Shown here: positions 1 through 56,761 of the stretch, piece after piece | Layout: each line of letters starts with the position of its first letter | Position numbering within the stretch: the stretch's first letter is position 1 | Origin: an uncultured Acidobacteriota bacterium | GTDB taxonomy: Bacteria; Acidobacteriota; Thermoanaerobaculia; Gp7-AA8 | NCBI GenBank assembly: GCA_937870635.1 | Contig: CALMZP010000119.1 | Location: 1-56,761 of the forward strand | DNA: 56,761 nt | Direction of reading: 5' to 3' | Position numbers and translations under genes: made by a program | Notes under the pieces: generated by a model | Told to the model about the DNA's origin: nothing | The model's database searches: none | The model's input: only the letters and a program-made list of their open reading frames with translations

Positions 1-117
1 ACGTGCTTGTCATTCGCGTTCTTGTCTTGCATGGGTGGATTTTACCCAAGGGTGGCGGCGCAACGCCCGAAATGGAAGTTTCATACGTCACGGGTGGGAC
101 GCAACTCCTACACAAAG

Positions 118-921
118 TTAGGCACTTCGGACGGTGCCATTCGCGGCGCCGCGGTGCAAGCTCGTTGTATGGAAAGGCAGACCCTGACACCGGGAAGGCT
201 CTACGCGCGGCTCAGCGCGGAGTTCCGCCGCCTGCGGCCGCGGCACTGCGGCAACTGCCGCATGCCGATGGTGCAGCTCACCCACCGCGCGAGCCCCGAG
301 GCGTGCAACTGGGCGGTGGACGACACCGCGCCCCTGTGCGAGCGTTGCAGCGCGCTCGTCGCCATGCTGGTCAAGGATGCGGCGTCGCAGTTCGACCTGC
401 GCGATCAGAGCGCCTTTACGGAGCTCGAGTTGCGCGACGACCTGACGCGCCAGAACGCGTAAGGCCTCCTTCTGTTCGGTCGTCAACCGGCGCGGAATCC
501 GATCGATCACGCTGAGCGTACCGATGGCCGCGCCTTGCGACGTGACCAGCGGCATCCCGGCGTAGAAGCGGATCTTGGGATCGGAGGTGACCAGCCGGTT
601 CCGGACGAAGCGCGGGTCCTCGAGCGTGTCTTCGACCTCGAAAATGTCATCCCCGAGGATTGCGTGCGCACAAAACGAAAGCTCTCTGTGCGTTTCACGA
701 AGGTCGAGACCGAGATTCGACTTGAACCACTGCCGCTCGGCGTCCACTAGGCTGACCAGCGCGATCGGCGTCTGACAGATCTGCCCGGCCAGCCGGGCGA
801 GATCATCGAAGGCCTTTTCATGCGGGCTGTCCAGGATCGAATAGCTGCGGAGAGCCTCGAGCCTCGCCACCTCGTTCCCTGGAAGAGGGGCCTTCATCGA
901 CCGGCGTGGGGGTGAGAACAC
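118..921 (-). CDS. GAF-domain sensor protein
   Basis: Stand-alone GAF protein, probably a ligand-binding signalling module. Residues about 17-165 carry the typical run: [12 protein letters not shown] near the N-terminus, an ALVSLVD strand, CAHAIL, and [12 protein letters not shown] followed by GTLSVID. These match the GAF found at the N-terminus of many histidine kinases and GGDEF proteins, but no output domain follows. The GTG start has a GGGGAGGG-like Shine-Dalgarno. An internal ATG (codon 9) is an alternative. From about residue 170 to the stop at 118 the sequence looks like antisense of the zinc-ribbon gene (His/Arg/Ala-rich, no recognisable fold), so the natural protein may be this long only by read-through. 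It is divergent from the hybrid kinase and could feed it a signal. Confidence 0.7.
169..462 (+). CDS. Small zinc-ribbon protein, 97 aa
   Basis: Unrecognised small cytoplasmic protein. It has five cysteines: C27-x2-C30 (CGNC), C46 and C57-x2-C60 (CERC), with CNW between the pairs, as expected for a treble-clef or zinc-ribbon fold. The reading frame is strongly supported by codon use: almost every third position is G or C. I chose the ATG at 169. An upstream in-frame extension exists, but its codon use is not convincing. No Shine-Dalgarno sequence is visible. The gene lies antisense to the 3' part of the GAF gene on the other strand. The function is not known; zinc binding is inferred from the cysteine spacing only. 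Confidence 0.65.
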   Translation: MERQTLTPGRLYARLSAEFRRLRPRHCGNCRMPMVQLTHRASPEACNWAVDDTAPLCERCSALVAMLVKDAASQFDLRDQSAFTELELRDDLTRQNA

Positions 922-1117
922 AAGCCCTCCCCGAGACTCATCTCCCGCCGCAAAAGGAAGCGCGCGGGAGCCTGCTGCGATGGATTGTCACTCTAGCACA
1001 CGCGGAAAGTTGCGGCAGGAAACTGGGCATTCATGTGCTCTGCGATGGGCGGGCTCATCTTTGAGGATCACACCGTTCGGGCATTTCGCGGCCGCCGCCC
1101 TGTTGCACTGTTGTGCG
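922..1117. promoter_or_regulatory. Divergent intergenic region, GAF gene and hybrid kinase
   Basis: About 196 bp between two divergent starts. It must hold both promoters. I see no convincing -35/-10 pair, operator or hairpin in it. Confidence 0.3.
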
Positions 1118-2704
1118 ATGTCACGGTCCGAGTTCCGTCTGATCGAAGCCGCACCTGGCGCGTATCTGGTGCTCGACCCCACGTTCGTGATCGTGGCCGT
1201 CACCGACGCGTACCTTCGCGCCACCCTCACGAATCGCGAGCAGATCATCGGGCGTGGGGTGTTCGACGTGTTCCCCGACAATCCCAACGATCCCGAAGCA
1301 ACCGGAACGAGGAACCTCCGCGCTTCGCTCGAAACGGTTCTACGCACCGCCGCCCCTCACTTCATGGCGGTTCAGAAGTACGACATCCGCCGTCCGGGGT
1401 CCGGTGAGTTCGAGGAGCGGTACTGGAAGCCGATCAATACGCCGGTCGTCATCGACGGCGCCGTCGCGTACATCATCCACTCCGTCGAAGATGTGACGAG
1501 CCTCGTCCGGCTGAAGCTCCTCGAGGGAGAGAACGAGCTTGCCGCGGGCGAGCTGCAGTCGATGCGAGCGGCCGACCGTGCGAAGGACGAGTTCATCGCC
1601 ATCATCTCGCACGAGCTGCGCACGCCGATGACGTCCATTCTCGGCTGGACGCGCATGCTCGCACTCGGAGGACTCGACGAGAAGACGAACCGGGAGGCGC
1701 TCGACGCGCTCGAACGAAGCACGCTCGCGCAGGCGAAACTCATCGAGGATCTCCTCGACGAATCGCGTATCGCCTCGGGGAAGCTCCGACTGGAACTCCG
1801 CGCGCTCGATCTGCGCACGGTCCTCCAGAACGCGATCTCCCAGGCTCGCCCCGCGGCGGAAGCGAAGAACATCGCGCTGGCAGCCGATTGCGACGACGAG
1901 GCATTCGATGTATTCGCTGACCCTCTCCGGCTGCAGCAGGCGATCGGAAACCTGATCGGCAACGCGATCAAGTTCACGGGCGAAGGCGGTTCCGTCGGCG
2001 TGCGGCTCAGCCGCGATGTTCGCGATGGTGTCATCGAGGTCACCGACACGGGACGCGGCATTCTCCCCTCACGGCTTCCGCACATCTTCGAACGGTTCCG
2101 GCAGGGCGACGACCTGCGGGGCGATCGGCAGAGCGGGCTCGGTCTCGGTCTGTCCATCTCACGTCACATCGTGGAGATGCACGGAGGCTCGGTGCGCGCG
2201 TCGAGTCCAGGGCCCGGGAAAGGCTCGACGTTTTCCATTCGGCTTCCGCTTCACACAGCGACCTTGCCCGACGAGACCGTTCCGCGAGATGCGGAATTGC
2301 GGGCGATGGCGCTGCCGAACCTCGACGGCGTCCGCGTTCTCATCGTCGAAGACGAGGCCGACAACAGGAAAGTTCTGGCCGCGGCGCTCCGCCACTGTGG
2401 CGCCACGGTCGAATGCAGCGGCAGCGCCGTCGAAGCGTTCGATGTCCTGCATCAAGGCTGGAACCCCGACGTCCTCATCTGTGACATCGCGCTTCCGGAT
2501 CTCGACGGCTGCGAGTTCCTGACCGAGCTCCGCTCACGGGAAACGGGCGCCAGGACGACGCCTGCGCTCGCACTTACCGTTCTGGGCCGGCCCGGCGAAC
2601 AGTCGCGGATCGCCGAAGCGGGATTCGACGTGTTCCGCCAGAAGCCGATCGATCCCATCGACCTGGCACACGAGGTGCGAAGGCTGGCCGGCCGGCCAGC
2701 GTGA
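1118..2704 (+). CDS. Hybrid sensor histidine kinase (PAS-HisKA-HATPase-REC)
   Basis: Soluble hybrid two-component kinase of 528 aa with no membrane segment. Order: PAS-like sensor domain (about 6-130, including the [10 protein letters not shown] stretch), a coiled linker, a HisKA H-box with the phospho-acceptor at about H165 (SHELRTPM), a HATPase with N-box ([10 protein letters not shown]), G1 (DTGRGI) and G2 (GLGLGLSI), then a C-terminal receiver with acidic pocket VEDE, phospho-acceptor about D456 (CDIALPD) and the conserved Lys in QKPID. The receiver Thr is kept (LALTVLG). The start at 1118 gives MSRSEF followed directly by the PAS domain; upstream in-frame Met codons would add an unrelated cysteine-rich leader. 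The next gene downstream is not an obvious DNA-binding partner, so the target is unknown. Confidence 0.9.
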
Positions 2705-2708
2705 AGGG

Positions 2709-2892
2709 TTCATCCCGAGCGAAGCACCGGCAGGATGGAGATCGAAGCCGAGGACCAGTGGAGCGCGGGCGACCTCGCCCGCGCTGGATGTTGCGGGAGA
2801 CGCGGGCGGGGTCGCCCGCGCTCCACTGATTTCCGCTTGTGGGCCACATCCTGCCGGTGGTACCGGAGATCCCTCGCTTCGCTCGGGATGAA
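2709..2892. repeat. Nested composite inverted repeat (GGGCGA family core)
   Basis: Three inverted repeats lie inside each other. The outermost is TTCATCCCGAGCGAAGC (2709-2725) with its complement at 2876-2892. Inside that, CCGGCAGGATG pairs with CATCCTGCCGG near 2847. The core is CAGTGGAGCGCGGGCGACC (2756 on) with its complement ending at 2828. The element fills the gap between the hybrid kinase and the TPR gene and ends 11 nt before the TPR gene's -10-like hexamer. Confidence 0.85.
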
Positions 2893-2903
2893 GTCCTATG
2901 CCT

Positions 2904-2909
2904 TATCAT
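2904..2909 (+). promoter_or_regulatory. -10-like hexamer, probable leaderless start of TPR gene
   Basis: TATCAT followed by 8 nt and the ATG at 2918. No Shine-Dalgarno sequence is present. The spacing puts the expected transcription start at or next to the A of the ATG. No good -35 is visible. Confidence 0.45.
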
Positions 2910-2917
2910 TCCCCCTC

Positions 2918-4471
2918 ATGCGAAAGCTCGTGCTGATCACGGTTCTCCTTGCCACCGGTCTCTCCGCGCAGCCGCTCGAAGTCGGGAGCGTCTCCTTTGC
3001 CAACTCCGGAGCCGCGGCGGCTCAGGAACCCTTTCTTCAGGGACTGGCGCAACTGCATAACTTCGAGTATGCGAGCGCGGCCGAGTTGTTCCGGAAAGCG
3101 CAGCAGGCCGATCCCTCGTTTGCCATGGCGTTCTGGGGCGAGGCGATGACGCACACGCATCCGATCTGGTTCCAGCAGAACCTCGAGGCTGCTCGCGCCG
3201 TCCTCGCGCGTCTCGGCAAGACACCCGAGGAGAGGCTTGCGAAGGCGAAGACGGAGCGCGAACGGGATTATCTGCGCACGCTCGACGTGCTGTACGGCGA
3301 GGGAACGAAGACCGAGCGCGATTTTCTGTATGCCGATGCGATGCGTGCGCTGCATGCAAAGTATCCCGATGACGTCGACGCCACCGCCTTCTACGCGCTG
3401 GCCATCCTCGGCACCTCACACGAAGGACGTGATTTCGCGATCTACATGCGGTCGGCGGCCCTGCTCGAGGAAGTCTTCCCGGCCAACCGCCGTCATCCGG
3501 GCGTGCTGCACTACCTCATCCACAGCTACGACGATCCCGTTCATGCGCCGCTGGGCATGCGCGCGGCGCGGCTCTACGGCAGCGTCGCTCCGCACGCCGG
3601 ACACGCGCTGCACATGACTTCGCACATCTTCATCGCTCTTGGCTTGTGGGACGACGTGATCGACGCGAACATCCGCGCGATCGCCACGGTGAACCAGCAG
3701 CGCGCCGCCAGGTCGAAGCCCGCCGCCGACTGTGGTCACTATCCCATCTGGCTCCACTATGGATATCTGCAGCAGCAGCGATTCGACGACGCGCGGCGGA
3801 TGCTCGATGCCTGTCGGGCCTATGCGTTTCCGGCGGAGTTCGTCGCCGGTTCGGAGACGGACTCGCCGCGGCAGAGGCTCGGCGACTACGCGGACATGAT
3901 CGCGCATCACGTCGCCGGCGGGCAGCCGCTCACGTCAGCGGACCTGCTCGCGCCGCCGAAAGAGGTGAAAGCGCCCAACGTCGCGTTCACTCTGACTTAT
4001 GCAGCCGTCATCGCCGCCGCGCAACGGGGCGACGCGAAGGCGGTGGAGAGCCATACGGCTGCTCTTCGCGAGCAGCACGAGGCGCTTCTCGCCGCCAATC
4101 CCGGTCGCGCCGAGGGAAATGCCGGCCGTCGCGAGCGCGCGGAGGTCATGCTGCAGGAAGCCGAGGCGTTGCTGCTGATTGCGAAAGGAAGACGGGCCGA
4201 GGCTCTCCCGATCCTCGAGGCCGCGGCGAAGAAGGAGCGCCAACTGCCATTTGAATTCGGACCGCCCGACGTTCCCAAACCCGCCGCGGAGCTGCTCGCC
4301 GAACAGCTCGTCGCCGCGGGCCGCGCCGCTGATGCCGCGGCGGCGTATCAGAACGCGCTGCGCCGCGCGCCGGGGAGGACACTTGCGCTCTCGGGCTTGC
4401 GCGCGGCGGAGAAGTCCGCAAAGGTCCCAGGGCGGGAGGACAAAACGCCGCCGGCGGCACACGTGCACTGA
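2918..4471 (+). CDS. Secreted TPR-repeat protein
   Basis: Protein of 517 aa with a signal peptide (MRKLVLITVLLATGLSAQ, cleavage near residue 18). It then has helical TPR-like repeats: a first clear one at LHNFEYASAAELFRKAQQADPSFAMAFWGEAM and others through to the C-terminal alanine-rich repeats (AAYQNALRRAPGR). The HYPIW, HMTSHIF and YLIHSYDD stretches suggest a conserved family rather than generic repeats; similar tetratricopeptide proteins of unknown role are common in Acidobacteriota and Bacteroidota. It is probably periplasmic. The start was chosen because it gives the signal peptide; the longer reading frame upstream only translates the palindromic repeat. The last residues (PPAAHVH) are histidine-containing and the function is unknown. 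Confidence 0.85.
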   Translation: MRKLVLITVLLATGLSAQPLEVGSVSFANSGAAAAQEPFLQGLAQLHNFEYASAAELFRKAQQADPSFAMAFWGEAMTHTHPIWFQQNLEAARAVLARLGKTPEERLAKAKTERERDYLRTLDVLYGEGTKTERDFLYADAMRALHAKYPDDVDATAFYALAILGTSHEGRDFAIYMRSAALLEEVFPANRRHPGVLHYLIHSYDDPVHAPLGMRAARLYGSVAPHAGHALHMTSHIFIALGLWDDVIDANIRAIATVNQQRAARSKPAADCGHYPIWLHYGYLQQQRFDDARRMLDACRAYAFPAEFVAGSETDSPRQRLGDYADMIAHHVAGGQPLTSADLLAPPKEVKAPNVAFTLTYAAVIAAAQRGDAKAVESHTAALREQHEALLAANPGRAEGNAGRRERAEVMLQEAEALLLIAKGRRAEALPILEAAAKKERQLPFEFGPPDVPKPAAELLAEQLVAAGRAADAAAAYQNALRRAPGRTLALSGLRAAEKSAKVPGREDKTPPAAHVH

Positions 4472-4701
4472 GGTCGTGGCGAGGAGGAGGAGGAGGCGAT
4501 GCGGCCGCGGGCGGGCGAGGTCGCCCGCCCTCCACCGTGCTCGGATTCTTGCGAAGATCAGTGGAGCGCGGGCGACCTCGCCCGCGTCCGGCGGCAGCAA
4601 GCTGCCGCACTTCCTCTGTCATCCCTCGCTCACGCTCGGGATGACACGCTTTTTGAGACGCTCTCCAAGCTGCCGCACTCCAGAGCGATATCATTCCGGA
4701 T
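4472..4701. repeat. GGGCGA-family palindromes plus a TCATCCC hairpin
   Basis: The gap after the TPR gene is repeat DNA. It holds two GGGCGA palindromes, about 4503-4535 (GCGGGCGAGGTCGCCCGC type) and 4559-4589 (GTGGAGCGCGGGCGACC type), then GGCAGCAAGCTGCC, then a separate palindrome at 4618-4645 built on TCATCCCTCGC and GCTCGGGATGA. The 4501-4610 part recurs almost exactly, reversed, at 18536-18650. Confidence 0.85.
4689..4694 (+). promoter_or_regulatory. -10-like hexamer before the receiver stub
   Basis: TATCAT followed by 7 nt and the GTG at 4702. Both the hexamer and the following TCC match the arrangement before the TPR gene at 2904. Confidence 0.35.
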
Positions 4702-4788
4702 GTGAGCCCTCAACGCGATGTACTTCTCGTCGAAGATGATGCTTTGCTCGTCGCGCGGATCGTTCAGGCGCTCGCGGCCTCTCCGTAG
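4702..4788 (+). pseudogene. Receiver-domain N-terminal stub (truncated response regulator)
   Basis: A 28-codon frame starting with GTG reads VSPQRDVLLVEDDALLVARI and ends with VQALAASP and a TAG. This is the beta1-alpha1 opening of a response-regulator receiver (hydrophobic strand, VEDD acidic pair, amphipathic helix). The rest of the receiver, including the phospho-acceptor Asp, is absent. The stub stops inside the hairpin at 4773-4801, next to the end of the giant convergent gene. It is either a degraded regulator or a rearrangement scar. Confidence 0.6.
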
Positions 4789-4801
4789 AGGAGAGGCCGC
4801 G
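4773..4801. terminator. Hairpin between receiver stub and giant secreted-protein gene
   Basis: A perfect 12-bp stem (CGCGGCCTCTCC with its complement) around a 5-nt GTAGA loop. It lies 3 nt beyond the TAA of the minus-strand giant gene. There is no U-tract on either side, so intrinsic termination is uncertain. Confidence 0.5.
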
Positions 4802-4804
4802 CAC

Positions 4805-7800
4805 TTACTGCGCCGGGACGTACGTGGAGTCGTTGGTCCGCATGTCGATCACCGAGCCGTAGGCCGTGATGCGGCCTTCTCCGCTGATCACCCTCATCGA
4901 CACCCGCGCGTTGTACACGTTGCCGATGCCCAGCTCGCGCAGAACGCCGATCTGCCGGAACTCGTTTCCGGACAGCGGGATCTCGATGCGCGGAGTCACT
5001 TTCGAATCGGGAAGGTGGATCATCATCTCCACCGTCACCGGGTTGCCCGTCACTTCGGCAATGCCGACATTCGTGCGGTAGCGGACCGAGTCTTCGGCCT
5101 GCACGAGGTTGAGCGACTTCTCGCCGCCCCCGATGGCCTGCTGCGGCGTCACTGCGGGGATGAAGAGGCCGAGCGTTCCATTGGCCGTCTGGTTGTAGGT
5201 GCGCGCCGTGACGACGAGCGAGGATTCGGTCGGTGTGTCGACATGAACGGCGCCCCCCATGCTGGAGGTTCCGAACAGATTCCGGACGATGTTATCGAGC
5301 ACCTTCACTTCGCCCGGCTCCACCGTGACGGCTGCGGTGAGCGGAGTGCCGCTGTTGTTCTGCGGATGCAACGTGAGCGTTGCGCCTTGCGGCGTGCTGC
5401 CGCTGTTGAAGATGCGCATGTCGGAACGCCACCGCGCCGAGCCGCTGTCCAGGTCGGCGATGCCCGGCATGACGTATCTCCTGGAATTGAACTGGCCGAG
5501 CGTTGCGGCGGGGACGAACAGCTGGTCCTTCGTCCGGTTGTCGATCACGGCCGCATAGGCGGTGACGCGACCCTCACCACCGGTGACCTTCACCTCGATG
5601 CGTCCGTCCGCGAGCTCGATCCCGTTCTCTGCCAGCAGCGAATTCAGCTGCCGCTGTTCGTTCGCCTTCAGGCCGAGAGGGATGTCCTTCAGCTTGTCGC
5701 CGGCGCTGTTGAAGATGCTGAGGACTACCGAGACCGGTTCGCCCGACGCTTCCACGACGCCGACGTTCGTGCGGTACGCCTGATTCTGCGCGATCTGCTG
5801 CAGGTTGAGGATCGGCTGAGCCTGACCCGACCCGGCCAGGCCGACGAAGTTGGAGAACAGAACGCCGGGGATGAATTCGCCGAGCGTACCGCTCTGCGTC
5901 TGCGCGTAGGTGCGGCTGGTGACCACGGTCGCCAGCGACACGCTGGGTGGATCGGCCTTGAACGTGGAGTTCGAGCCGGTGTTCAGCGGGCGCACTTCGA
6001 GCACGCCGTTCGAGCTTTCGCCGAGAGAGCCGATCCCGTACCAGGCGCGAACGATGTCGTCGAGAGCGGTCGTGATGCCGGGCCCGATCTCGAGGCTCGT
6101 CTGCTTCACGCCCTGCGCGGGATTGCCGGGTGTGAACGTGACCAGATAGCGGCTGACGTTGAGCGACGTGTTGGCGATGCGCACGTCCGAACGCCATCTC
6201 GCATCGGAGCCGTCGAGGTGGCCGACCGCGGGAATGATGAGAGAGCTCGCCGTCGGCGGTCCGGGGCTGATCGGTGTGACAGGAGTGACGAGGTTGATCG
6301 ATATCGGCGTCGACCGCGTGTGATTCGAGTTGAGCGAGATGCGTCCGGTGGCCGGTTCGATCAAGCTGACGATGACCGTTCCGGTGAACGTGCCGTTTGG
6401 CAGGTTCCGCGGATCGACCGTGACCTCGAGCGTGATCCCGCTCTCCGGCAGCTCACCTGATTCGGGACGCACGGTCATCCACGACTGGTCGCCGGCGGCG
6501 GTGAAGCGGAACGTCCGTCCCGGCTCGCCGGGGACGAAGACCTGAATCGTGATCGGGCGGGTCGATCCTACCGGAGCATTGGCGCTCGTGTTCGGAGTCT
6601 CGCGCGGCGGGACCGGGACGACGACGACGCGGATCGTCGGCGACGACGCGCCGGGCCCGTTGAAGCAATCGGAGAATGCGCGGACCTGGTAGAAGAACGG
6701 CGTCGCGTGCTGAATGTCGTCCTTCGTGAAGGTCATGAACAGCGCTTCCGTTGTGAACGAGATCGCATCGACGAACGCCGCGTTGTTCGCCTCGAGCACT
6801 TCGTAGCGATTCGCGTTCGGCACGGCCTCCCAGGTCACGGTGTACGTCTGACCGGACGTCGATTCGCCGATGACCGACGCGAGCGGCCGCTCCGGCGCGT
6901 TGCAGACGCGGAAGCTCACGGACGCCGACCGGAGATCGCCGCACCCGGGAACGTTCTCGGCGACGACGTACCAGCTCGACGCGCTGTCGGGAAGCGACGC
7001 CAGCAGCGAGGTGCTCGTCGTCTGGCCGAGAAGTGTTTCGCTGGAGCCGGAAACGGAGAAGACTTTGTAGTTCGTCGCGCCCGGGACGGCGGTCCAGCTG
7101 AACGTGATCGGAGAGGAAACGTTCGCTGCCGGCACGGGGCTGAGAGGCGTGGGAGCAGCGGTGGTGCACGTCTTCACGGTACGGAAGCGCAGGCACTGCG
7201 AGCTGGCGTTCGGGCACCCGGTCCTGCCCGCGACGACGCGCCATTCGTATTCTGTGTCGCTCGCCAGACCCGCATAGCGGAACGTGTTGCCCGGCAACGA
7301 GCCCTGAGACATCGAACATCCGCCGCCCGCCGGCCCAAAGAAGACCTCGAACATCTCGGCTGACCCATCCCAGCTCATCGTGCCGCTGGTCGGAACGTTC
7401 GTCGCGCCCTCGGCCGGGAACGTTGGGTTGGGAGCATTCGGACAGATCGCCGTGATCGTGATGAAAACCACTCCGTCATCCTGGCCGCCATTTCCATCCG
7501 ACACCTTGTAGGTGAACGAATCGGAGCCGGTGGCCGTGGCGTTCGGGGTGTACGTGCACGAGCCGGTGGTCGTGCACGAAACCGTGCCCTGCGAGCCCTG
7601 GGAGAAGAGCGTCAACGACAGCGGATCGCCGTCGGCATCACTGTCGTTGGAGAGGACGTTGATCGTGACCGGCACGCCGGCGGACGTGGAGGTGCTGTCA
7701 TCGACCGCCACCGGCGGGTCGTTCACGGCGGCGATGGAGAGCGTCACCGTGACCGGCGCGCTCATCGCGGTACCGTCGCTGGCCTGGTAGGTGAAGCTGT

Positions 7801-10800
7801 CGGATCCGCTGAAGTTCGCGTTCGGTGTGTAGGTGAAGGAACCGTCGGCATTGAGCGTGAGGGTTCCGTTGGCCGGGCCCGTGGTGAGGACCGCGGTCAG
7901 CGGTCCTTCCACATCGGAGTCGTTGGCGAGGACGCCCGGTGCGGGCTGTGTCAGCGGTACATCTTCTGTTCCGGCGAACGCATCGGCCACGGCCACCGGC
8001 GGATCGTTGACCGCGATCACGTTAAGGGTGACCGTCGTGGTGTTTCCGTTCGCAAGGCCGTCGTTGGGCATGTAGGTGAACGTCACCGGCCCGTTGAAGT
8101 TCGCGACCGGCGTGTAGGTGAACGAGCCATCCGTGCTGAACGTGAGCGAGCCGCTGGCCGGGCCGGTGACGAGTACCGCGGTCAGAGGATCGCCGTCCGC
8201 GTCGGTATCGTTGCCGAGGACGCCGGGTGCGGTGACGTTGAGGACGGTGTCTTCGTTGGTCGAGTAGGTGTCGGCGACGCCGGCAGGGGCGGTGTTGAAG
8301 ACGGCGCTGAATTCGGAGGTGACCCGCGGGAGTGCGCTCGGCTGGTACGTGGCCGTGGCGGAGACCCAGCGGTGCACGCCGCTGAACACCGGCGCGCTCC
8401 ATGCTCCGTTGCCGCTGACGTCCGTCGTGACGCTCGCGGACGCCTGATAGGTTTGGCCTTCGCCGAAGCCGCTCGGGTCGGGAGCTGTGCTGGTGAAGAC
8501 CTGAATCTCGTAGGTCGCGCCGGGAAGCCCATTCATCGTGCCGGAAACCGTGGTGTCGGAGGCTCCGTACGTGACCGAGGTGATGACCGGAAAGTTCGTG
8601 AGATCGTTCGCGCCCGTGTCGGCGTCGCCGAGGTCATTCGGTGTCGGTCCGGCCGGCATCAGATCGATCCCCAGACCGCCATTCGCATGAATGCTGTTGC
8701 GATCGAACCAGTGTCCGGTCGTCTCGCTGTTCACTTCGATGCCGGAACCGGTGTTGAAGGCGATGGTGTTGTTCTCGGCCCAGAAGGGATCGCCGCCGAT
8801 CTTGTTGCCGGTGGCCATGAACCCCTGGATCTTCACGCCGATCGCGTTCGGCAGAGGGAAGGCGCCGCTGGCATCGGTCCCGATGCGGTTGCCCTGGACG
8901 GTATTGTTGGTGCCGTGTGAGATCAGAACGCCGGGGCCGGCGTTTCCGCTGATCACGTTCCCGCCGCTGCTGGAGAACGAGGTCGCGGACGACTTCGCAA
9001 CCATCATCGGAATGGCGATTCCTGTGCCGGCCTGATTGTTTCTCGCGAACGGTCCGAAGGTGACTCCGTTGCCGTTCGGCACGGCGGCCGTCCCGGCGGC
9101 GTTCGTCCCGATGTAACAGCGCCGGACCGCATGGAAGCGTGACTCGGCCGTCGCGCTGGTTCCCTGGAAGATGATGGCGTTGTCCGCAAAGCCGTTGATG
9201 ACCAGACCCTGGAACTCGACGAATTCGACGTGCGCCGTGCTCGCCAGGACCTGAAAACCATTCGCGAACGGAGAAGCGAGGAGGGATCCGCTGATCACGA
9301 TTTCCGGCCCGGCGGGATTGGGGTCACCGCCGATGAAGGTTGCCTGCGTAGTGCCGTCGAAGTAGAGATCTCCGCGATTGATCGCCGGATACTCGGTGGC
9401 CGGCTGGATCGTCCACGTCCCGGTGGATGCGTTGTAGCCAGGGTCCGTAGTCGGGATCGCGAACGTCACGGTGCACCCGGTGAAGGGGCACACGCCGCTG
9501 TTTGCGTCGAGGATGGCCTGCCGCAGCGAGCCTGGGCCGGAGTCGCTCGTGTTCGTCACGACCCCGGGCTGCAGGGCCACGACCGCGGGAGGTGAAAACT
9601 CGGACGTCCCGTCGGCCACGGTCAACGGCGTTGGACAGGCCGTGTCGGCGTAGCCGGTGGCGGTCATGACGATGCGATCGCCGACAGCGAGGCCCGTGCC
9701 TAAGAAGAAAGTCGTATTTGGTGCGAAGACTTTCTGCACGAAGCACTGGCTGCCGGCCAGTTGCAGACTTCCCGGGTTGGTACCGGTCGGTTCCGCTTTG
9801 TGCAGCGCGATGATGTAGGAGTTGCTGGCCGCGCTGACGGAGTTGAAATTGAATGTCACCGTGACGGCATTGGACAGCGGATCGTAAAACGCGGACTGGA
9901 TGGCGGGGTAATTCTGGATGTTGTTGCCGCCGGCGTCGGAGTCGCCCGTTCCATCGTCGTTCGGAGTGGGACCATCGAAGCTCGTGAATGCCTGGAGATC
10001 GATCGGCAGGCCATTCGACTCATAGATGTTGTCGCGGATGATGTTTCCGATCCCATTGGTGACCCGGACCGCGTCGCCCACATTGCCGCGGAAGCTGTTG
10101 AATTCGGTGATCGTCTGGTTGGCGTTGATCTCCAGGCCGGCGTTGCTGTTGCCGAGACCCGTGATGCCGATGAGGTTTCTGCGGATGGTCGACGGAACGG
10201 TGCTCGCACCGACGGACACACCGATCCCGTTACCGGTAATCAGATTTCCGACGACATCGCCGATGGCCGTTCCCGCGGCGCCGCTCACCGAGACGCCGGT
10301 GCCGTTGGCGTCGGCGGAGGTCCCGGTGGGGCCCGTGCCGATGAAGTTGCCGTCGATGTTCGTGTTGATCACCGACGGCCCGCTGACCTGGATCCCCGTC
10401 CCGGAGTTGCCGCCGATGATGTTGCGGTCGGCGGGCAGCTGCCCTCCGATGTAGTTCAGCTGCGTCGAGGTTGCGCCGGAGATCACCACACCGTTGGTGT
10501 TTCCGCGGATCCAGTTGCCGGTGACCTTGGCCTGGCTGCCCTGGATGAAGATTCCGTTCGAGAACCCCTGGATGATCAGACCCTTCACGCCCGAGGGGAT
10601 CGTGTTCGCGGCCGGAAACGTGATCGCCGTACATCCCGTACACGCCGCGGCGATCGTCACCTTCCGCAGGGCATTGTCGGGAGCCGGGAAGGAGGCGGTG
10701 TTCGGGGAACCGATCCCCGTGAATCCGTCGATCACGACGTCGTTCGGGACGGTGAGCCCGCTCGACAGAACGATCGTCGTCGGACCGGCAAACACGGTCG

Positions 10801-10969
10801 GGTCGAACCGCACTTCACAGGGAGTGGGAGTGCAGGTGGCGAGCGCGTCGCGTAACGACCCCGTTCCGCTGTCCGCCGCGTTCATGACGGTCCTGACCGT
10901 CTGGGCATCCGCGGTGTTGACGAGAACAACGATAGCGATCACGGACAGAATCCGGGCGAGATTACGCAT
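4805..10969 (-). CDS. Giant secreted modular protein (GSLR beta-helix, cadherin-like, FN3-like)
   Basis: Protein of 2054 aa with a signal peptide (cleavage after about ADA, residue 22). The N-terminal half has two right-handed beta-helix units, each opened by a DSGxGSLR motif (residues about 34-40 and 476-483) and rich in G-N-I/G-T-N turns. Next come three tandem Ig/cadherin-like repeats (about 895-1180, with NDPPVAVAD and GSFTYTP signatures), then fibronectin-III-like repeats. The C-terminus is a tandem duplication of about 240 residues (about 1575-1815 and 1816-2054), each with a LDxGSARWRSD-type opening and an ARTYxQTxxGTLG motif. It is probably a surface or extracellular adhesin or matrix protein. 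The start has a good AGGAGAAG Shine-Dalgarno; the upstream in-frame extension is only repeat DNA. Confidence 0.88.
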   Translation of the reverse strand: MRNLARILSVIAIVVLVNTADAQTVRTVMNAADSGTGSLRDALATCTPTPCEVRFDPTVFAGPTTIVLSSGLTVPNDVVIDGFTGIGSPNTASFPAPDNALRKVTIAAACTGCTAITFPAANTIPSGVKGLIIQGFSNGIFIQGSQAKVTGNWIRGNTNGVVISGATSTQLNYIGGQLPADRNIIGGNSGTGIQVSGPSVINTNIDGNFIGTGPTGTSADANGTGVSVSGAAGTAIGDVVGNLITGNGIGVSVGASTVPSTIRRNLIGITGLGNSNAGLEINANQTITEFNSFRGNVGDAVRVTNGIGNIIRDNIYESNGLPIDLQAFTSFDGPTPNDDGTGDSDAGGNNIQNYPAIQSAFYDPLSNAVTVTFNFNSVSAASNSYIIALHKAEPTGTNPGSLQLAGSQCFVQKVFAPNTTFFLGTGLAVGDRIVMTATGYADTACPTPLTVADGTSEFSPPAVVALQPGVVTNTSDSGPGSLRQAILDANSGVCPFTGCTVTFAIPTTDPGYNASTGTWTIQPATEYPAINRGDLYFDGTTQATFIGGDPNPAGPEIVISGSLLASPFANGFQVLASTAHVEFVEFQGLVINGFADNAIIFQGTSATAESRFHAVRRCYIGTNAAGTAAVPNGNGVTFGPFARNNQAGTGIAIPMMVAKSSATSFSSSGGNVISGNAGPGVLISHGTNNTVQGNRIGTDASGAFPLPNAIGVKIQGFMATGNKIGGDPFWAENNTIAFNTGSGIEVNSETTGHWFDRNSIHANGGLGIDLMPAGPTPNDLGDADTGANDLTNFPVITSVTYGASDTTVSGTMNGLPGATYEIQVFTSTAPDPSGFGEGQTYQASASVTTDVSGNGAWSAPVFSGVHRWVSATATYQPSALPRVTSEFSAVFNTAPAGVADTYSTNEDTVLNVTAPGVLGNDTDADGDPLTAVLVTGPASGSLTFSTDGSFTYTPVANFNGPVTFTYMPNDGLANGNTTTVTLNVIAVNDPPVAVADAFAGTEDVPLTQPAPGVLANDSDVEGPLTAVLTTGPANGTLTLNADGSFTYTPNANFSGSDSFTYQASDGTAMSAPVTVTLSIAAVNDPPVAVDDSTSTSAGVPVTINVLSNDSDADGDPLSLTLFSQGSQGTVSCTTTGSCTYTPNATATGSDSFTYKVSDGNGGQDDGVVFITITAICPNAPNPTFPAEGATNVPTSGTMSWDGSAEMFEVFFGPAGGGCSMSQGSLPGNTFRYAGLASDTEYEWRVVAGRTGCPNASSQCLRFRTVKTCTTAAPTPLSPVPAANVSSPITFSWTAVPGATNYKVFSVSGSSETLLGQTTSTSLLASLPDSASSWYVVAENVPGCGDLRSASVSFRVCNAPERPLASVIGESTSGQTYTVTWEAVPNANRYEVLEANNAAFVDAISFTTEALFMTFTKDDIQHATPFFYQVRAFSDCFNGPGASSPTIRVVVVPVPPRETPNTSANAPVGSTRPITIQVFVPGEPGRTFRFTAAGDQSWMTVRPESGELPESGITLEVTVDPRNLPNGTFTGTVIVSLIEPATGRISLNSNHTRSTPISINLVTPVTPISPGPPTASSLIIPAVGHLDGSDARWRSDVRIANTSLNVSRYLVTFTPGNPAQGVKQTSLEIGPGITTALDDIVRAWYGIGSLGESSNGVLEVRPLNTGSNSTFKADPPSVSLATVVTSRTYAQTQSGTLGEFIPGVLFSNFVGLAGSGQAQPILNLQQIAQNQAYRTNVGVVEASGEPVSVVLSIFNSAGDKLKDIPLGLKANEQRQLNSLLAENGIELADGRIEVKVTGGEGRVTAYAAVIDNRTKDQLFVPAATLGQFNSRRYVMPGIADLDSGSARWRSDMRIFNSGSTPQGATLTLHPQNNSGTPLTAAVTVEPGEVKVLDNIVRNLFGTSSMGGAVHVDTPTESSLVVTARTYNQTANGTLGLFIPAVTPQQAIGGGEKSLNLVQAEDSVRYRTNVGIAEVTGNPVTVEMMIHLPDSKVTPRIEIPLSGNEFRQIGVLRELGIGNVYNARVSMRVISGEGRITAYGSVIDMRTNDSTYVPAQ

Positions 10970-11334
10970 GAGGAAGCTTCTCCTGGAGATTGTTATCGGT
11001 GAATGGAAAAAGGATGCTACCACACGCAAATAACTGCCATTCTTCCAGCCGATTGAGATTGGGGAGTTCTTTCGGAATTCGGTAAGGAATGGACCCCTGG
11101 ACCTTGGGCCTTGGACCTTGGGAGGCCAATCCAGTGGATTCGCGAAGGTCGAGGGTCGAAGATGAAGGTCGAATCGCTCCGAAGCCGGGGAAGATCCGAA
11201 TACAAAAGAACTCGAGATCGGAGGGCCCACGGTCCAAGGCCCACGGTCCAAGGTCCACGGTCCAGGGTCCAGGGTCCAGGGTCCAGCCAGGTCCAGGGTC
11301 CAGATTCGTCTGAGCGTATGTATGATGGACCTCG
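10970..11334. repeat. Heptamer-array intergenic region (GGTCCAR and GGTCGAA)
   Basis: 365 bp between two divergent starts. A GGACCTT-type array at 11091-11123 faces a longer GGTCCAR array of about eleven 7-bp units at 11224-11303. Between them lies a stretch with three GGTCGA(A/G) copies at 11144-11180, and a segment shared with 39060-39080 (GGTCGAATCG plus CCGAAG). No gene is visible here. The Shine-Dalgarno of the giant gene lies near 10980. Confidence 0.85.
11321..11326 (+). promoter_or_regulatory. -10-like hexamer of the ArsR-family gene
   Basis: TATGAT, 8 nt, then the ATG at 11335. No Shine-Dalgarno sequence. The preceding 20-80 bp are heptamer repeat, so the upstream promoter half would have to lie in the array. 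Confidence 0.45.
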
Positions 11335-11733
11335 ATGAAGACCCGTGACCTCGTCACCCTCTTCCAGGCGCTCGCGGACCCGACCCGCCTGCGCCTGCTG
11401 AACCTCCTCTCCGCCGGCGAAGTCTGCGTCTGCTTCTTCGTCGACGTCCTCGGCGAAAGCCAGCCGAAGATCTCCCGTCATCTCGCCTATCTCAGACGCG
11501 CGGGCGTCGTCAGCGCTCGCCGCGACGGGAAGTGGATTCACTACAGCCTGGTCGAGCCGGCGGATGCCGAGGTCCGCGGCGTCCTCGAGGCGACGATCGC
11601 CGCCTTTGCGGAAGACCGGCAGATGCAGCGCGACCGTCTGGCGCTCGAGCGCGCATGCTGCGCGACGAAGTTGCCGGGGACGCTGGGGCAAGCGCCGCGA
11701 CCTATCATTCAACCACTTCAGACGCGCTCGTGA
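11335..11733 (+). CDS. ArsR-family winged-helix metalloregulator
   Basis: Protein of 132 aa with the canonical ArsR opening FQALADPTRLRLLNLL, a CVC pair in the first recognition region (EVCVCFFVDVL, the position of the arsenic-binding ELCVCDL motif), a recognition helix SQPKISRHLAYLRRAGVV and a beta-wing RRDGKWIHYSL. A CC pair near the C-terminus (ACCATK) could add ligands. It probably represses a metalloid-responsive promoter, but no ars gene is adjacent; the neighbour downstream is the convergent MacB-like operon. The divergent giant secreted protein is not an obvious target. Metal identity is inferred from the CVC motif only. Confidence 0.88.
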   Translation: MKTRDLVTLFQALADPTRLRLLNLLSAGEVCVCFFVDVLGESQPKISRHLAYLRRAGVVSARRDGKWIHYSLVEPADAEVRGVLEATIAAFAEDRQMQRDRLALERACCATKLPGTLGQAPRPIIQPLQTRS

Positions 11734-11741
11734 TGACAGCC

Positions 11742-12971
11742 TTACTCGTACCGCAGCGCGTCGATCGGGTCGAGTCTCGACGCCTTCCTCGCCGGATAGA
11801 ATCCGAAGAAGACTCCGACGCTTCCGGCCACGAGGAATGCGATCACGATCGAGCTCGGACTCACCACGATCGGCCAGCCTGCCGCCTTCCCGATGAGTAC
11901 GGCCGCTGCGATGCCGAGCAGAACGCCGGTGAGACCTCCGACGATCGAGAGCGTGATGGCCTCGAAGAGGAACTGGAGGAGGACGTGGCGGCCCTTCGCG
12001 CCGATGGCCATGCGGATGCCGATCTCGCGCGTCCGTTCGGTCACGGAGACGAGCATGATGTTCATGATGCCGATCCCGCCGACGAACAGGGAGATGCCGG
12101 CAATCGAGAGCAGGAGCATCCGCATGGTGTTGACCTGCTGCGCGTTCGCGCGCGCAATCTCTTCCTGCGACCGCATCATGAAGTCGGCGTCACCGCCCGG
12201 CGGGATGCGATGCCGCTGGCGCAGCAGGGTATCGATCTGATCCATCGCATCCTGCACGCCCTCGGCTGAGGACGCGGAGACGATGATCATGCCGATCCGG
12301 TTCGTTCCCATCACGCGCTTCATCACGGTGGTGTAGGGAGCGACGATCATGTCGTCCTGATCAGAGCCCATCATGCTGCCGCCCTTCTTGTCGAGGACGC
12401 CAATGACCTTGAAGGGGACGTTCTTCACACGAATCGTGGAGCCGATGGCCCCTCCGCCCGGAAAGAGATTTTCCGCAACGGTGGTGCCGAGGACGGCGAC
12501 CTTCGAGCCGGCGCGGACGTCGGCCTCGGTGAAGAAGTTTCCTTCGGCGACGTTCCACGCGCGGATGAACGGCCAGTCGACGCCGACCCCGTAGATCTGT
12601 GTGCTCCAGTTCAGTTCGCCGGCGACGACCTGGCCGCCCGTGCGCAGCTGCGGCGAGACGTACGCCACAGCGGGCGCCTCTGCCCGGATCGCCGCGGCAT
12701 CCTCTTCGGTGAGATTCGACTGGCCGGTGAAGATGCGCGCGCCGCCCTGTGTGGCAGCGCCGGGCATGATCATGATGAAGTTGGATCCGAGCGAGCCGAT
12801 CATGTCGGAGACGGACTTCGCGACTCCGGCGCCGATGGCGACGGAGACGATCACGCAAGCAACGCCGATCACGACGCCGAGCCCGGTCAGCATGGAGCGA
12901 AGCTTGTTCCGGCCGATCGACTTCAGGCCGACGATGGTGATGTTGCCGAGACGCTGCACGGAGTTCTTCAT
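11742..12971 (-). CDS. MacB-type ABC transporter permease
   Basis: Integral membrane subunit of a MacAB-like efflux or lipoprotein-exporting transporter, 409 aa. It has an N-terminal membrane helix (LTGLGVVIGVACVIVSVAIG), a large periplasmic domain of about 200 residues (FIMIMPGAAT, then the MacB_PCD fold), and three C-terminal helices with the FtsX signature (GGIGIMNIMLVSVTERTREIG type). The start is the ATG at 12971, overlapping the TGA of the ATPase gene by an ATGA, so the two are translationally coupled. It ends with ARKASRLDPIDALRYE, the usual end of this family. Substrate unknown. Confidence 0.9.
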   Translation of the reverse strand: MKNSVQRLGNITIVGLKSIGRNKLRSMLTGLGVVIGVACVIVSVAIGAGVAKSVSDMIGSLGSNFIMIMPGAATQGGARIFTGQSNLTEEDAAAIRAEAPAVAYVSPQLRTGGQVVAGELNWSTQIYGVGVDWPFIRAWNVAEGNFFTEADVRAGSKVAVLGTTVAENLFPGGGAIGSTIRVKNVPFKVIGVLDKKGGSMMGSDQDDMIVAPYTTVMKRVMGTNRIGMIIVSASSAEGVQDAMDQIDTLLRQRHRIPPGGDADFMMRSQEEIARANAQQVNTMRMLLLSIAGISLFVGGIGIMNIMLVSVTERTREIGIRMAIGAKGRHVLLQFLFEAITLSIVGGLTGVLLGIAAAVLIGKAAGWPIVVSPSSIVIAFLVAGSVGVFFGFYPARKASRLDPIDALRYE

Positions 12972-13693
12972 GATGTGGCGGTTGTCGTGACGCGATGCTG
13001 GGCGATCTTCTCGTCCTGCTGGATCAGACCGTCGCGGACGTGGACGATGCGCTTCGCATGCTGAGCGATGTCGGGCTCGTGCGTGATCAGCACGACTGTT
13101 TTCCCCCCATCGTTCAACTCCTGGAAGATGCCCATGATTTCGATCGAGGTTCGCGAGTCGAGGTTGCCCGTCGGTTCGTCTGCGAGAAGAATCGCCGGAT
13201 CGGTCACGAGAGCGCGGGCGATCGCTACGCGCTGCTGTTGTCCGCCTGAAAGCTGGGAAGGGTAGTGACCTTCCCGTCCTTTCAGGCCCACCAGCTCGAG
13301 TGAGCGGCGCGCCGCTTCGTGGCGTTGCGCACGCGTCCATCCGAACTCGCCGTAGAGGAGGGGGAGCTCAACGTTTTCCATCGCCGATGTGCGGGAGAGA
13401 AGATTGAAGCTCTGGAAGACGAAGCCGATCTTCGCGTTGCGGATGACGGCGCGGTCATCGCGCCCGAGCTCCGACACGTCGACGCCGTCGAGCCTGTAGG
13501 AACCACGGGTGGGGCGGTCGAGGCAACCAATGATGTTCATCAGCGTCGACTTGCCGGAGCCCGACGGGCCCATGATGGCGATGAAATCTCCGGGCTCGAC
13601 GAGCAGGTCCACGCCGGCGAGCGCGCGGACTTCGACCTCGCCCATCTCGTAGACCTTTTCAAGCCCGCGGATTTCGATGACCGGCTGCGTCAC
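12968..13693 (-). CDS. MacB/LolD-type ABC transporter ATPase
   Basis: Cytoplasmic nucleotide-binding subunit of 241 aa. Walker A is GPSGSGKST, the Q-loop is in FVFQSFNLL, the signature is [15 protein letters not shown], Walker B with catalytic Glu is [12 protein letters not shown], and the switch is THE (ITHEPD, where this family has a His after Thr). The GTG start lies 2 nt after the stop of the membrane-fusion protein gene, and the TGA overlaps the permease ATG. The gene order (adaptor, ATPase, permease) is that of a split MacA-MacB operon. Confidence 0.92.
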
Positions 13694-13695
13694 GG

Positions 13696-14934
13696 TCAGC
13701 GCCTTCCGCCTCCGCCCGGGCCGCCGCCACCCTGGCGTGAACCCGGCGGTGGCGGTCCTTCGACCTTCGATGTGGCCATGCCGACGATGACGAGATCGCC
13801 CGGCTTCAGCTCGCCGTCGACGACCTGCGTATGGCGGCCGTCGGTGATGCCGGTGCGGATCTGTACCGGCTTCGGCTTGTTGTCGGCCGTCATGGTGTAG
13901 ACCGTTTGTGGCCGCGCTCCGGCCGGACGTCCGCCAGGAAGCTGCCGCGCTGCGCCCGCGAGGCCGGGTGCGCTCTGACCGCTCTGCGCGGCGCGGCGCT
14001 CGAACCCGCCACCGCTTCCGCCCTGCGTCTGCTGGCCGCGCTCGCTCTCCGGACGGAACCGGAGTGCGGCGTTCGGGATGCGCAGCACGTCCTTGACGGT
14101 CGCGACGTCGAACGTCACGTTGGCGGTCATCTGTGGCCGCAGACGCTCATCGGGATTCGGTACTTCGATCATCACCGGATAGCTGACGACGTTCTGGTTG
14201 ACGAGCGCGTTCAGTCGAATCTGGGAGATGCGGCCGCGGAACTCTTCATCGGGATAGGCGTCGACGGTGAACCGTGCGGGCTGGCCGACTTTCACCGCGC
14301 CGATGTCGGACTGGTCGACATCGGCCTGCACCTGCATCTTGGTGAGGTCCTGCGCGATCGAGAAGAGCGTCGGTGCCTGAAACGACGCGGCGACGGTCTG
14401 GCCGACGTCATATTTACGGTCGACCACGATGCCGTCGATCGGGGAGGTGATCCTCGTGTATTTCAGGTTGGTCTGCGACTGACGAAGCGCCGCGGCGGCC
14501 TGGCTGACCTGCGCCTGCGCGGAATCGTAGCGAGCTTTCGCGGCGTCGAGCTCAGCCTCCGCGGCGAGCCCTGATTCCGAGAGGCGGCGCTGCCGCTGCA
14601 ATGTGATGCGCGCGTTGGCTGCCTCGACCTGTGCGCGCGTCAGATCGGCGCGGCGCTGTTCGACCTGGGCCTGAAACGGCGTCGGATCGAGCTCGGCGAG
14701 GAGCTGCCCCCTCTCCACACGGCTGTTGAAGTCCGCGTAGAGCTGGGAGATCACGCCGGAAACCTGGCTGCCGATCTGAACGGTCGTCACGGCCGAGAGA
14801 GTGCCGGTGGCAGTGACCGTTTTGGTAATCGTTCCGCGGTCGACTTTCTCAGTCCGATATTGCTGGTTTTTGTCGCCGCGACCTTTGCACGCGGCGAGCG
14901 CGAGAATGAGGAGGATCAGGGTCGTTCTTCTCAT
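13696..14934 (-). CDS. MacA/AcrA-like membrane fusion protein (lipoprotein)
   Basis: Periplasmic adaptor, 412 aa. A lipobox (ILALAAC, Cys about 16) suggests lipid anchoring. The lipoyl halves (GSQVSGVISQLYADFNSRVERGQLLAELD, then ITSPIDGIVVDRK) flank an alpha-helical hairpin rich in Q/A/R, followed by the beta-barrel (LTKMQVQADVDQSDIGAV). Residues about 305-350 are a Gly/Gln/Pro-rich low-complexity insert, and the C-terminus is also Gly-rich (GGGGPGGGGRR). It is the first gene of the three-gene operon and would bridge the MacB-like pump to an outer-membrane channel that is not encoded here. Its start is divergent from the bactofilin gene, 39 bp away. Confidence 0.9.
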   Translation of the reverse strand: MRRTTLILLILALAACKGRGDKNQQYRTEKVDRGTITKTVTATGTLSAVTTVQIGSQVSGVISQLYADFNSRVERGQLLAELDPTPFQAQVEQRRADLTRAQVEAANARITLQRQRRLSESGLAAEAELDAAKARYDSAQAQVSQAAAALRQSQTNLKYTRITSPIDGIVVDRKYDVGQTVAASFQAPTLFSIAQDLTKMQVQADVDQSDIGAVKVGQPARFTVDAYPDEEFRGRISQIRLNALVNQNVVSYPVMIEVPNPDERLRPQMTANVTFDVATVKDVLRIPNAALRFRPESERGQQTQGGSGGGFERRAAQSGQSAPGLAGAARQLPGGRPAGARPQTVYTMTADNKPKPVQIRTGITDGRHTQVVDGELKPGDLVIVGMATSKVEGPPPPGSRQGGGGPGGGGRR

Positions 14935-14973
14935 AAAGCGGCGCGAAGTCTACTTTGTTATGCTGCCCGCCGC

Positions 14974-15390
14974 ATGGCGCTTTTTTCCAAGGATCAGCCC
15001 CCTCCCAAGCCCGTCCCTCTCCGGCCGCCCGAAGGACAGGCCGGACCGAGCACCACCTACATCGGCCCGAACGTCACGATCGACGGAACACTGAGCGGAG
15101 GCGAGCCCGTTCTCGTCGAGGGTACGGTTCACGGCAAGATCAACCTGCAGAGTGATTTGCAGATTGGCACCAAGGCACGTGTCGAAGCGACCGTTCATGC
15201 CCGCAACGTCACGGTCGAAGGAAAGGTCACCGGGGACATCTCCGCCGATGACCGTCTCGAGCTCGTCATGACCGCGACGGTCGACGGGAACATCAAGGCG
15301 CCGAAGATCATCGTCGCCGAAGGCGCGAAGTTCCGCGGCTCCGTCGACATGGGATCGGCCAAGCCGGCCGGCGGCACAGTCAATCGTTGA
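14974..15390 (+). CDS. Bactofilin-family cytoskeletal protein
   Basis: Protein of 138 aa made almost entirely of a beta-helical bactofilin (DUF583) core: TIDGTLSGGEPVLVEGTVHGKI, then a ladder of V/G-spaced turns with TVEGKVTGDI and TVDGNIKAPKI. Bactofilins polymerise without nucleotide at the inner membrane and scaffold cell-wall or envelope machinery. The short proline-rich N-terminus (KDQPPPKPVP) is typical. The ATG at 14974 was chosen because the core starts soon after; a TATGCT hexamer ends 9 nt upstream. The TGA at 15388-15390 shares its last two bases with the heptamer array. Its neighbours give no specific role. Confidence 0.9.
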   Translation: MALFSKDQPPPKPVPLRPPEGQAGPSTTYIGPNVTIDGTLSGGEPVLVEGTVHGKINLQSDLQIGTKARVEATVHARNVTVEGKVTGDISADDRLELVMTATVDGNIKAPKIIVAEGAKFRGSVDMGSAKPAGGTVNR

Positions 15391-15450
15391 TTTTGGATTT
15401 TGGATTTGTTCAATCCAAAATCCAAAATCCAAAATCCAAAATCCAAAATC
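15389..15450. repeat. GATTTTG/CAAAATC heptamer hairpin
   Basis: Left arm of GATTTTG repeats (15389-15406), a 5-nt loop, and a right arm of CCAAAAT units (15412-15450). The transcript would form a long A:U-rich hairpin with the right arm about twice as long. It begins inside the bactofilin stop codon. Confidence 0.9.
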
Positions 15451-15484
15451 GGACGGACTCTGAAGGAATCCCGGGAGCAAACCT

Positions 15485-17038
15485 ATGTCATCCATCGCAG
15501 CCAAACCATCGTCCAGTGCGGAAGGTCTTCGTCCTTCGCGTGAATACAAAAACTTCATCAACGGAGAGTGGGTCGCATCACGAACGAAGAAGACGTTCGA
15601 GAACCGCAATCCCGCCGACCGTGACGACCTGATTGGGACGTTTCAGGAATCCGACGAGAGCGACGTTTCCGCCGCGATCGACGCGGCACACAAGGCGTAC
15701 GAATCGTGGCGGCTCACCCCTGCGCCGCGCCGCGCCGAGTACCTCTACCGCGTCGGCGACATTCTCAAGCGGGACAAGGAAAAGATCGCTCGCGAGATGA
15801 CGCGCGAGATGGGGAAAGTGCTCGACGAGACGAAGGGCGACGTTCAGGAAGCAATCGACATGGCCTTCCTCGCTGCTGGTGAGGGGCGCCGCCTGTATGG
15901 ACAGACCACCCCGTCTGAGCTGCACAACAAATTCGCCATGTCCGTCCGCATGCCCCTCGGGGTGGCGGGTCTCATCACACCGTGGAACTTTCCGATTGCC
16001 ATCCCGGCATGGAAGGGCATGGCCGCGCTGATCTGCGGCAACACGGTCGTCATCAAGCCGGCGTCGCTCACCCCGCTGTCGGTCGTGATGCTGGCCGAAG
16101 CGTTCGAGGAAGCGGGTCTTCCGAAGGGCGTGTTCAATGTCGTGACCGGCGGCGGACGCGAAGTCGGCGAGCCGATGCTGAAGAACCCAAAGGTTTCGGT
16201 GATCTCGTTCACCGGATCGACGCAGGTCGGACGCGATATCTCCATCGCCTGCGCTCCGACCTTCAAGCACCTTCACCTGGAAATGGGCGGCAAGAACATC
16301 ATCATGGTGATGGACGACGCCGACGTCGATCTCGCGGTCGACGGCGCGTTGTGGGGAGCGTTCGGAACGGCGGGGCAGCGGTGCACGGCTGCGTCGCGCA
16401 TCGCGGTGCACGCGAAGGTCTACGACCAGTTCGTCGAGAAGCTCGCCGGCCGCGCGAAGAAGCTGCGCGTCGGCTACGGCCTCGATCCGAACGTCGACAT
16501 GGGCCCCAATGTGTCCGAGGGCCAGGTCAAGACGGTCGAGAAGTACGTGAAGATCGGTCTCGACGAAGGCGCGAAGGTCGTCGCCGGCGGAAAGGCGATC
16601 ACCGGAAAGAACGACACGTGGGATTACTCGAAGGGCTTTTTCCACGAGCCGACCGTGTTCGCCGATGTGAAGCCGGACATGCGCGTCGCGCAGGAAGAGA
16701 TCTTCGGGCCGGTCACAGCCGTGATGAAGATCAACTCGCTCGAGGAAGCGATCGCCGTCGGCAACGGCGTTCAGTACGGACTCTCCTCATCGATTTACAC
16801 GCGAGACGTGAATAAGGCTTTCACCGCCATGCGCGACATGTACACGGGCATCTTCTACGTGAACGCCCCGACGATCGGCGCCGAAGTCCATCTGCCCTTC
16901 GGCGGAACGAAGGCGACCGGGAACGGGCATCGCGAGGCGGGAGTCGCCGGTCTGGACGTGTTCAGCGAGTGGAAATCGATCTATGTCGATTACTCCGGCT
17001 CGCTGCAGCGCGCACAGATCGACACGGAGGAGATCTGA
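15485..17038 (+). CDS. NAD(P)-dependent aldehyde dehydrogenase
   Basis: Soluble ALDH-superfamily enzyme, 517 aa, the usual length. It has the NAD-binding [14 protein letters not shown] and the Lys in VVIKPAS, the FTGSTQVGR loop, general-base Glu in LEMGGKN, nucleophile Cys in [10 protein letters not shown], and the C-terminal EEIFGPV and [15 protein letters not shown] segments. The GTAGQRCT variant resembles the ALDH7/semialdehyde group more than the classical FxxQGQxC group. The physiological substrate is not clear. The start has a GGGAG Shine-Dalgarno about 8 nt upstream. The gene follows the heptamer hairpin and its end contains the GGAGG used by the next gene. Confidence 0.9.
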
Positions 17039-17040
17039 GA

Positions 17041-18522
17041 ATGGACCTTGGACCTTGGACCTTAGACCTTGGGAAAGACGAAAGGCCTGACTGGTCGCCC
17101 AACGTCCAAGGTCCAAGGGGCCTGGGGGCGAAGGGCTTTCTGACCGCATTCCTCTTCGTCGTCGGGGTTCCCGTCTTGGCGCAGAGCCCTGCTGATCGCA
17201 TCGTGGCTCACACGCTTGCCGAATCGCGGGCATACGACATCACCGCGCATCTCTCCGACGAGATCGGGCCGCGTCTCAGCGGTTCGCGCGGCGCGGAGCT
17301 CGCTGTGAAATGGACCGCCTCGAAATTCGAGGAGTGGGGCATCCCGGTCCGCAGGGAAAAGGTCATGGTTCCACGATGGGTGCGCGGCGCCGAACGGGGG
17401 CGCCTGATCTCTCATAACGATCAGAAGATCGTTCTCACCGCGCTGGGCGGAAGCGTGGCAACGCCGGCCGAAGGTCTGAACGGCACCGTCGTCGAAGTGC
17501 GCACTTACGACGATCTCGCGAGCCTCGGCCGCAAAGGCATCGCCGGCAGGATCGTTTTTTACAGTGCGGCGATGGACCTCGATCTGGTCCGCGCCGGTCA
17601 TGCATTCGAAGCGTATTCAAAAGCGGTCGAGTTCCGTGGCAGCGGTGCCGACCGCGCCGCCGAGTATGGGGCGGTGGCCGTCATCACCCGCTCGGTGGGC
17701 TCCGATTCGCTGCGGACCCCGCATACAGGGTCGCTCCGTTACGGCGGCAAACAGCCGAAGATCCCCGCCGCGTCGGTGACGGCCGAGGATGCGATGCTGA
17801 TCCAGCGCCTGCTGGCGCGCGGAGAACGCGTGCGCATGCATCTGCTTCTGACACCGAAAACGCTTCCCGATGTCGAGTCGGCGAATGTCGTCGCGGAGAT
17901 TCGCGGCAGCGAGAAGCCCGACGAGATCGTCGTGATCGGCGGCCATCTCGACTCCTGGGACCTCGGCACCGGTGCGATCGACAACGCCTCGGGAGTGGCC
18001 ATGACCATGGACACGATGCGCGCGATCAAGGCGACTGGGCTTCAGCCGCGGAGAACCATCCGTGCGGTACTGTTCATGAACGAAGAGAACGGCCTGCGCG
18101 GGGCGCGTGCCTACGCGAAAGAGCACGCCGCCGAGATCCCGAAGCATGTCGCCGCGCTCGAGAGTGACGCCGGCGCCGCCACTCCTCTCGGATTCCGGAC
18201 CACGCTTGACGGCGCCGTACGCGATGCATTCGTCGCCCCGTTTCTGCCGGTGCTCGGCCGCGTGCCGGCGACGGCGTTCGAGACGAGCGAATACAGCGGC
18301 GCCGATACGAGCCCGCTCGTCGATGCCGGGGTGCCGGGCTTCGGGCTGATCACTGAAGCGACCCGCTACTTCCACTATCACCACACGCCCGCGGATACGC
18401 TGGACAAGATCGATCGCGATGAGCTGACGCGCGCCACGGCCGCATTCGCGGCGATGACCTGGATGCTTGCAGATCGGCCTGATACGGCGCCCCGCGGACC
18501 CGTCAAACGTGGCCGGAAGTGA
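17041..18522 (+). CDS. Secreted M28-family metallopeptidase
   Basis: Zinc exopeptidase of 493 aa. It has a hydrophobic signal segment (FLTAFLFVVGVPVLAQ), a PA-like insert, and the M28 core: zinc ligand H and D in VIGGHLDSWDLGTGAIDNASG, the EE pair in MNEENGLRGA, the next ligand at ESDAGA, and the terminal zinc His in HYHHTPADT. It resembles plasma glutamate carboxypeptidase-like M28 enzymes. The start at 17041 has a GGAGG Shine-Dalgarno 10 nt upstream, inside the preceding gene. The first 30 residues before the signal segment are read through a GGACCTT heptamer array (DLGPWTLDLG), so a real start inside or after the array is possible. Confidence 0.85.
   Translation: MDLGPWTLDLGKDERPDWSPNVQGPRGLGAKGFLTAFLFVVGVPVLAQSPADRIVAHTLAESRAYDITAHLSDEIGPRLSGSRGAELAVKWTASKFEEWGIPVRREKVMVPRWVRGAERGRLISHNDQKIVLTALGGSVATPAEGLNGTVVEVRTYDDLASLGRKGIAGRIVFYSAAMDLDLVRAGHAFEAYSKAVEFRGSGADRAAEYGAVAVITRSVGSDSLRTPHTGSLRYGGKQPKIPAASVTAEDAMLIQRLLARGERVRMHLLLTPKTLPDVESANVVAEIRGSEKPDEIVVIGGHLDSWDLGTGAIDNASGVAMTMDTMRAIKATGLQPRRTIRAVLFMNEENGLRGARAYAKEHAAEIPKHVAALESDAGAATPLGFRTTLDGAVRDAFVAPFLPVLGRVPATAFETSEYSGADTSPLVDAGVPGFGLITEATRYFHYHHTPADTLDKIDRDELTRATAAFAAMTWMLADRPDTAPRGPVKRGRK
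17043..17119. repeat. GGACCTT/AAGGTCC heptamer inverted pair
   Basis: Four GGACCTT units (17043-17073) face a short AAGGTCC stretch (17102-17119) across 28 bp. The pair lies at the 5' end of the M28 gene and, if the start at 17041 is used, encodes part of its N-terminus. Confidence 0.85.
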
Positions 18523-18530
18523 TCTGGACG

Positions 18531-18650
18531 AGTGCGGCAGCTTGCTGCGGCCGGACGCGGGCGAGGTCGCCCGCGCTCCACTGATCTTCGCAAGAATCCG
18601 AGCTCGGTGGAGGGTGGGCGACCTCGCCCGCCCGCGGCCGCATCTCCTCG
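18531..18650. repeat. GGGCGA-family palindrome block, reverse copy of 4501-4610
   Basis: It contains GCGGCAGCTTGCTGC, a GGGCGAGGTCGCCC palindrome, the CTGATCTTCGCAAGAATCCG spacer, and a GTGGAGGGTGGGCGACC palindrome. The whole block matches the complement of 4501-4610 with only a few differences. It lies about 10 nt after the M28 stop and 25 nt before the mini-receptor stop. Confidence 0.85.
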
Positions 18651-18674
18651 AGTGTCGCGCTACCGCACTCCAGG

Positions 18675-20261
18675 CTAGAACTGCACTCCCATTGACGCCC
18701 GCCACGTGCGCGGCACCGCCAGGTCGTCGGTCGCGAAGGCCGGGCGGTCGAATGCGTTGATGAAGTCGACTTTCAGGAACGTCGTCACGGCGTTCACCGG
18801 GTACGTGTACATGCCGCTGAGATCCGTTGAGAAAAACGTCTCGGTCTCGCTGGCCAGATAACGCTGCAGGATCGAGACGGTCATTCTCCCTGCGCCGACC
18901 GGCGGCTCGTACCAGAACCATCCCGCCGCGCGCCGCCGCACGTCGAGATTGCCGCGGACGCTCGCCGTGTAATGCCCGCCGAAGCGGAAGAGCCTGAAAA
19001 GATCGTAACTCCCGTGGAGCTGGATGCGGTCGGTGGTCACTTCAGCGTCGCGACGGATGTAGTCGGCACGTGCGTAGCCCCCGGTCCCGAACCGCCAGCC
19101 ATACGTGACCGTGGCTTCATCGGCGCTCGTGTAACGCGACCATGAAGCGCCGAGCCGATGTTCGCCGTCCCCGCGCAAGTCGTACACTCCGCCCAGTCTC
19201 GGCTCGGTTCGTTCCGCGCGGCGTACGCCGAGGTTCATGCTCCAGCGGCCACCGCTGCGCCAGACGTCGTTGACGAAATACGCGGAATCGATCCCGTCGC
19301 CGAGAACCTCGCTCCCCGCAACCAGGCTGTGGCTGCCAGCGCCCGCGGTGGAGATGAATGCATGACCTTTGACCGACCACTGATCCGGCGCGGCGAGAGC
19401 CTCGATCGTTCCGGCCGAACCGACTACGCCGTCATAGCGTGCCGATGTCTCTTCATGGTACGCGAGCGTCAGGGTCTGGTTCTCCACGACGTCGCCGGTG
19501 ATTTTGGCCACGGTCTTTCCCTCACTCGCCGCCCCGAAGAACCACAAACGGTCTTCGATCGCGGCGCCGCCCAGCGCGCCTTCGAGGAGCTCGTCGCCGT
19601 GCTGGAACCACGAGAGCCGCGCGGAGCCGGCGAGCGCATTGCCGCCGGACCGGGTGAGCGTCGCGATCAAACCTCCGTCTGCAGAGGCGTATTCAGCCGA
19701 GGCGGCGCCGGTCACGACGGTGGTTTCGGCGATGCTTTCGTTGACCGTGTCGCGGAGAAGAATTCCATCGACGAGCGAAAGGCCGGAGGGACTCGGAAGA
19801 CCAGCCGCCAGCGCGAGACGTCCGTGAATCGATCGCTCCACAGGAAGGCGGTCGACGGTGGCGGTGTCGATGTTCGTCAGCAATTGTGGGGTCTCGAGAA
19901 GCGATGGCATCAGCGTCGTCGCGGTGACGGTCTCCTCCACGTCGCTGGCGGCCATTTCGGTATCGAGCCGTCCCGTATCCGCGACGAGCAGCTTCACACG
20001 GCGCAGCACCGTCTGCATGCCGGTGCGTGAGAACTCGACGTCATAGATACCGGGGGGAAGTGCGCGCAGAAGATAGTCGCCGCCGGCGCCGCTCGTCGTG
20101 GTGCGTACGCCGAGGAATGCGGCAGAAGCGACGGTGATCGTGACCGCGGGGAGGGGTTTTCCTCCGGACGTGATCCGTCCGTAAAGAGACGACATCACAG
20201 GTTGCGCTCCGATCGAGCTGGTGAGGAGGATGAAGACCAGGAGGGTCGGAAGCCGGCGCAC
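18675..20261 (-). CDS. Reduced TonB-receptor-like protein (528 aa)
   Basis: Protein of 528 aa with a signal peptide (LLVFILLTSSIGAQ), then a carboxypeptidase-regulatory-like domain (LYGRITSGGKPLPAVTITVASAAF and GIYDVEFSRTGMQTV), a plug-like region (SAEYASADGGLIATLTRSGGNALAG), and an alternating beta-strand barrel ending in Phe (RASMGVQF). Full-length relatives are about 1000 aa; this one lacks most of the barrel yet keeps the start and the end, so it may be a small paralogue or a gene with an internal deletion. A GTG start with a TACAAT hexamer 8 nt upstream and no Shine-Dalgarno suggests leaderless expression. The other receptor gene lies upstream, with a terminator between. Confidence 0.8.
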   Translation of the reverse strand: MRRLPTLLVFILLTSSIGAQPVMSSLYGRITSGGKPLPAVTITVASAAFLGVRTTTSGAGGDYLLRALPPGIYDVEFSRTGMQTVLRRVKLLVADTGRLDTEMAASDVEETVTATTLMPSLLETPQLLTNIDTATVDRLPVERSIHGRLALAAGLPSPSGLSLVDGILLRDTVNESIAETTVVTGAASAEYASADGGLIATLTRSGGNALAGSARLSWFQHGDELLEGALGGAAIEDRLWFFGAASEGKTVAKITGDVVENQTLTLAYHEETSARYDGVVGSAGTIEALAAPDQWSVKGHAFISTAGAGSHSLVAGSEVLGDGIDSAYFVNDVWRSGGRWSMNLGVRRAERTEPRLGGVYDLRGDGEHRLGASWSRYTSADEATVTYGWRFGTGGYARADYIRRDAEVTTDRIQLHGSYDLFRLFRFGGHYTASVRGNLDVRRRAAGWFWYEPPVGAGRMTVSILQRYLASETETFFSTDLSGMYTYPVNAVTTFLKVDFINAFDRPAFATDDLAVPRTWRASMGVQF

Positions 20262-20269
20262 GGCAGGGG

Positions 20270-20275
20270 ATTGTA
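20270..20275 (-). promoter_or_regulatory. -10-like hexamer of the reduced receptor gene
   Basis: TACAAT (minus strand), 8 nt, then the GTG at 20261. No Shine-Dalgarno sequence. Confidence 0.45.
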
Positions 20276-20321
20276 CGCGGGCGTGACGCCGGTGCGCCTG
20301 GGGACGGACGGAAAGCGCCGC

Positions 20322-20353
20322 AAAAAAAGCCCCGGCCTTTCGGCCGGGGCTTT
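20322..20353 (-). terminator. Rho-independent terminator of the 1006-aa receptor gene
   Basis: On the minus strand: AGCCCCGGCC, GAAA loop, GGCCGGGGCT, then seven U residues. It lies about 22 nt after the receptor stop. Confidence 0.92.
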
Positions 20354-20375
20354 CGAAACCATACAGGCGGAGCGA

Positions 20376-23300
20376 CTAGAAGCGGATACCGAACGAGCCG
20401 CGGTAGGTACGCGGAGTCTGGAAGCTGCCGCCGAACGAAAGACCGCCAACATTGACGAGAGGAATCGTCTCGGAGGTCGGTTTGCCGTACCGGGCATCCT
20501 TGACGTAGTGCACGCCTTCGACCGGCGTGTCGGTGAACGGATTGAACGTGGCGCAGCGCTTGCCGGCATCGGGCCCCGTGGTCTGAATGCACGCGCTGCT
20601 GGTCTGCGACAGGATGTCCGTGTTGAACGAGCCGCTGTCCTCGTTGAAGACGTTGAGAATGTCGGCGTTCACGAAGAACGACGCGCCACGGAGCCACGAC
20701 GGATTCGTGTTGTAGTTGAGGGCGAGACCGGTCGAAGTGGTGTTGTCGAACCGGAACTCTCCACGGTCGCTGAGGAAGTATGTGACCGATTGCGGCGGCG
20801 TCCGGTAACCCGGGTTCTTGATCGTCAGCGAGGGATTGACCGAAATGGTGTGCGAGTAGGCGTCGCCGCTGTCGAACGACTGAATGGCGCTCACATTGAA
20901 GTTACCGATTGCGGTGGGGAAATCGATGCTCCCCCAGGCCCGGACCTTGTGGGTCTGGTCGCCCGCCAGGAAACCCTCGGGCTTGTTTCTCGCGAAGTTG
21001 AGGTACTCCGGATAGTACTCGCCGGCGGTCTCGGTCAGGACGACCGAACCGACCGACTCGAGGGTGGCGTTGCCCCTGAGCTCGGACCAGGTGTAGTTGC
21101 CGCCGATGTTGATGCGGGCACTCGGGCGGAACCCTGCCTGCACCGTCAGGCCGTCGTACGTGCGCTTCAGGGCGTCGGTATTTCCGACGAGTGATTTGTC
21201 CGCGATGCTGCCATTGGGGAGGGTTACGGTACCGATGGCCAGCGTGCGGCGTTCGGCGTAAAAGTCACGCCAGTCGCGACTGACGTAGTCGGCACGGAGG
21301 AAGGCTCTGCCGAGCTGCGAGCCGACGCCGACTGCGATCTCAGCGACGTTCGGAGAGACCAGCTGGTCGGGAATCTGCCTCTGCGTGCCGGGGACGTTCG
21401 AAGTCCAGGGTGCCATGTTCTGGGGACCACCTTGCGCGTCGAACCATTCCCAGATCCGGCGCATGGCATCTTCCGGCGTGGCATCGATGATCGAAGGTCC
21501 ACGGTAATACCAGGCGAAAACGGCCGGGTTGCCGTTGGCCGAACCGGCGCCGGCGATGGTCTCGGCGAGGCGGCCGACGTAGACGCCGTACGACGCGTTG
21601 ATCCGCAGGCGGCCATTGCCGAACGGGTCAAAGCTCACGCCCATGCGGGGGCTGAGCTTGGCGTCATTGGCGATCAGATTCCCGGCGCTGTCCTTCGAAT
21701 CATTCTTGTCGTAGCGGAGACCAAGGTTGACGGCCCAGCGGTTGCTGACGTCCCAGCGATCGTTGATCCAGAGCGCGTCCGTGTTCAGGTCCGAACCGAG
21801 TGAGCTGGCGAGAATCGGGAAATGAAGCAGGTACTCATTGGTCTGGGTCGGCCCACCGGCGAGCGATATGAGCGTCTGGCCGTTCACGCGCTTGGGCGCA
21901 TAAATGCCCGAGTTACCCGCCCACATGACGTAGTCGGTCGGCGACTGGTAGTTGTTGGAAAGGCGCGTCTCGTGCCACTTGTCATAGCCGGCGGTGATGT
22001 TGTGCGTTCCCATCGAGCCGGTGCCGAGGAAGTAGGTGGTCTTGACGCCCCAGGCGTCGTTGTCGCGGCTCTCCGGCGTGCAGTTGCCGCAGAAGTACGA
22101 CTCATTCGTCGTACGGCCGCCCGCCGCACCGAGGCGGATCGGCGTTCCGGTCACGCGGTCGTGATCAGTGCCGCCTACGTCGATGAAGGTGAAGTACTTC
22201 TCCGAGTACCGCGCTTCGAGAAGGAAGTTGTTGGTGATGACGCCGTTGTAGTTCGCCGTGCGGAATTCCTGTGCGCGCGCGGATGAGGGGATCAGGCCCA
22301 TCTCGTCGTAGCAGCCGACGACCTGACATTCGTTCTGCGAGGTGATCGGCGCCTCCAGGTAGGAAGCGACCAGCGAATGGCGCGGCGTGACGGAGCCGGT
22401 CAGCTTGCCTTCGAGCCGGCGCTGAGAAGTGAGAAACGTGAAGCGCTCGCTGTTGCCGCCGCCGAATACGCGCTCGGCGTCAACCTCGGCCTCGCGACCC
22501 GCGAAGAAGAACCAGAGACGGTCGCGGATGATCCGGCCGCCGAAGGTGGCCTCGTATGTCTGGTTGAGCGAGCTCTCGTTTTCTTTCTGCGGAACGCGGC
22601 GAATCCCGCCCGGCTGCTTCGAGTCGAGTGTCCAGACGTCCGGCGATTTGGCCGACCAGGCCGGATTCACCAGCGTGTCGCGGAGCGAACCGCTGAACTC
22701 GTTGCCACCGGACTTCGTGATCGCGTTGACGACCCCGCCCGTGAAGTTACCGAACTCCGCGGAGACGCCGGCCGTCTGCACCGTGGTCTCCTGAATGGCG
22801 TCCTCGATGAACAGGTCATGCGGCTGGCCGCGCAGGTTTTCCTGAACGACGGCACCGTTGACCGTATAGAGGTTGTCGAACGAGAAGCCGCCGGAAATCG
22901 ACGGTCCATTCATTCCCCCCGTCACGCCGGGCGCCAGGTTGGTGATCGCGGTGAGGGAGCGTCCCACCGGCAGCTCGTCGATCAACTCGCTGTCGTAGTT
23001 CGACTGAACTTCGCGAGTCTCGGCAACCGCCGGCGCGCTCGCCGTGACCGTGATGGCCTCGCTGACCGTCGCGAGCTGCAAGTCGGCATCAACCCTTACG
23101 TTCTGCGCCAGACCGACCTGCTGTTGCTTCGTCACAGTCCGAAGACCGGCCAGTTCGAATCGAACCGTATACGCTCCCGGCGGGAGCGATCCGAAGGTGT
23201 AACCGCCCGAATCATTCGTGACCGTGGTTCGGTCGCCCTGCAGGTTGCGCGAGCTCGCGGTGACGGTCACGCCCGGCAGGGGAGCTCCGTCCTGCGTGAC

Positions 23301-23396
23301 GGTCCCTGAAAGCTGACCGGTAGTCCCCTGTCCAAACAGAGTCATGGCCGGCAGGCAAACGAGCACTGCGACCAGGAAACGGATTGAATACTTCAT
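20376..23396 (-). CDS. TonB-dependent outer-membrane receptor (1006 aa)
   Basis: Outer-membrane receptor with a signal peptide (VLVCLPAMTLFGQ), an N-terminal carboxypeptidase-regulatory-like domain (QLSGTVTQDGAPLPGVTVTA, then GAYTVRFELAGLRTV), a plug (TITVTASAPAV-like strand through VQTAGVSAEFGNFTGGVVNAIT) and a large beta-barrel ending in the expected aromatic Phe (RGSFGIRF). This architecture imports or binds large substrates, typically oligosaccharides, peptides or siderophores; the ligand cannot be told from sequence. No clear TonB box is visible. It has an AAGGAGGA Shine-Dalgarno before the ATG. It has the same length as the next receptor, so the two look like paralogues. Confidence 0.92.
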   Translation of the reverse strand: MKYSIRFLVAVLVCLPAMTLFGQGTTGQLSGTVTQDGAPLPGVTVTASSRNLQGDRTTVTNDSGGYTFGSLPPGAYTVRFELAGLRTVTKQQQVGLAQNVRVDADLQLATVSEAITVTASAPAVAETREVQSNYDSELIDELPVGRSLTAITNLAPGVTGGMNGPSISGGFSFDNLYTVNGAVVQENLRGQPHDLFIEDAIQETTVQTAGVSAEFGNFTGGVVNAITKSGGNEFSGSLRDTLVNPAWSAKSPDVWTLDSKQPGGIRRVPQKENESSLNQTYEATFGGRIIRDRLWFFFAGREAEVDAERVFGGGNSERFTFLTSQRRLEGKLTGSVTPRHSLVASYLEAPITSQNECQVVGCYDEMGLIPSSARAQEFRTANYNGVITNNFLLEARYSEKYFTFIDVGGTDHDRVTGTPIRLGAAGGRTTNESYFCGNCTPESRDNDAWGVKTTYFLGTGSMGTHNITAGYDKWHETRLSNNYQSPTDYVMWAGNSGIYAPKRVNGQTLISLAGGPTQTNEYLLHFPILASSLGSDLNTDALWINDRWDVSNRWAVNLGLRYDKNDSKDSAGNLIANDAKLSPRMGVSFDPFGNGRLRINASYGVYVGRLAETIAGAGSANGNPAVFAWYYRGPSIIDATPEDAMRRIWEWFDAQGGPQNMAPWTSNVPGTQRQIPDQLVSPNVAEIAVGVGSQLGRAFLRADYVSRDWRDFYAERRTLAIGTVTLPNGSIADKSLVGNTDALKRTYDGLTVQAGFRPSARINIGGNYTWSELRGNATLESVGSVVLTETAGEYYPEYLNFARNKPEGFLAGDQTHKVRAWGSIDFPTAIGNFNVSAIQSFDSGDAYSHTISVNPSLTIKNPGYRTPPQSVTYFLSDRGEFRFDNTTSTGLALNYNTNPSWLRGASFFVNADILNVFNEDSGSFNTDILSQTSSACIQTTGPDAGKRCATFNPFTDTPVEGVHYVKDARYGKPTSETIPLVNVGGLSFGGSFQTPRTYRGSFGIRF

Positions 23397-23712
23397 AGAA
23401 ACTCCTCCTTATGATGGAACCCTAGCTGCCTGGGCGGCGTCTTCTGCACACGTGTCGCCGGTGCCGCAAAACGGACTGATACCTTTTCGTCACATAGAGT
23501 TGCACAAATTGACACTCTTGTTACGAAATTTCCAAATTCTGATATTTGGATTTTCGATCCAAAAGTATAGATGGGGCCCCGCGGAAGGGCGGCGCCGCTC
23601 TTTCAGAACGAAGACCGAGTGAACCCGGCCGGATCCGCTCCACCCAGAATTACGGCGCAAAAAAAGCCCCGGCCTTGCGGCCGGGGCTTCTACAACTGCG
23701 GAACGGACTGTT
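23397..23712. promoter_or_regulatory. Upstream region of the receptor, with two overlapping inverted repeats
   Basis: 316 bp. The AT-rich part (about 23500-23570) has CCAAAT-N6-ATTTGG (23532-23549) overlapping TTTGGAT-N5-ATCCAAA (23545-23563), which looks like an operator, and a TATACT on the minus strand near 23566. The proximal half carries the Shine-Dalgarno. The distal end is the terminator of the next receptor gene. No gene is visible. Confidence 0.35.
23659..23689 (-). terminator. Rho-independent terminator of the second 1006-aa receptor gene
   Basis: Minus strand: AGCCCCGGCC, GCAA loop, GGCCGGGGCT, seven U residues. The stem is identical to the terminator at 20322-20353; only the loop differs. 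Confidence 0.92.
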
Positions 23713-26700
23713 CTAGAACCGCAGTCCGACAGAGAAGCGATAGTTCCGCGGCTCCTGATACGAGCCCGGTCCGGTGGGCTTGCCGAAGTCAGGCCCCTTC
23801 TGCCAGTGCGCGCCCATCGAACTGCACTGGGAGGCAGGCGCGCCCTGCGGGCACTCGATGGGAGTGTCGGTGAACGGGTTGAACGCGACAAGTCCCGATG
23901 CGGCGCCGGCGCTCCGGCGCGTGCGCACGGTGGCGTTCGGACTGTCGACGGAGTCGGCGTTGAGGACGTTGAACATCTCCGCCTGCGCGAACAGCTCGAC
24001 CTGCCAGATCGGCAGCGAGTAGTTCAGCGCGAGGTCGGTCTGATTGAAAGCGTCGGTCCGGAAACCATCGCGGTCCGTGAACCAGTACGTATGCTGATCG
24101 CCCAGGCGCGACGGGATGCCGGAGCTCGTCGCGGCATATCCCGGGTTGGTCGGCCGTCCGGCGAAGGGCGTGGTAATGCCGGACGCATCGATGGTGCCGG
24201 CGGCGCCATAAGCTGAACCTGAACTGAACGTGTGGAGAAGCGAGACGTTCACGCGCCCCGCCGGTCCGAGCGAGAGGTCGACGCCGCCCCACGCTTTGAG
24301 GCGATGGCGGATGTCGCCATCGAGCGATCCGATCGGCATGCGGCGCTCGTAACCGAGGTATTCGGGATACCAGCCGGAGAGCGTCGTGTTGGGACTCGTG
24401 GCGGTGGCGGTTCCTTCACTCTGGTCGTTGCCCTCCAGCGTGGCCCATGTGTAGCTGGCGCCGAGGTTGTAACGGCTCGGACGCCATCCAGCCTGGATAT
24501 GTAAGCCGCGATACTCGCGGACGATCTCGTCGGTGTTCCGCATGAGAGAGCGATCCCCCCGGCCATCCGCGGTGCGTCCGGTCTCCAGCGTGAGAAGGTT
24601 CTGATAGAAATCCTTCCAGTCGCGCATGATGTAGTCGGCGCGCGCGAAGGCGTTCGTCAGGAACGAAGCGCCGTATCCGACCGTGATCTCATCCATCGAC
24701 GGCGAGACGATGGACTGATCGAAGATGGTCGAAGCGCCGGGGATGGATGCCGAACGGAACCACGGATGGTCGAGATAGTTCGACGTAGTCAGGTTCGGAT
24801 AGGCGGCGTCGAATGCCGCCCACATCGCCGTGAGCGCCGCGGCGGGATCGAGATACGGGGCGCTGGTATTGATGCCGGGGCCGCGGTAGAAGAAAGTGAT
24901 CGACGCCGGGTTACCGGCCGGGCTGGCCGCACCGCCGACGTTGCCGTCCATGATCTTCGACACGTAGCGGCCCCAGGTCACGTTCACCCGGCTCCGGCCG
25001 TTGCCGAAGATGTCGTAGGTGGCGCCGAGGCGCGGGCTGAATGCGCTGTCGTCGGAGACGACGTTGCCGAACGAATCGGTGGCGTCGTTCTTGTCATAGC
25101 GCAGCCCGATGTTGAAGCTGAAGTGCTGATTGAGATCCCACTTGTCGTTGATGAAGACCGAGCGAGTCTGAAGGTCGCTGCCGGGCGACGGGAAGAGGAT
25201 CGGGTTCCACTGAATGATCGTGCCGGTCGTGAAGATCGGGTAGGGGCCGCCATGTGGACCGAAGAGGATCGCGTTGCCATCGCGAACGGTTCTGGTGAGA
25301 ATTCGGAAGTCGCTGCCCGACTGGTGATTGTTGGCGAGCCGGGTTTCGGCGAAGTTCTCCAGACCGCCGACGATCGTATGGCCGCCCAGCGAGCCGGTGG
25401 TGAGGTAATAGGTCGACTTCAGGATCCAGGAGTTGTTGTTGCGCTCCTCGTCGGTGCAGACGCCGCAGAACGTCGGCGACCAGTACCGCCGGCTGCCGTT
25501 GGAGGTGTCGACGAGTAGCGTGCCTTCGACGCGATCGCGCGTCGGAGCACCGCTGCCGACGAACGCGAAATCCTTCTGCGACCACGCCGCTTCGAGCAGC
25601 AGGTTCTGAGTGAGCACGCCGCTGTACGACAACGTCGCCAGTGAGTTCGGCAACTCCCGGTTGTACAGGCTCCTCAGGTCGTAAACGGTGCCGAAGGCCG
25701 TATTCGCCTCGGTCGTGGCAACGTCGAGATAGCTGGCCACGAGGTTGTGATTCTGAAAGATGCGTCCCGTCAGTTTTCCTTCCATGCGGGTCTCTTCGAC
25801 GCCGAAGGTGTACGGAATGTTCTGGATGCTGGTGAACCGCTGCGTCGCCGATTCCACGCTGCGGCCGGCGGCAAAGAACCACAGCCGGTCCCGGATGACA
25901 TATCCACCGAGCGTGCCTTCGTAGACCTCATTGAGCTTGTCGTCAGGGTCAGCCTGATTGGGCCATGGTGTCTTTTCCGTCCACGCCGCATTGGTGAGGC
26001 TGTCCCGCAGCGAACCGGAGAATTCGTTGCCCCCCGACTTCGTGAGCGAGCTGACCACGCCGCCAGTGAACCGTCCGTACTCCGCCGAGATGCCGCCGGC
26101 CAGAACCGTCGTCTCCTGAATGGCGTCCTCGATGAACAGGTTATGCACCTGCGCGCGGAGATTCTCGTTGACCACGACGCCGTTGACGAGAATCAGGTTG
26201 TCGTAGCCGGCGGCGCCGGAAATCTGCAACTGGTTCGCGTTGCCGGTGGCAGCGGCCGTCACGCCCGGAGCGAGAAGAGCCGTTGCCGTCACCGTACGTC
26301 CCATCGGCAGCTCATCGACCATCTTGGCGGTAACGTTCGTCGCCACCTCCGAGGTCTCGAGCACTGCCGGAGCGACGGCCGTGACAGTAATCGCTTCGCT
26401 CACGGACGTCAGGCGAAGGTCCGCGTCCGCGCGCGCCGTCGTGGCAATGCCGACGCGAACGGTGCGACGCACGGTCTGCATCCCGCTCATCTCGATTGCG
26501 ACCGTGTATTCGCCCGGCGGGATGCCGGGGAAGACGTATCCACCCGTGTCGCTCGTGACGGTGGTGCGCGTCCCCTGCAGGCTCGGGGACGAGATCGTCA
26601 CCGTTGCGCCGGGCAACGGGTTGCCCTCATGAGTAACGGTCCCGGTCAAAGTGCCGGTGGTCCCTTGTGCGAATGCCGCCACGCTGGCGAGGACCAGGAC

Positions 26701-26733
26701 CGTGACCACGAGGATATGCCAGAAGAGTTTCAT
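23713..26733 (-). CDS. TonB-dependent outer-membrane receptor (second, 1006 aa)
   Basis: Paralogue of the 20376 gene. Signal peptide MKLFWHILVVTVLVLASVAAFA, carboxypeptidase-regulatory-like domain (TLTGTVTHEGNPLPGATVTI), plug with TVLAGGISAEYGRFTGGVVSSLTKSGGNEFSGSLRDSLTN-type sequence (the same SGGNEFSGSLRDxL stretch is in the other receptor), and a long beta-barrel ending RFSVGLRF. The barrel shows cysteine-bearing loops (FCGVCTDEE) comparable to FCGNCTPES in the neighbour. I chose the ATG at 26733 because it has AAGGAGGG 7 nt upstream and starts the signal peptide; the longer frame lacks both. The ligand is unknown. Confidence 0.92.
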   Translation of the reverse strand: MKLFWHILVVTVLVLASVAAFAQGTTGTLTGTVTHEGNPLPGATVTISSPSLQGTRTTVTSDTGGYVFPGIPPGEYTVAIEMSGMQTVRRTVRVGIATTARADADLRLTSVSEAITVTAVAPAVLETSEVATNVTAKMVDELPMGRTVTATALLAPGVTAAATGNANQLQISGAAGYDNLILVNGVVVNENLRAQVHNLFIEDAIQETTVLAGGISAEYGRFTGGVVSSLTKSGGNEFSGSLRDSLTNAAWTEKTPWPNQADPDDKLNEVYEGTLGGYVIRDRLWFFAAGRSVESATQRFTSIQNIPYTFGVEETRMEGKLTGRIFQNHNLVASYLDVATTEANTAFGTVYDLRSLYNRELPNSLATLSYSGVLTQNLLLEAAWSQKDFAFVGSGAPTRDRVEGTLLVDTSNGSRRYWSPTFCGVCTDEERNNNSWILKSTYYLTTGSLGGHTIVGGLENFAETRLANNHQSGSDFRILTRTVRDGNAILFGPHGGPYPIFTTGTIIQWNPILFPSPGSDLQTRSVFINDKWDLNQHFSFNIGLRYDKNDATDSFGNVVSDDSAFSPRLGATYDIFGNGRSRVNVTWGRYVSKIMDGNVGGAASPAGNPASITFFYRGPGINTSAPYLDPAAALTAMWAAFDAAYPNLTTSNYLDHPWFRSASIPGASTIFDQSIVSPSMDEITVGYGASFLTNAFARADYIMRDWKDFYQNLLTLETGRTADGRGDRSLMRNTDEIVREYRGLHIQAGWRPSRYNLGASYTWATLEGNDQSEGTATATSPNTTLSGWYPEYLGYERRMPIGSLDGDIRHRLKAWGGVDLSLGPAGRVNVSLLHTFSSGSAYGAAGTIDASGITTPFAGRPTNPGYAATSSGIPSRLGDQHTYWFTDRDGFRTDAFNQTDLALNYSLPIWQVELFAQAEMFNVLNADSVDSPNATVRTRRSAGAASGLVAFNPFTDTPIECPQGAPASQCSSMGAHWQKGPDFGKPTGPGSYQEPRNYRFSVGLRF

Positions 26734-26870
26734 CGGTTGTCCCTCCTTGTTGCTCTGTGGCCGGGGCGGGCCGAGCCCGCCGGCGGCCGATCTCATGTGT
26801 CGTTACTGTGATCGACGGGCGAATTATGTTCCGAAACGGTTGCGGAAGGGAGGGGAGTCTGGAAGCGACG

Positions 26871-26961
26871 GGTCACGAGGGACGAGTGACGGGTGACGGT
26901 GAAGCGTAGTCAGTCGCCGGAGTCCGTGCGTGATGGAGCGCGGGCGACATCGCCCGCGGGT
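26871..26961. repeat. GTGACGG heptamers followed by a GGGCGA-family palindrome
   Basis: Five degenerate 7-bp units of GGTCACG/AGTGACG/GGTGACG type (26871-26904), then a single GGGCGA palindrome at 26933-26961 (GAGCGCGGGCGACATCGCCCGCGGG). A 12-bp direct repeat (TCTGCACGCACG twice) follows. Confidence 0.75.
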
Positions 26962-26980
26962 CTGCACGCACGTCTGCACG

Positions 26981-27020
26981 CACGTCACCCTGAACCGCGA
27001 AGACGGTGAAGGGCCTCAAA
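26981..27020. repeat. TCACCCTGAGCCGCG-family half element
   Basis: The sequence GTCACCCTGAACCGCGAAGA with GGTGAAGGGCCTCA is one arm of the palindromic element seen complete at 35344-35432 and 44488-44569. Here only the left arm is present, at the 3' border of the broken receptor. Confidence 0.75.
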
Positions 27021-27472
27021 CGACGTCAATCGTGTTCTGCAGGGCCGCACTGGCCCTGGGCGTTGCGCTGCGGGTAGAACCACTGCTCGACCATTGCCAG
27101 GACTTCGCGGGTGGTGTACTGCGTCGGGTTGTCCGGCTGGTTGAAGGCAGGGCCCGTGTACGCGAACGAAGGGCGAAAAAAAGCCCCGGGCCGAAGCCCG
27201 GGGCTGGTGGGCAAACGGTGACGTTGGGAACGGTGAAGTTCTCTTCATCGAACGCATTGAGCAGCTCACCCTGCGCGAAGAGCTCGAACCGTGTGATCGG
27301 ATAGCGGTAGTTGACGGCGAGGTTGGTCGAGGTGATGTCCGGCGTACGGAACGCATCGCGGTCGGTGAAGTAGTATCGCGGGGAAAAGATTCGGCGCGGT
27401 GTAGTTCGTGTTCGCCAGCAGCTGGTCTTCATACGGCGTCATCTCGATGAGCTGCACGGCGCCCCCCCCCAC
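27016..27472 (-). pseudogene. TonB-dependent receptor C-terminal remnant, frameshifted
   Basis: Receptor-like stretches lie in different minus-strand frames. GAVQLIEMTPYEDQLLANTN (about 27465-27405) comes first. Then YYFTDRDAFRTPDITSTNLA with NYRYPITRFELFAQGELLNAFDEE (about 27375-27235) matches the barrel end of the two neighbouring receptors. Then YTGPAFNQPDNPTQYTTREV appears in a third frame. Both borders are elements of the TCACCCTGAG family, and a C9 run sits at 27462-27470. At least two frame changes and the loss of everything upstream make it non-functional. Confidence 0.8.
27176..27206 (-). terminator. Terminator-like hairpin inside the receptor remnant
   Basis: Minus strand: AGCCCCGGGC, TTCG loop, GCCCGGGGCT, eight U residues. 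It has the same AGCCCCGG core as the two receptor terminators, but here receptor-like coding sequence continues on both sides. Confidence 0.8.
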
Positions 27473-27556
27473 ATCCTGAGGCGCGAGGACGCCGAAGGAC
27501 CTCGAGCTGCGTAAGTTGAGGTCTTCGCCGTGCTTCGCCGGCTCAGGGATGACGTG
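27471..27556. repeat. TCACCCTGAGCCGCG-family palindrome
   Basis: Imperfect palindrome: CATCCTGAGGCGCGAGGACG and CCGAAGGACCTC on the left, then GAGGTCTTCG, GCTTCGCCGGCTCAGGGATG on the right. It abuts the C9 tract that ends the receptor remnant. Confidence 0.75.
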
Positions 27557-27589
27557 GGCATCTGTTCCTCGTTCATCGTTCGGTCAGGG

Positions 27590-29269
27590 TCAGCGGCTCA
27601 GCTGGCGGTAGCGGATGCGGTGCGGCTGGTCGGCGTCGGCGCCCAGGCGTTTTTTCTTGTCTTCTTCGTACTCGCTGAAGTTGCCGTCGAACCAGTACAC
27701 GCGGCTGTCGCCCTCGAAGGCGAGGATGTGCGTGGCGACGCGGTCGAGGAACCATCGGTCGTGGCTGATGACGATGGCGCAACCCGCGAAGTTCTCGAGA
27801 GCTTCTTCGAGCGCACGCATCGTGTTGACGTCGAGGTCGTTCGTCGGCTCGTCGAGCAGCAGGACGTTGGCGCCTTCCCTGAGCATCTTCGCGAGATGGA
27901 CTCGGTTGCGCTCACCACCGGAGAGCACGCCGACCTTCTTCTGCTGATCCTGGCCGGAGAAGTTGAAGCGCGCGACATAGGCGCGCCCGTTCATCTCCCG
28001 GTCGCCGAGCATGATCAGATCGGATCCGCCGGTGATCTCTTCATAGATGGTCTGGTCGGGGCTGAGCGTGCGGCTCTGATCGATGTAAGCGAGCTTGACG
28101 GTCTCGCCGACGCGGATCGTTCCGGCATCGGGTTTCTCGTCACCGATGATCATCCGGAAGAGCGTGGTCTTGCCGGCTCCGTTCGGGCCGATGATCCCGA
28201 TGATGCCGCCGGGCGGGAGCTTGAAGGTCATCCCCTCCATCAGCAATTTGTCGCCGTACGCCTTGCGGACCTCGTCCGCCTCGACGACGACCTGCCCCAG
28301 GCGCGGGCCCGCGGGGATGTAGAGCTCGAGCTCCTGGACCTTTTCCTTCGATCCCTCGTCGAGCATCTTTTCGTAGGCGTTGATGCGGGCCTTGCCTTTG
28401 GCGTGTCGCGCTTTCGGCGACATGCGGATCCACTCGAGCTCGCGCTGCAGCGTTTTCTGCCGCTGCGATTCTGACTTCTCCTCCTGCTGGAGGCGGTTCT
28501 GTTTCTGCTCGAGCCAGGAGGTGTAGTTGCCCTGCCATGGAATGCCCTGACCGCGGTCGAGCTCGAGGATCCAGCCGGCAACGTTGTCGAGGAAATAGCG
28601 GTCATGCGTCACCGCGATGACCGTGCCGGGATACTTCTGCAGGTGCTGCTCGAGCCAGAGCACCGATTCGGCATCGAGATGGTTCGTCGGTTCGTCGAGC
28701 AGAAGGATGTCCGGCTCCTGCAGAAGAAGACGGCAGAGCGCAACGCGGCGCTTCTCACCGCCCGACAGGACAGAGGCGGGGGTGTCGCCGGGCGGGCAGC
28801 GCAACGCGTCCATCGCCATCTCGAGTTTCGAATCGAGATCCCACGCGCCGCTGGCATCGAGCTTGTCCTGGACCTTCGCCTGGCGGTCCATCAGCTTGTC
28901 CATGTCCGCGTCGGGATCGCCGAAGGCGTTGTTGATCTCGTCGAATTCCTTCAGCAGGTCGATGATCGGCTGGACGCCCTGCTCGACGATCTCCCGGACG
29001 GTCTTGGTCTCATCGAGACGCGGTTCCTGCTCGAGAAATCCGACGGTATAGCCGGGAGAGAGCACCGTCTCCCCGATGTGGTCCTTGTCCACGCCCGCCA
29101 GGATGCGCAGCAGCGAGCTCTTGCCCGACCCGTTCAGACCGATGACCCCGATCTTCGCGCCGTAGTAATAGGAAAGGTAGATGTCCTTGAGGACAGGCTT
29201 CTTATCGTGAAACTTCGAGACTCCGACCATCGAATAGATGATCTTTTGTGTGTCCTGGGTCTTTGCCAT
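27590..29269 (-). CDS. ettA: ABC-F translation factor EttA
   Basis: Energy-dependent translational throttle, a ribosome-associated ABC-F ATPase of 559 aa that binds the E site. It has two ATPase domains: Walker A GLNGSGKSSL near residue 45 and GPNGAGKTTL near 360; signatures LSGGEKRRVALCRLL and LSGGERNRVHLAKML; Walker B ILLLDEPTNHLD and VLLLDEPTNDLD. Between them are the arm insert (WLEQKQNRLQQEEK region) and the P-site linker (MSPKARHAKGKARINAYEKM). The WIRM-SPKARHAKGKAR signature is characteristic of EttA rather than other ABC-F proteins. No membrane segment. A TAGAAT hexamer ends 9 nt before the ATG, with no Shine-Dalgarno sequence. Confidence 0.95.
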   Translation of the reverse strand: MAKTQDTQKIIYSMVGVSKFHDKKPVLKDIYLSYYYGAKIGVIGLNGSGKSSLLRILAGVDKDHIGETVLSPGYTVGFLEQEPRLDETKTVREIVEQGVQPIIDLLKEFDEINNAFGDPDADMDKLMDRQAKVQDKLDASGAWDLDSKLEMAMDALRCPPGDTPASVLSGGEKRRVALCRLLLQEPDILLLDEPTNHLDAESVLWLEQHLQKYPGTVIAVTHDRYFLDNVAGWILELDRGQGIPWQGNYTSWLEQKQNRLQQEEKSESQRQKTLQRELEWIRMSPKARHAKGKARINAYEKMLDEGSKEKVQELELYIPAGPRLGQVVVEADEVRKAYGDKLLMEGMTFKLPPGGIIGIIGPNGAGKTTLFRMIIGDEKPDAGTIRVGETVKLAYIDQSRTLSPDQTIYEEITGGSDLIMLGDREMNGRAYVARFNFSGQDQQKKVGVLSGGERNRVHLAKMLREGANVLLLDEPTNDLDVNTMRALEEALENFAGCAIVISHDRWFLDRVATHILAFEGDSRVYWFDGNFSEYEEDKKKRLGADADQPHRIRYRQLSR

Positions 29270-29278
29270 AGGGGCGGG

Positions 29279-29284
29279 ATTCTA
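29279..29284 (-). promoter_or_regulatory. -10-like hexamer of ettA
   Basis: TAGAAT (minus strand), 9 nt, ATG at 29269. The spacer is GC-only apart from the last base and contains no Shine-Dalgarno sequence. Confidence 0.45.
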
Positions 29285-29315
29285 TGCGAAGCCGGGGAGG
29301 GCGGCGGGGGGGGTC

Positions 29316-29377
29316 GATTTTGGATTTTGGATTTTGGATTTTGGATTTGGGCCAATCCAAAATCCAAAATCCAAAAT
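29316..29377. repeat. GATTTTG/CAAAATC heptamer hairpin (second copy)
   Basis: Left arm of GATTTTG units 29316-29349, loop GGGCC, right arm of CCAAAAT units 29354-29377. It has the same heptamer and layout as 15389-15450, but here the left arm is the longer one. It ends 3 nt from the stop of the SpoIIE-type gene. Confidence 0.9.
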
Positions 29378-29380
29378 GGG

Positions 29381-31840
29381 TCAATTGACCGAATATCCGG
29401 CCAGGGCCTCCGCCGCCTTCGGTACGAAGTCGGCGGCCGGCTGATCGAACGAGACGACGACCAGCGTCTGGTCGTCCTCCGGGGGGCGGTTGCGCGTGAA
29501 CTTCTTCACCGCGGCGAGCAGGGTCTTCTTGATGTCTTCGGCGCTCAGGTGTCCGCTCTGTACGAGCGTCTGCTCGAAACGATCGAATCCGAACGGCTCA
29601 CCATCGTCGTCGAGCGCTTCGATCAGCCCATCGCTATAGAGGATGAGGCGGTCGCCCGCGCTGAAGTCGACCGTGTGCTCGCGGAATGCTTCCCTGCGGC
29701 GCACGCCGAGGGGGAATCCCCACGACGACAGCGATTCGAGCTTCCCCGAAGCGGCACGAAACACATAGGGATCGAGATGACCGGCGGATGAGAACCGCAG
29801 CTTGTGAGTGCGCGCGTCGAGCAGGCCGAAGAAAAACGTCATCAGGATCCGCTTCGGTGCGGTCCGGATCACGATGTCATTCAAAACCTGCATCACCGTC
29901 CTCGGAGATGGATCGTTGTTCAGCTGGACGAGCAGGGCGGCCTTGGCCATGGCCATGACGATGCCGCTGGTGAGGCCGTGACCGGAGACGTCGCCGAAGG
30001 CGATGCCGATCTGACCATTGGCCTGAGGGAGAAAGTCGAAGTAGTCGCCGCCGATCTCCGTGGCAGCGCGATAATGCGACGCAACCGAGGCGCCGGAAAC
30101 CTCCGGCGATTCGAGTGGCAGCAGCGCGGCCTGGATGCGATTGGCGGCATCGATCTCGGCCTTGACGCGTTCGCGCTCCACGATTCTCTTCACGTGAGGG
30201 GCGAGATCCTCGTAGCTGTAGACGACCTCGCGCCGCGTCATGAGGGCGGCGATCGAATAAACGAGCAGGATCCCCGGCGGTATGGCAATGGTCGTCGCCA
30301 CGGATTGAAAGAATTCGCCGCCGCTGACCGACAGCACCGGCAGCGCGTACACGAGCAGCGCGCCGCCGAAAAGTGCGACCGTTGCCGAAAGAAGGTCCCA
30401 CGCCAGAAACACCGCGATCGTGACGGCCGCGGCACCCCAGTTGAATCCCAGGCTGCGGAGAAAAGGCTCCGTGGGTGGTGCGGCAACGGACGAGATCGCC
30501 CCGAACAGCAACGCGACCGCAATTCCGACGGGAAGGATGCGCCGCCGGTTCGCGGCGGCGAGCACGAACAGAATACCGATGACGCAGAAGCCGATCGCCT
30601 CTCCCGCTGAGCCCACGAGCACCGCGGCCGGTCCGCCGAGGACGACGATCATCGCGCTGCCGAGACCGAGGGAAGGATGAGTCAGGCCGAGAGCCATCGC
30701 GATGAGGCTGATGAGGAACGCACCCGCCGCCACGGCCGGTGCAGCCAGCACGCCGCGCAGGATCGATCTGCCGACGGTCGCGTTGAACGGATCGCGGCGC
30801 AGAAGGGCGTCGAACGACGCGAGCCGTTCACCCCACCGCTCGCGCGCGTAGCTCTCGCCGACGGCCCATGCGAAGAACGCCAGGACAGCTGCGGGCAGCT
30901 CGAAGAACAGGACCGTGAATGCGCCGACGGCCCACGCCGTGGACTGCGCATCGATGCTTCCGAATCCGGTTCCCTCCGCGCGCGACGCTCCGATGAGCAT
31001 GTTCATCACGATCGAGAGGCCGAGGAGAACGAAGAAGAGCAGGGAAGCGGTGCCCACCCCGACTTCGCCGGCGTGATACTTCTTCAGGAAGATTGTCAGC
31101 AGGATGAGGAGCAGCGTGTACATCACGCCGTAGCGTCCGAATGTGGCGACGATCTCCCCCGCGTTGTCGCCGCGGAAGGTGCGTCCGTCCGCGTACTCTT
31201 CGATCAGGCCCCAGCCGGTGAATTTGTCCCCTGCGAAATGGACCCACAGATAAGGGACGACGGCGCCGGTTGGAAAATCGGACGGGATCCGGTAGCGGAC
31301 GACCCAGTCCGTGCGGTTCCTGAGACGGTTCGGGCGCGCATCCTCGAACTGCGGGGTGGGCGCGCCCGGTATGGATCGTGATGAGACGAATGCGTCCGCG
31401 CGTTTCCTGATCTCGGCTTCTTCCAGACGCGCTCCAGGCTCTTCGTTTCTGAGCCGCAGGCGGCGCATCAGAACTTCGCCGGTTCGCTCATTCACGACGA
31501 CATCGCCGTAAGGAACGAACTTCTCCAGCCCGCGGCGGTAGTAGGTCGCGCGATATCCGCCGAGACGGGGGCCGATGGCCGGGTCCTCCATGGCCCTGCG
31601 GCGCAACTCCGGGTTCCTGTCCAGAACCTGATCGAGCGGTCCGGAGCCCGACCAGTTGAGGCTCGACCACGCCTGATCCACGGGTATGCCCGCCCGCCGC
31701 GCCTCGGCGTCCGCGACAGCTCTGGCCTGAGCCCGGGTCAGCCGGATTCCATGCGGCTGGGACGAGTTGAACCGCGGAATCAGGACGAAAAGCGCAGCAA
31801 TACCGGCGAGGCACGCCAGGAACGGGGCAAAGCGCTTCAT
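29381..31840 (-). CDS. Membrane-anchored SpoIIE/PP2C-type phosphatase
   Basis: Protein of 819 aa. An N-terminal hydrophobic helix is followed by a periplasmic region of about 200 residues (a TRAQARAVADAEARRAGI segment), then about nine membrane helices (about 235-560), a short coiled linker (VERERVKAEIDAANRIQAALLP), and a C-terminal SpoIIE domain. The metal-binding motifs are present: GGDYFD, FGDVSGHGL, and ILYSDGLIEA with the preceding GDRL. Such proteins are usually Ser/Thr phosphatases acting on anti-anti-sigma factors, but no SpoIIAA/SpoIIAB genes are here. I chose the ATG at 31840, which gives a signal anchor; there is no Shine-Dalgarno sequence. It diverges from the acyltransferase gene. 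Confidence 0.85.
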   Translation of the reverse strand: MKRFAPFLACLAGIAALFVLIPRFNSSQPHGIRLTRAQARAVADAEARRAGIPVDQAWSSLNWSGSGPLDQVLDRNPELRRRAMEDPAIGPRLGGYRATYYRRGLEKFVPYGDVVVNERTGEVLMRRLRLRNEEPGARLEEAEIRKRADAFVSSRSIPGAPTPQFEDARPNRLRNRTDWVVRYRIPSDFPTGAVVPYLWVHFAGDKFTGWGLIEEYADGRTFRGDNAGEIVATFGRYGVMYTLLLILLTIFLKKYHAGEVGVGTASLLFFVLLGLSIVMNMLIGASRAEGTGFGSIDAQSTAWAVGAFTVLFFELPAAVLAFFAWAVGESYARERWGERLASFDALLRRDPFNATVGRSILRGVLAAPAVAAGAFLISLIAMALGLTHPSLGLGSAMIVVLGGPAAVLVGSAGEAIGFCVIGILFVLAAANRRRILPVGIAVALLFGAISSVAAPPTEPFLRSLGFNWGAAAVTIAVFLAWDLLSATVALFGGALLVYALPVLSVSGGEFFQSVATTIAIPPGILLVYSIAALMTRREVVYSYEDLAPHVKRIVERERVKAEIDAANRIQAALLPLESPEVSGASVASHYRAATEIGGDYFDFLPQANGQIGIAFGDVSGHGLTSGIVMAMAKAALLVQLNNDPSPRTVMQVLNDIVIRTAPKRILMTFFFGLLDARTHKLRFSSAGHLDPYVFRAASGKLESLSSWGFPLGVRRREAFREHTVDFSAGDRLILYSDGLIEALDDDGEPFGFDRFEQTLVQSGHLSAEDIKKTLLAAVKKFTRNRPPEDDQTLVVVSFDQPAADFVPKAAEALAGYSVN

Positions 31841-31850
31841 GGATGGGACC

Positions 31851-31856
31851 ATTCTA
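31851..31856 (-). promoter_or_regulatory. -10-like hexamer of the SpoIIE-type gene
   Basis: TAGAAT (minus strand) ends 10 nt before the ATG at 31840, one of the wider spacings in the set. Confidence 0.35.
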
Positions 31857-31910
31857 ACGGGCGACGCTTCCGGCATTCATTTACGATTCGGTGGCATTGC
31901 GGTTTCGTCG

Positions 31911-33185
31911 ATGAGAGCCTTTCTGACCACGCTGTTCCGGCGGATGCTGAAGATTTACTACCGCCGGATCGAGATCGTCGGCGCGCAGAACATCCCTGCG
32001 GGCCTGCCTGTCATCTTCGCCGTCAACCATCCCAACGGCCTCGTCGATCCGTTGTTCATTCTCGGATTCGTGCCGCGGAAGGTGTCGTTCCTGGCGAAGG
32101 CTCCGCTCTTCAGAATGCCGCTGATCGGATATTTCGTACGAGTCTTCGATTCAGTCCCGGTTTATCGCAAGCAGGACAACGTGGCTGGCACCCACGCGGA
32201 GACGTTTGCGCGCGCTCGCGACATCCTCTCTTCCGGCGGCGCGATCGCGATCTTCCCGGAAGGTACGACGCACAGCGACGCACGCCTTCGCGAATTCAAG
32301 ACCGGCGCGGCACGCATCGCACTCGGATCATCCCTTCCGGGGATGACGATCGTGCCCGCGGGCATTTACTACACCGAGAAGCAGACGTTCAGGAGCAAAG
32401 CGATGATCGTGTTCGGCGAGCCGCTGGCGGTTGCGGCTGCGGGCACCCCCGGTTCAGAACCGCCGCATGAAGAAGTTCGCGCGCTGACCGAGAGAATCGA
32501 GAACGGCCTGACGGCTCTCACGCTCGAAGCCGACTCGCACGCCGCTCTCGAGCTCGTTGCGCATGCCGAAGACATCTTTACTTCCGATGACGATCAGCCG
32601 CTGGCGGAAGAGCTGGAGCTGCGCCGGCGATTCGTGGCGGGCTATCACGCGCTGCGCGATCGGGACCCCCAGCGCCTCGCGCGCCTCGAGTCCCAGATCC
32701 GCCGGTTCGTATCGGAACTGCGCCGTGCGGGGATCGAGCCGCACGAGCTGAGAACGCGGATCGATTTCGGGATCATTGCCCGACTGGTCCTGCTGTTTCC
32801 GGTGGCGGCGGCCGGAATGCTCGTGCATTACGTGCCATACATGGCCGTTGACCTTCTGGCGAAGAGGTTCAGCGGCGGCAGCGAGCTGATGGCCACGGTC
32901 AAGTTCGTCTCCGCGCTGGCGATCTATCCGTTCTGGTGGATGGCGGTGAGCGGTCTGGTGTGGTGGATGTGGGGTCTCCCCGTTGCGATCGTCACCTTCT
33001 TCGCCCTCCCGGTCATCGGATACGCGGCATTGAAGTTGATGGAGGATCTCGATGACGCCGTGGGACGAGTGCGCGCGCTCTTCCATGGACTGTTCTCTCG
33101 CGACAGACATCAGCATCTGATCGAGCGGCGGAGGTCCATCCGTCGCGAGATCGCCTCGCTGGAGTCGCTGGTCGAGGGGATGTGA
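31911..33185 (+). CDS. 1-acyl-glycerol-3-phosphate acyltransferase-like membrane protein
   Basis: Protein of 424 aa in the PlsC/LPLAT superfamily. The catalytic block is NHPNGLVDP (an H-x5-D variant seen in the GPAT/DHAPAT-like subfamily rather than the classical H-x4-D), followed by substrate-binding FPEGTTH and VPAGIYYTE. The C-terminal half adds two hydrophobic segments (IIARLVLLFPVAAAGMLVHY; IYPFWWMAVSGLVWWMWG and beyond) and a basic tail. It probably acylates a glycerophospholipid or lysolipid at the inner membrane. The start ATG at 31911 was chosen because the hydrophobic amphipathic N-terminus starts there. Its neighbours do not show a lipid operon. Confidence 0.85.
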   Translation: MRAFLTTLFRRMLKIYYRRIEIVGAQNIPAGLPVIFAVNHPNGLVDPLFILGFVPRKVSFLAKAPLFRMPLIGYFVRVFDSVPVYRKQDNVAGTHAETFARARDILSSGGAIAIFPEGTTHSDARLREFKTGAARIALGSSLPGMTIVPAGIYYTEKQTFRSKAMIVFGEPLAVAAAGTPGSEPPHEEVRALTERIENGLTALTLEADSHAALELVAHAEDIFTSDDDQPLAEELELRRRFVAGYHALRDRDPQRLARLESQIRRFVSELRRAGIEPHELRTRIDFGIIARLVLLFPVAAAGMLVHYVPYMAVDLLAKRFSGGSELMATVKFVSALAIYPFWWMAVSGLVWWMWGLPVAIVTFFALPVIGYAALKLMEDLDDAVGRVRALFHGLFSRDRHQHLIERRRSIRREIASLESLVEGM

Positions 33186-33449
33186 TCTCGCCGGTACCCC
33201 CTCGCTGAACGAACCCACAAGGCGGGAACGGTGGAGCGCGGGCGACCTCGCCCGCGCCCAAAGCGAAGCGCGCCCCCCGACTGCTCGGCGTGAAGACCGC
33301 GGGCTAGGTGGCCCCGCGCTCCACTTCGATAGCCATGAGGCCCAATGCTGCCGGTGCGCCATCGCTTTTTCGCTGACCGATCCCCGCGTCATGTACCTGG
33401 GCCTGGAGGTCGGGCGCGGTGCCCGGTGAGCTACCATGGACTCCGGTCC
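33186..33449. repeat. GGGCGA-family composite repeat and leader of the NarL-type kinase
   Basis: GTGGAGCGCGGGCGACCTCG palindrome at 33231-33260 faces a decayed partner (GGGCTAGGTGGCCCCGCGCTCCAC) ending at 33323, bounded by GTGGAG and CTCCAC. The rest, 33324-33449, is the leader of the kinase gene, with no strong Shine-Dalgarno. Confidence 0.75.
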
Positions 33450-34646
33450 ATGCAGGGTTTCAAAGAGATTTGTGCGGCCCTGGCCCAATGGCCGAGGAAC
33501 GTGCATTCGGATTACCGGACGCTCGCGTCGGAGTGTGCCGAAAACGCGCGCATTCTTTTCGATGCGGAACGCGTGATTCTGGTGTTCTCCGAGCGCGATG
33601 AGCCATGGATGACCATGGTGGAGTCGGATGCGAATGGTTCCACCTGGCGCGAAGAGGATGAAGCGCCCGATCCCCTCGTCGACGAATCTCTGGAGGCGAC
33701 GAATTTCGTGCTGATGTCGGGTGGGAGGGTGTTGCGGGTTCCGGACGGGAAGCCGTCGGTCGTGGAGCAGGCGATCCATCATGAGATCGCATCGAGATGC
33801 GCGGGCGAGGTCATTCTCAGCGTTTCGATCGACGCGGAAGAGGCACAGGGCCGGCTCTTCGTGTGTTCGCCGAAGGTCGAGCCGGAAGCGATGCTTCTGG
33901 CCGCCGGAATCGTGGCGACGCTGGCCTCGATGCGCTTCGAGGCGACGTCGCATGCTGACCTCGCCGTGCGCGATGCCGTGGCGCAGGAGAGGACGCGTGT
34001 GGCGAGGGATCTTCACGACGGCCTGCTCCAGTCGTTCACCGGCGTCGTGCTGCAGCTGGAGACGATTCACAGCCACATCGAGGAAAACCCGGCGGAGGCG
34101 CAGCGGATGATCACCGACGCGCAGGGAACGATCATGGCCGACCAGCGGGAACTGCGCCGGTTCGTCGAGCAGCTGCGTCCTCGTCCGTTGCGGCGCGAAA
34201 CACCGTACGACTTCACGGCCCGGCTCGAGGATCTCCGCGCGCGGTTCGAAAAGCAGTGGGGTATCAGGATCGTCTACGACATTGCCGACATCGAGCCCCT
34301 CGTCGGGGCCTACCTGGGACAGGAGACCTTCCGGCTCATTCACGAAGCAGTGATGAACTCGGCGAAGCACGGGAACGCGTCACTCGTCGAGGTGGAGCTG
34401 AAAACGGCCGACGGCGAGATGCAGATCAAGGTCGCCGACAATGGCAATGGCTTCCCGTTCCAGGGGCGGCTGACGCTCGCCCAGATGAGGGAATCGGGGG
34501 GGGGGCCGACGGTCCTGGCCGAACGCGTTCATTCGCTGAATGGCAACCTCGTCGTAGACTCTACGGACAACGGTTCCACAATCAGCATTTCGGTGCCTCT
34601 GGGGTGGGGTGGATCGACCGATGCCAACGACGCTCGTTCTCGCTGA
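33450..34646 (+). CDS. NarL-type sensor histidine kinase (GAF-like sensor, HisKA_3)
   Basis: Cytoplasmic kinase of 398 aa. The N-terminal 170 residues are a GAF-like sensor. The HisKA_3 domain has the phospho-acceptor His in ARDLHDGLLQSF, followed by a HATPase with N-box (HEAVMNSAKHGNAS) and G-box DNGNGF. This is the usual partner of a NarL-family regulator, and that gene overlaps its 3' end. A run of ten G residues at 34496-34505 encodes SGGGP, so slippage there would frameshift the last ~45 residues. The start ATG at 33450 follows an in-frame leader with no recognisable domain. Confidence 0.88.
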   Translation: MQGFKEICAALAQWPRNVHSDYRTLASECAENARILFDAERVILVFSERDEPWMTMVESDANGSTWREEDEAPDPLVDESLEATNFVLMSGGRVLRVPDGKPSVVEQAIHHEIASRCAGEVILSVSIDAEEAQGRLFVCSPKVEPEAMLLAAGIVATLASMRFEATSHADLAVRDAVAQERTRVARDLHDGLLQSFTGVVLQLETIHSHIEENPAEAQRMITDAQGTIMADQRELRRFVEQLRPRPLRRETPYDFTARLEDLRARFEKQWGIRIVYDIADIEPLVGAYLGQETFRLIHEAVMNSAKHGNASLVEVELKTADGEMQIKVADNGNGFPFQGRLTLAQMRESGGGPTVLAERVHSLNGNLVVDSTDNGSTISISVPLGWGGSTDANDARSR

Positions 34647-35259
34647 CGATCATCCGATCATTCTCGAAGGTCTGTCGCAGCTGTTCCAGCGCGACAAGAG
34701 CTTCAAGGTGCTCGCCACATGCACTTCCGGGCAGGAAGCGATCGCCGCCGTGCGCGCAAACAAGCCGGATGTCCTGGTGCTCGACGTCCGGATGCCCAAC
34801 GGCGACGGCCTGTCCGTGCTCAAACAGATCCACGATGATCATCTGACGACGCGGGTCGTTCTTCTGACCGCTTCGATGGAAGATGACGAGGTCCTGCAGG
34901 CGATGGAGCACGGGGTGTGGGGTCTGGTTCTCAAGGAAGCAGCGGCCGTCTCGCTCGTCGATACGGTGCGGCGCGTCACGAAAGGCGAGCGGACGCTCGA
35001 TCAGTCGATGATCGTCCGCGCGCTCGACCGGATGCTGGAGCGCCAGAACGGAATGCGTCACGCCGCGGAGGTGCTCTCGCGGCGCGAGGCGGAGATCGTG
35101 AAGATGGTCGCCGCGGGCCTGCGCAACAAGGAGATCGCGACGAAGCTCTTCATCGGCGAGGGTACGGTGAAGACGCATCTGCACGCGATCTACAAGAAGC
35201 TGGGAGTCCACGGTCGCGTCGAGCTGACGCTGTACGCGCAGGAGCGCGGGCTCGTCTGA
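34621..35259 (+). CDS. NarL/FixJ-family response regulator
   Basis: Transcription regulator of 212 aa. The receiver has the acidic pocket LADDHP, phospho-acceptor Asp in VLVLDVRMPNGDG, the Thr in VVLLTAS and the Lys in LVLKEAA. The C-terminal LuxR-type HTH has LSRREAEIVKMVAAGLRNKE, then GTVKTHLHAIYKKLGV. It overlaps the kinase by 26 nt, so they form one translationally linked two-component system. An in-frame GTG at 34609 is an alternative start. The targets are unknown. The heptamer array begins immediately after its TGA. Confidence 0.93.
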   Translation: MPTTLVLADDHPIILEGLSQLFQRDKSFKVLATCTSGQEAIAAVRANKPDVLVLDVRMPNGDGLSVLKQIHDDHLTTRVVLLTASMEDDEVLQAMEHGVWGLVLKEAAAVSLVDTVRRVTKGERTLDQSMIVRALDRMLERQNGMRHAAEVLSRREAEIVKMVAAGLRNKEIATKLFIGEGTVKTHLHAIYKKLGVHGRVELTLYAQERGLV

Positions 35260-35487
35260 CCGTTAACCGTTAACCGTTAACCGTTAACCGTTAACCGTTA
35301 ACCGTTAACCGTTAACCGTTAACCGTAAGTCCGCGTATCTGGCCACGTCACCCTGAGCCGCGAAGACGGCGAAGGGTCTCAAGATGCGTAGCCTGAGATC
35401 CTTCGGCGTCTCCGCGCCTCAGGATGACGTGAGGCGTGTCACGCTCCCTGCGGTTAACGGTTAACGGTTAACGGTTAACGGTTAACG
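35260..35487. repeat. CCGTTAA heptamer arrays flanking a palindromic element
   Basis: Nine perfect CCGTTAA units (35260-35322, plus a partial) and five inverted TTAACGG units (35451-35487) bracket the TCACCCTGAGCCGCG palindrome at 35344-35432. The layout is an inverted heptamer pair around a stem-loop. Confidence 0.92.
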
Positions 35488-35607
35488 ACTTAGGTACCGT
35501 CCGCAGGTCCGCTATAACCTTCGGTATACCCGTAATTCGCACCATCGCCGGATACCTGTGTGTTTGCACAGAGGCTAAGTTGCTTCCTGTATTTGTCCGC
35601 ATAACAG
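35488..35607. other. Leader of the GGDEF/EAL gene
   Basis: 120 bp between the right heptamer array and the ATG at 35608. No hairpin or clear promoter is seen, and the Shine-Dalgarno is weak. Confidence 0.3.
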
Positions 35608-37266
35608 ATGAGAAGCCTCATGACCGAAAACTCCTTCGCACTCGACATGGTTGCCATCTACAGGCAGACGCTGGATGGCCGCCTGCTGGACTGCAACGAC
35701 GCCTGCGCACGCATGCTCGGGTACACGAATCGTGAGGAACTTCTCGCCACGGGGCGCTTCGCCTTCGTCAACGCATCGGACACGCTCTCCATTGCCGCCG
35801 CCCTGCCCGACCTGAATCGGCTCTCCAACGTGGAGCTCGCGATTCGCAGGAAAGACGGGACCGTTGCCTGGGTCCTGCAGAACATCAAACTCGTCGAGGT
35901 CGAAGAGGCTTCGAAGATCTGGATCGAAGCGGCGATGTTCGATGTGACCGAGCAGCGCACCGCCGCGCAGCGCATGGAGTTCCAGGCGTATCACGACGTC
36001 CTCACCGCGCTGCCGAATCAGTCGCTGGCGATCGACCGGCTGAACGTCGCGCTTGCCCGCGCCCGGCGGCATCAGCAGCCGGCCGCGGTCATGGTGATCG
36101 ACCTCGATCACTTCGAGCTGGTGAACACCACCTTCGGACACGGCATCGCGGACGCACTGCTGCGCGAGATTGCCGACCGGCTGGCCAACGCCGTCCGCGG
36201 CGAAGACACGGTCTGCCGCTTCGGGAGTGACGAGTTCATGGTCGTCCTCGCCGAGATGTCGAGCGAGACTGACGCCGCGATCGCGGCGCAGCGCATCCTC
36301 GATGCGATCTCCGTTCCCGTGCAGATCGGTGGCCACAGCATCGACGTGAAGGCGAGCATCGGCATCAGCGTCTCGCCCTCCGACGGCCAGGCCGCCGAGC
36401 CACTCATCCGCGCGGCAACCCAAGCCATGTATCAGGCCAAGGAGCGCGGACGGAACATGTTCCGCTTCCACGTGCCCGAGCTCAACGCGCGCGCCATCGA
36501 GAGAGCTTCGCTGGTGGCGAGCCTTCGACGCGCACTCGATCGCAATGAATTCGAGCTGCACTATCACCCGGAGGTGAACGTACAGACCGGACGCATCGAG
36601 TGTGTCGAAGCGCTCGTGCGGTGGCGCCATCCCGACATCGGGCTGATCGCGCCGGCGGACTTTCTTCCCGCCGCTGAGCAGGGAAACCTCGACGGCCAGA
36701 TTGGACGCTGGGTGATCGGGGAAGCATGCCGCCAGGCGAAGCAGTGGCAGGACGACGGTCTCAAAGGCTTCCGGATGGCGGTGAACCTCTCGTCGCGGCA
36801 GTTCCATAACCGCGACCTCCAGTTGATCCTCGCCGATGCGGTCGCCAACTCGGGCCTCGCCCCGTCCAGCCTGGAGTTCGAGGTTACCGAAGCGACGCTG
36901 GCCCGCAGCGGGCGCGCTCGCGACATCCTCATGACCCTCAAGGATTTTGGCGCGCGCGTGGCCGTGGATGACTTCGGCGCCGGCGGTGTTTCGTTCACCG
37001 ATCTCCGCACGCTCTCAGTGGACACGTTGAAGATCGCTCCGACATTCGTCCACAACATGATGCAGCGCAACGATGACGCGGCGATGGTGCAGGCCATGAT
37101 CACGATGGCCCGTGGGCTCGACCTCCGCATCATCGCCGAGGGCGTCGAGTCGAAGGAACAGCTGTCGTACCTTCTGGCCCGCCGCTGCACCGACATGCAG
37201 GGTTACTTCTTTGGAAAGCCACTTCCGGCTTTCGCTCTCGCCGACACGCTGCGCATGCAGCATTGA
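35608..37266 (+). CDS. PAS-GGDEF-EAL cyclic-di-GMP protein
   Basis: Protein of 552 aa without a membrane helix: PAS (about 10-120), GGDEF (about 130-285) with GSDEF in place of GGDEF (RFGSDEFM), and EAL (about 300-545). The EAL keeps EALVRW, NLSSRQF, the VTEA Glu, the DDFGAG Asp pair, the Lys of DTLKIA and the Glu of IAEGVES. The usual DxLKID has lost its Asp (LKIA), and loop 6 reads GAGGVSF instead of GTGYSSL. It may have reduced cyclase or phosphodiesterase activity, or act as a c-di-GMP receptor. An in-frame ATG at 35620 is an alternative start. No partner is adjacent. Confidence 0.92.
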   Translation: MRSLMTENSFALDMVAIYRQTLDGRLLDCNDACARMLGYTNREELLATGRFAFVNASDTLSIAAALPDLNRLSNVELAIRRKDGTVAWVLQNIKLVEVEEASKIWIEAAMFDVTEQRTAAQRMEFQAYHDVLTALPNQSLAIDRLNVALARARRHQQPAAVMVIDLDHFELVNTTFGHGIADALLREIADRLANAVRGEDTVCRFGSDEFMVVLAEMSSETDAAIAAQRILDAISVPVQIGGHSIDVKASIGISVSPSDGQAAEPLIRAATQAMYQAKERGRNMFRFHVPELNARAIERASLVASLRRALDRNEFELHYHPEVNVQTGRIECVEALVRWRHPDIGLIAPADFLPAAEQGNLDGQIGRWVIGEACRQAKQWQDDGLKGFRMAVNLSSRQFHNRDLQLILADAVANSGLAPSSLEFEVTEATLARSGRARDILMTLKDFGARVAVDDFGAGGVSFTDLRTLSVDTLKIAPTFVHNMMQRNDDAAMVQAMITMARGLDLRIIAEGVESKEQLSYLLARRCTDMQGYFFGKPLPAFALADTLRMQH

Positions 37267-37296
37267 CGGGAGCCGCGTTACAGAGAGAGAGCAGAA

Positions 37297-37318
37297 AGGC
37301 GGGCCGAAAGGCCCGCCT
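37297..37318 (+). terminator. Hairpin after the GGDEF/EAL gene
   Basis: AGGCGGGCC, GAAA loop, GGCCCGCCT, followed by ATTCTGTTTCT rather than a strict U-tract. It lies about 30 nt after the stop. Confidence 0.6.
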
Positions 37319-37340
37319 ATTCTGTTTCTGGCCGTTGTAA

Positions 37341-37420
37341 GTGGAGTCGCGGGCGATCCCGCCCGCGTCGTCCCCTCGAAAGGAATGAGAACCCGCGGGC
37401 GAGATCGCCCGCGGCTCCAC
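37341..37420. repeat. GGGCGA-family composite repeat
   Basis: Two inward-facing palindromes (37341-37369 and 37391-37420) with GTGGAG at one outer edge and CTCCAC at the other. The arms are GCGGGCGATCCCGCCCGC and GCGGGCGAGATCGCCCGC. The element ends 4 nt before the -10-like TAGACT of the M20 gene. Confidence 0.85.
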
Positions 37421-37436
37421 ACGATAGACTCACCTC

Positions 37437-38891
37437 ATGCGAGTCTTCTTCTGCGCCCTCCTCCTCGTCGCCTCCGCCGCCGCGGCCGTCGCTGCTACAC
37501 CCGGCAAGGCCGTCGATGCCGCGCGCAGGCATCACCGGGCGAACCAGCAGCAGATTCTCGCTGAGCTGACCGACTTCCTGGCCATCCCGAACGTGGCTTC
37601 CGACACGCCGAATATCGAGAAGAACGCGGCGGCGATCGTGGGCATGTTCGCGAAGCGGGGAATCGAAGCCCGGCTGCTGCGCGGCGAAGGCGCGCCCCCG
37701 CTCGTCGTCGCCGATGTGCCTCGGAAAGGCGCGAAACGGACCATCGCGTTTTACGCACATTACGACGGACAGCCAGTCGATCCCGCTCAGTGGACCTCTG
37801 CGCCATGGTCGCCCGAGATCCGCGGCGGACACCTCTATGCGCGATCGGCCAGTGACGACAAATCGCCCATCGTGGCCATGCTTGCCGCACTCGATGCCCT
37901 CCGCACCGCAAAGATCGCCCCCTCGATCAATCTGAAGTTCGTGTTCGAGGGGGAGGAAGAGGCGGGCTCGCCTCATCTCGATCATTATCTGGATCGATTC
38001 GCGAAGGAACTCTCACCGGACGCCTGGATCCTCTGCGACGGTCCCGTCCACCAGAGCCGCAGAGCGCTTCTCTACTTCGGCGCGCGGGGAGTGACCGGCG
38101 CGGAGCTGACCGTCTACGGCCCTCTGCGCGCCCTGCACAGTGGTCATTACGGGAACTGGGCTCCCAATCCGCTGGTCATGCTCACGCATCTGATCGCGTC
38201 GATGCGCGCCTCGGACGGGCGCATTCTCATCGACGGTTACTACGATGACGTCGTGCCTGTGAGCGAGAGCGAACGGGCTGCCCTGGCGAAGGCTCCCGCG
38301 TTCGACGAGGAGATCCGCCGTGAGCTCGCGCTCGGCCGGACGGAGGGGAGCGCGACGCTCAACGAAGAGATTCTCAAGCCTGCGCTCAACATTCGAGGGA
38401 TCGCGGGCGGCCACGTCGGCGCCCGCGCCTCGAACAGCATCCCCACCGAGGCGCATGCGTCGTTCGACCTTCGACTCGTGCCGGCGCAGTCTCCGGAGCG
38501 GGCTCAGTCACTCGTCGAGCGACACATCGTCAGGCGGGGATTTCACATCGTTCGAGAGCCGCCTTCGGCCGAAGTGCGTGGTGCGCATCCTCGCGTCGCG
38601 AAGCTCGTATGGGGCCACGGTTATCCGGCGGCCCGAACCCCCATGGATTCTTTGATCTCGAAAAGGGTGATCGACGTGGCGATGGTTGCGACGGGATCAG
38701 AACCCGTGCTCCTGCCGTCGCTGGGCGGGAGCATCCCCATGTACCTGTTCCAGCGCGGCGGGAAAGTTCCGGTCATCGGCGTGCCGATCGTCAATCACGA
38801 CAACAACCAGCACGCCGCAAACGAGAACCTCCGGCTGGAAAACCTCTGGCAGGGGATCGAGTTGTTCGCCGCGCTTTTCGCAGGAATGTGA
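37437..38891 (+). CDS. Secreted M20-family dipeptidase
   Basis: Zinc metallopeptidase of 484 aa with an alanine-rich signal peptide (FFCALLLVASAAAAVAA). M20 landmarks: first zinc His and Asp in YAHYDGQP, the bridging Asp in ASDDKSP, the catalytic Glu pair in FEGEEEAGSP, the dimerisation domain from about residue 215, and the last zinc His in VNHDNNQH. It is close to carnosinase/CNDP-like dipeptidases. A TAGACT hexamer ends 6 nt upstream, and no Shine-Dalgarno is visible. It is likely to work with the M28 and M16 peptidases in peptide use, but it is not in an operon with them. Confidence 0.9.
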   Translation: MRVFFCALLLVASAAAAVAATPGKAVDAARRHHRANQQQILAELTDFLAIPNVASDTPNIEKNAAAIVGMFAKRGIEARLLRGEGAPPLVVADVPRKGAKRTIAFYAHYDGQPVDPAQWTSAPWSPEIRGGHLYARSASDDKSPIVAMLAALDALRTAKIAPSINLKFVFEGEEEAGSPHLDHYLDRFAKELSPDAWILCDGPVHQSRRALLYFGARGVTGAELTVYGPLRALHSGHYGNWAPNPLVMLTHLIASMRASDGRILIDGYYDDVVPVSESERAALAKAPAFDEEIRRELALGRTEGSATLNEEILKPALNIRGIAGGHVGARASNSIPTEAHASFDLRLVPAQSPERAQSLVERHIVRRGFHIVREPPSAEVRGAHPRVAKLVWGHGYPAARTPMDSLISKRVIDVAMVATGSEPVLLPSLGGSIPMYLFQRGGKVPVIGVPIVNHDNNQHAANENLRLENLWQGIELFAALFAGM

Positions 38892-38892
38892 C

Positions 38893-39150
38893 GGGACCCT
38901 GGACCCTGGACCCGGGGACTTCGATTTCGTCCGTGCAGGTGCCGAGGATAGTCGCCTTCGGCTTGATTCGACCTTCGACCTTCGACCTTCGACCTTCGAC
39001 CCTGGACCCTGGGATGTTCCCATGGACTCCGCTTGGAGACTCGAAGGTCGAAGGTCGAAGGTCGAATCGCGCCGAAGCGATAGACGGAAGGAATCGGCGA
39101 AGGCCGAGCCGAAGGTCCAGGGTCCAGGGTCCAGGGTCCAGGGTCCAGGT
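38893..39150. repeat. Nested mirror-image heptamer element
   Basis: Outer arms: GGACCCT units (38893-38919) and AGGGTCC units (39111-39150). Inner arms: TTCGACC units (38967-39000) and GGTCGAA units (39041-39066). The inner arms extend into non-tandem complementary flanks (GATTCGACC on one side, GGTCGAATC on the other, then CCGAAG). The element fills the gap between two convergent genes. Confidence 0.9.
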
Positions 39151-39288
39151 CTAGCGCCGCGGGCGGAGCGTCCAGTCCCGATGGTCGTCAGGCTCGATGT
39201 CGCGCGCGCAGAGAAAGACACCCGCAACGATGCTGCAGGCGAGGATGGCGGCCAGGCCGGTAAACGCCTCGAAAAGGCTGAGCGGCAT
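39151..39288 (-). CDS. 45-aa single-span membrane protein
   Basis: Small ORF: MPLSLFEAFTGLAAILACSI, then VAGVFLC and a charged tail (ARDIEPDDHRDWTLRPRR). One membrane helix (about 8-28) with a charged C-terminus. The ATG has an AGGGAG Shine-Dalgarno 9 nt upstream. The TAG directly abuts the heptamer element, as the stops of several larger genes do. It is convergent with the M20 gene. Not recognised; its length allows chance, but the Shine-Dalgarno and the stop position support it. Confidence 0.5.
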   Translation of the reverse strand: MPLSLFEAFTGLAAILACSIVAGVFLCARDIEPDDHRDWTLRPRR

Positions 39289-39344
39289 GAGGGGAGTCTC
39301 CCTCCGGGGGCACGCACCGGACGTTACGCGGATCACAAATGGCC

Positions 39345-39379
39345 AAAAGAAAAAGGGCGGGCCTTTCGGCCCGCCCTTT
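39345..39379 (-). terminator. Rho-independent terminator of groES-groEL
   Basis: Minus strand: AAAGGGCGGGCC, GAAA loop, GGCCCGCCC, then UUUUUCUUUU. It lies about 26 nt after the groEL stop. Confidence 0.92.
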
Positions 39380-39404
39380 GGCGAATCGCTTTGTGGCTTG
39401 ACGC

Positions 39405-41078
<1,674 letters not shown>

Positions 41079-41390
41079 TTACTCGACAATTGCGAGGACT
41101 TCGTCCTCGCGGAGGATGGTGTACTCGACGTCGTCGATCTTGATGTCGGTGCCGGAGTACTTGCCGATGAGGACCGTGTCGCCCTTCTTGACGTCGAGCT
41201 TCATCCGCTTGCCCTCTTCGTTGAACTTTCCTTCACCCACGGCGATGACTTCCGCCTCCTGGGGCTTCTCTTTGGCGGTATCGGGGATGATGATTCCTCC
41301 CCGCATGGTTTCCTTCGCTTCCTTGCGCCGCACGACGATGCGGTCGTACAGGGGGCGAAGCTTCAGATCGACTGCCGTTGCTGTGGCCAT
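41079..41390 (-). CDS. groES: Co-chaperonin GroES (HSP10)
   Basis: Co-chaperonin of 103 aa. It has the conserved [27 protein letters not shown] mobile-loop region, [20 protein letters not shown], and the C-terminal [15 protein letters not shown]. It caps the GroEL ring. The ATG at 41390 has AAAGGAGA 7 nt upstream; the longer frame would run into the CIRCE element, so it is not the start. It is the first gene of the operon. Confidence 0.97.
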
Positions 41391-41470
41391 GTAAACATCT
41401 CCTTTCATTGAACTTGTACCTCGCGGCAGGACGCCGCGTGTTTTGAGTTCGAGCCGTGGGCCGAGCGCTG

Positions 41471-41497
41471 TTAGCACTCAAGCCACGCGAGTGCTAA
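41471..41497 (-). promoter_or_regulatory. CIRCE operator of groES-groEL
   Basis: Exact TTAGCACTC-N9-GAGTGCTAA, the binding site of the heat-shock repressor HrcA. It directly follows the -10 of the promoter, as in other HrcA-regulated operons. hrcA itself is not in the window. Confidence 0.98.
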
Positions 41498-41525
41498 CAA
41501 TATGGACTGGCGGTGATTCTGTCAA
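41497..41525 (-). promoter_or_regulatory. Sigma70-type groES promoter
   Basis: TTGACA (41525-41520), 17-bp spacer, TATTGT (41502-41497), the best promoter in the window, immediately upstream of the CIRCE element. The expected transcription start lies inside CIRCE. Confidence 0.85.
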
Positions 41526-41566
41526 GGGGGTGAAGGGCCCCTGCACTACACTTTAGGGGTTCCCTC

Positions 41567-44263
41567 ATGAGCCTGCCGCCGGCCGCGGATGCCTCGTTCG
41601 GCCCGTACAGACTGGAGTCCCTCCTCGGAGCGGGAGGGATGGGGGAGGTCTATCTCGCGCGCGATACCCGGCTGGGCCGGAAAGTCGCCGTCAAAGTGCT
41701 CCCTTCGGACGCGATCGGCCAGCCGGGCCGGCGGGAGCGTTTCCTCAATGAAGCGCGGGCAGTGTCAGCGCTGAGCCACCCCAACATCGTCACGATGTTC
41801 GATTTCGGGGAGAACGAGCGAGGCGCCTACCTCGTGATGGAACTCGTGGAAGGCGAGTCCCTCCGGTCAGCGCTGTCTCGCGGCCCGATCGCACCGAAGC
41901 GAGCGCTGGAGATCGCGGCACAACTCGCAGCGGCTGTCGCCGCCGCGCACAGCGCGGGGATCGTCCACCGGGACCTCAAACCGGAGAACGTGATGATCAC
42001 ACCCTCCGGCGACGTGAAGGTTCTCGATTACGGACTGGCCAAGCTCATGGACCTCTCCACCGAACCATTCTCCAGCGCGATCGCAACCGCGGAGTCGCAC
42101 AAGCTGACAGCGACAGGTACGATCGTCGGGACGACTCCTTACATGTCGCCGGAACAGATCGAGGCGCGTCCGGTCGATCACCGCACGGACATCTTCTCTT
42201 TGGGGATCGTGCTGTTCGAGATGCTGAGCGGGCGGCGGCCGTTCGACGGATCGTCATCGGTCGGCATCGCGCACAAGATTCTCAACGTCGAGCCTCGGCG
42301 CCTGACCGATGCCGACGCGGCGTTGCCTCCGGCGGTCGACGACATCCTGGCGAAGGCGCTCGCCAAGAATCCGGCTGACCGATATCAGCATGCCGGTGAT
42401 CTGGCGATCGATCTCCGGCGCGCGAAAGACGGCCGTATCGCACAGCTGACCGCGCCGAGGCCGCAGCGCCCGTCAAGCGCGGCGCGGATCTCCCTCGCCG
42501 TGTTGGCGATCGTCGCTGCGGCGTTCGCCGGTTATCGATTCGCTTCCAGCGCGGCGGTGGTGCCACCACAGCGTTCGCCGTTTGCCGGGATCACCTTCGC
42601 TCCGCTCACGACGGAGCCGGGATACGAAGGCGAGCCGACATTTGCTCCGGACGGCCAGACGATCGCATACGTCTCCGACCGCAGCGGAGATCTCGACGTT
42701 TATCTGAAGCAGATCTCCGGCGGCCCGGACATCAATCTTACGAACCATCCTTCGGATGATCTGCAGCCCGCGATCTCGCCCGACGGCAAACAGATCGCGT
42801 TCGTCTCGACACGCTCCAGTGCCAAGGGCGTGACGTTCGCCAATCCGAACATGCCGCTGCGCGGCGGCGACCTCTGGCTCATGCCACTCCTTGGCGGCGC
42901 GGCGAGAAAGATCGCTGATGACTCTTACTATCCGGCGTGGACGCCCGACGGTTCGGCGATCGTGTTCGTGCGCGGCGCGTGGTCGAACGAGCGGATTTTC
43001 CGCGTGCCCGCGGCGGGAGGAGATGCACAGGAGATCCCGATCGAGATGCCTGAGCATCTCTTCGTTTTGTACCCGGCTCCGTCGCCCAACGGGAAGTGGC
43101 TGCTCTTCAACACCCAGCAGCCGAACGCGATCTACATCGCGCCGCTCGGCGGCGGAAAACCGACGGTACTTGCGGCGGGGCGGCACGGAGTGTGGGGAGC
43201 CGATTCGAGATCTGTCATCTACAGCGACCCCGAGCCTGGCATGCACGGAGCGCTGCACCGCATTCGAGTGTCCGAGAGCGGCGCCGCAGAGGGGGCCCCC
43301 GAGGCAATCACGGCCGGTCCGGGGTCGAGCGTCCATCCTTCGCTCTCGCGTGACGGGCGCTCGCTCGCTTTTGCGGCTCAGGAGATCGTGTTCAACATCG
43401 AGCGCGTGCGGTTCGATCCGGTGGCGGGCAGAACTCAGGGATCCCCGCAGCCCGTTACGACGGGGCAGGCGTCGAATCCTTTCCTGACTGTTTCGCCGGA
43501 CGCGAATGCCGTTGTCTTTCAGTCATTCCGCGGCGGAGCGTCCCACATCTGGCGCGCCGAGGTGGGGACGGGGCTGATGACGCAGCTGACCGGCGATCCG
43601 GGGAACAGCGACCGAATCCCGCGCTGGTCGCCCGACGGTTCACGCATTGCGTTCGTACGGTCCGCGGGGATCAACGAGAACAGGGGTGGGGGCGTCTGGA
43701 TCATGAGCGCAGATGGTGCAGGACCGCGGCCGGTCGCGCCCGGAACGGCGTTCATCTCGTGGATGCCCGACGGGCGTTCCATCACTTTCTTCGATGCGAA
43801 GAAACGCCAGATCATCATTCACGATCTCGAGACCGGGAAGGATCGTGCGCTCACCGACGACGAAGCCGTGCGCTCGTTTCACGTGGTGTCGGCCGACGGG
43901 CAGTGGATCGCGTACCAGGTCATCGGCACGCGCGGCACCAGCGATATCAAGGCAAGGAATGTGGATGGATCGGCACCGCTGAAGGTCGTGGCCACGGATC
44001 GAGAGGACGGCCATCCGTTCTTCGCACCGGACGGGCGTTGGCTGTACTACCAGAACGACCACAAGAATGTGTATCGAGTTCCCGGTCCGGCGCAGAACTG
44101 GCGGAAGGCCGAGCCGCAACAAGTGACGCACTTCCCGGAGTCGAATCTCTACATCGAGGATCCGCAGCTCTCGCCGGACGGGAGATGGCTGTTCTATTCG
44201 CGCCGGCGCGCCAGCAGCGATGTGTGGCTGGCGACGATTCCGGCGGATACCGTTAACCGTTAA
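41567..44263 (+). CDS. Transmembrane Ser/Thr protein kinase with TolB-like beta-propeller
   Basis: Protein of 898 aa, PknB/Stk-type. Kinase: GAGGMGEVYLA glycine loop (about 21-31), VAVKV Lys (about 43), HRDLKPENVM catalytic loop, DYGLAK in place of DFG (Phe to Tyr, still permissive), MSPEQ and HRTDIFSLGIVLFEMLSG. A single membrane helix at about 307-330 follows, and the extracytoplasmic part is a WD40/PD40 (TolB-like) propeller with repeated FAPDGQTIAYVSDRSG-type blades. The layout fits sensing outside and signalling inside. The last four residues (TVNR) and the stop are encoded by the CCGTTAA array. It is divergent from groES. Confidence 0.93.
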   Translation: MSLPPAADASFGPYRLESLLGAGGMGEVYLARDTRLGRKVAVKVLPSDAIGQPGRRERFLNEARAVSALSHPNIVTMFDFGENERGAYLVMELVEGESLRSALSRGPIAPKRALEIAAQLAAAVAAAHSAGIVHRDLKPENVMITPSGDVKVLDYGLAKLMDLSTEPFSSAIATAESHKLTATGTIVGTTPYMSPEQIEARPVDHRTDIFSLGIVLFEMLSGRRPFDGSSSVGIAHKILNVEPRRLTDADAALPPAVDDILAKALAKNPADRYQHAGDLAIDLRRAKDGRIAQLTAPRPQRPSSAARISLAVLAIVAAAFAGYRFASSAAVVPPQRSPFAGITFAPLTTEPGYEGEPTFAPDGQTIAYVSDRSGDLDVYLKQISGGPDINLTNHPSDDLQPAISPDGKQIAFVSTRSSAKGVTFANPNMPLRGGDLWLMPLLGGAARKIADDSYYPAWTPDGSAIVFVRGAWSNERIFRVPAAGGDAQEIPIEMPEHLFVLYPAPSPNGKWLLFNTQQPNAIYIAPLGGGKPTVLAAGRHGVWGADSRSVIYSDPEPGMHGALHRIRVSESGAAEGAPEAITAGPGSSVHPSLSRDGRSLAFAAQEIVFNIERVRFDPVAGRTQGSPQPVTTGQASNPFLTVSPDANAVVFQSFRGGASHIWRAEVGTGLMTQLTGDPGNSDRIPRWSPDGSRIAFVRSAGINENRGGGVWIMSADGAGPRPVAPGTAFISWMPDGRSITFFDAKKRQIIIHDLETGKDRALTDDEAVRSFHVVSADGQWIAYQVIGTRGTSDIKARNVDGSAPLKVVATDREDGHPFFAPDGRWLYYQNDHKNVYRVPGPAQNWRKAEPQQVTHFPESNLYIEDPQLSPDGRWLFYSRRRASSDVWLATIPADTVNR

Positions 44264-44270
44264 CCGTTAA
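44250..44270. repeat. CCGTTAA heptamers overlapping the kinase stop
   Basis: Three CCGTTAA units plus a partial fourth. The TAA of the kinase (44261-44263) is the end of the second unit. Confidence 0.92.
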
Positions 44271-44569
44271 CCGTAACCGGCCCGCGTTGTGTGCGTGACG
44301 GCGGGCAGAAGCGAGGCGCAGCGAAGCAGATGCTGCCGTCCCGCCCACAACCCTCCGGGCTGGTGGCGGTTACGGCCCGCTCGCTTCGTTGCTCGTCGTC
44401 CGCGATGTCCCAGCATCGCCTCCTCCTCGCGCCTCGCGTTCGGGCCGTAAGCGCCACCAGCGCGAGCCACTCTGGATTTCTTCACAGCCTCTGAGCCGCG
44501 AAGGCGGCGAAGGGCCTCGAGCTACGTAACCTGAGATCCTTCGGCGTCTTCGCGCCTCAGGATGACGTG
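44271..44569. repeat. Unannotated inverted repeat and palindromic element
   Basis: 44360-44379 and 44441-44460 are 20-bp inverted arms with one mismatch (CTGGTGGCG, then GTTACGGCCCG) around a 61-bp loop. 44488-44569 is a full copy of the TCACCCTGAGCCGCG palindrome. No protein is visible in this stretch. Confidence 0.8.
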
Positions 44570-44608
44570 GGGGCTTAACGCTCCGGACGGACCGATTACG
44601 ATCCCTCG

Positions 44609-44678
44609 CGGTTAACGGTTAACGGTTAACGGTTAACGGTTAACGGTTAACGGTTAACGGTTAACGGTTAACGGTTAA
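44609..44678. repeat. TTAACGG heptamer array (ten units)
   Basis: Ten perfect CGGTTAA units, inverted relative to 44250-44270. It ends 11 nt before the -10-like hexamer of the deacetylase gene. Confidence 0.95.
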
Positions 44679-44689
44679 CCGTCCTGCGC

Positions 44690-44695
44690 TAAAAT
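44690..44695 (+). promoter_or_regulatory. -10-like hexamer of the deacetylase operon
   Basis: TAAAAT, 7 nt, then the GTG at 44703. No Shine-Dalgarno. The -35 position falls inside the heptamer array (TTAACG). Confidence 0.45.
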
Positions 44696-44702
44696 CACCC
44701 GA

Positions 44703-45557
44703 GTGGCTGGCTGGGAGGGACGCAATGGAGGGTCATTCAGAACGATTGCCGTTCTGACCGCCATCCCAATCCTCGGCCTCTTCGCATACATCGTCTTTCG
44801 CGCGATCTATCCGAAGGTCGAGCCGATCGCCAAGACGATCGCCGAACGGAAGACGACGCCCCAGGCGAAACCTGCAGCACCACCGGCCACGAAGCCCAAA
44901 CCAAAGGGCTCCATCGTCCTCATCATCGACGACCTCGGATTCGAAGGGCAGCCGCTCGATCGAGTGATGGCGCTCGACCCCGACATCAACTTCGCCATCC
45001 TGCCGAACGGCAACCGCGCGGCGCAGATCGCCGATCGTCTCAATGACGGCGGCTTCGAGATCCTCGTCCATCTGCCGATGGAGCCGATGGGGAAGGAGTC
45101 GCCGGGTGAGAATGCCATCCTCACTTCGATGTCCGACGCCGAGATCACCCGCCTCGTCCGCGAGAACGTGCGCGCCGTGCCGCATGCGCGAGGCGTGAAC
45201 AACCACATGGGCTCGCGCGCGACCGCCGATCGCCGCGTCATGGCCTCGGTCATCGGCGCGCTGCCGGAGGGGATGTACTTCGTCGACTCGCGAACGGTCG
45301 GCCAGTCGGTCGCGGAAGACGTCGCCCGCGAGCTCAACGTCCGCACGGCAGCGCGTCACGTGTTCCTGGACGATGTGCGAACGACGTTCGCGGTCCGTCA
45401 GCAGCTGGCCGCGCTCGCGAAGATGGCCGAAGAACGCGGGATCGCGATCGGGATCGGCCATCCGGACCGTGTCACGCTGGACGTGCTCGCCGCGGAGATC
45501 CCCCGGCTGAAAGCCCGAGGATTCCGGTTTCTGCGCGCGAGCGCGGTTGTGAACTGA
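44703..45557 (+). CDS. Divergent polysaccharide deacetylase (YibQ-like)
   Basis: Membrane-anchored NodB-fold protein of 284 aa. An N-terminal helix (IAVLTAIPILGLFAYIVFRA) and a Pro/Lys-rich linker precede the domain, which has IVLIIDDLGF, INFAILPNG, ILVHLPMEP with the His of the metal site, NNHMGSRAT with a second His, YFVDSRT and IGHPDRVTL. This is the divergent polysaccharide deacetylase family (DUF610) with unclear substrate. The GTG start is expected to be leaderless. The TGATG overlap with the next gene shows tight coupling. Confidence 0.9.
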   Translation: MAGWEGRNGGSFRTIAVLTAIPILGLFAYIVFRAIYPKVEPIAKTIAERKTTPQAKPAAPPATKPKPKGSIVLIIDDLGFEGQPLDRVMALDPDINFAILPNGNRAAQIADRLNDGGFEILVHLPMEPMGKESPGENAILTSMSDAEITRLVRENVRAVPHARGVNNHMGSRATADRRVMASVIGALPEGMYFVDSRTVGQSVAEDVARELNVRTAARHVFLDDVRTTFAVRQQLAALAKMAEERGIAIGIGHPDRVTLDVLAAEIPRLKARGFRFLRASAVVN

Positions 45558-46300
45558 TGCTTCTCGCCCTCTTTCTGATCGAGCTCGCCGCCGGTCTCTA
45601 CCTGTTTCTCCCGCTGGTCGGGCGGCGCAACGCCGGCGTGAAGTTCTATCGCCTCATCCTGCTCCTCGGCGCCGGGCTTTCCGCCGGCGCCGGCGTGGCC
45701 CACATGATGGCGGGGCGGCGCGACCTCGCCGCGGCCGACGCGGCGACGATCGTCGCCAGTGCGCTCCTCTGGGTGGTCCTCCGTTATCCGAAGCGGCTGA
45801 TCTTCCGCGCCGCGTCTCTGATCCTGAGCGGGTTCTATCTCGCGGCGGCGATCTTCGCGTACGACGCCGCCATCGCTCCCCGTCACATGGCCTGGAGCTT
45901 CCTCGGTGCCCTCAGCACGATCGCGCTTCTAGGCAGTGTGAATCTGGCGATGACGCTCGGCCACTGGTATCTGGTGGTGCGCGGGATGCCGATCGAGCCG
46001 CTGAAACGCCTGGCGCTCGCCACGGTGGCGGCGACCGGCTTCAAGCTGCTGGTGGTGGTGATGGCCATCCTGGCCGGCGGGATCTTTCAGGAAGTGGCGG
46101 TCCGGCAGGGCATCTTCTTCTGGATGCGCGCCGGATGGGGCCTCCTCGGCCCGATGGTGCTCTTCCCGATGGTGTGGGGCACGGTGCGCATCCGTTCAAC
46201 GATGGCCGCGACCGGCATCCTCTACGTCGAAGTCGTGGCGGTCGTCATCGGCGAGGTTCTCGGCGGCTGGTTGTCCGCGCTCGTGCACCTGCCGGTATAA
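45557..46300 (+). CDS. Polytopic membrane protein, unknown
   Basis: Protein of 247 aa with about seven hydrophobic helices, some basic inside loops (YPKRLIFRAA) and an His-rich short helix (LAMTLGHWYLVVRGM). GHWYLV resembles a motif in some haem-bearing or cytochrome-like membrane proteins, but I do not claim a family. It is translated from the TGATG overlap with the deacetylase gene; its TAA at 46298-46300 lies inside the TATAAG hexamer of the next gene. Confidence 0.65.
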   Translation: MLLALFLIELAAGLYLFLPLVGRRNAGVKFYRLILLLGAGLSAGAGVAHMMAGRRDLAAADAATIVASALLWVVLRYPKRLIFRAASLILSGFYLAAAIFAYDAAIAPRHMAWSFLGALSTIALLGSVNLAMTLGHWYLVVRGMPIEPLKRLALATVAATGFKLLVVVMAILAGGIFQEVAVRQGIFFWMRAGWGLLGPMVLFPMVWGTVRIRSTMAATGILYVEVVAVVIGEVLGGWLSALVHLPV

Positions 46301-46301
46301 G
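46296..46301 (+). promoter_or_regulatory. -10-like hexamer of the ABC ATPase gene
   Basis: TATAAG, 8 nt, ATG at 46310, with TTGTCC at 46271-46276 (19-bp spacing) as a possible -35. The hexamer overlaps the TAA of the preceding gene. Confidence 0.45.
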
Positions 46302-46309
46302 ATCGCCTC

Positions 46310-47350
46310 ATGGCAGCCGTTCGATTCGACAACGTCGTCAAGCGGTACGGCCCGGTCTCGGTCATCGAAGACCTCTCCCTCGAGATCAAGGACCATGAGT
46401 TCATGGTGCTGGTCGGCCCCTCCGGCTGCGGCAAATCGACCGCGCTCCGGATGATCGCCGGTCTCGAAGACGTCACCGCCGGCACGATCTCCATCGGCGA
46501 CAGCGTCGTCAACGACCTGCAGCCGAAGGATCGCGACACCGCCATGGTCTTCCAGACCTACGCCCTCTATCCGCACATGAGCGTGCGCGAGAACCTCGGC
46601 TTCGGCCTGAAGATGCGAAAGACGCCGAAGGCCGAGATCGACCGCCGCGTCAACGACGCCGCCTCCATCCTCGGCATCACACCGCTCCTCGATCGCAGGC
46701 CGAAGCTGCTGTCAGGCGGCCAGCGTCAGCGCGTGGCTCTCGGCCGCGCCATCGTGCGGCAGCCGGCGGTGTTTCTGTTCGACGAGCCGCTCTCGAACCT
46801 CGACGCCAAGCTGCGCGTGCAGATGCGCGCGGAGATCACGAAGCTGCAGCAGCGGCTCGAGACGACGGCGGTCTACGTCACGCACGATCAGGTCGAGGCG
46901 ATGACGATGGGCCATCGCATCGCCGTGATGAACGCCGGGCGGATCGAACAGGTGGGCACGCCGCTCGAGGTCTACGATCGTCCGGCCACGATCTTCGTCG
47001 CGCAGTTCATCGGTACGCCTCCGATGAACTTCTTTCCCGCGAAGGTGCGCGATGGGCGGCTTGAAGCCGAATCGTTCAGCATCCCCCTCGGACGTTCGAT
47101 CCCATCGACGGACGTTCTCGTGGGCATCCGCCCCGAGAGCTTCCGCGGCTCAGCGGCGCAGATCCAGGCGAAGGTCGAACTGGTGGAGATGGTGGGCCAT
47201 GAAGCCGTCGTCCATCTGCGCGCGGGGGAGATCCCGTTGATCGCCACGTACGAAGCACATCAGGCGCCGAAGCTGGGGGAGACGACCGCCCTCGGCGTGG
47301 ATGTCGCGCGGATGCATCTGTTCGACAAGTCGACGGAAAAGCGAATTTAG
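46310..47350 (+). CDS. MalK/UgpC-type ABC transporter ATPase
   Basis: ATP-binding protein of 346 aa. Walker A is GPSGCGKST, the Q-loop FQTYALYPHMSV, the signature LSGGQRQRVALGRA, Walker B FLFDEPLSNLD, and the H-loop VTHDQ. The C-terminal TOBE/OB region (GIRPESF) marks it as a CUT1 carbohydrate ATPase (MalK, UgpC, MsmK type), one that can serve several permeases. No permease or binding-protein gene of this class is adjacent, so it is an orphan ATPase here. Its TAG (47348-47350) contributes the first base of the 117-bp palindrome. Confidence 0.92.
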   Translation: MAAVRFDNVVKRYGPVSVIEDLSLEIKDHEFMVLVGPSGCGKSTALRMIAGLEDVTAGTISIGDSVVNDLQPKDRDTAMVFQTYALYPHMSVRENLGFGLKMRKTPKAEIDRRVNDAASILGITPLLDRRPKLLSGGQRQRVALGRAIVRQPAVFLFDEPLSNLDAKLRVQMRAEITKLQQRLETTAVYVTHDQVEAMTMGHRIAVMNAGRIEQVGTPLEVYDRPATIFVAQFIGTPPMNFFPAKVRDGRLEAESFSIPLGRSIPSTDVLVGIRPESFRGSAAQIQAKVELVEMVGHEAVVHLRAGEIPLIATYEAHQAPKLGETTALGVDVARMHLFDKSTEKRI

Positions 47351-47466
47351 AAGTGTCCTGGTGTCAGGTCTGCAAAAACAACTTTTCTTCCAATAGTGGT
47401 GTGCGCATTGCGCACACCACTATTGGAAGAAAAGTTGTTTTTGCAGACCTGACACCAGGACACTTC
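47350..47466. repeat. 117-bp perfect palindrome (58-bp arms, 1-nt centre)
   Basis: The arms 47350-47407 and 47409-47466 are exact complements with a single T at 47408 between. It fills the gap between two convergent stop codons (TAG 47348-47350, TGA 47465-47467) and could act as a bidirectional terminator, though it has no U-tract. Its sequence is not related to the GGGCGA or TCACCCTGAG families in this window. Confidence 0.97.
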
Positions 47467-47902
47467 ATTCCGCGCCCGGGGGTGCCTGGCCGTAGACGTG
47501 CCGGTCGTGCGTCGCCAGATCGAATGGCTGCAGCCGCGGATTCGCGGGATACCCCCGATGCACGGCCTGGCAGTCGTAGCAGACGATCACGTCCTTCACC
47601 ATGCGCCAGACGATGTAGTCGAGGATCGTGACTCCGAGGAGCGAGAGACCGTACGTCCAGGGAACGAAGATGGAGCCGACGACGACCAGGGCGATGCCGG
47701 TCTTGCGGTTGAAGTCTTTCTGAAAGTAGAGCTGATCGTGGCCGCACGCGGCGCAGCGATCGATGATCGAGCCCACGGGTGGTGCGGTGACAGGGGAGGG
47801 GGCGCGGCAGTGTTCGCACGGCTGCGACGGCTCGCCCGCTTCGCGGCCGAGCCGCCGCTCACATGCTGTACAGAGGAAATGGACTGAGGCCACGCGGCCC
47901 AC
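47465..47902 (-). CDS. Zinc-ribbon protein with two membrane helices
   Basis: Protein of 145 aa. Four CxxC pairs: CTAC (11-14), CEHC (29-32), CAAC near 50, and CYDC near 108. Two hydrophobic helices (TGIALVVVGSIFVPW, YGLSLLGVTILDYIVWRM) sit between the third and the fourth pair. It probably has a cytoplasmic zinc ribbon at each end. The GTG start is 3 nt after the EF-P stop, so it is likely co-transcribed with efp. I do not recognise its function. Confidence 0.8.
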   Translation of the reverse strand: MGRVASVHFLCTACERRLGREAGEPSQPCEHCRAPSPVTAPPVGSIIDRCAACGHDQLYFQKDFNRKTGIALVVVGSIFVPWTYGLSLLGVTILDYIVWRMVKDVIVCYDCQAVHRGYPANPRLQPFDLATHDRHVYGQAPPGAE

Positions 47903-47905
47903 AGC

Positions 47906-48463
47906 TTACTTCGCGCGCTCGAGATATCGATTTTCAGATGGATCGACGATGATCTCTTCGCCATCCGTGACGAACGGGGGGACCTGGACGACGACGCCAT
48001 TCTCGAGCGTGGCCGGCTTGTACGAGGCGGACGCGGTGGCGCCCTTCACCATCGGCTCGGTCGACGAGATTTTCGCCTTCACGGTCTTCGGCAGCTCGAT
48101 GCCGATCGGGCGCTGCTCATGGAACTGCACCTGAATCTTCAATCCCGGCGCGAGCCACGATGCGGCGTCGCCGAGGTCTTCTTCGCTGATCTCGACCTGC
48201 TCGTAGTTGGAGGTGTTCATGAAGTGGTGCGCGTGACCGTCGGAGTAGAGGTACTCCATCTCGTGCTGGGTGATGTAGGCCGGCTCGATCGGGTCCTGCG
48301 ACCGGAAACGGTGCTCGAACTGGTTACCGGTGCGCATGTTCCGGAGCTTGGCCTGCACCATGGCCCGGAGGTTTCCCGGCGTGTGGTGCCGAAACTCCAT
48401 CACTTTGCATAGGTCACCCTCGAAGATGATGACCTGTCCCTTGCGGATATCGTTGGCCTGCAT
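47906..48463 (-). CDS. efp: Elongation factor P
   Basis: Translation factor of 185 aa that relieves ribosome stalling at proline runs. Three OB-like domains: KOW N-terminal (KGQVIIFEGDLCKVMEF), and central and C-terminal domains ending with the conserved EEIIVDPSENRYLERAK. The tip of the modification loop reads HHTPGNLRA, so the position of the E. coli lysylated Lys is Asn31. The ATG at 48463 is preceded by AAAGGA 11 nt upstream; a much longer in-frame extension exists, but it lacks sequence typical of the family. It diverges from the LivK-like gene. Confidence 0.95.
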   Translation of the reverse strand: MQANDIRKGQVIIFEGDLCKVMEFRHHTPGNLRAMVQAKLRNMRTGNQFEHRFRSQDPIEPAYITQHEMEYLYSDGHAHHFMNTSNYEQVEISEEDLGDAASWLAPGLKIQVQFHEQRPIGIELPKTVKAKISSTEPMVKGATASASYKPATLENGVVVQVPPFVTDGEEIIVDPSENRYLERAK

Positions 48464-48542
48464 GAAGCGGTGAATCCTTTCCGTTAGACTCTGGCGTTCG
48501 AAAACGCGGCATTCTAGTCGTTGATGAGGGGGAACCGGAACC

Positions 48543-49685
48543 GTGAATCGCAAAGCTGCCGTTCTGCTCGCTGTCCTGCTCGCTGCAGGGTGTGGTCCCG
48601 GTCGCGAAGGCCAAACTGCCCCGGAGAGCGCCGAAATTCCAATCGGGGTGTATGGCGCCCTCACCGGCCCCGAGGCCTCGTTCGGGACTTCGACCGTCAA
48701 CGGCGTCCGTCTGGCCGCCGACGAGATCAATGCCGCCGGGGGGCTGCTGGGAAAGAAGATCCGCCTCGTCGTCGAGGACGACCAGGGGCGGGCCGAGGAG
48801 GCGGCGTCGGTGGTGACGAAGCTGGTGACGAGCGATGACGTCATCGCCCTGGTGGGGGAGAACTCCTCCAATCAGTCGCTCGCGGCCGCGCCGATCGCCC
48901 AGGCGAACGGCGTTCCCATGGTCTCGCCGTCGTCCACGAATCCCGCGGTCACGCAGAAAGGCGAGTACATCTTCCGCGTCTGCTTCACCGATCCGTATCA
49001 GGGGAAGGCGCTCGCCGCGTTCGTCCGCGACACGCTCAAAGCGAATACGGCCGCGGTGCTGATCGACAAGAAGAACGATTACTCGGTCGGCCTCGCCGAG
49101 TTCTTCAGCAAGGAGTTCACGGCCCGAGGCGGCCGAATCGTCGCGCAGCAGAGCTATGTCGGCGGCGACGCCGAATTCCGTCCGCAGCTGACCGCGTTCC
49201 GCCGTGCGAAACCCGACATCGTCTTCATCCCCGGCTTCTACACCGACGCCGGCCAGATCGCCATCCAGGCCCGCGACCTCGGCCTCGACGTCCCGCTGAT
49301 CGGAGGCGACGGATGGGATTCCCCGACGGTCATCGAGATCGGCGGCAAGTCGGTCGAGAACTCGTACTTTTCCGATCACTACTTCGTCGGCGACGATCGT
49401 CCGGTCGTGAAGCAGTTCGTCGCGGAGATGAACAGGCGTCACGGAAAGAATCCGGAGGCGACGGCGGCGCTCGGGTATGACGCGCTGAAGATCATCGCCG
49501 CCGCGATCACGCGCGCCGGCTCGCTGGACAGGAAGGCGATCCGCGACCAGATCGCCGCCACGCGCGATTACCAGGGCGTCTCCGGGACGATCACAATGGG
49601 CCCCGACCGCAATCCGATCAAGCCCGTGGCCATGATCAAGATCGAGAACGGGGTCATGAATTTCGCGGGGTGGGTGCAGCCGTAA
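48543..49685 (+). CDS. LivK-like branched-chain amino acid binding lipoprotein
   Basis: Periplasmic binding protein of 380 aa, type I. A lipobox (LLAAGC, Cys about 17) precedes IPIGVYGALTGPEASFGTST and VRLAADEINAAGG, the start of the Leu/Ile/Val family. Ligand-site stretches: ENSSNQSLAAAP, VSPSSTNPAVT. Such proteins deliver amino acids or related ligands to ABC permeases, but the membrane genes are absent here. The GTG start is preceded by GAGGGGGA. Its TAA (49683-49685) is 1 nt from the heptamer array. Confidence 0.92.
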   Translation: MNRKAAVLLAVLLAAGCGPGREGQTAPESAEIPIGVYGALTGPEASFGTSTVNGVRLAADEINAAGGLLGKKIRLVVEDDQGRAEEAASVVTKLVTSDDVIALVGENSSNQSLAAAPIAQANGVPMVSPSSTNPAVTQKGEYIFRVCFTDPYQGKALAAFVRDTLKANTAAVLIDKKNDYSVGLAEFFSKEFTARGGRIVAQQSYVGGDAEFRPQLTAFRRAKPDIVFIPGFYTDAGQIAIQARDLGLDVPLIGGDGWDSPTVIEIGGKSVENSYFSDHYFVGDDRPVVKQFVAEMNRRHGKNPEATAALGYDALKIIAAAITRAGSLDRKAIRDQIAATRDYQGVSGTITMGPDRNPIKPVAMIKIENGVMNFAGWVQP

Positions 49686-49686
49686 T

Positions 49687-49722
49687 TGGACCATGGACCC
49701 TGGACCCTGGACCTTGGATCTT
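49687..49722. repeat. GGACCCT heptamer array between convergent stops
   Basis: Five GGACCCT/GGACCTT units fill the 41-bp gap between TAA 49683-49685 and TGA 49727-49729 of the convergent M16 gene. Confidence 0.9.
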
Positions 49723-49726
49723 TGAC

Positions 49727-52700
49727 TCAGGGCAGCCAGAAATCGCGGCCGTACAGCCGGTGGAGCTTTGAATCCGCGCCTTCGACTTCCCTCAGGTACT
49801 CCTGCCAGGCGTCGAGCTGTTTTTCGGGGCCGATGACGAAGAACACGCCGTCCGGGACCTCGCTCGCCTTCACGTTGTAACCGGGGATGAAGCGGCCGTA
49901 GACGCGGTCTTTGCGATCGAACAGGATGTTGCCGAGGTTCGGGTCTTTCCGGAGCTCGAGGATGGACTGCCGGAATTTGCGAACCATGTCCGGCGGCTGG
50001 TTGTCGGCGAGATCGGCGGCGAGGGCTTCCGCGCGTGACTCGTAGCTCGCGGCCGCGCGGTTTTCGGCGAAGACCTGAGCCACCGCGTAATCTCCGAGCT
50101 TCGGATCGCGAGCCGAGGTTTTGAGCTCGTTGACGACGAAGCGAACGGTCTGGGGGAGTTCCGGCGTTCGCTCGGCGTAGTAGCCCATGCGGCCGCCCGC
50201 GACATTGGCGCGCAGGCCGTTGCTGTAGGCGAGGCCCGCGCCGATGGTCTTGAGGAAGATGCCATGAGCCCCGTACCCCGCGTGAAGGCGCGAGGCGAGA
50301 AAGTCGAGCTGCTTCTGTTTGTCGTTGAAATCCGAGAAGTGCGCGCCGGGCACCGAGGTGACGATGACGCCGCCGGGTTTGTTCGGATTGAAAAGTCCAA
50401 CGTGAACAGGCTTGGTATCAGGCATACGCTGCCGCAATCTCGCGACAATGTGTGGAGCGCGGGCGATCTCGCCCGCGGTTCTTGATTCTGCCGAAAGCGT
50501 CTTCACCAGCTCCCCAAGCTTCGGCGTGAGCGCCTTCTCCATCTCACCCGATCCGACCACGTACGTCCGGGCATTGGCGCGCCGCAGGATGTGCTTCCGG
50601 AGCGCATCGAGGTTCTGCAGTGCGACGGCCGGCGGCGTGAAGAGGTCGTCCCGCAGCGCCTGGACGAGGTAGCTCCAGTCGGCGGCGAGGCTGTCGTCGG
50701 GAATCTCGATCAGGGTCAGGTCGAGATCCTTCAGCAGATCGGTCGCGATCGCATTCGGTGCGGGAGCTGCGATCAATTCCTTGAGCTGCGCGCGGGTCTT
50801 GCCGCTCGCCGCCGCGGCCAGATCGTTGAACCACTTCGTAAGCGCTTCGCGATCGGCCACGGGCGCCTCTTTCAGCAGCCAGCGCAGACGCAGCGCGTTG
50901 TGGGAGCGGGTGAGGAACGAATCGGCCGCGAGGAACGTCGGGTTGTGCTGCATGCGCCACGCGTTCGGCGGGTTCTGGACCCACGATTCTTCCGAGCCCT
51001 GCGTCGTGTTGCGGAGGTTGCTGAGCGCCTGGTCGACCACGTCGCGGATGCGCGGCAGGTTCTCCGGCCGCCAGTCCGGGGCGCTGAGGATGAGGTTCAT
51101 CCAGTCGATCGAGCGCCGCGCTTCGTCCGCCCCGATGCCCGATCCGCGCACGACGAGCTCGAGGCGCTCCGTGCGCGGATTGGTCACGAAGAACGCATCG
51201 AGCGAAAGGATCTCCTTGCGCAGGCGCTCGCTCATCTCCTCGAACGACACCGGTTTGCCGTTCTCGATCACGCCGCTGCGCGAGAGCAGTCCCGGGAGCA
51301 GCGACAGGTAGCGCAGCTGTTCGCGCGGGATGCCGTCGAGACGCAGGGCCAGCCCGGTCATGCCGCTCGACATCGCGTCGAACCGTGAGACGACGAAGGG
51401 AACGCCCTCGACTGATTTGGCCGCGTACTGGAGCGAGTCGTCGAGCGTCATCGGCGGAGACGACACGAACTCCGGCGTCGCGATTTTCTTCGCCTCTTCC
51501 TCGATGCGCGCCGACTCGGCGTCGTAGGCGGCGCGGTAGCGGCGGATCGCATCCTGCTCGTCCGCCACGCCGAACTCCTGCTTCAGTCTCTCGGCTTCTG
51601 CTTTCGCGCGCGCGACGCGCTCCGCGTCCTCGCGCTGGATGAGAGCCGGGCTGGGACGCGCCGCGACGGCGTACGGCACGGTGTTCGTGATCTGCCACTT
51701 CGAGAGATACCGGGTCCAGAAGTTCTTGTTCGTGGCCAGCTGCTTGCGCACGAAATCGAGCTGCGGATTCATCGTCAGAGACTTCTTGAACGACGGCGTG
51801 CGCTCCAGCGCCAGCAGCGCATCCATCCAGCTCGACCCCGACCCTCGGAAACCGAATCCGGGAGGGGAGTTGACGAACTTGGCGAGATCGCGCTCGAGCT
51901 CCGTCAGGCGGTTGGCGATCCGCTCGTTGAATTCCTTCAGCTCCGGCGAGCTGTCTTTGAATGCGGCCACGCGCGCGAGCTCGTCGGTCACGATCTTCCG
52001 GATCTCGGACAGGCGCGCGTCGTTGAAGTTCGACGGAGCGACGTCGGTCATGGCGATGTAGATCGGATGGCCGCCCCAGTCGCCGACATTGCTGAAGATC
52101 TGCTTGGCGCCGATGTCCAGCTTCCTCGTCTTGCTGTCGATGAAGAGCTTGTAGAGATTCGTCGTGGCGTCGCCGGCGAAGTTGTCGAAGAAGAGCTGCG
52201 CCAGGATCTGCTCGCTGAGGTCGAGGTCGCGGTTCGCCGGCCACCACAACCCGATGGGGCTCGGCTGCTGCTCGTTGCGATGCGGATATTCGGTGTACCG
52301 GATCGCACCCGCCGGGGCCGGCTGTGCCTTCGGCAGCGAGTCGAGCGAATGGGCGGGGCGCTTTTTGCCCGATGGATCGACGGTATCGAGGATCTTGTCG
52401 ACTCGCGCGAGGATGCCGTCGATCGGAACGCTCTTCGGGAACGAGGCGATCGTGCCCATGTTGCCGAGGAAGTGCGTGGAGGCGTGGAAATCGCGAATGT
52501 GTTTCGGCTGCATCGTCCGGATGCCCGACGGCTCGCCGCCGGAGTTCATCGCCAGAGGATGGTTCGGTCCGTAGACCGCGTGGCCCGCCGCGCGGAAGAG
52601 CTGCCGGTACGGGTTGCCGGTCGAGCTCACCATCTCGTTGTAGACGGAGCCCTTCTCCTCGAGCCGCAGCGTGCCGTCCGGATTCCGCGTGACGCCGAAA

Positions 52701-53197
52701 TTGCGGACCTCGCGGCGGATCTCCTCATCCGTGTAATTCGGATGGAGCATCGCGTCGAGCTGCCGCTCGAGAAGGTTGAAGAACACGTCGGGACCCGCGG
52801 CGGTGTTGAAGTGGTAGCTCGTCCGCCACTGCTGCGTGAACGCGCTCGAGCCGGACAGCCACATCGTGTCGAGACCGGCGAACGAGCGCCCCTTCGTTCC
52901 CTTGCCGAGGAGAAGGTGCTCCTGGGTGTGGGGCTCGCCCTGGTCGGAGACCGGGATCGAGTTGATCCAGGTGTAGCCCTGCGGAACGGACTCGATCTGA
53001 AGGAGGTCGAGCGTGAACCCGCTCGCGGTGTGGATGAACCGCGCGCCCATCGGCTTCCCGGCATCATCGACGTAGACCGCCTCGACGCGGAAGCCGTTGA
53101 CGTCCTGTCCCTTCGTGAGTTTGTCGAGCTGAGTCTCAGCCGCGCCTGCCTGCATGGTTGCCATCGTGACCGCCAGAGCGAGAAGTCTGTTTCGCAT
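49727..53197 (-). CDS. Secreted M16-family (insulinase-type) metallopeptidase, 1156 aa
   Basis: Large zinc peptidase with signal sequence (LLALAVTMATMQAGA). The first M16 domain has the inverted zinc motif HTQEH (LLLGKG follows), and the rest resembles presequence-protease-like tandem M16 domains (an inactive second pair in the C-terminal half). It degrades peptides in the periplasm. A GGGCGA-family palindrome (50451-50480) lies in frame inside the coding sequence and encodes RTAGEIARAPHIVARLRQR between ordinary M16 sequence. The ATG at 53197 lacks a Shine-Dalgarno, but TACAAT ends 8 nt upstream. The longer frame upstream would only translate repeat DNA. Confidence 0.9.
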   Translation of the reverse strand: MRNRLLALAVTMATMQAGAAETQLDKLTKGQDVNGFRVEAVYVDDAGKPMGARFIHTASGFTLDLLQIESVPQGYTWINSIPVSDQGEPHTQEHLLLGKGTKGRSFAGLDTMWLSGSSAFTQQWRTSYHFNTAAGPDVFFNLLERQLDAMLHPNYTDEEIRREVRNFGVTRNPDGTLRLEEKGSVYNEMVSSTGNPYRQLFRAAGHAVYGPNHPLAMNSGGEPSGIRTMQPKHIRDFHASTHFLGNMGTIASFPKSVPIDGILARVDKILDTVDPSGKKRPAHSLDSLPKAQPAPAGAIRYTEYPHRNEQQPSPIGLWWPANRDLDLSEQILAQLFFDNFAGDATTNLYKLFIDSKTRKLDIGAKQIFSNVGDWGGHPIYIAMTDVAPSNFNDARLSEIRKIVTDELARVAAFKDSSPELKEFNERIANRLTELERDLAKFVNSPPGFGFRGSGSSWMDALLALERTPSFKKSLTMNPQLDFVRKQLATNKNFWTRYLSKWQITNTVPYAVAARPSPALIQREDAERVARAKAEAERLKQEFGVADEQDAIRRYRAAYDAESARIEEEAKKIATPEFVSSPPMTLDDSLQYAAKSVEGVPFVVSRFDAMSSGMTGLALRLDGIPREQLRYLSLLPGLLSRSGVIENGKPVSFEEMSERLRKEILSLDAFFVTNPRTERLELVVRGSGIGADEARRSIDWMNLILSAPDWRPENLPRIRDVVDQALSNLRNTTQGSEESWVQNPPNAWRMQHNPTFLAADSFLTRSHNALRLRWLLKEAPVADREALTKWFNDLAAAASGKTRAQLKELIAAPAPNAIATDLLKDLDLTLIEIPDDSLAADWSYLVQALRDDLFTPPAVALQNLDALRKHILRRANARTYVVGSGEMEKALTPKLGELVKTLSAESRTAGEIARAPHIVARLRQRMPDTKPVHVGLFNPNKPGGVIVTSVPGAHFSDFNDKQKQLDFLASRLHAGYGAHGIFLKTIGAGLAYSNGLRANVAGGRMGYYAERTPELPQTVRFVVNELKTSARDPKLGDYAVAQVFAENRAAASYESRAEALAADLADNQPPDMVRKFRQSILELRKDPNLGNILFDRKDRVYGRFIPGYNVKASEVPDGVFFVIGPEKQLDAWQEYLREVEGADSKLHRLYGRDFWLP
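50451..50480. repeat. GGGCGA-family palindrome inside the M16 gene
   Basis: TGTGGAGCGCGGGCGATCTC and complement GCCCGCGG, in frame within coding sequence. No stop codon or frameshift results. Confidence 0.9.
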
Positions 53198-53205
53198 GGG
53201 GGGAG

Positions 53206-53211
53206 ATTGTA
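53206..53211 (-). promoter_or_regulatory. -10-like hexamer of the M16 gene
   Basis: TACAAT (minus strand), 8 nt (CTCCCCCC), then the ATG at 53197. No Shine-Dalgarno. Confidence 0.45.
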
Positions 53212-53213
53212 AT

Positions 53214-53304
53214 GTGGAGCCGCGGGCGATCTCGCCCGCCGAATCGCGGGCGATCTCGCCCGCCGGTATCACTCTTCCGCGGGCGGGATCGCCCGCGGCT
53301 CCAC
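53214..53304. repeat. GGGCGA-family composite repeat (three units)
   Basis: Three GCGGGCGATCTCGCCCGC-type palindromes, with GTGGAGCCGCGGG at the left edge and CCCGCGGCTCCAC at the right. Its right part encodes the last residues and the stop of the MauE-like gene. Confidence 0.9.
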
Positions 53305-53748
53305 TCGCCCGGCCCACCACAGCTGCGCCACCATCAGCAGCATGCCGAGGTCGCGGAGGATGACCATCTTCATGTCCTGGAGCCGTTCTTCGTGCGTGAG
53401 GTTGGCCGCGCTCTGGTCGAAGCAGCCGCAGTCGATGGCATTGTCGCGGATCAGGTTGAGCGAGATGGCGATGATGAACACGAGCAGCATCGCGGCGATG
53501 ACGTTACGCGCCGCGCTCTTCCAGACGCCGAGGATGAGGGCCAGGCCGGCGAGGAGCTCGACCCAGGGCATGACGAGCGCAGAGATGTTGATCAGGCCCG
53601 CCGGAAGGATCCGGTAGTTGTAGACCATGTGCGCGAACGACGGCGGGTCGGCGATCTTCGGCAGCGCCGCGGCGACGAAGATCGCGCCGAGCGCGATCTG
53701 GACGCGCACGGTCAGCCAGGGATGAGTCAGCGCTTCGCGCGCGGTCAT
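53269..53748 (-). CDS. MauE/DoxX-like membrane protein
   Basis: Inner-membrane protein of 159 aa with four helices, including LGAIFVAAALPKIADPPSFA and ELLAGLALILGVWKSAARNV. It has a CGCF motif in NAIDCGCFDQSA, as in MauE-type proteins that support disulfide or thiol transfer across the membrane. The start ATG overlaps the rhodanese TGA (ATGA), so the two are coupled. The C-terminus VEPRAIPPAEE and its TGA come from the palindromic repeat, so the original end was probably shorter or different. Confidence 0.8.
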   Translation of the reverse strand: MTAREALTHPWLTVRVQIALGAIFVAAALPKIADPPSFAHMVYNYRILPAGLINISALVMPWVELLAGLALILGVWKSAARNVIAAMLLVFIIAISLNLIRDNAIDCGCFDQSAANLTHEERLQDMKMVILRDLGMLLMVAQLWWAGRVEPRAIPPAEE

Positions 53749-54470
53749 GGCGTCGCGCCTTTCCGCGTCGGCCCGCCGCGCTTCACCCAGTCGGGATAAC
53801 CGTCCTTGTAGACGTAGACGTTGTTGAACTGGATGCCCCACAGCTTCTGCGCGAGCATGTGCGAGTCTTCGCACGCGCCGCCGCTGCAGTAGATGACGAT
53901 CGGCAGATTCTGCTGATCGGGGTCGGGGCGCTCTTCGAAGAGCTTGTTCACCTTGTCGTCGATATCGGATTCCCACACGGAGAAGGGACGCGAGCCCGCG
54001 ATGTGGCCCTCCTCGAAGACCGAGGTCCGGCGGGCGTCGAGGAAGAGCGCGCCCTGCGCGTGCAGATGGGCGACGTCGGCATAGCCGATCTCTTCGTAGG
54101 CTCGGTCAGGGTGGGGAAGGAACTGCCGCGTCACGGCTTGCTGAGTGCTGGGTGCTGGGTGCTGAGTGCTTGGTGCTGCGTGAGTGCTGCGGGCTGGGTT
54201 CTGAGTGCTGGGTGCTGGGTGCTGCGCGGGAATGGCGGGATTGACGGTTGCCGTGACAGGAGGCGCCACGCTTTCGGTCATGGGCTGAGCGGTTGGCGGC
54301 GCCGGGCTTGTGACCGGCTTCTCCGGCGCGCGTTCCGGAACGCGCAGGGCATTCGGATAGTACCCGGGGAGAATGAGCTTCCGCTCCCGCCCGGCGACTG
54401 CATTCGCCACGACGGCGATCACGGAAGCGATGAGAACGATGAGGACAGCCTGGACGATCGGTCGGTTCAT
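53745..54470 (-). CDS. Membrane-anchored rhodanese (sulfurtransferase) protein
   Basis: Protein of 241 aa: N-terminal helix (AVLIVLIASVIAVVANAVAG), a long Pro/Ser/Thr linker, then a rhodanese domain with the active-site loop CSGGACE (Cys in IVIYCSGGAC) and FLDARRTSVFEEGHIAGS. The catalytic Cys is present, so it may carry persulfide. The linker is encoded by a 7-bp array (repeats reading QHPAPST). The ATG at 54470 was preferred over an upstream in-frame codon because the helix begins there. It is coupled to the MauE-like gene, which would fit thiol or sulfane transport. Confidence 0.85.
   Translation of the reverse strand: MNRPIVQAVLIVLIASVIAVVANAVAGRERKLILPGYYPNALRVPERAPEKPVTSPAPPTAQPMTESVAPPVTATVNPAIPAQHPAPSTQNPARSTHAAPSTQHPAPSTQQAVTRQFLPHPDRAYEEIGYADVAHLHAQGALFLDARRTSVFEEGHIAGSRPFSVWESDIDDKVNKLFEERPDPDQQNLPIVIYCSGGACEDSHMLAQKLWGIQFNNVYVYKDGYPDWVKRGGPTRKGATP
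54137..54226. repeat. GCTGGGT heptamer array within the rhodanese linker
   Basis: About 13 degenerate 7-bp units of TGCTGGG/TGCTGAG type on the plus strand. On the minus strand 21 bp encode a 7-residue repeat (QHPAPST). Confidence 0.85.
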
Positions 54471-54555
54471 AGTGCTCTGAGGTGAGACGCGGGACACACT
54501 GTAACGGTTTTGAGTCCCTCTGCGTCCTCTGCGTCTCTGCGGTGAACGTCGGTCC
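54471..54555. other. Intergenic gap between GlgX and rhodanese genes
   Basis: 85 bp. It contains CTCTGCGTC in a 9-bp direct repeat, and no clear promoter for the rhodanese gene. Confidence 0.3.
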
Positions 54556-56676
54556 CTAATCCAGCCGGCGCAACACAGCCACCGAATAGGCCTGCACCGA
54601 CAGCTCCTGGCCCGCGTGGATCTCGCCCCTCTCCCGCAGGTCGGGAATCGGGTCGTTGGTGTCGAGCACCTTCACCCACCGGTTGCCCCACAGACCCGTC
54701 GGCAGCCTGAACTGGATCGACTCGTAGTGCGCGTTGAACAGAAGGTAGAAGCTGGCGTCGATGATCTGTTCGCCGCGTCCGTCCGGCGTCGGAATCGCTT
54801 CGCCGTTGAGGAAGACGCCGATCGAGCGCGAGAAGCCGCTCTGCCAGTCCTGGTCGCTCATCTGCCCGCCGTCGGGCTTGAACCAGCCGATGTCGGATAC
54901 ATCCGCCCCGCGCAGCGGCCGTCCCATGAACCAGCGCCGCCGCGTGAACACCGGGTGCTCCTTGCGGAACTTGATGACACGCGCGGTGAACGCCATCAGC
55001 TCGCCGTCGACGTTCGCCCAGTCGAACCATGACAGCTCGTTGTCCTGGCAGTACGCGTTGTTGTTGCCGTTCTGCGTTCGCCCGAGCTCATCGCCGCCGA
55101 GGAGCATGGGGACGCCCTGGGAGGTGAAGAGAGTGGTGATGAAATTCCGCTGCTGCCGCCTCCGCAGCGCGTTGACGTTCGGATCGTCCGTGGGACCCTC
55201 GGCGCCGGAGTTCCAGGAGTTGTTGTCATTGGCGCCGTCGGCGTTGTTCTCGCCGTTCGCCTCGTTGTGCTTCTCGTTGTAGGACACGAGGTCGCGCAGC
55301 GTGAAGCCGTCATGAGCCGTCACGAAGTTGATGCTCGCCACCGGCCGGCGTCCCGTCGTCTCGTAAAGATCGGAACTGCCGGTGAGCCGGTTCGCGAAGT
55401 CGTCGAGGCTGTAGTCCGTCCCGCGCCAGAAATCGCGGATGTTGTCGCGATATTTTCCGTTCCATTCCGACCAGAGGGGAGGGAAGTTGCCGACCTGGTA
55501 GCCGCCCTCTCCGACATCCCACGGTTCGGCGATCAGCTTGACCTGGGAGATGTGCGGATCCTGTTGGATGATGTCGAAGAACGCGGAGAGGCGGTCGACG
55601 TCGTGCAGCTCACGAGCGAGGGTCGACGCGAGGTCGAACCGGAATCCGTCGACGTGCATCTCCAGATGCCAGTAGCGCAGCGAGTCCATGATGAGCTGCA
55701 GCACGTGCGGGTGCCGCATGTTCAGGCTGTTCCCCGTACCGGTGTAATCCATGTAGTAACGCGGCTGGCCGTGCACCGTGCGGTAGTAGGCGGTGTTGTC
55801 GATCCCCTTCATCGACAGCACCGGCCCCATATGGTTCCCCTCGGCCGTATGGTTATAGACCACGTCGAGGATCACTTCGATGCCCTCGTCGTGCAGGGTC
55901 TTCACCATCTGCTTGAATTCCTGGACCTGCTGGCCCAGCTGCCCGCCCGCGGCGTATTCGTTGTGCGGCGCGAGATAGCCGATCGAGTTGTAGCCCCAGT
56001 AGTTGCGGAGCCCCTTGTCGGCCAGCGTCGAGTCCTGCACGAACTGGTGGACCGGCAGCAGTTCGACCGCCGTGACCCCGAGCTGCTGGAGGTACTTGAT
56101 CGACACGGGGTGCGCCATCCCGGCGTACGACCCGCGGATCTCGTCGGGGATGCCCGGATGCCGCTCGGTGAACCCCTTCACGTGCGTCTCGTAGACGACC
56201 GTCCGGTGCCACGGCGTGGCGGGCCGGCGGTCGGCCCCCCAGTCGAAGAACGGGTTGATCACGACGCACTTCGGCACGAACGGGGCGCTGTCGGCGTCGT
56301 TCTTCGACGCCTCCGGTGCATCGAAGTGATACGGAAAGATGGCCTCGTTCCAGTTCCAGCTCCCGTCGATCGCCTTCGCATAGGGGTCCAGCAGCAGCTT
56401 GGCCGGGTTGCACCAGTGCCCCTCGTCGGGCGCCCACGGCCCGTGGACCCGGAACCCGTAGCGCTGCCCCGGCCTGACGTTCGGGACGTACCCGTGCCAG
56501 CACAGGGCGGGCATTTCCGGCAGCTCCACCCGGGTTTCCCGGCCGTCCTCGTCGTCGAAGAGACAGAGTTCGACCTTCGTCGCCACCTCGGAAAAGACCG
56601 AGAAGTTGGTGCCGACGCCATCGAATGTGGCGCCGAGGGGGTACGGTTGGCCCGGCCAGATCTGCATGCCTGGCAT
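54556..56676 (-). CDS. glgX: Glycogen debranching enzyme GlgX
   Basis: Alpha-1,6-glucosidase of the GH13 family, 706 aa. N-terminal CBM48-like region (YPLGATFDGVGTNFSVFS), then the barrel: DVVYNHTAEGNH, nucleophile Asp in VDGFRFDLAS, acid/base Glu in LIAEPWDVGEGGY and the third Asp in TAHDGFTL. The GlgX-type LGGDELGRTQNGNNNAYCQD and ELSWFDW are present. It removes branches from glycogen trimmed by phosphorylase. The ATG could be at 56676 or 56667; the second is 7 nt after an AATAAT hexamer. No other glycogen gene is in the window. Confidence 0.94.
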   Translation of the reverse strand: MPGMQIWPGQPYPLGATFDGVGTNFSVFSEVATKVELCLFDDEDGRETRVELPEMPALCWHGYVPNVRPGQRYGFRVHGPWAPDEGHWCNPAKLLLDPYAKAIDGSWNWNEAIFPYHFDAPEASKNDADSAPFVPKCVVINPFFDWGADRRPATPWHRTVVYETHVKGFTERHPGIPDEIRGSYAGMAHPVSIKYLQQLGVTAVELLPVHQFVQDSTLADKGLRNYWGYNSIGYLAPHNEYAAGGQLGQQVQEFKQMVKTLHDEGIEVILDVVYNHTAEGNHMGPVLSMKGIDNTAYYRTVHGQPRYYMDYTGTGNSLNMRHPHVLQLIMDSLRYWHLEMHVDGFRFDLASTLARELHDVDRLSAFFDIIQQDPHISQVKLIAEPWDVGEGGYQVGNFPPLWSEWNGKYRDNIRDFWRGTDYSLDDFANRLTGSSDLYETTGRRPVASINFVTAHDGFTLRDLVSYNEKHNEANGENNADGANDNNSWNSGAEGPTDDPNVNALRRRQQRNFITTLFTSQGVPMLLGGDELGRTQNGNNNAYCQDNELSWFDWANVDGELMAFTARVIKFRKEHPVFTRRRWFMGRPLRGADVSDIGWFKPDGGQMSDQDWQSGFSRSIGVFLNGEAIPTPDGRGEQIIDASFYLLFNAHYESIQFRLPTGLWGNRWVKVLDTNDPIPDLRERGEIHAGQELSVQAYSVAVLRRLD

Positions 56677-56726
56677 TATTCATGGGGCGTGCCGCGGGTG
56701 TAAGCTTCGCGTCTGGAGGAGGATCC

Positions 56727-56761
56727 ATGAACATCCGGATGAAGCAGGCCGTCGTGGCCGC
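56727..56761 (+). CDS. Start of a gene, cut by the window end
   Basis: ATG at 56727 with GGAGGAGG about 4-5 nt upstream, reading MNIRMKQAVVA before the window ends. It looks like a signal-peptide N-region, divergent from glgX. Product unknown. Confidence 0.6.
   Translation, partial: MNIRMKQAVVA

Follow-up and report, generated by a model that had tools for sequence, protein, structure and literature searches.

The perfect palindrome at positions 47350-47466 of the window (the whole stretch of 56,761 nucleotides that was analysed) is very probably a non-autonomous mobile hairpin of the RAYT/TIRYT kind (TnpA-REP, IS200/IS605-like). It consists, on this reading, of two inverted copies of one transposon end, for which the mobilising enzyme, acting in trans, is the HUH-Y1 transposase encoded on contig C157 of the same genome, possibly along with relatives of this enzyme. 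The palindrome belongs to a family that is dispersed in the genome, has its ends in common with an intact transposase gene, shows concordance of the two arms within copies and is placed next to stop codons. The interpretation that fits the family best is a REPIN-like dimer built from a TIRYT terminal inverted repeat with GGkGTCAG ends.

The palindrome and its surroundings

Arm comparison and folding bear out the perfect palindrome of the preliminary description: the arms (47350-47407 and 47409-47466) comprise 58 nt each and are 100% complementary, the spacer being a single T at 47408. It is the longest perfect inverted repeat of the window, and its exact symmetry is far above chance level. The RNA fold of 161 nt around the palindrome has an energy of -122.7 kcal/mol (z -19.6), which was equalled by none of 200 shuffled sequences; for the DNA fold around 47350-47466, the value is -74.3 kcal/mol (z -22.6). 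A search of Rfam with the palindrome gave just sub-threshold matches, to hairpin families.

The genes for an ABC ATPase and a small zinc-ribbon protein form a convergent pair around the palindrome (Table 1). The coordinates agree with the earlier statement that the left arm starts in the stop codon of the former and the right arm ends inside that of the latter: the G of the TAG (47348-47350) is the first base of the left arm, and the TGA (47465-47467, minus strand) contains the right-arm end. The outermost 5 bp of either arm (GAAGT/ACTTC) lie outside the mobile core and are site-specific, yet complementary. The core common to the family copies begins GTCMTGGTGTCAGGTCTGG...

Table 1. Positions in the window of the palindrome, its parts, the adjacent genes and a second repeat family
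Feature	Position	Strand	Remark
ABC transporter ATPase, UgpC/MalK type	46310..47350	+	stop TAG 4 nt before core
Small zinc-ribbon-like protein	47465..47902	-	stop TGA 3 nt from core
Whole perfect palindrome, 58 + 1 + 58 (117 letters)	47350..47466	none	arm comparison and folding
Mobile core GTCCTGG...CCAGGAC	47355..47461	none	common to dispersed copies
Left arm	47350..47407	+	47361-47396 has 1/36 mismatch to left end of C157 transposase element
Right arm	47409..47466	-	exact complement of left arm
Terminal motif GGTGTCAG	47360..47367	+	cf. GGGGWSAS of TIRYT inverted repeats
Terminal motif GGTGTCAG, inverted copy	47449..47456	-	from sequence
GAAGT, site-specific flank	47350..47354	+	pairs with opposite flank; copy comparison
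ACTTC, site-specific flank	47462..47466	+	its TC is part of the zinc-ribbon gene stop codon
Inner hairpin, A-rich before, T-rich (GTTGTTTTT) after	47386..47430	none	terminator-like, both strands
Second repeat family GTGGAGCGCGGGCGACCTCGCCCGCG	2758-2826, 4510-4586, 18556-18632, 26933-26958, 33231-33256, 50452-50477

An empty site for the window copy was sought in relatives and none was found: the window site could not be aligned, the relatives being too diverged. In the closest family relative, two other genes and a different hairpin lie between the orthologues of the flanking genes, and the zinc-ribbon gene ending ...GGAATGA was found again in a family relative. A different large palindrome (GCTTCTGTGTGGCGCC...) is located about 20 bp from the orthologous zinc-ribbon stop of a family relative (L208:3900-4010, G002).

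A dispersed family in the genome

The genome searched is a draft assembly of 4.52 Mb in 171 contigs. It contains about 45 dispersed copies or half-copies of the palindrome, 30 of them complete; the matches obtained by BLAST include the partial copies. A 14-mer with one mismatch allowed gave 79 matches in the genome versus 2 for the reversed control. The 30 complete copies were placed and compared, and the arm, type and stop-codon counts reported below are based on them. The preliminary description had called the palindrome unrelated to other repeats. This is correct within the window, where the only two hits are its own arms, but not genome-wide, where the proposed search for the arm leads to about 45 matching places. 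A family of this size also contradicts the idea of an isolated recent event.

In the family copies, the core starts with GTCMTGG, without the GTAG tag that is canonical for REPs; a TAG occurs in the copy flanks at variable distance and is mostly a stop codon. The motif GGTGTCAG is present in most copies of this genome, and GGGGTCAG, an exact GGGGWSAS, in the C2 and C26 copies.

An intact transposase gene with the same ends

Among the three Y1_Tnp genes of the genome, the one on contig C157 (L068:3234-4235, G000:C157) encodes a protein of 333 aa in which HVH60-62 and Y119 are intact. The protein scores 34 bits against the Y1_Tnp profile (cut-off 23) and 67 bits against REP_Tyr_transpos, under the cut-off of 80; the sole solved relative found was TnpA-REP 4er8 (E 1.8e-7). 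Both sides of the gene carry ends of the palindrome family (39 nt, 85% complementary), and the right end codes for the last residues of the transposase. The protein has a C-terminal extension. Pfam finds no HTH in the protein itself and detects Bac_DnaA_C or HTH_23 at the C-terminus of 5-6 of 15 aligned relatives. Judged by size, architecture and flanking repeats, the enzyme appears to fit TIRYT / TnpA-REP subclass 2.1 / RAYT group 1 (PMC3733652, PMC6006769).

The impression that GGTGTCAGGTCTGC looks like a RAYT-type end proved sound, as the same kind of end flanks the C157 gene on both sides; likewise, the search for a RAYT or IS200-type transposase elsewhere led to this HUH-Y1 gene. The mobile hairpin considered at the outset gains its support from the dispersed family and from the C157 gene with the same ends, whereas we infer the mobility itself.

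Placement at stop codons and the terminator question

A long ORF ends close to the core in 19 of the 30 copies, its stop codon being 1-4 nt away. Positions at this distance from a stop make up 1.85% of the intergenic bases per end (457 kb of this genome), which gives P ~2e-20; since the background was derived with a crude gene finder, this value is meaningful only as an order of magnitude. The copies of Duganella lactea show the same placement, with TAA stops. Moreover, the bases bordering the core on its two sides tend to pair with each other: the mean run is 2.07 in this genome versus 0.81 after shuffling, and 3.08 versus 1.46 in D. lactea, where shuffling was between copies; the observed run was reached by none of 5000 shuffles in each genome. 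It has been described before that REPs lie close to stop codons (PMC3733652; PMC12306157), and REPs inside small palindromes were noted in other species (PMC3733652). According to a rough estimate, targeting of the stop-like triplet sequence alone is too weak an explanation, because in-frame stops are a minority of such intergenic triplets.

It is conceivable, if rather doubtful, that the palindrome is a host-selected bidirectional terminator between tight convergent genes, which was spread or kept for ending both transcripts. The palindrome lies exactly between two convergent stops, and a terminator scan matched it on both strands. At an orthologous Duganella/Massilia site, 9 of 22 rows have TIR palindromes, which differ between species, right after the same TAA; other rows contain ordinary hairpins, for example CGGGGGCCATCCGGCCCCG-TCTTTTTT in L271. 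As palindromes or plain hairpins alternate behind the same TAA, the elements sit at the position of terminators. The L272 palindrome has its CCCCGTCTTTTT border in common with the L271 hairpin. Furthermore, 30 of 52 ends in D. lactea possess an A-run giving a T-tract after the hairpin. By contrast, a flanking A/T tract accompanies merely 2 of 60 ends in the genome under study; here the T-tract is internal to the arms termed A below and is missing from those of types B and C. Among 28 classified copies, 13 have convergent neighbours, but 12 lie between co-directional and 3 between divergent genes, and the homology to transposase ends is left unexplained. The bidirectional terminator of the preliminary description is thus plausible with respect to the scan on both strands and the terminator positions in Duganella, but unproven, given the missing flanking tracts.

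The relatives L274 and L275 differ at the Duganella site: in place of the full palindrome of its neighbour, one has a short CCGGGGTA stretch, which looks like the remnant of a largely deleted element.

Homodimers of transposon ends and concordance of their arms

The two ends of the C157 element are distinguishable: the left end is of type A (AAAAACAACTTTTC), the right end of type B (GACATTGGACATTTC), and they differ at 8 of 36 positions. A-A palindromes account for 22 of the 30 copies, mostly with 0-3 and, in the most diverged, up to 5 mismatches to the left end. Five copies are B-B-like, having 2-6 mismatches to the right end, and three are of a third type (C-C) that matches neither end; there is no mixed-type palindrome among the 30. 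As all of them are homodimers of one end type, they are not left-right internal deletions. A MITE that arose by internal deletion of the C157 transposon, joining the left end to the right, is for this reason very unlikely and was rejected: both ends of the element are recognisable in the family, but these parental ends are unlike each other, while every palindrome is made of two copies of a single type. The palindromes of Massilia sp. TS11 are also closer to one end than to the other, though less sharply. Against the mobile hairpin itself count the C-C subtype, which matches neither C157 end, the sub-cut-off REP_Tyr_transpos score of the C157 protein, and the absence of the GTAG tag.

Comparison of 38 nt in the 30 copies gave 44 within-copy mismatches between the arms versus a mean of 194 with shuffled partners; shuffling never gave fewer than 135, and the observed number was reached in 0 of 2000 trials. 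In D. lactea, the arms are perfect in all 26 distinct placed copies, despite 11 different arm sequences, and 25 of the 26 have 37-nt arms around a 3-nt loop. Such a match would be hard to reach through independent compensatory mutation and fits arm-to-arm copying or a fold-back birth. Quasipalindrome template switching is a known form of arm-to-arm copying (PMC7202029, PMC8604942).

From these patterns we infer that palindromes of this family are cut, moved, repaired arm against arm and used in termination. At a single-stranded site, such as the lagging-strand template, the palindrome would fold as a long hairpin, whose GTCMTGGTGTCAGG foot would be recognised by the transposase; the enzyme would then cut the hairpin and rejoin it beside another gene end. 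Replication across the hairpin, with template switching between the arms, could keep the arms identical, and a copy between convergent genes may double as a bidirectional terminator or 3'-end hairpin. No instance of transposition was observed in the genomes compared. A more specific version is tentative: each palindrome might be a fold-back copy of a single transposon end that inserts at or in short palindromes (terminator hairpins) by stop codons, keeps part of the target as complementary flanks and is re-perfected by arm-to-arm copying. It would then be a self-correcting hairpin that trades places with terminators.

Assembly, age and persistence of the palindrome

That one arm was read through the hairpin and mirrored during assembly is highly improbable. 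The assembly is a draft of many contigs, and about ten contig ends lie inside family copies, as expected where short reads meet palindromes. The window copy, however, is situated well inside its contig, where it is bordered by two different, intact genes, and the same architecture, with arms of differing sequence, is met again in many copies and in other genomes, in part within very long contigs; the caution expressed earlier about an artefact is not supported. A unique, recently formed palindrome or an excision scar, to which the perfect symmetry might point, can practically be dismissed and was rejected on the basis of the ~45 copies, which equally contradict the scar proposed in the preliminary description; since perfect arms are the rule in D. 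lactea with its 11 arm types, perfection gives no date for a copy.

The persistence of the palindrome had been considered noteworthy on account of cleavage by SbcCD. This argument is weak: a profile search for SbcD, whose model recovered 13 of 14 controls, gave no match in the genome, and among 41 genomes of the class, only 3 had an SbcD score above the cut-off. With SbcD undetectable, the persistence requires no special protection. Loss of SbcCD as a specific cause was likewise rejected, because SbcD is also undetectable in most relatives and its absence is thus not specific to the genome with the palindrome.

Occurrence in other genomes

The strict pattern GGTGTCAGGTC-N55-85-GACCTGACACC was scanned in GTDB species genomes and gave at least 100 matches. 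Among the matches listed are Massilia, Duganella, Rugamonas, Spirosoma and other Bacteroidota, Acidobacteriota, Nitrospirae, Planctomycetota, Desantisbacteria and others; part of the matches are not clean palindromes, for example repeated GGTGTCAGGTCTC runs in Acidobacteriota. The strict palindrome was found in none of the 40 closest genomes of the collection, and the distribution of the family is therefore patchy. Massilia, Rugamonas, a Planctomycetota MAG and a deep-sea MAG contain relatives of the transposase that are bounded on either side by GGkGTCAG ends; for the Duganella transposase gene, the upstream GGkGTCAG end is present within the stretch examined. The exact GGGGTCAG also occurs in the Massilia and Planctomycetota ends. 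Judged from these sequences, elements that appear to be of the same design are found in several phyla.

At a second Duganella site (L310; D. lactea, G041:C72 ~60946), the genes joined at the palindrome lie far apart in other Duganella, which suggests a rearrangement by recombination between copies. No simple empty site was found there, the flanking genes being non-adjacent in relatives.

Comparison with known systems

The closest parallels are the TIR families of TIRtrons/TIRYTs (Di Nocera 2013, PMC3733652) and TnpA-REP subclass 2.1 / RAYT group 1 (PMC6006769), which also have an HUH-Y1 transposase with a C-terminal extension, here with an HTH in several relatives. As in TIRtrons/TIRYTs, there are long flanking inverted repeats with a GGGGWSAS-like motif (here GGTGTCAG, and GGGGTCAG in two copies), and the repeats are dispersed as dimers, intergenic and near gene 3' ends. 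The GGGGWSAS motif is common to several, not all, published TIRs (PMC3733652). The family differs in that the motif of most copies, GGTGTCAG, has one mismatch to GGGGWSAS, and in its full-length, near-perfect homodimers of ~110 bp with within-copy arm concordance.

With REPIN/BIME elements served by group 2-3 RAYTs (Bertels and Rainey 2011, PMC3116915), the family shares an inverted pair of ~100 bp forming a hairpin, compensatory changes, one dedicated transposase and intergenic siting. Inverted dimers are the rule in the family (30 complete copies), but a REPIN sensu stricto has GTAG/GTGG at the foot of a short REP hairpin, and here there is neither this tag nor the short hairpin; the symmetry extends across the whole element and the transposase belongs to another group. 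For most GTAG/CGTC REPs flanked by convergent genes, the distance to either stop is at most 20 bp (PMC3733652), and E. coli REPs lie within 15 nt of stops (PMC12306157), whereas the gap is mostly 1-4 nt in this family and the flanking bases tend to pair. Arms also become identical in the template-switch homogenisation of quasipalindromes (PMC7202029, PMC8604942, PMC8794818), which was described for mutation hot spots and RNA genes and would here act on a mobile family. A literature search for the sequence motif of the family gave no paper with this motif; the matches were judged unrelated by title.

The evidence in this family is unusually clean with respect to homodimers of ends, arm concordance and siting at stop codons or terminators. 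It touches on the still-open questions of how REP-like hairpins spread, why they are sited by stop codons and how long palindromes stay perfect. The co-changing arms and the homodimers matching either end of one transposase element are clean, countable material, and the orthologous site with different mobile hairpins or ordinary terminators after one stop codon is useful for the same questions. With one transposase, one hairpin and long-read data for comparison, the mechanism can be put to the test.

Other repeats and transposases

Seven-base tandem arrays (ACCGTTA/CGGTTAA) form inverted pairs between genes of the window at 35259-35326, 35451-35487, 44249-44279 and 44609-44679; further 7-mers are located at 38967-39149 and 49687-49718. 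The second palindromic repeat family, GTGGAGCGCGGGCGACCTCGCCCGCG, has 9 matches in the window versus 0 expected, often as inverted pairs. It recurs in the flanks of a further Y1 transposase gene in this genome (C139, L090:2621-3163; REP_Tyr_transpos 104 bits), and the two therefore look like an ordinary GTGG-tagged REPIN/REPtron system. The third Y1 transposase gene (L091:2319-3393, G000:C170) has perfect 30-nt flanking inverted repeats, TGAGGGTCACGTCTGCACTTCGCACTTTCT.
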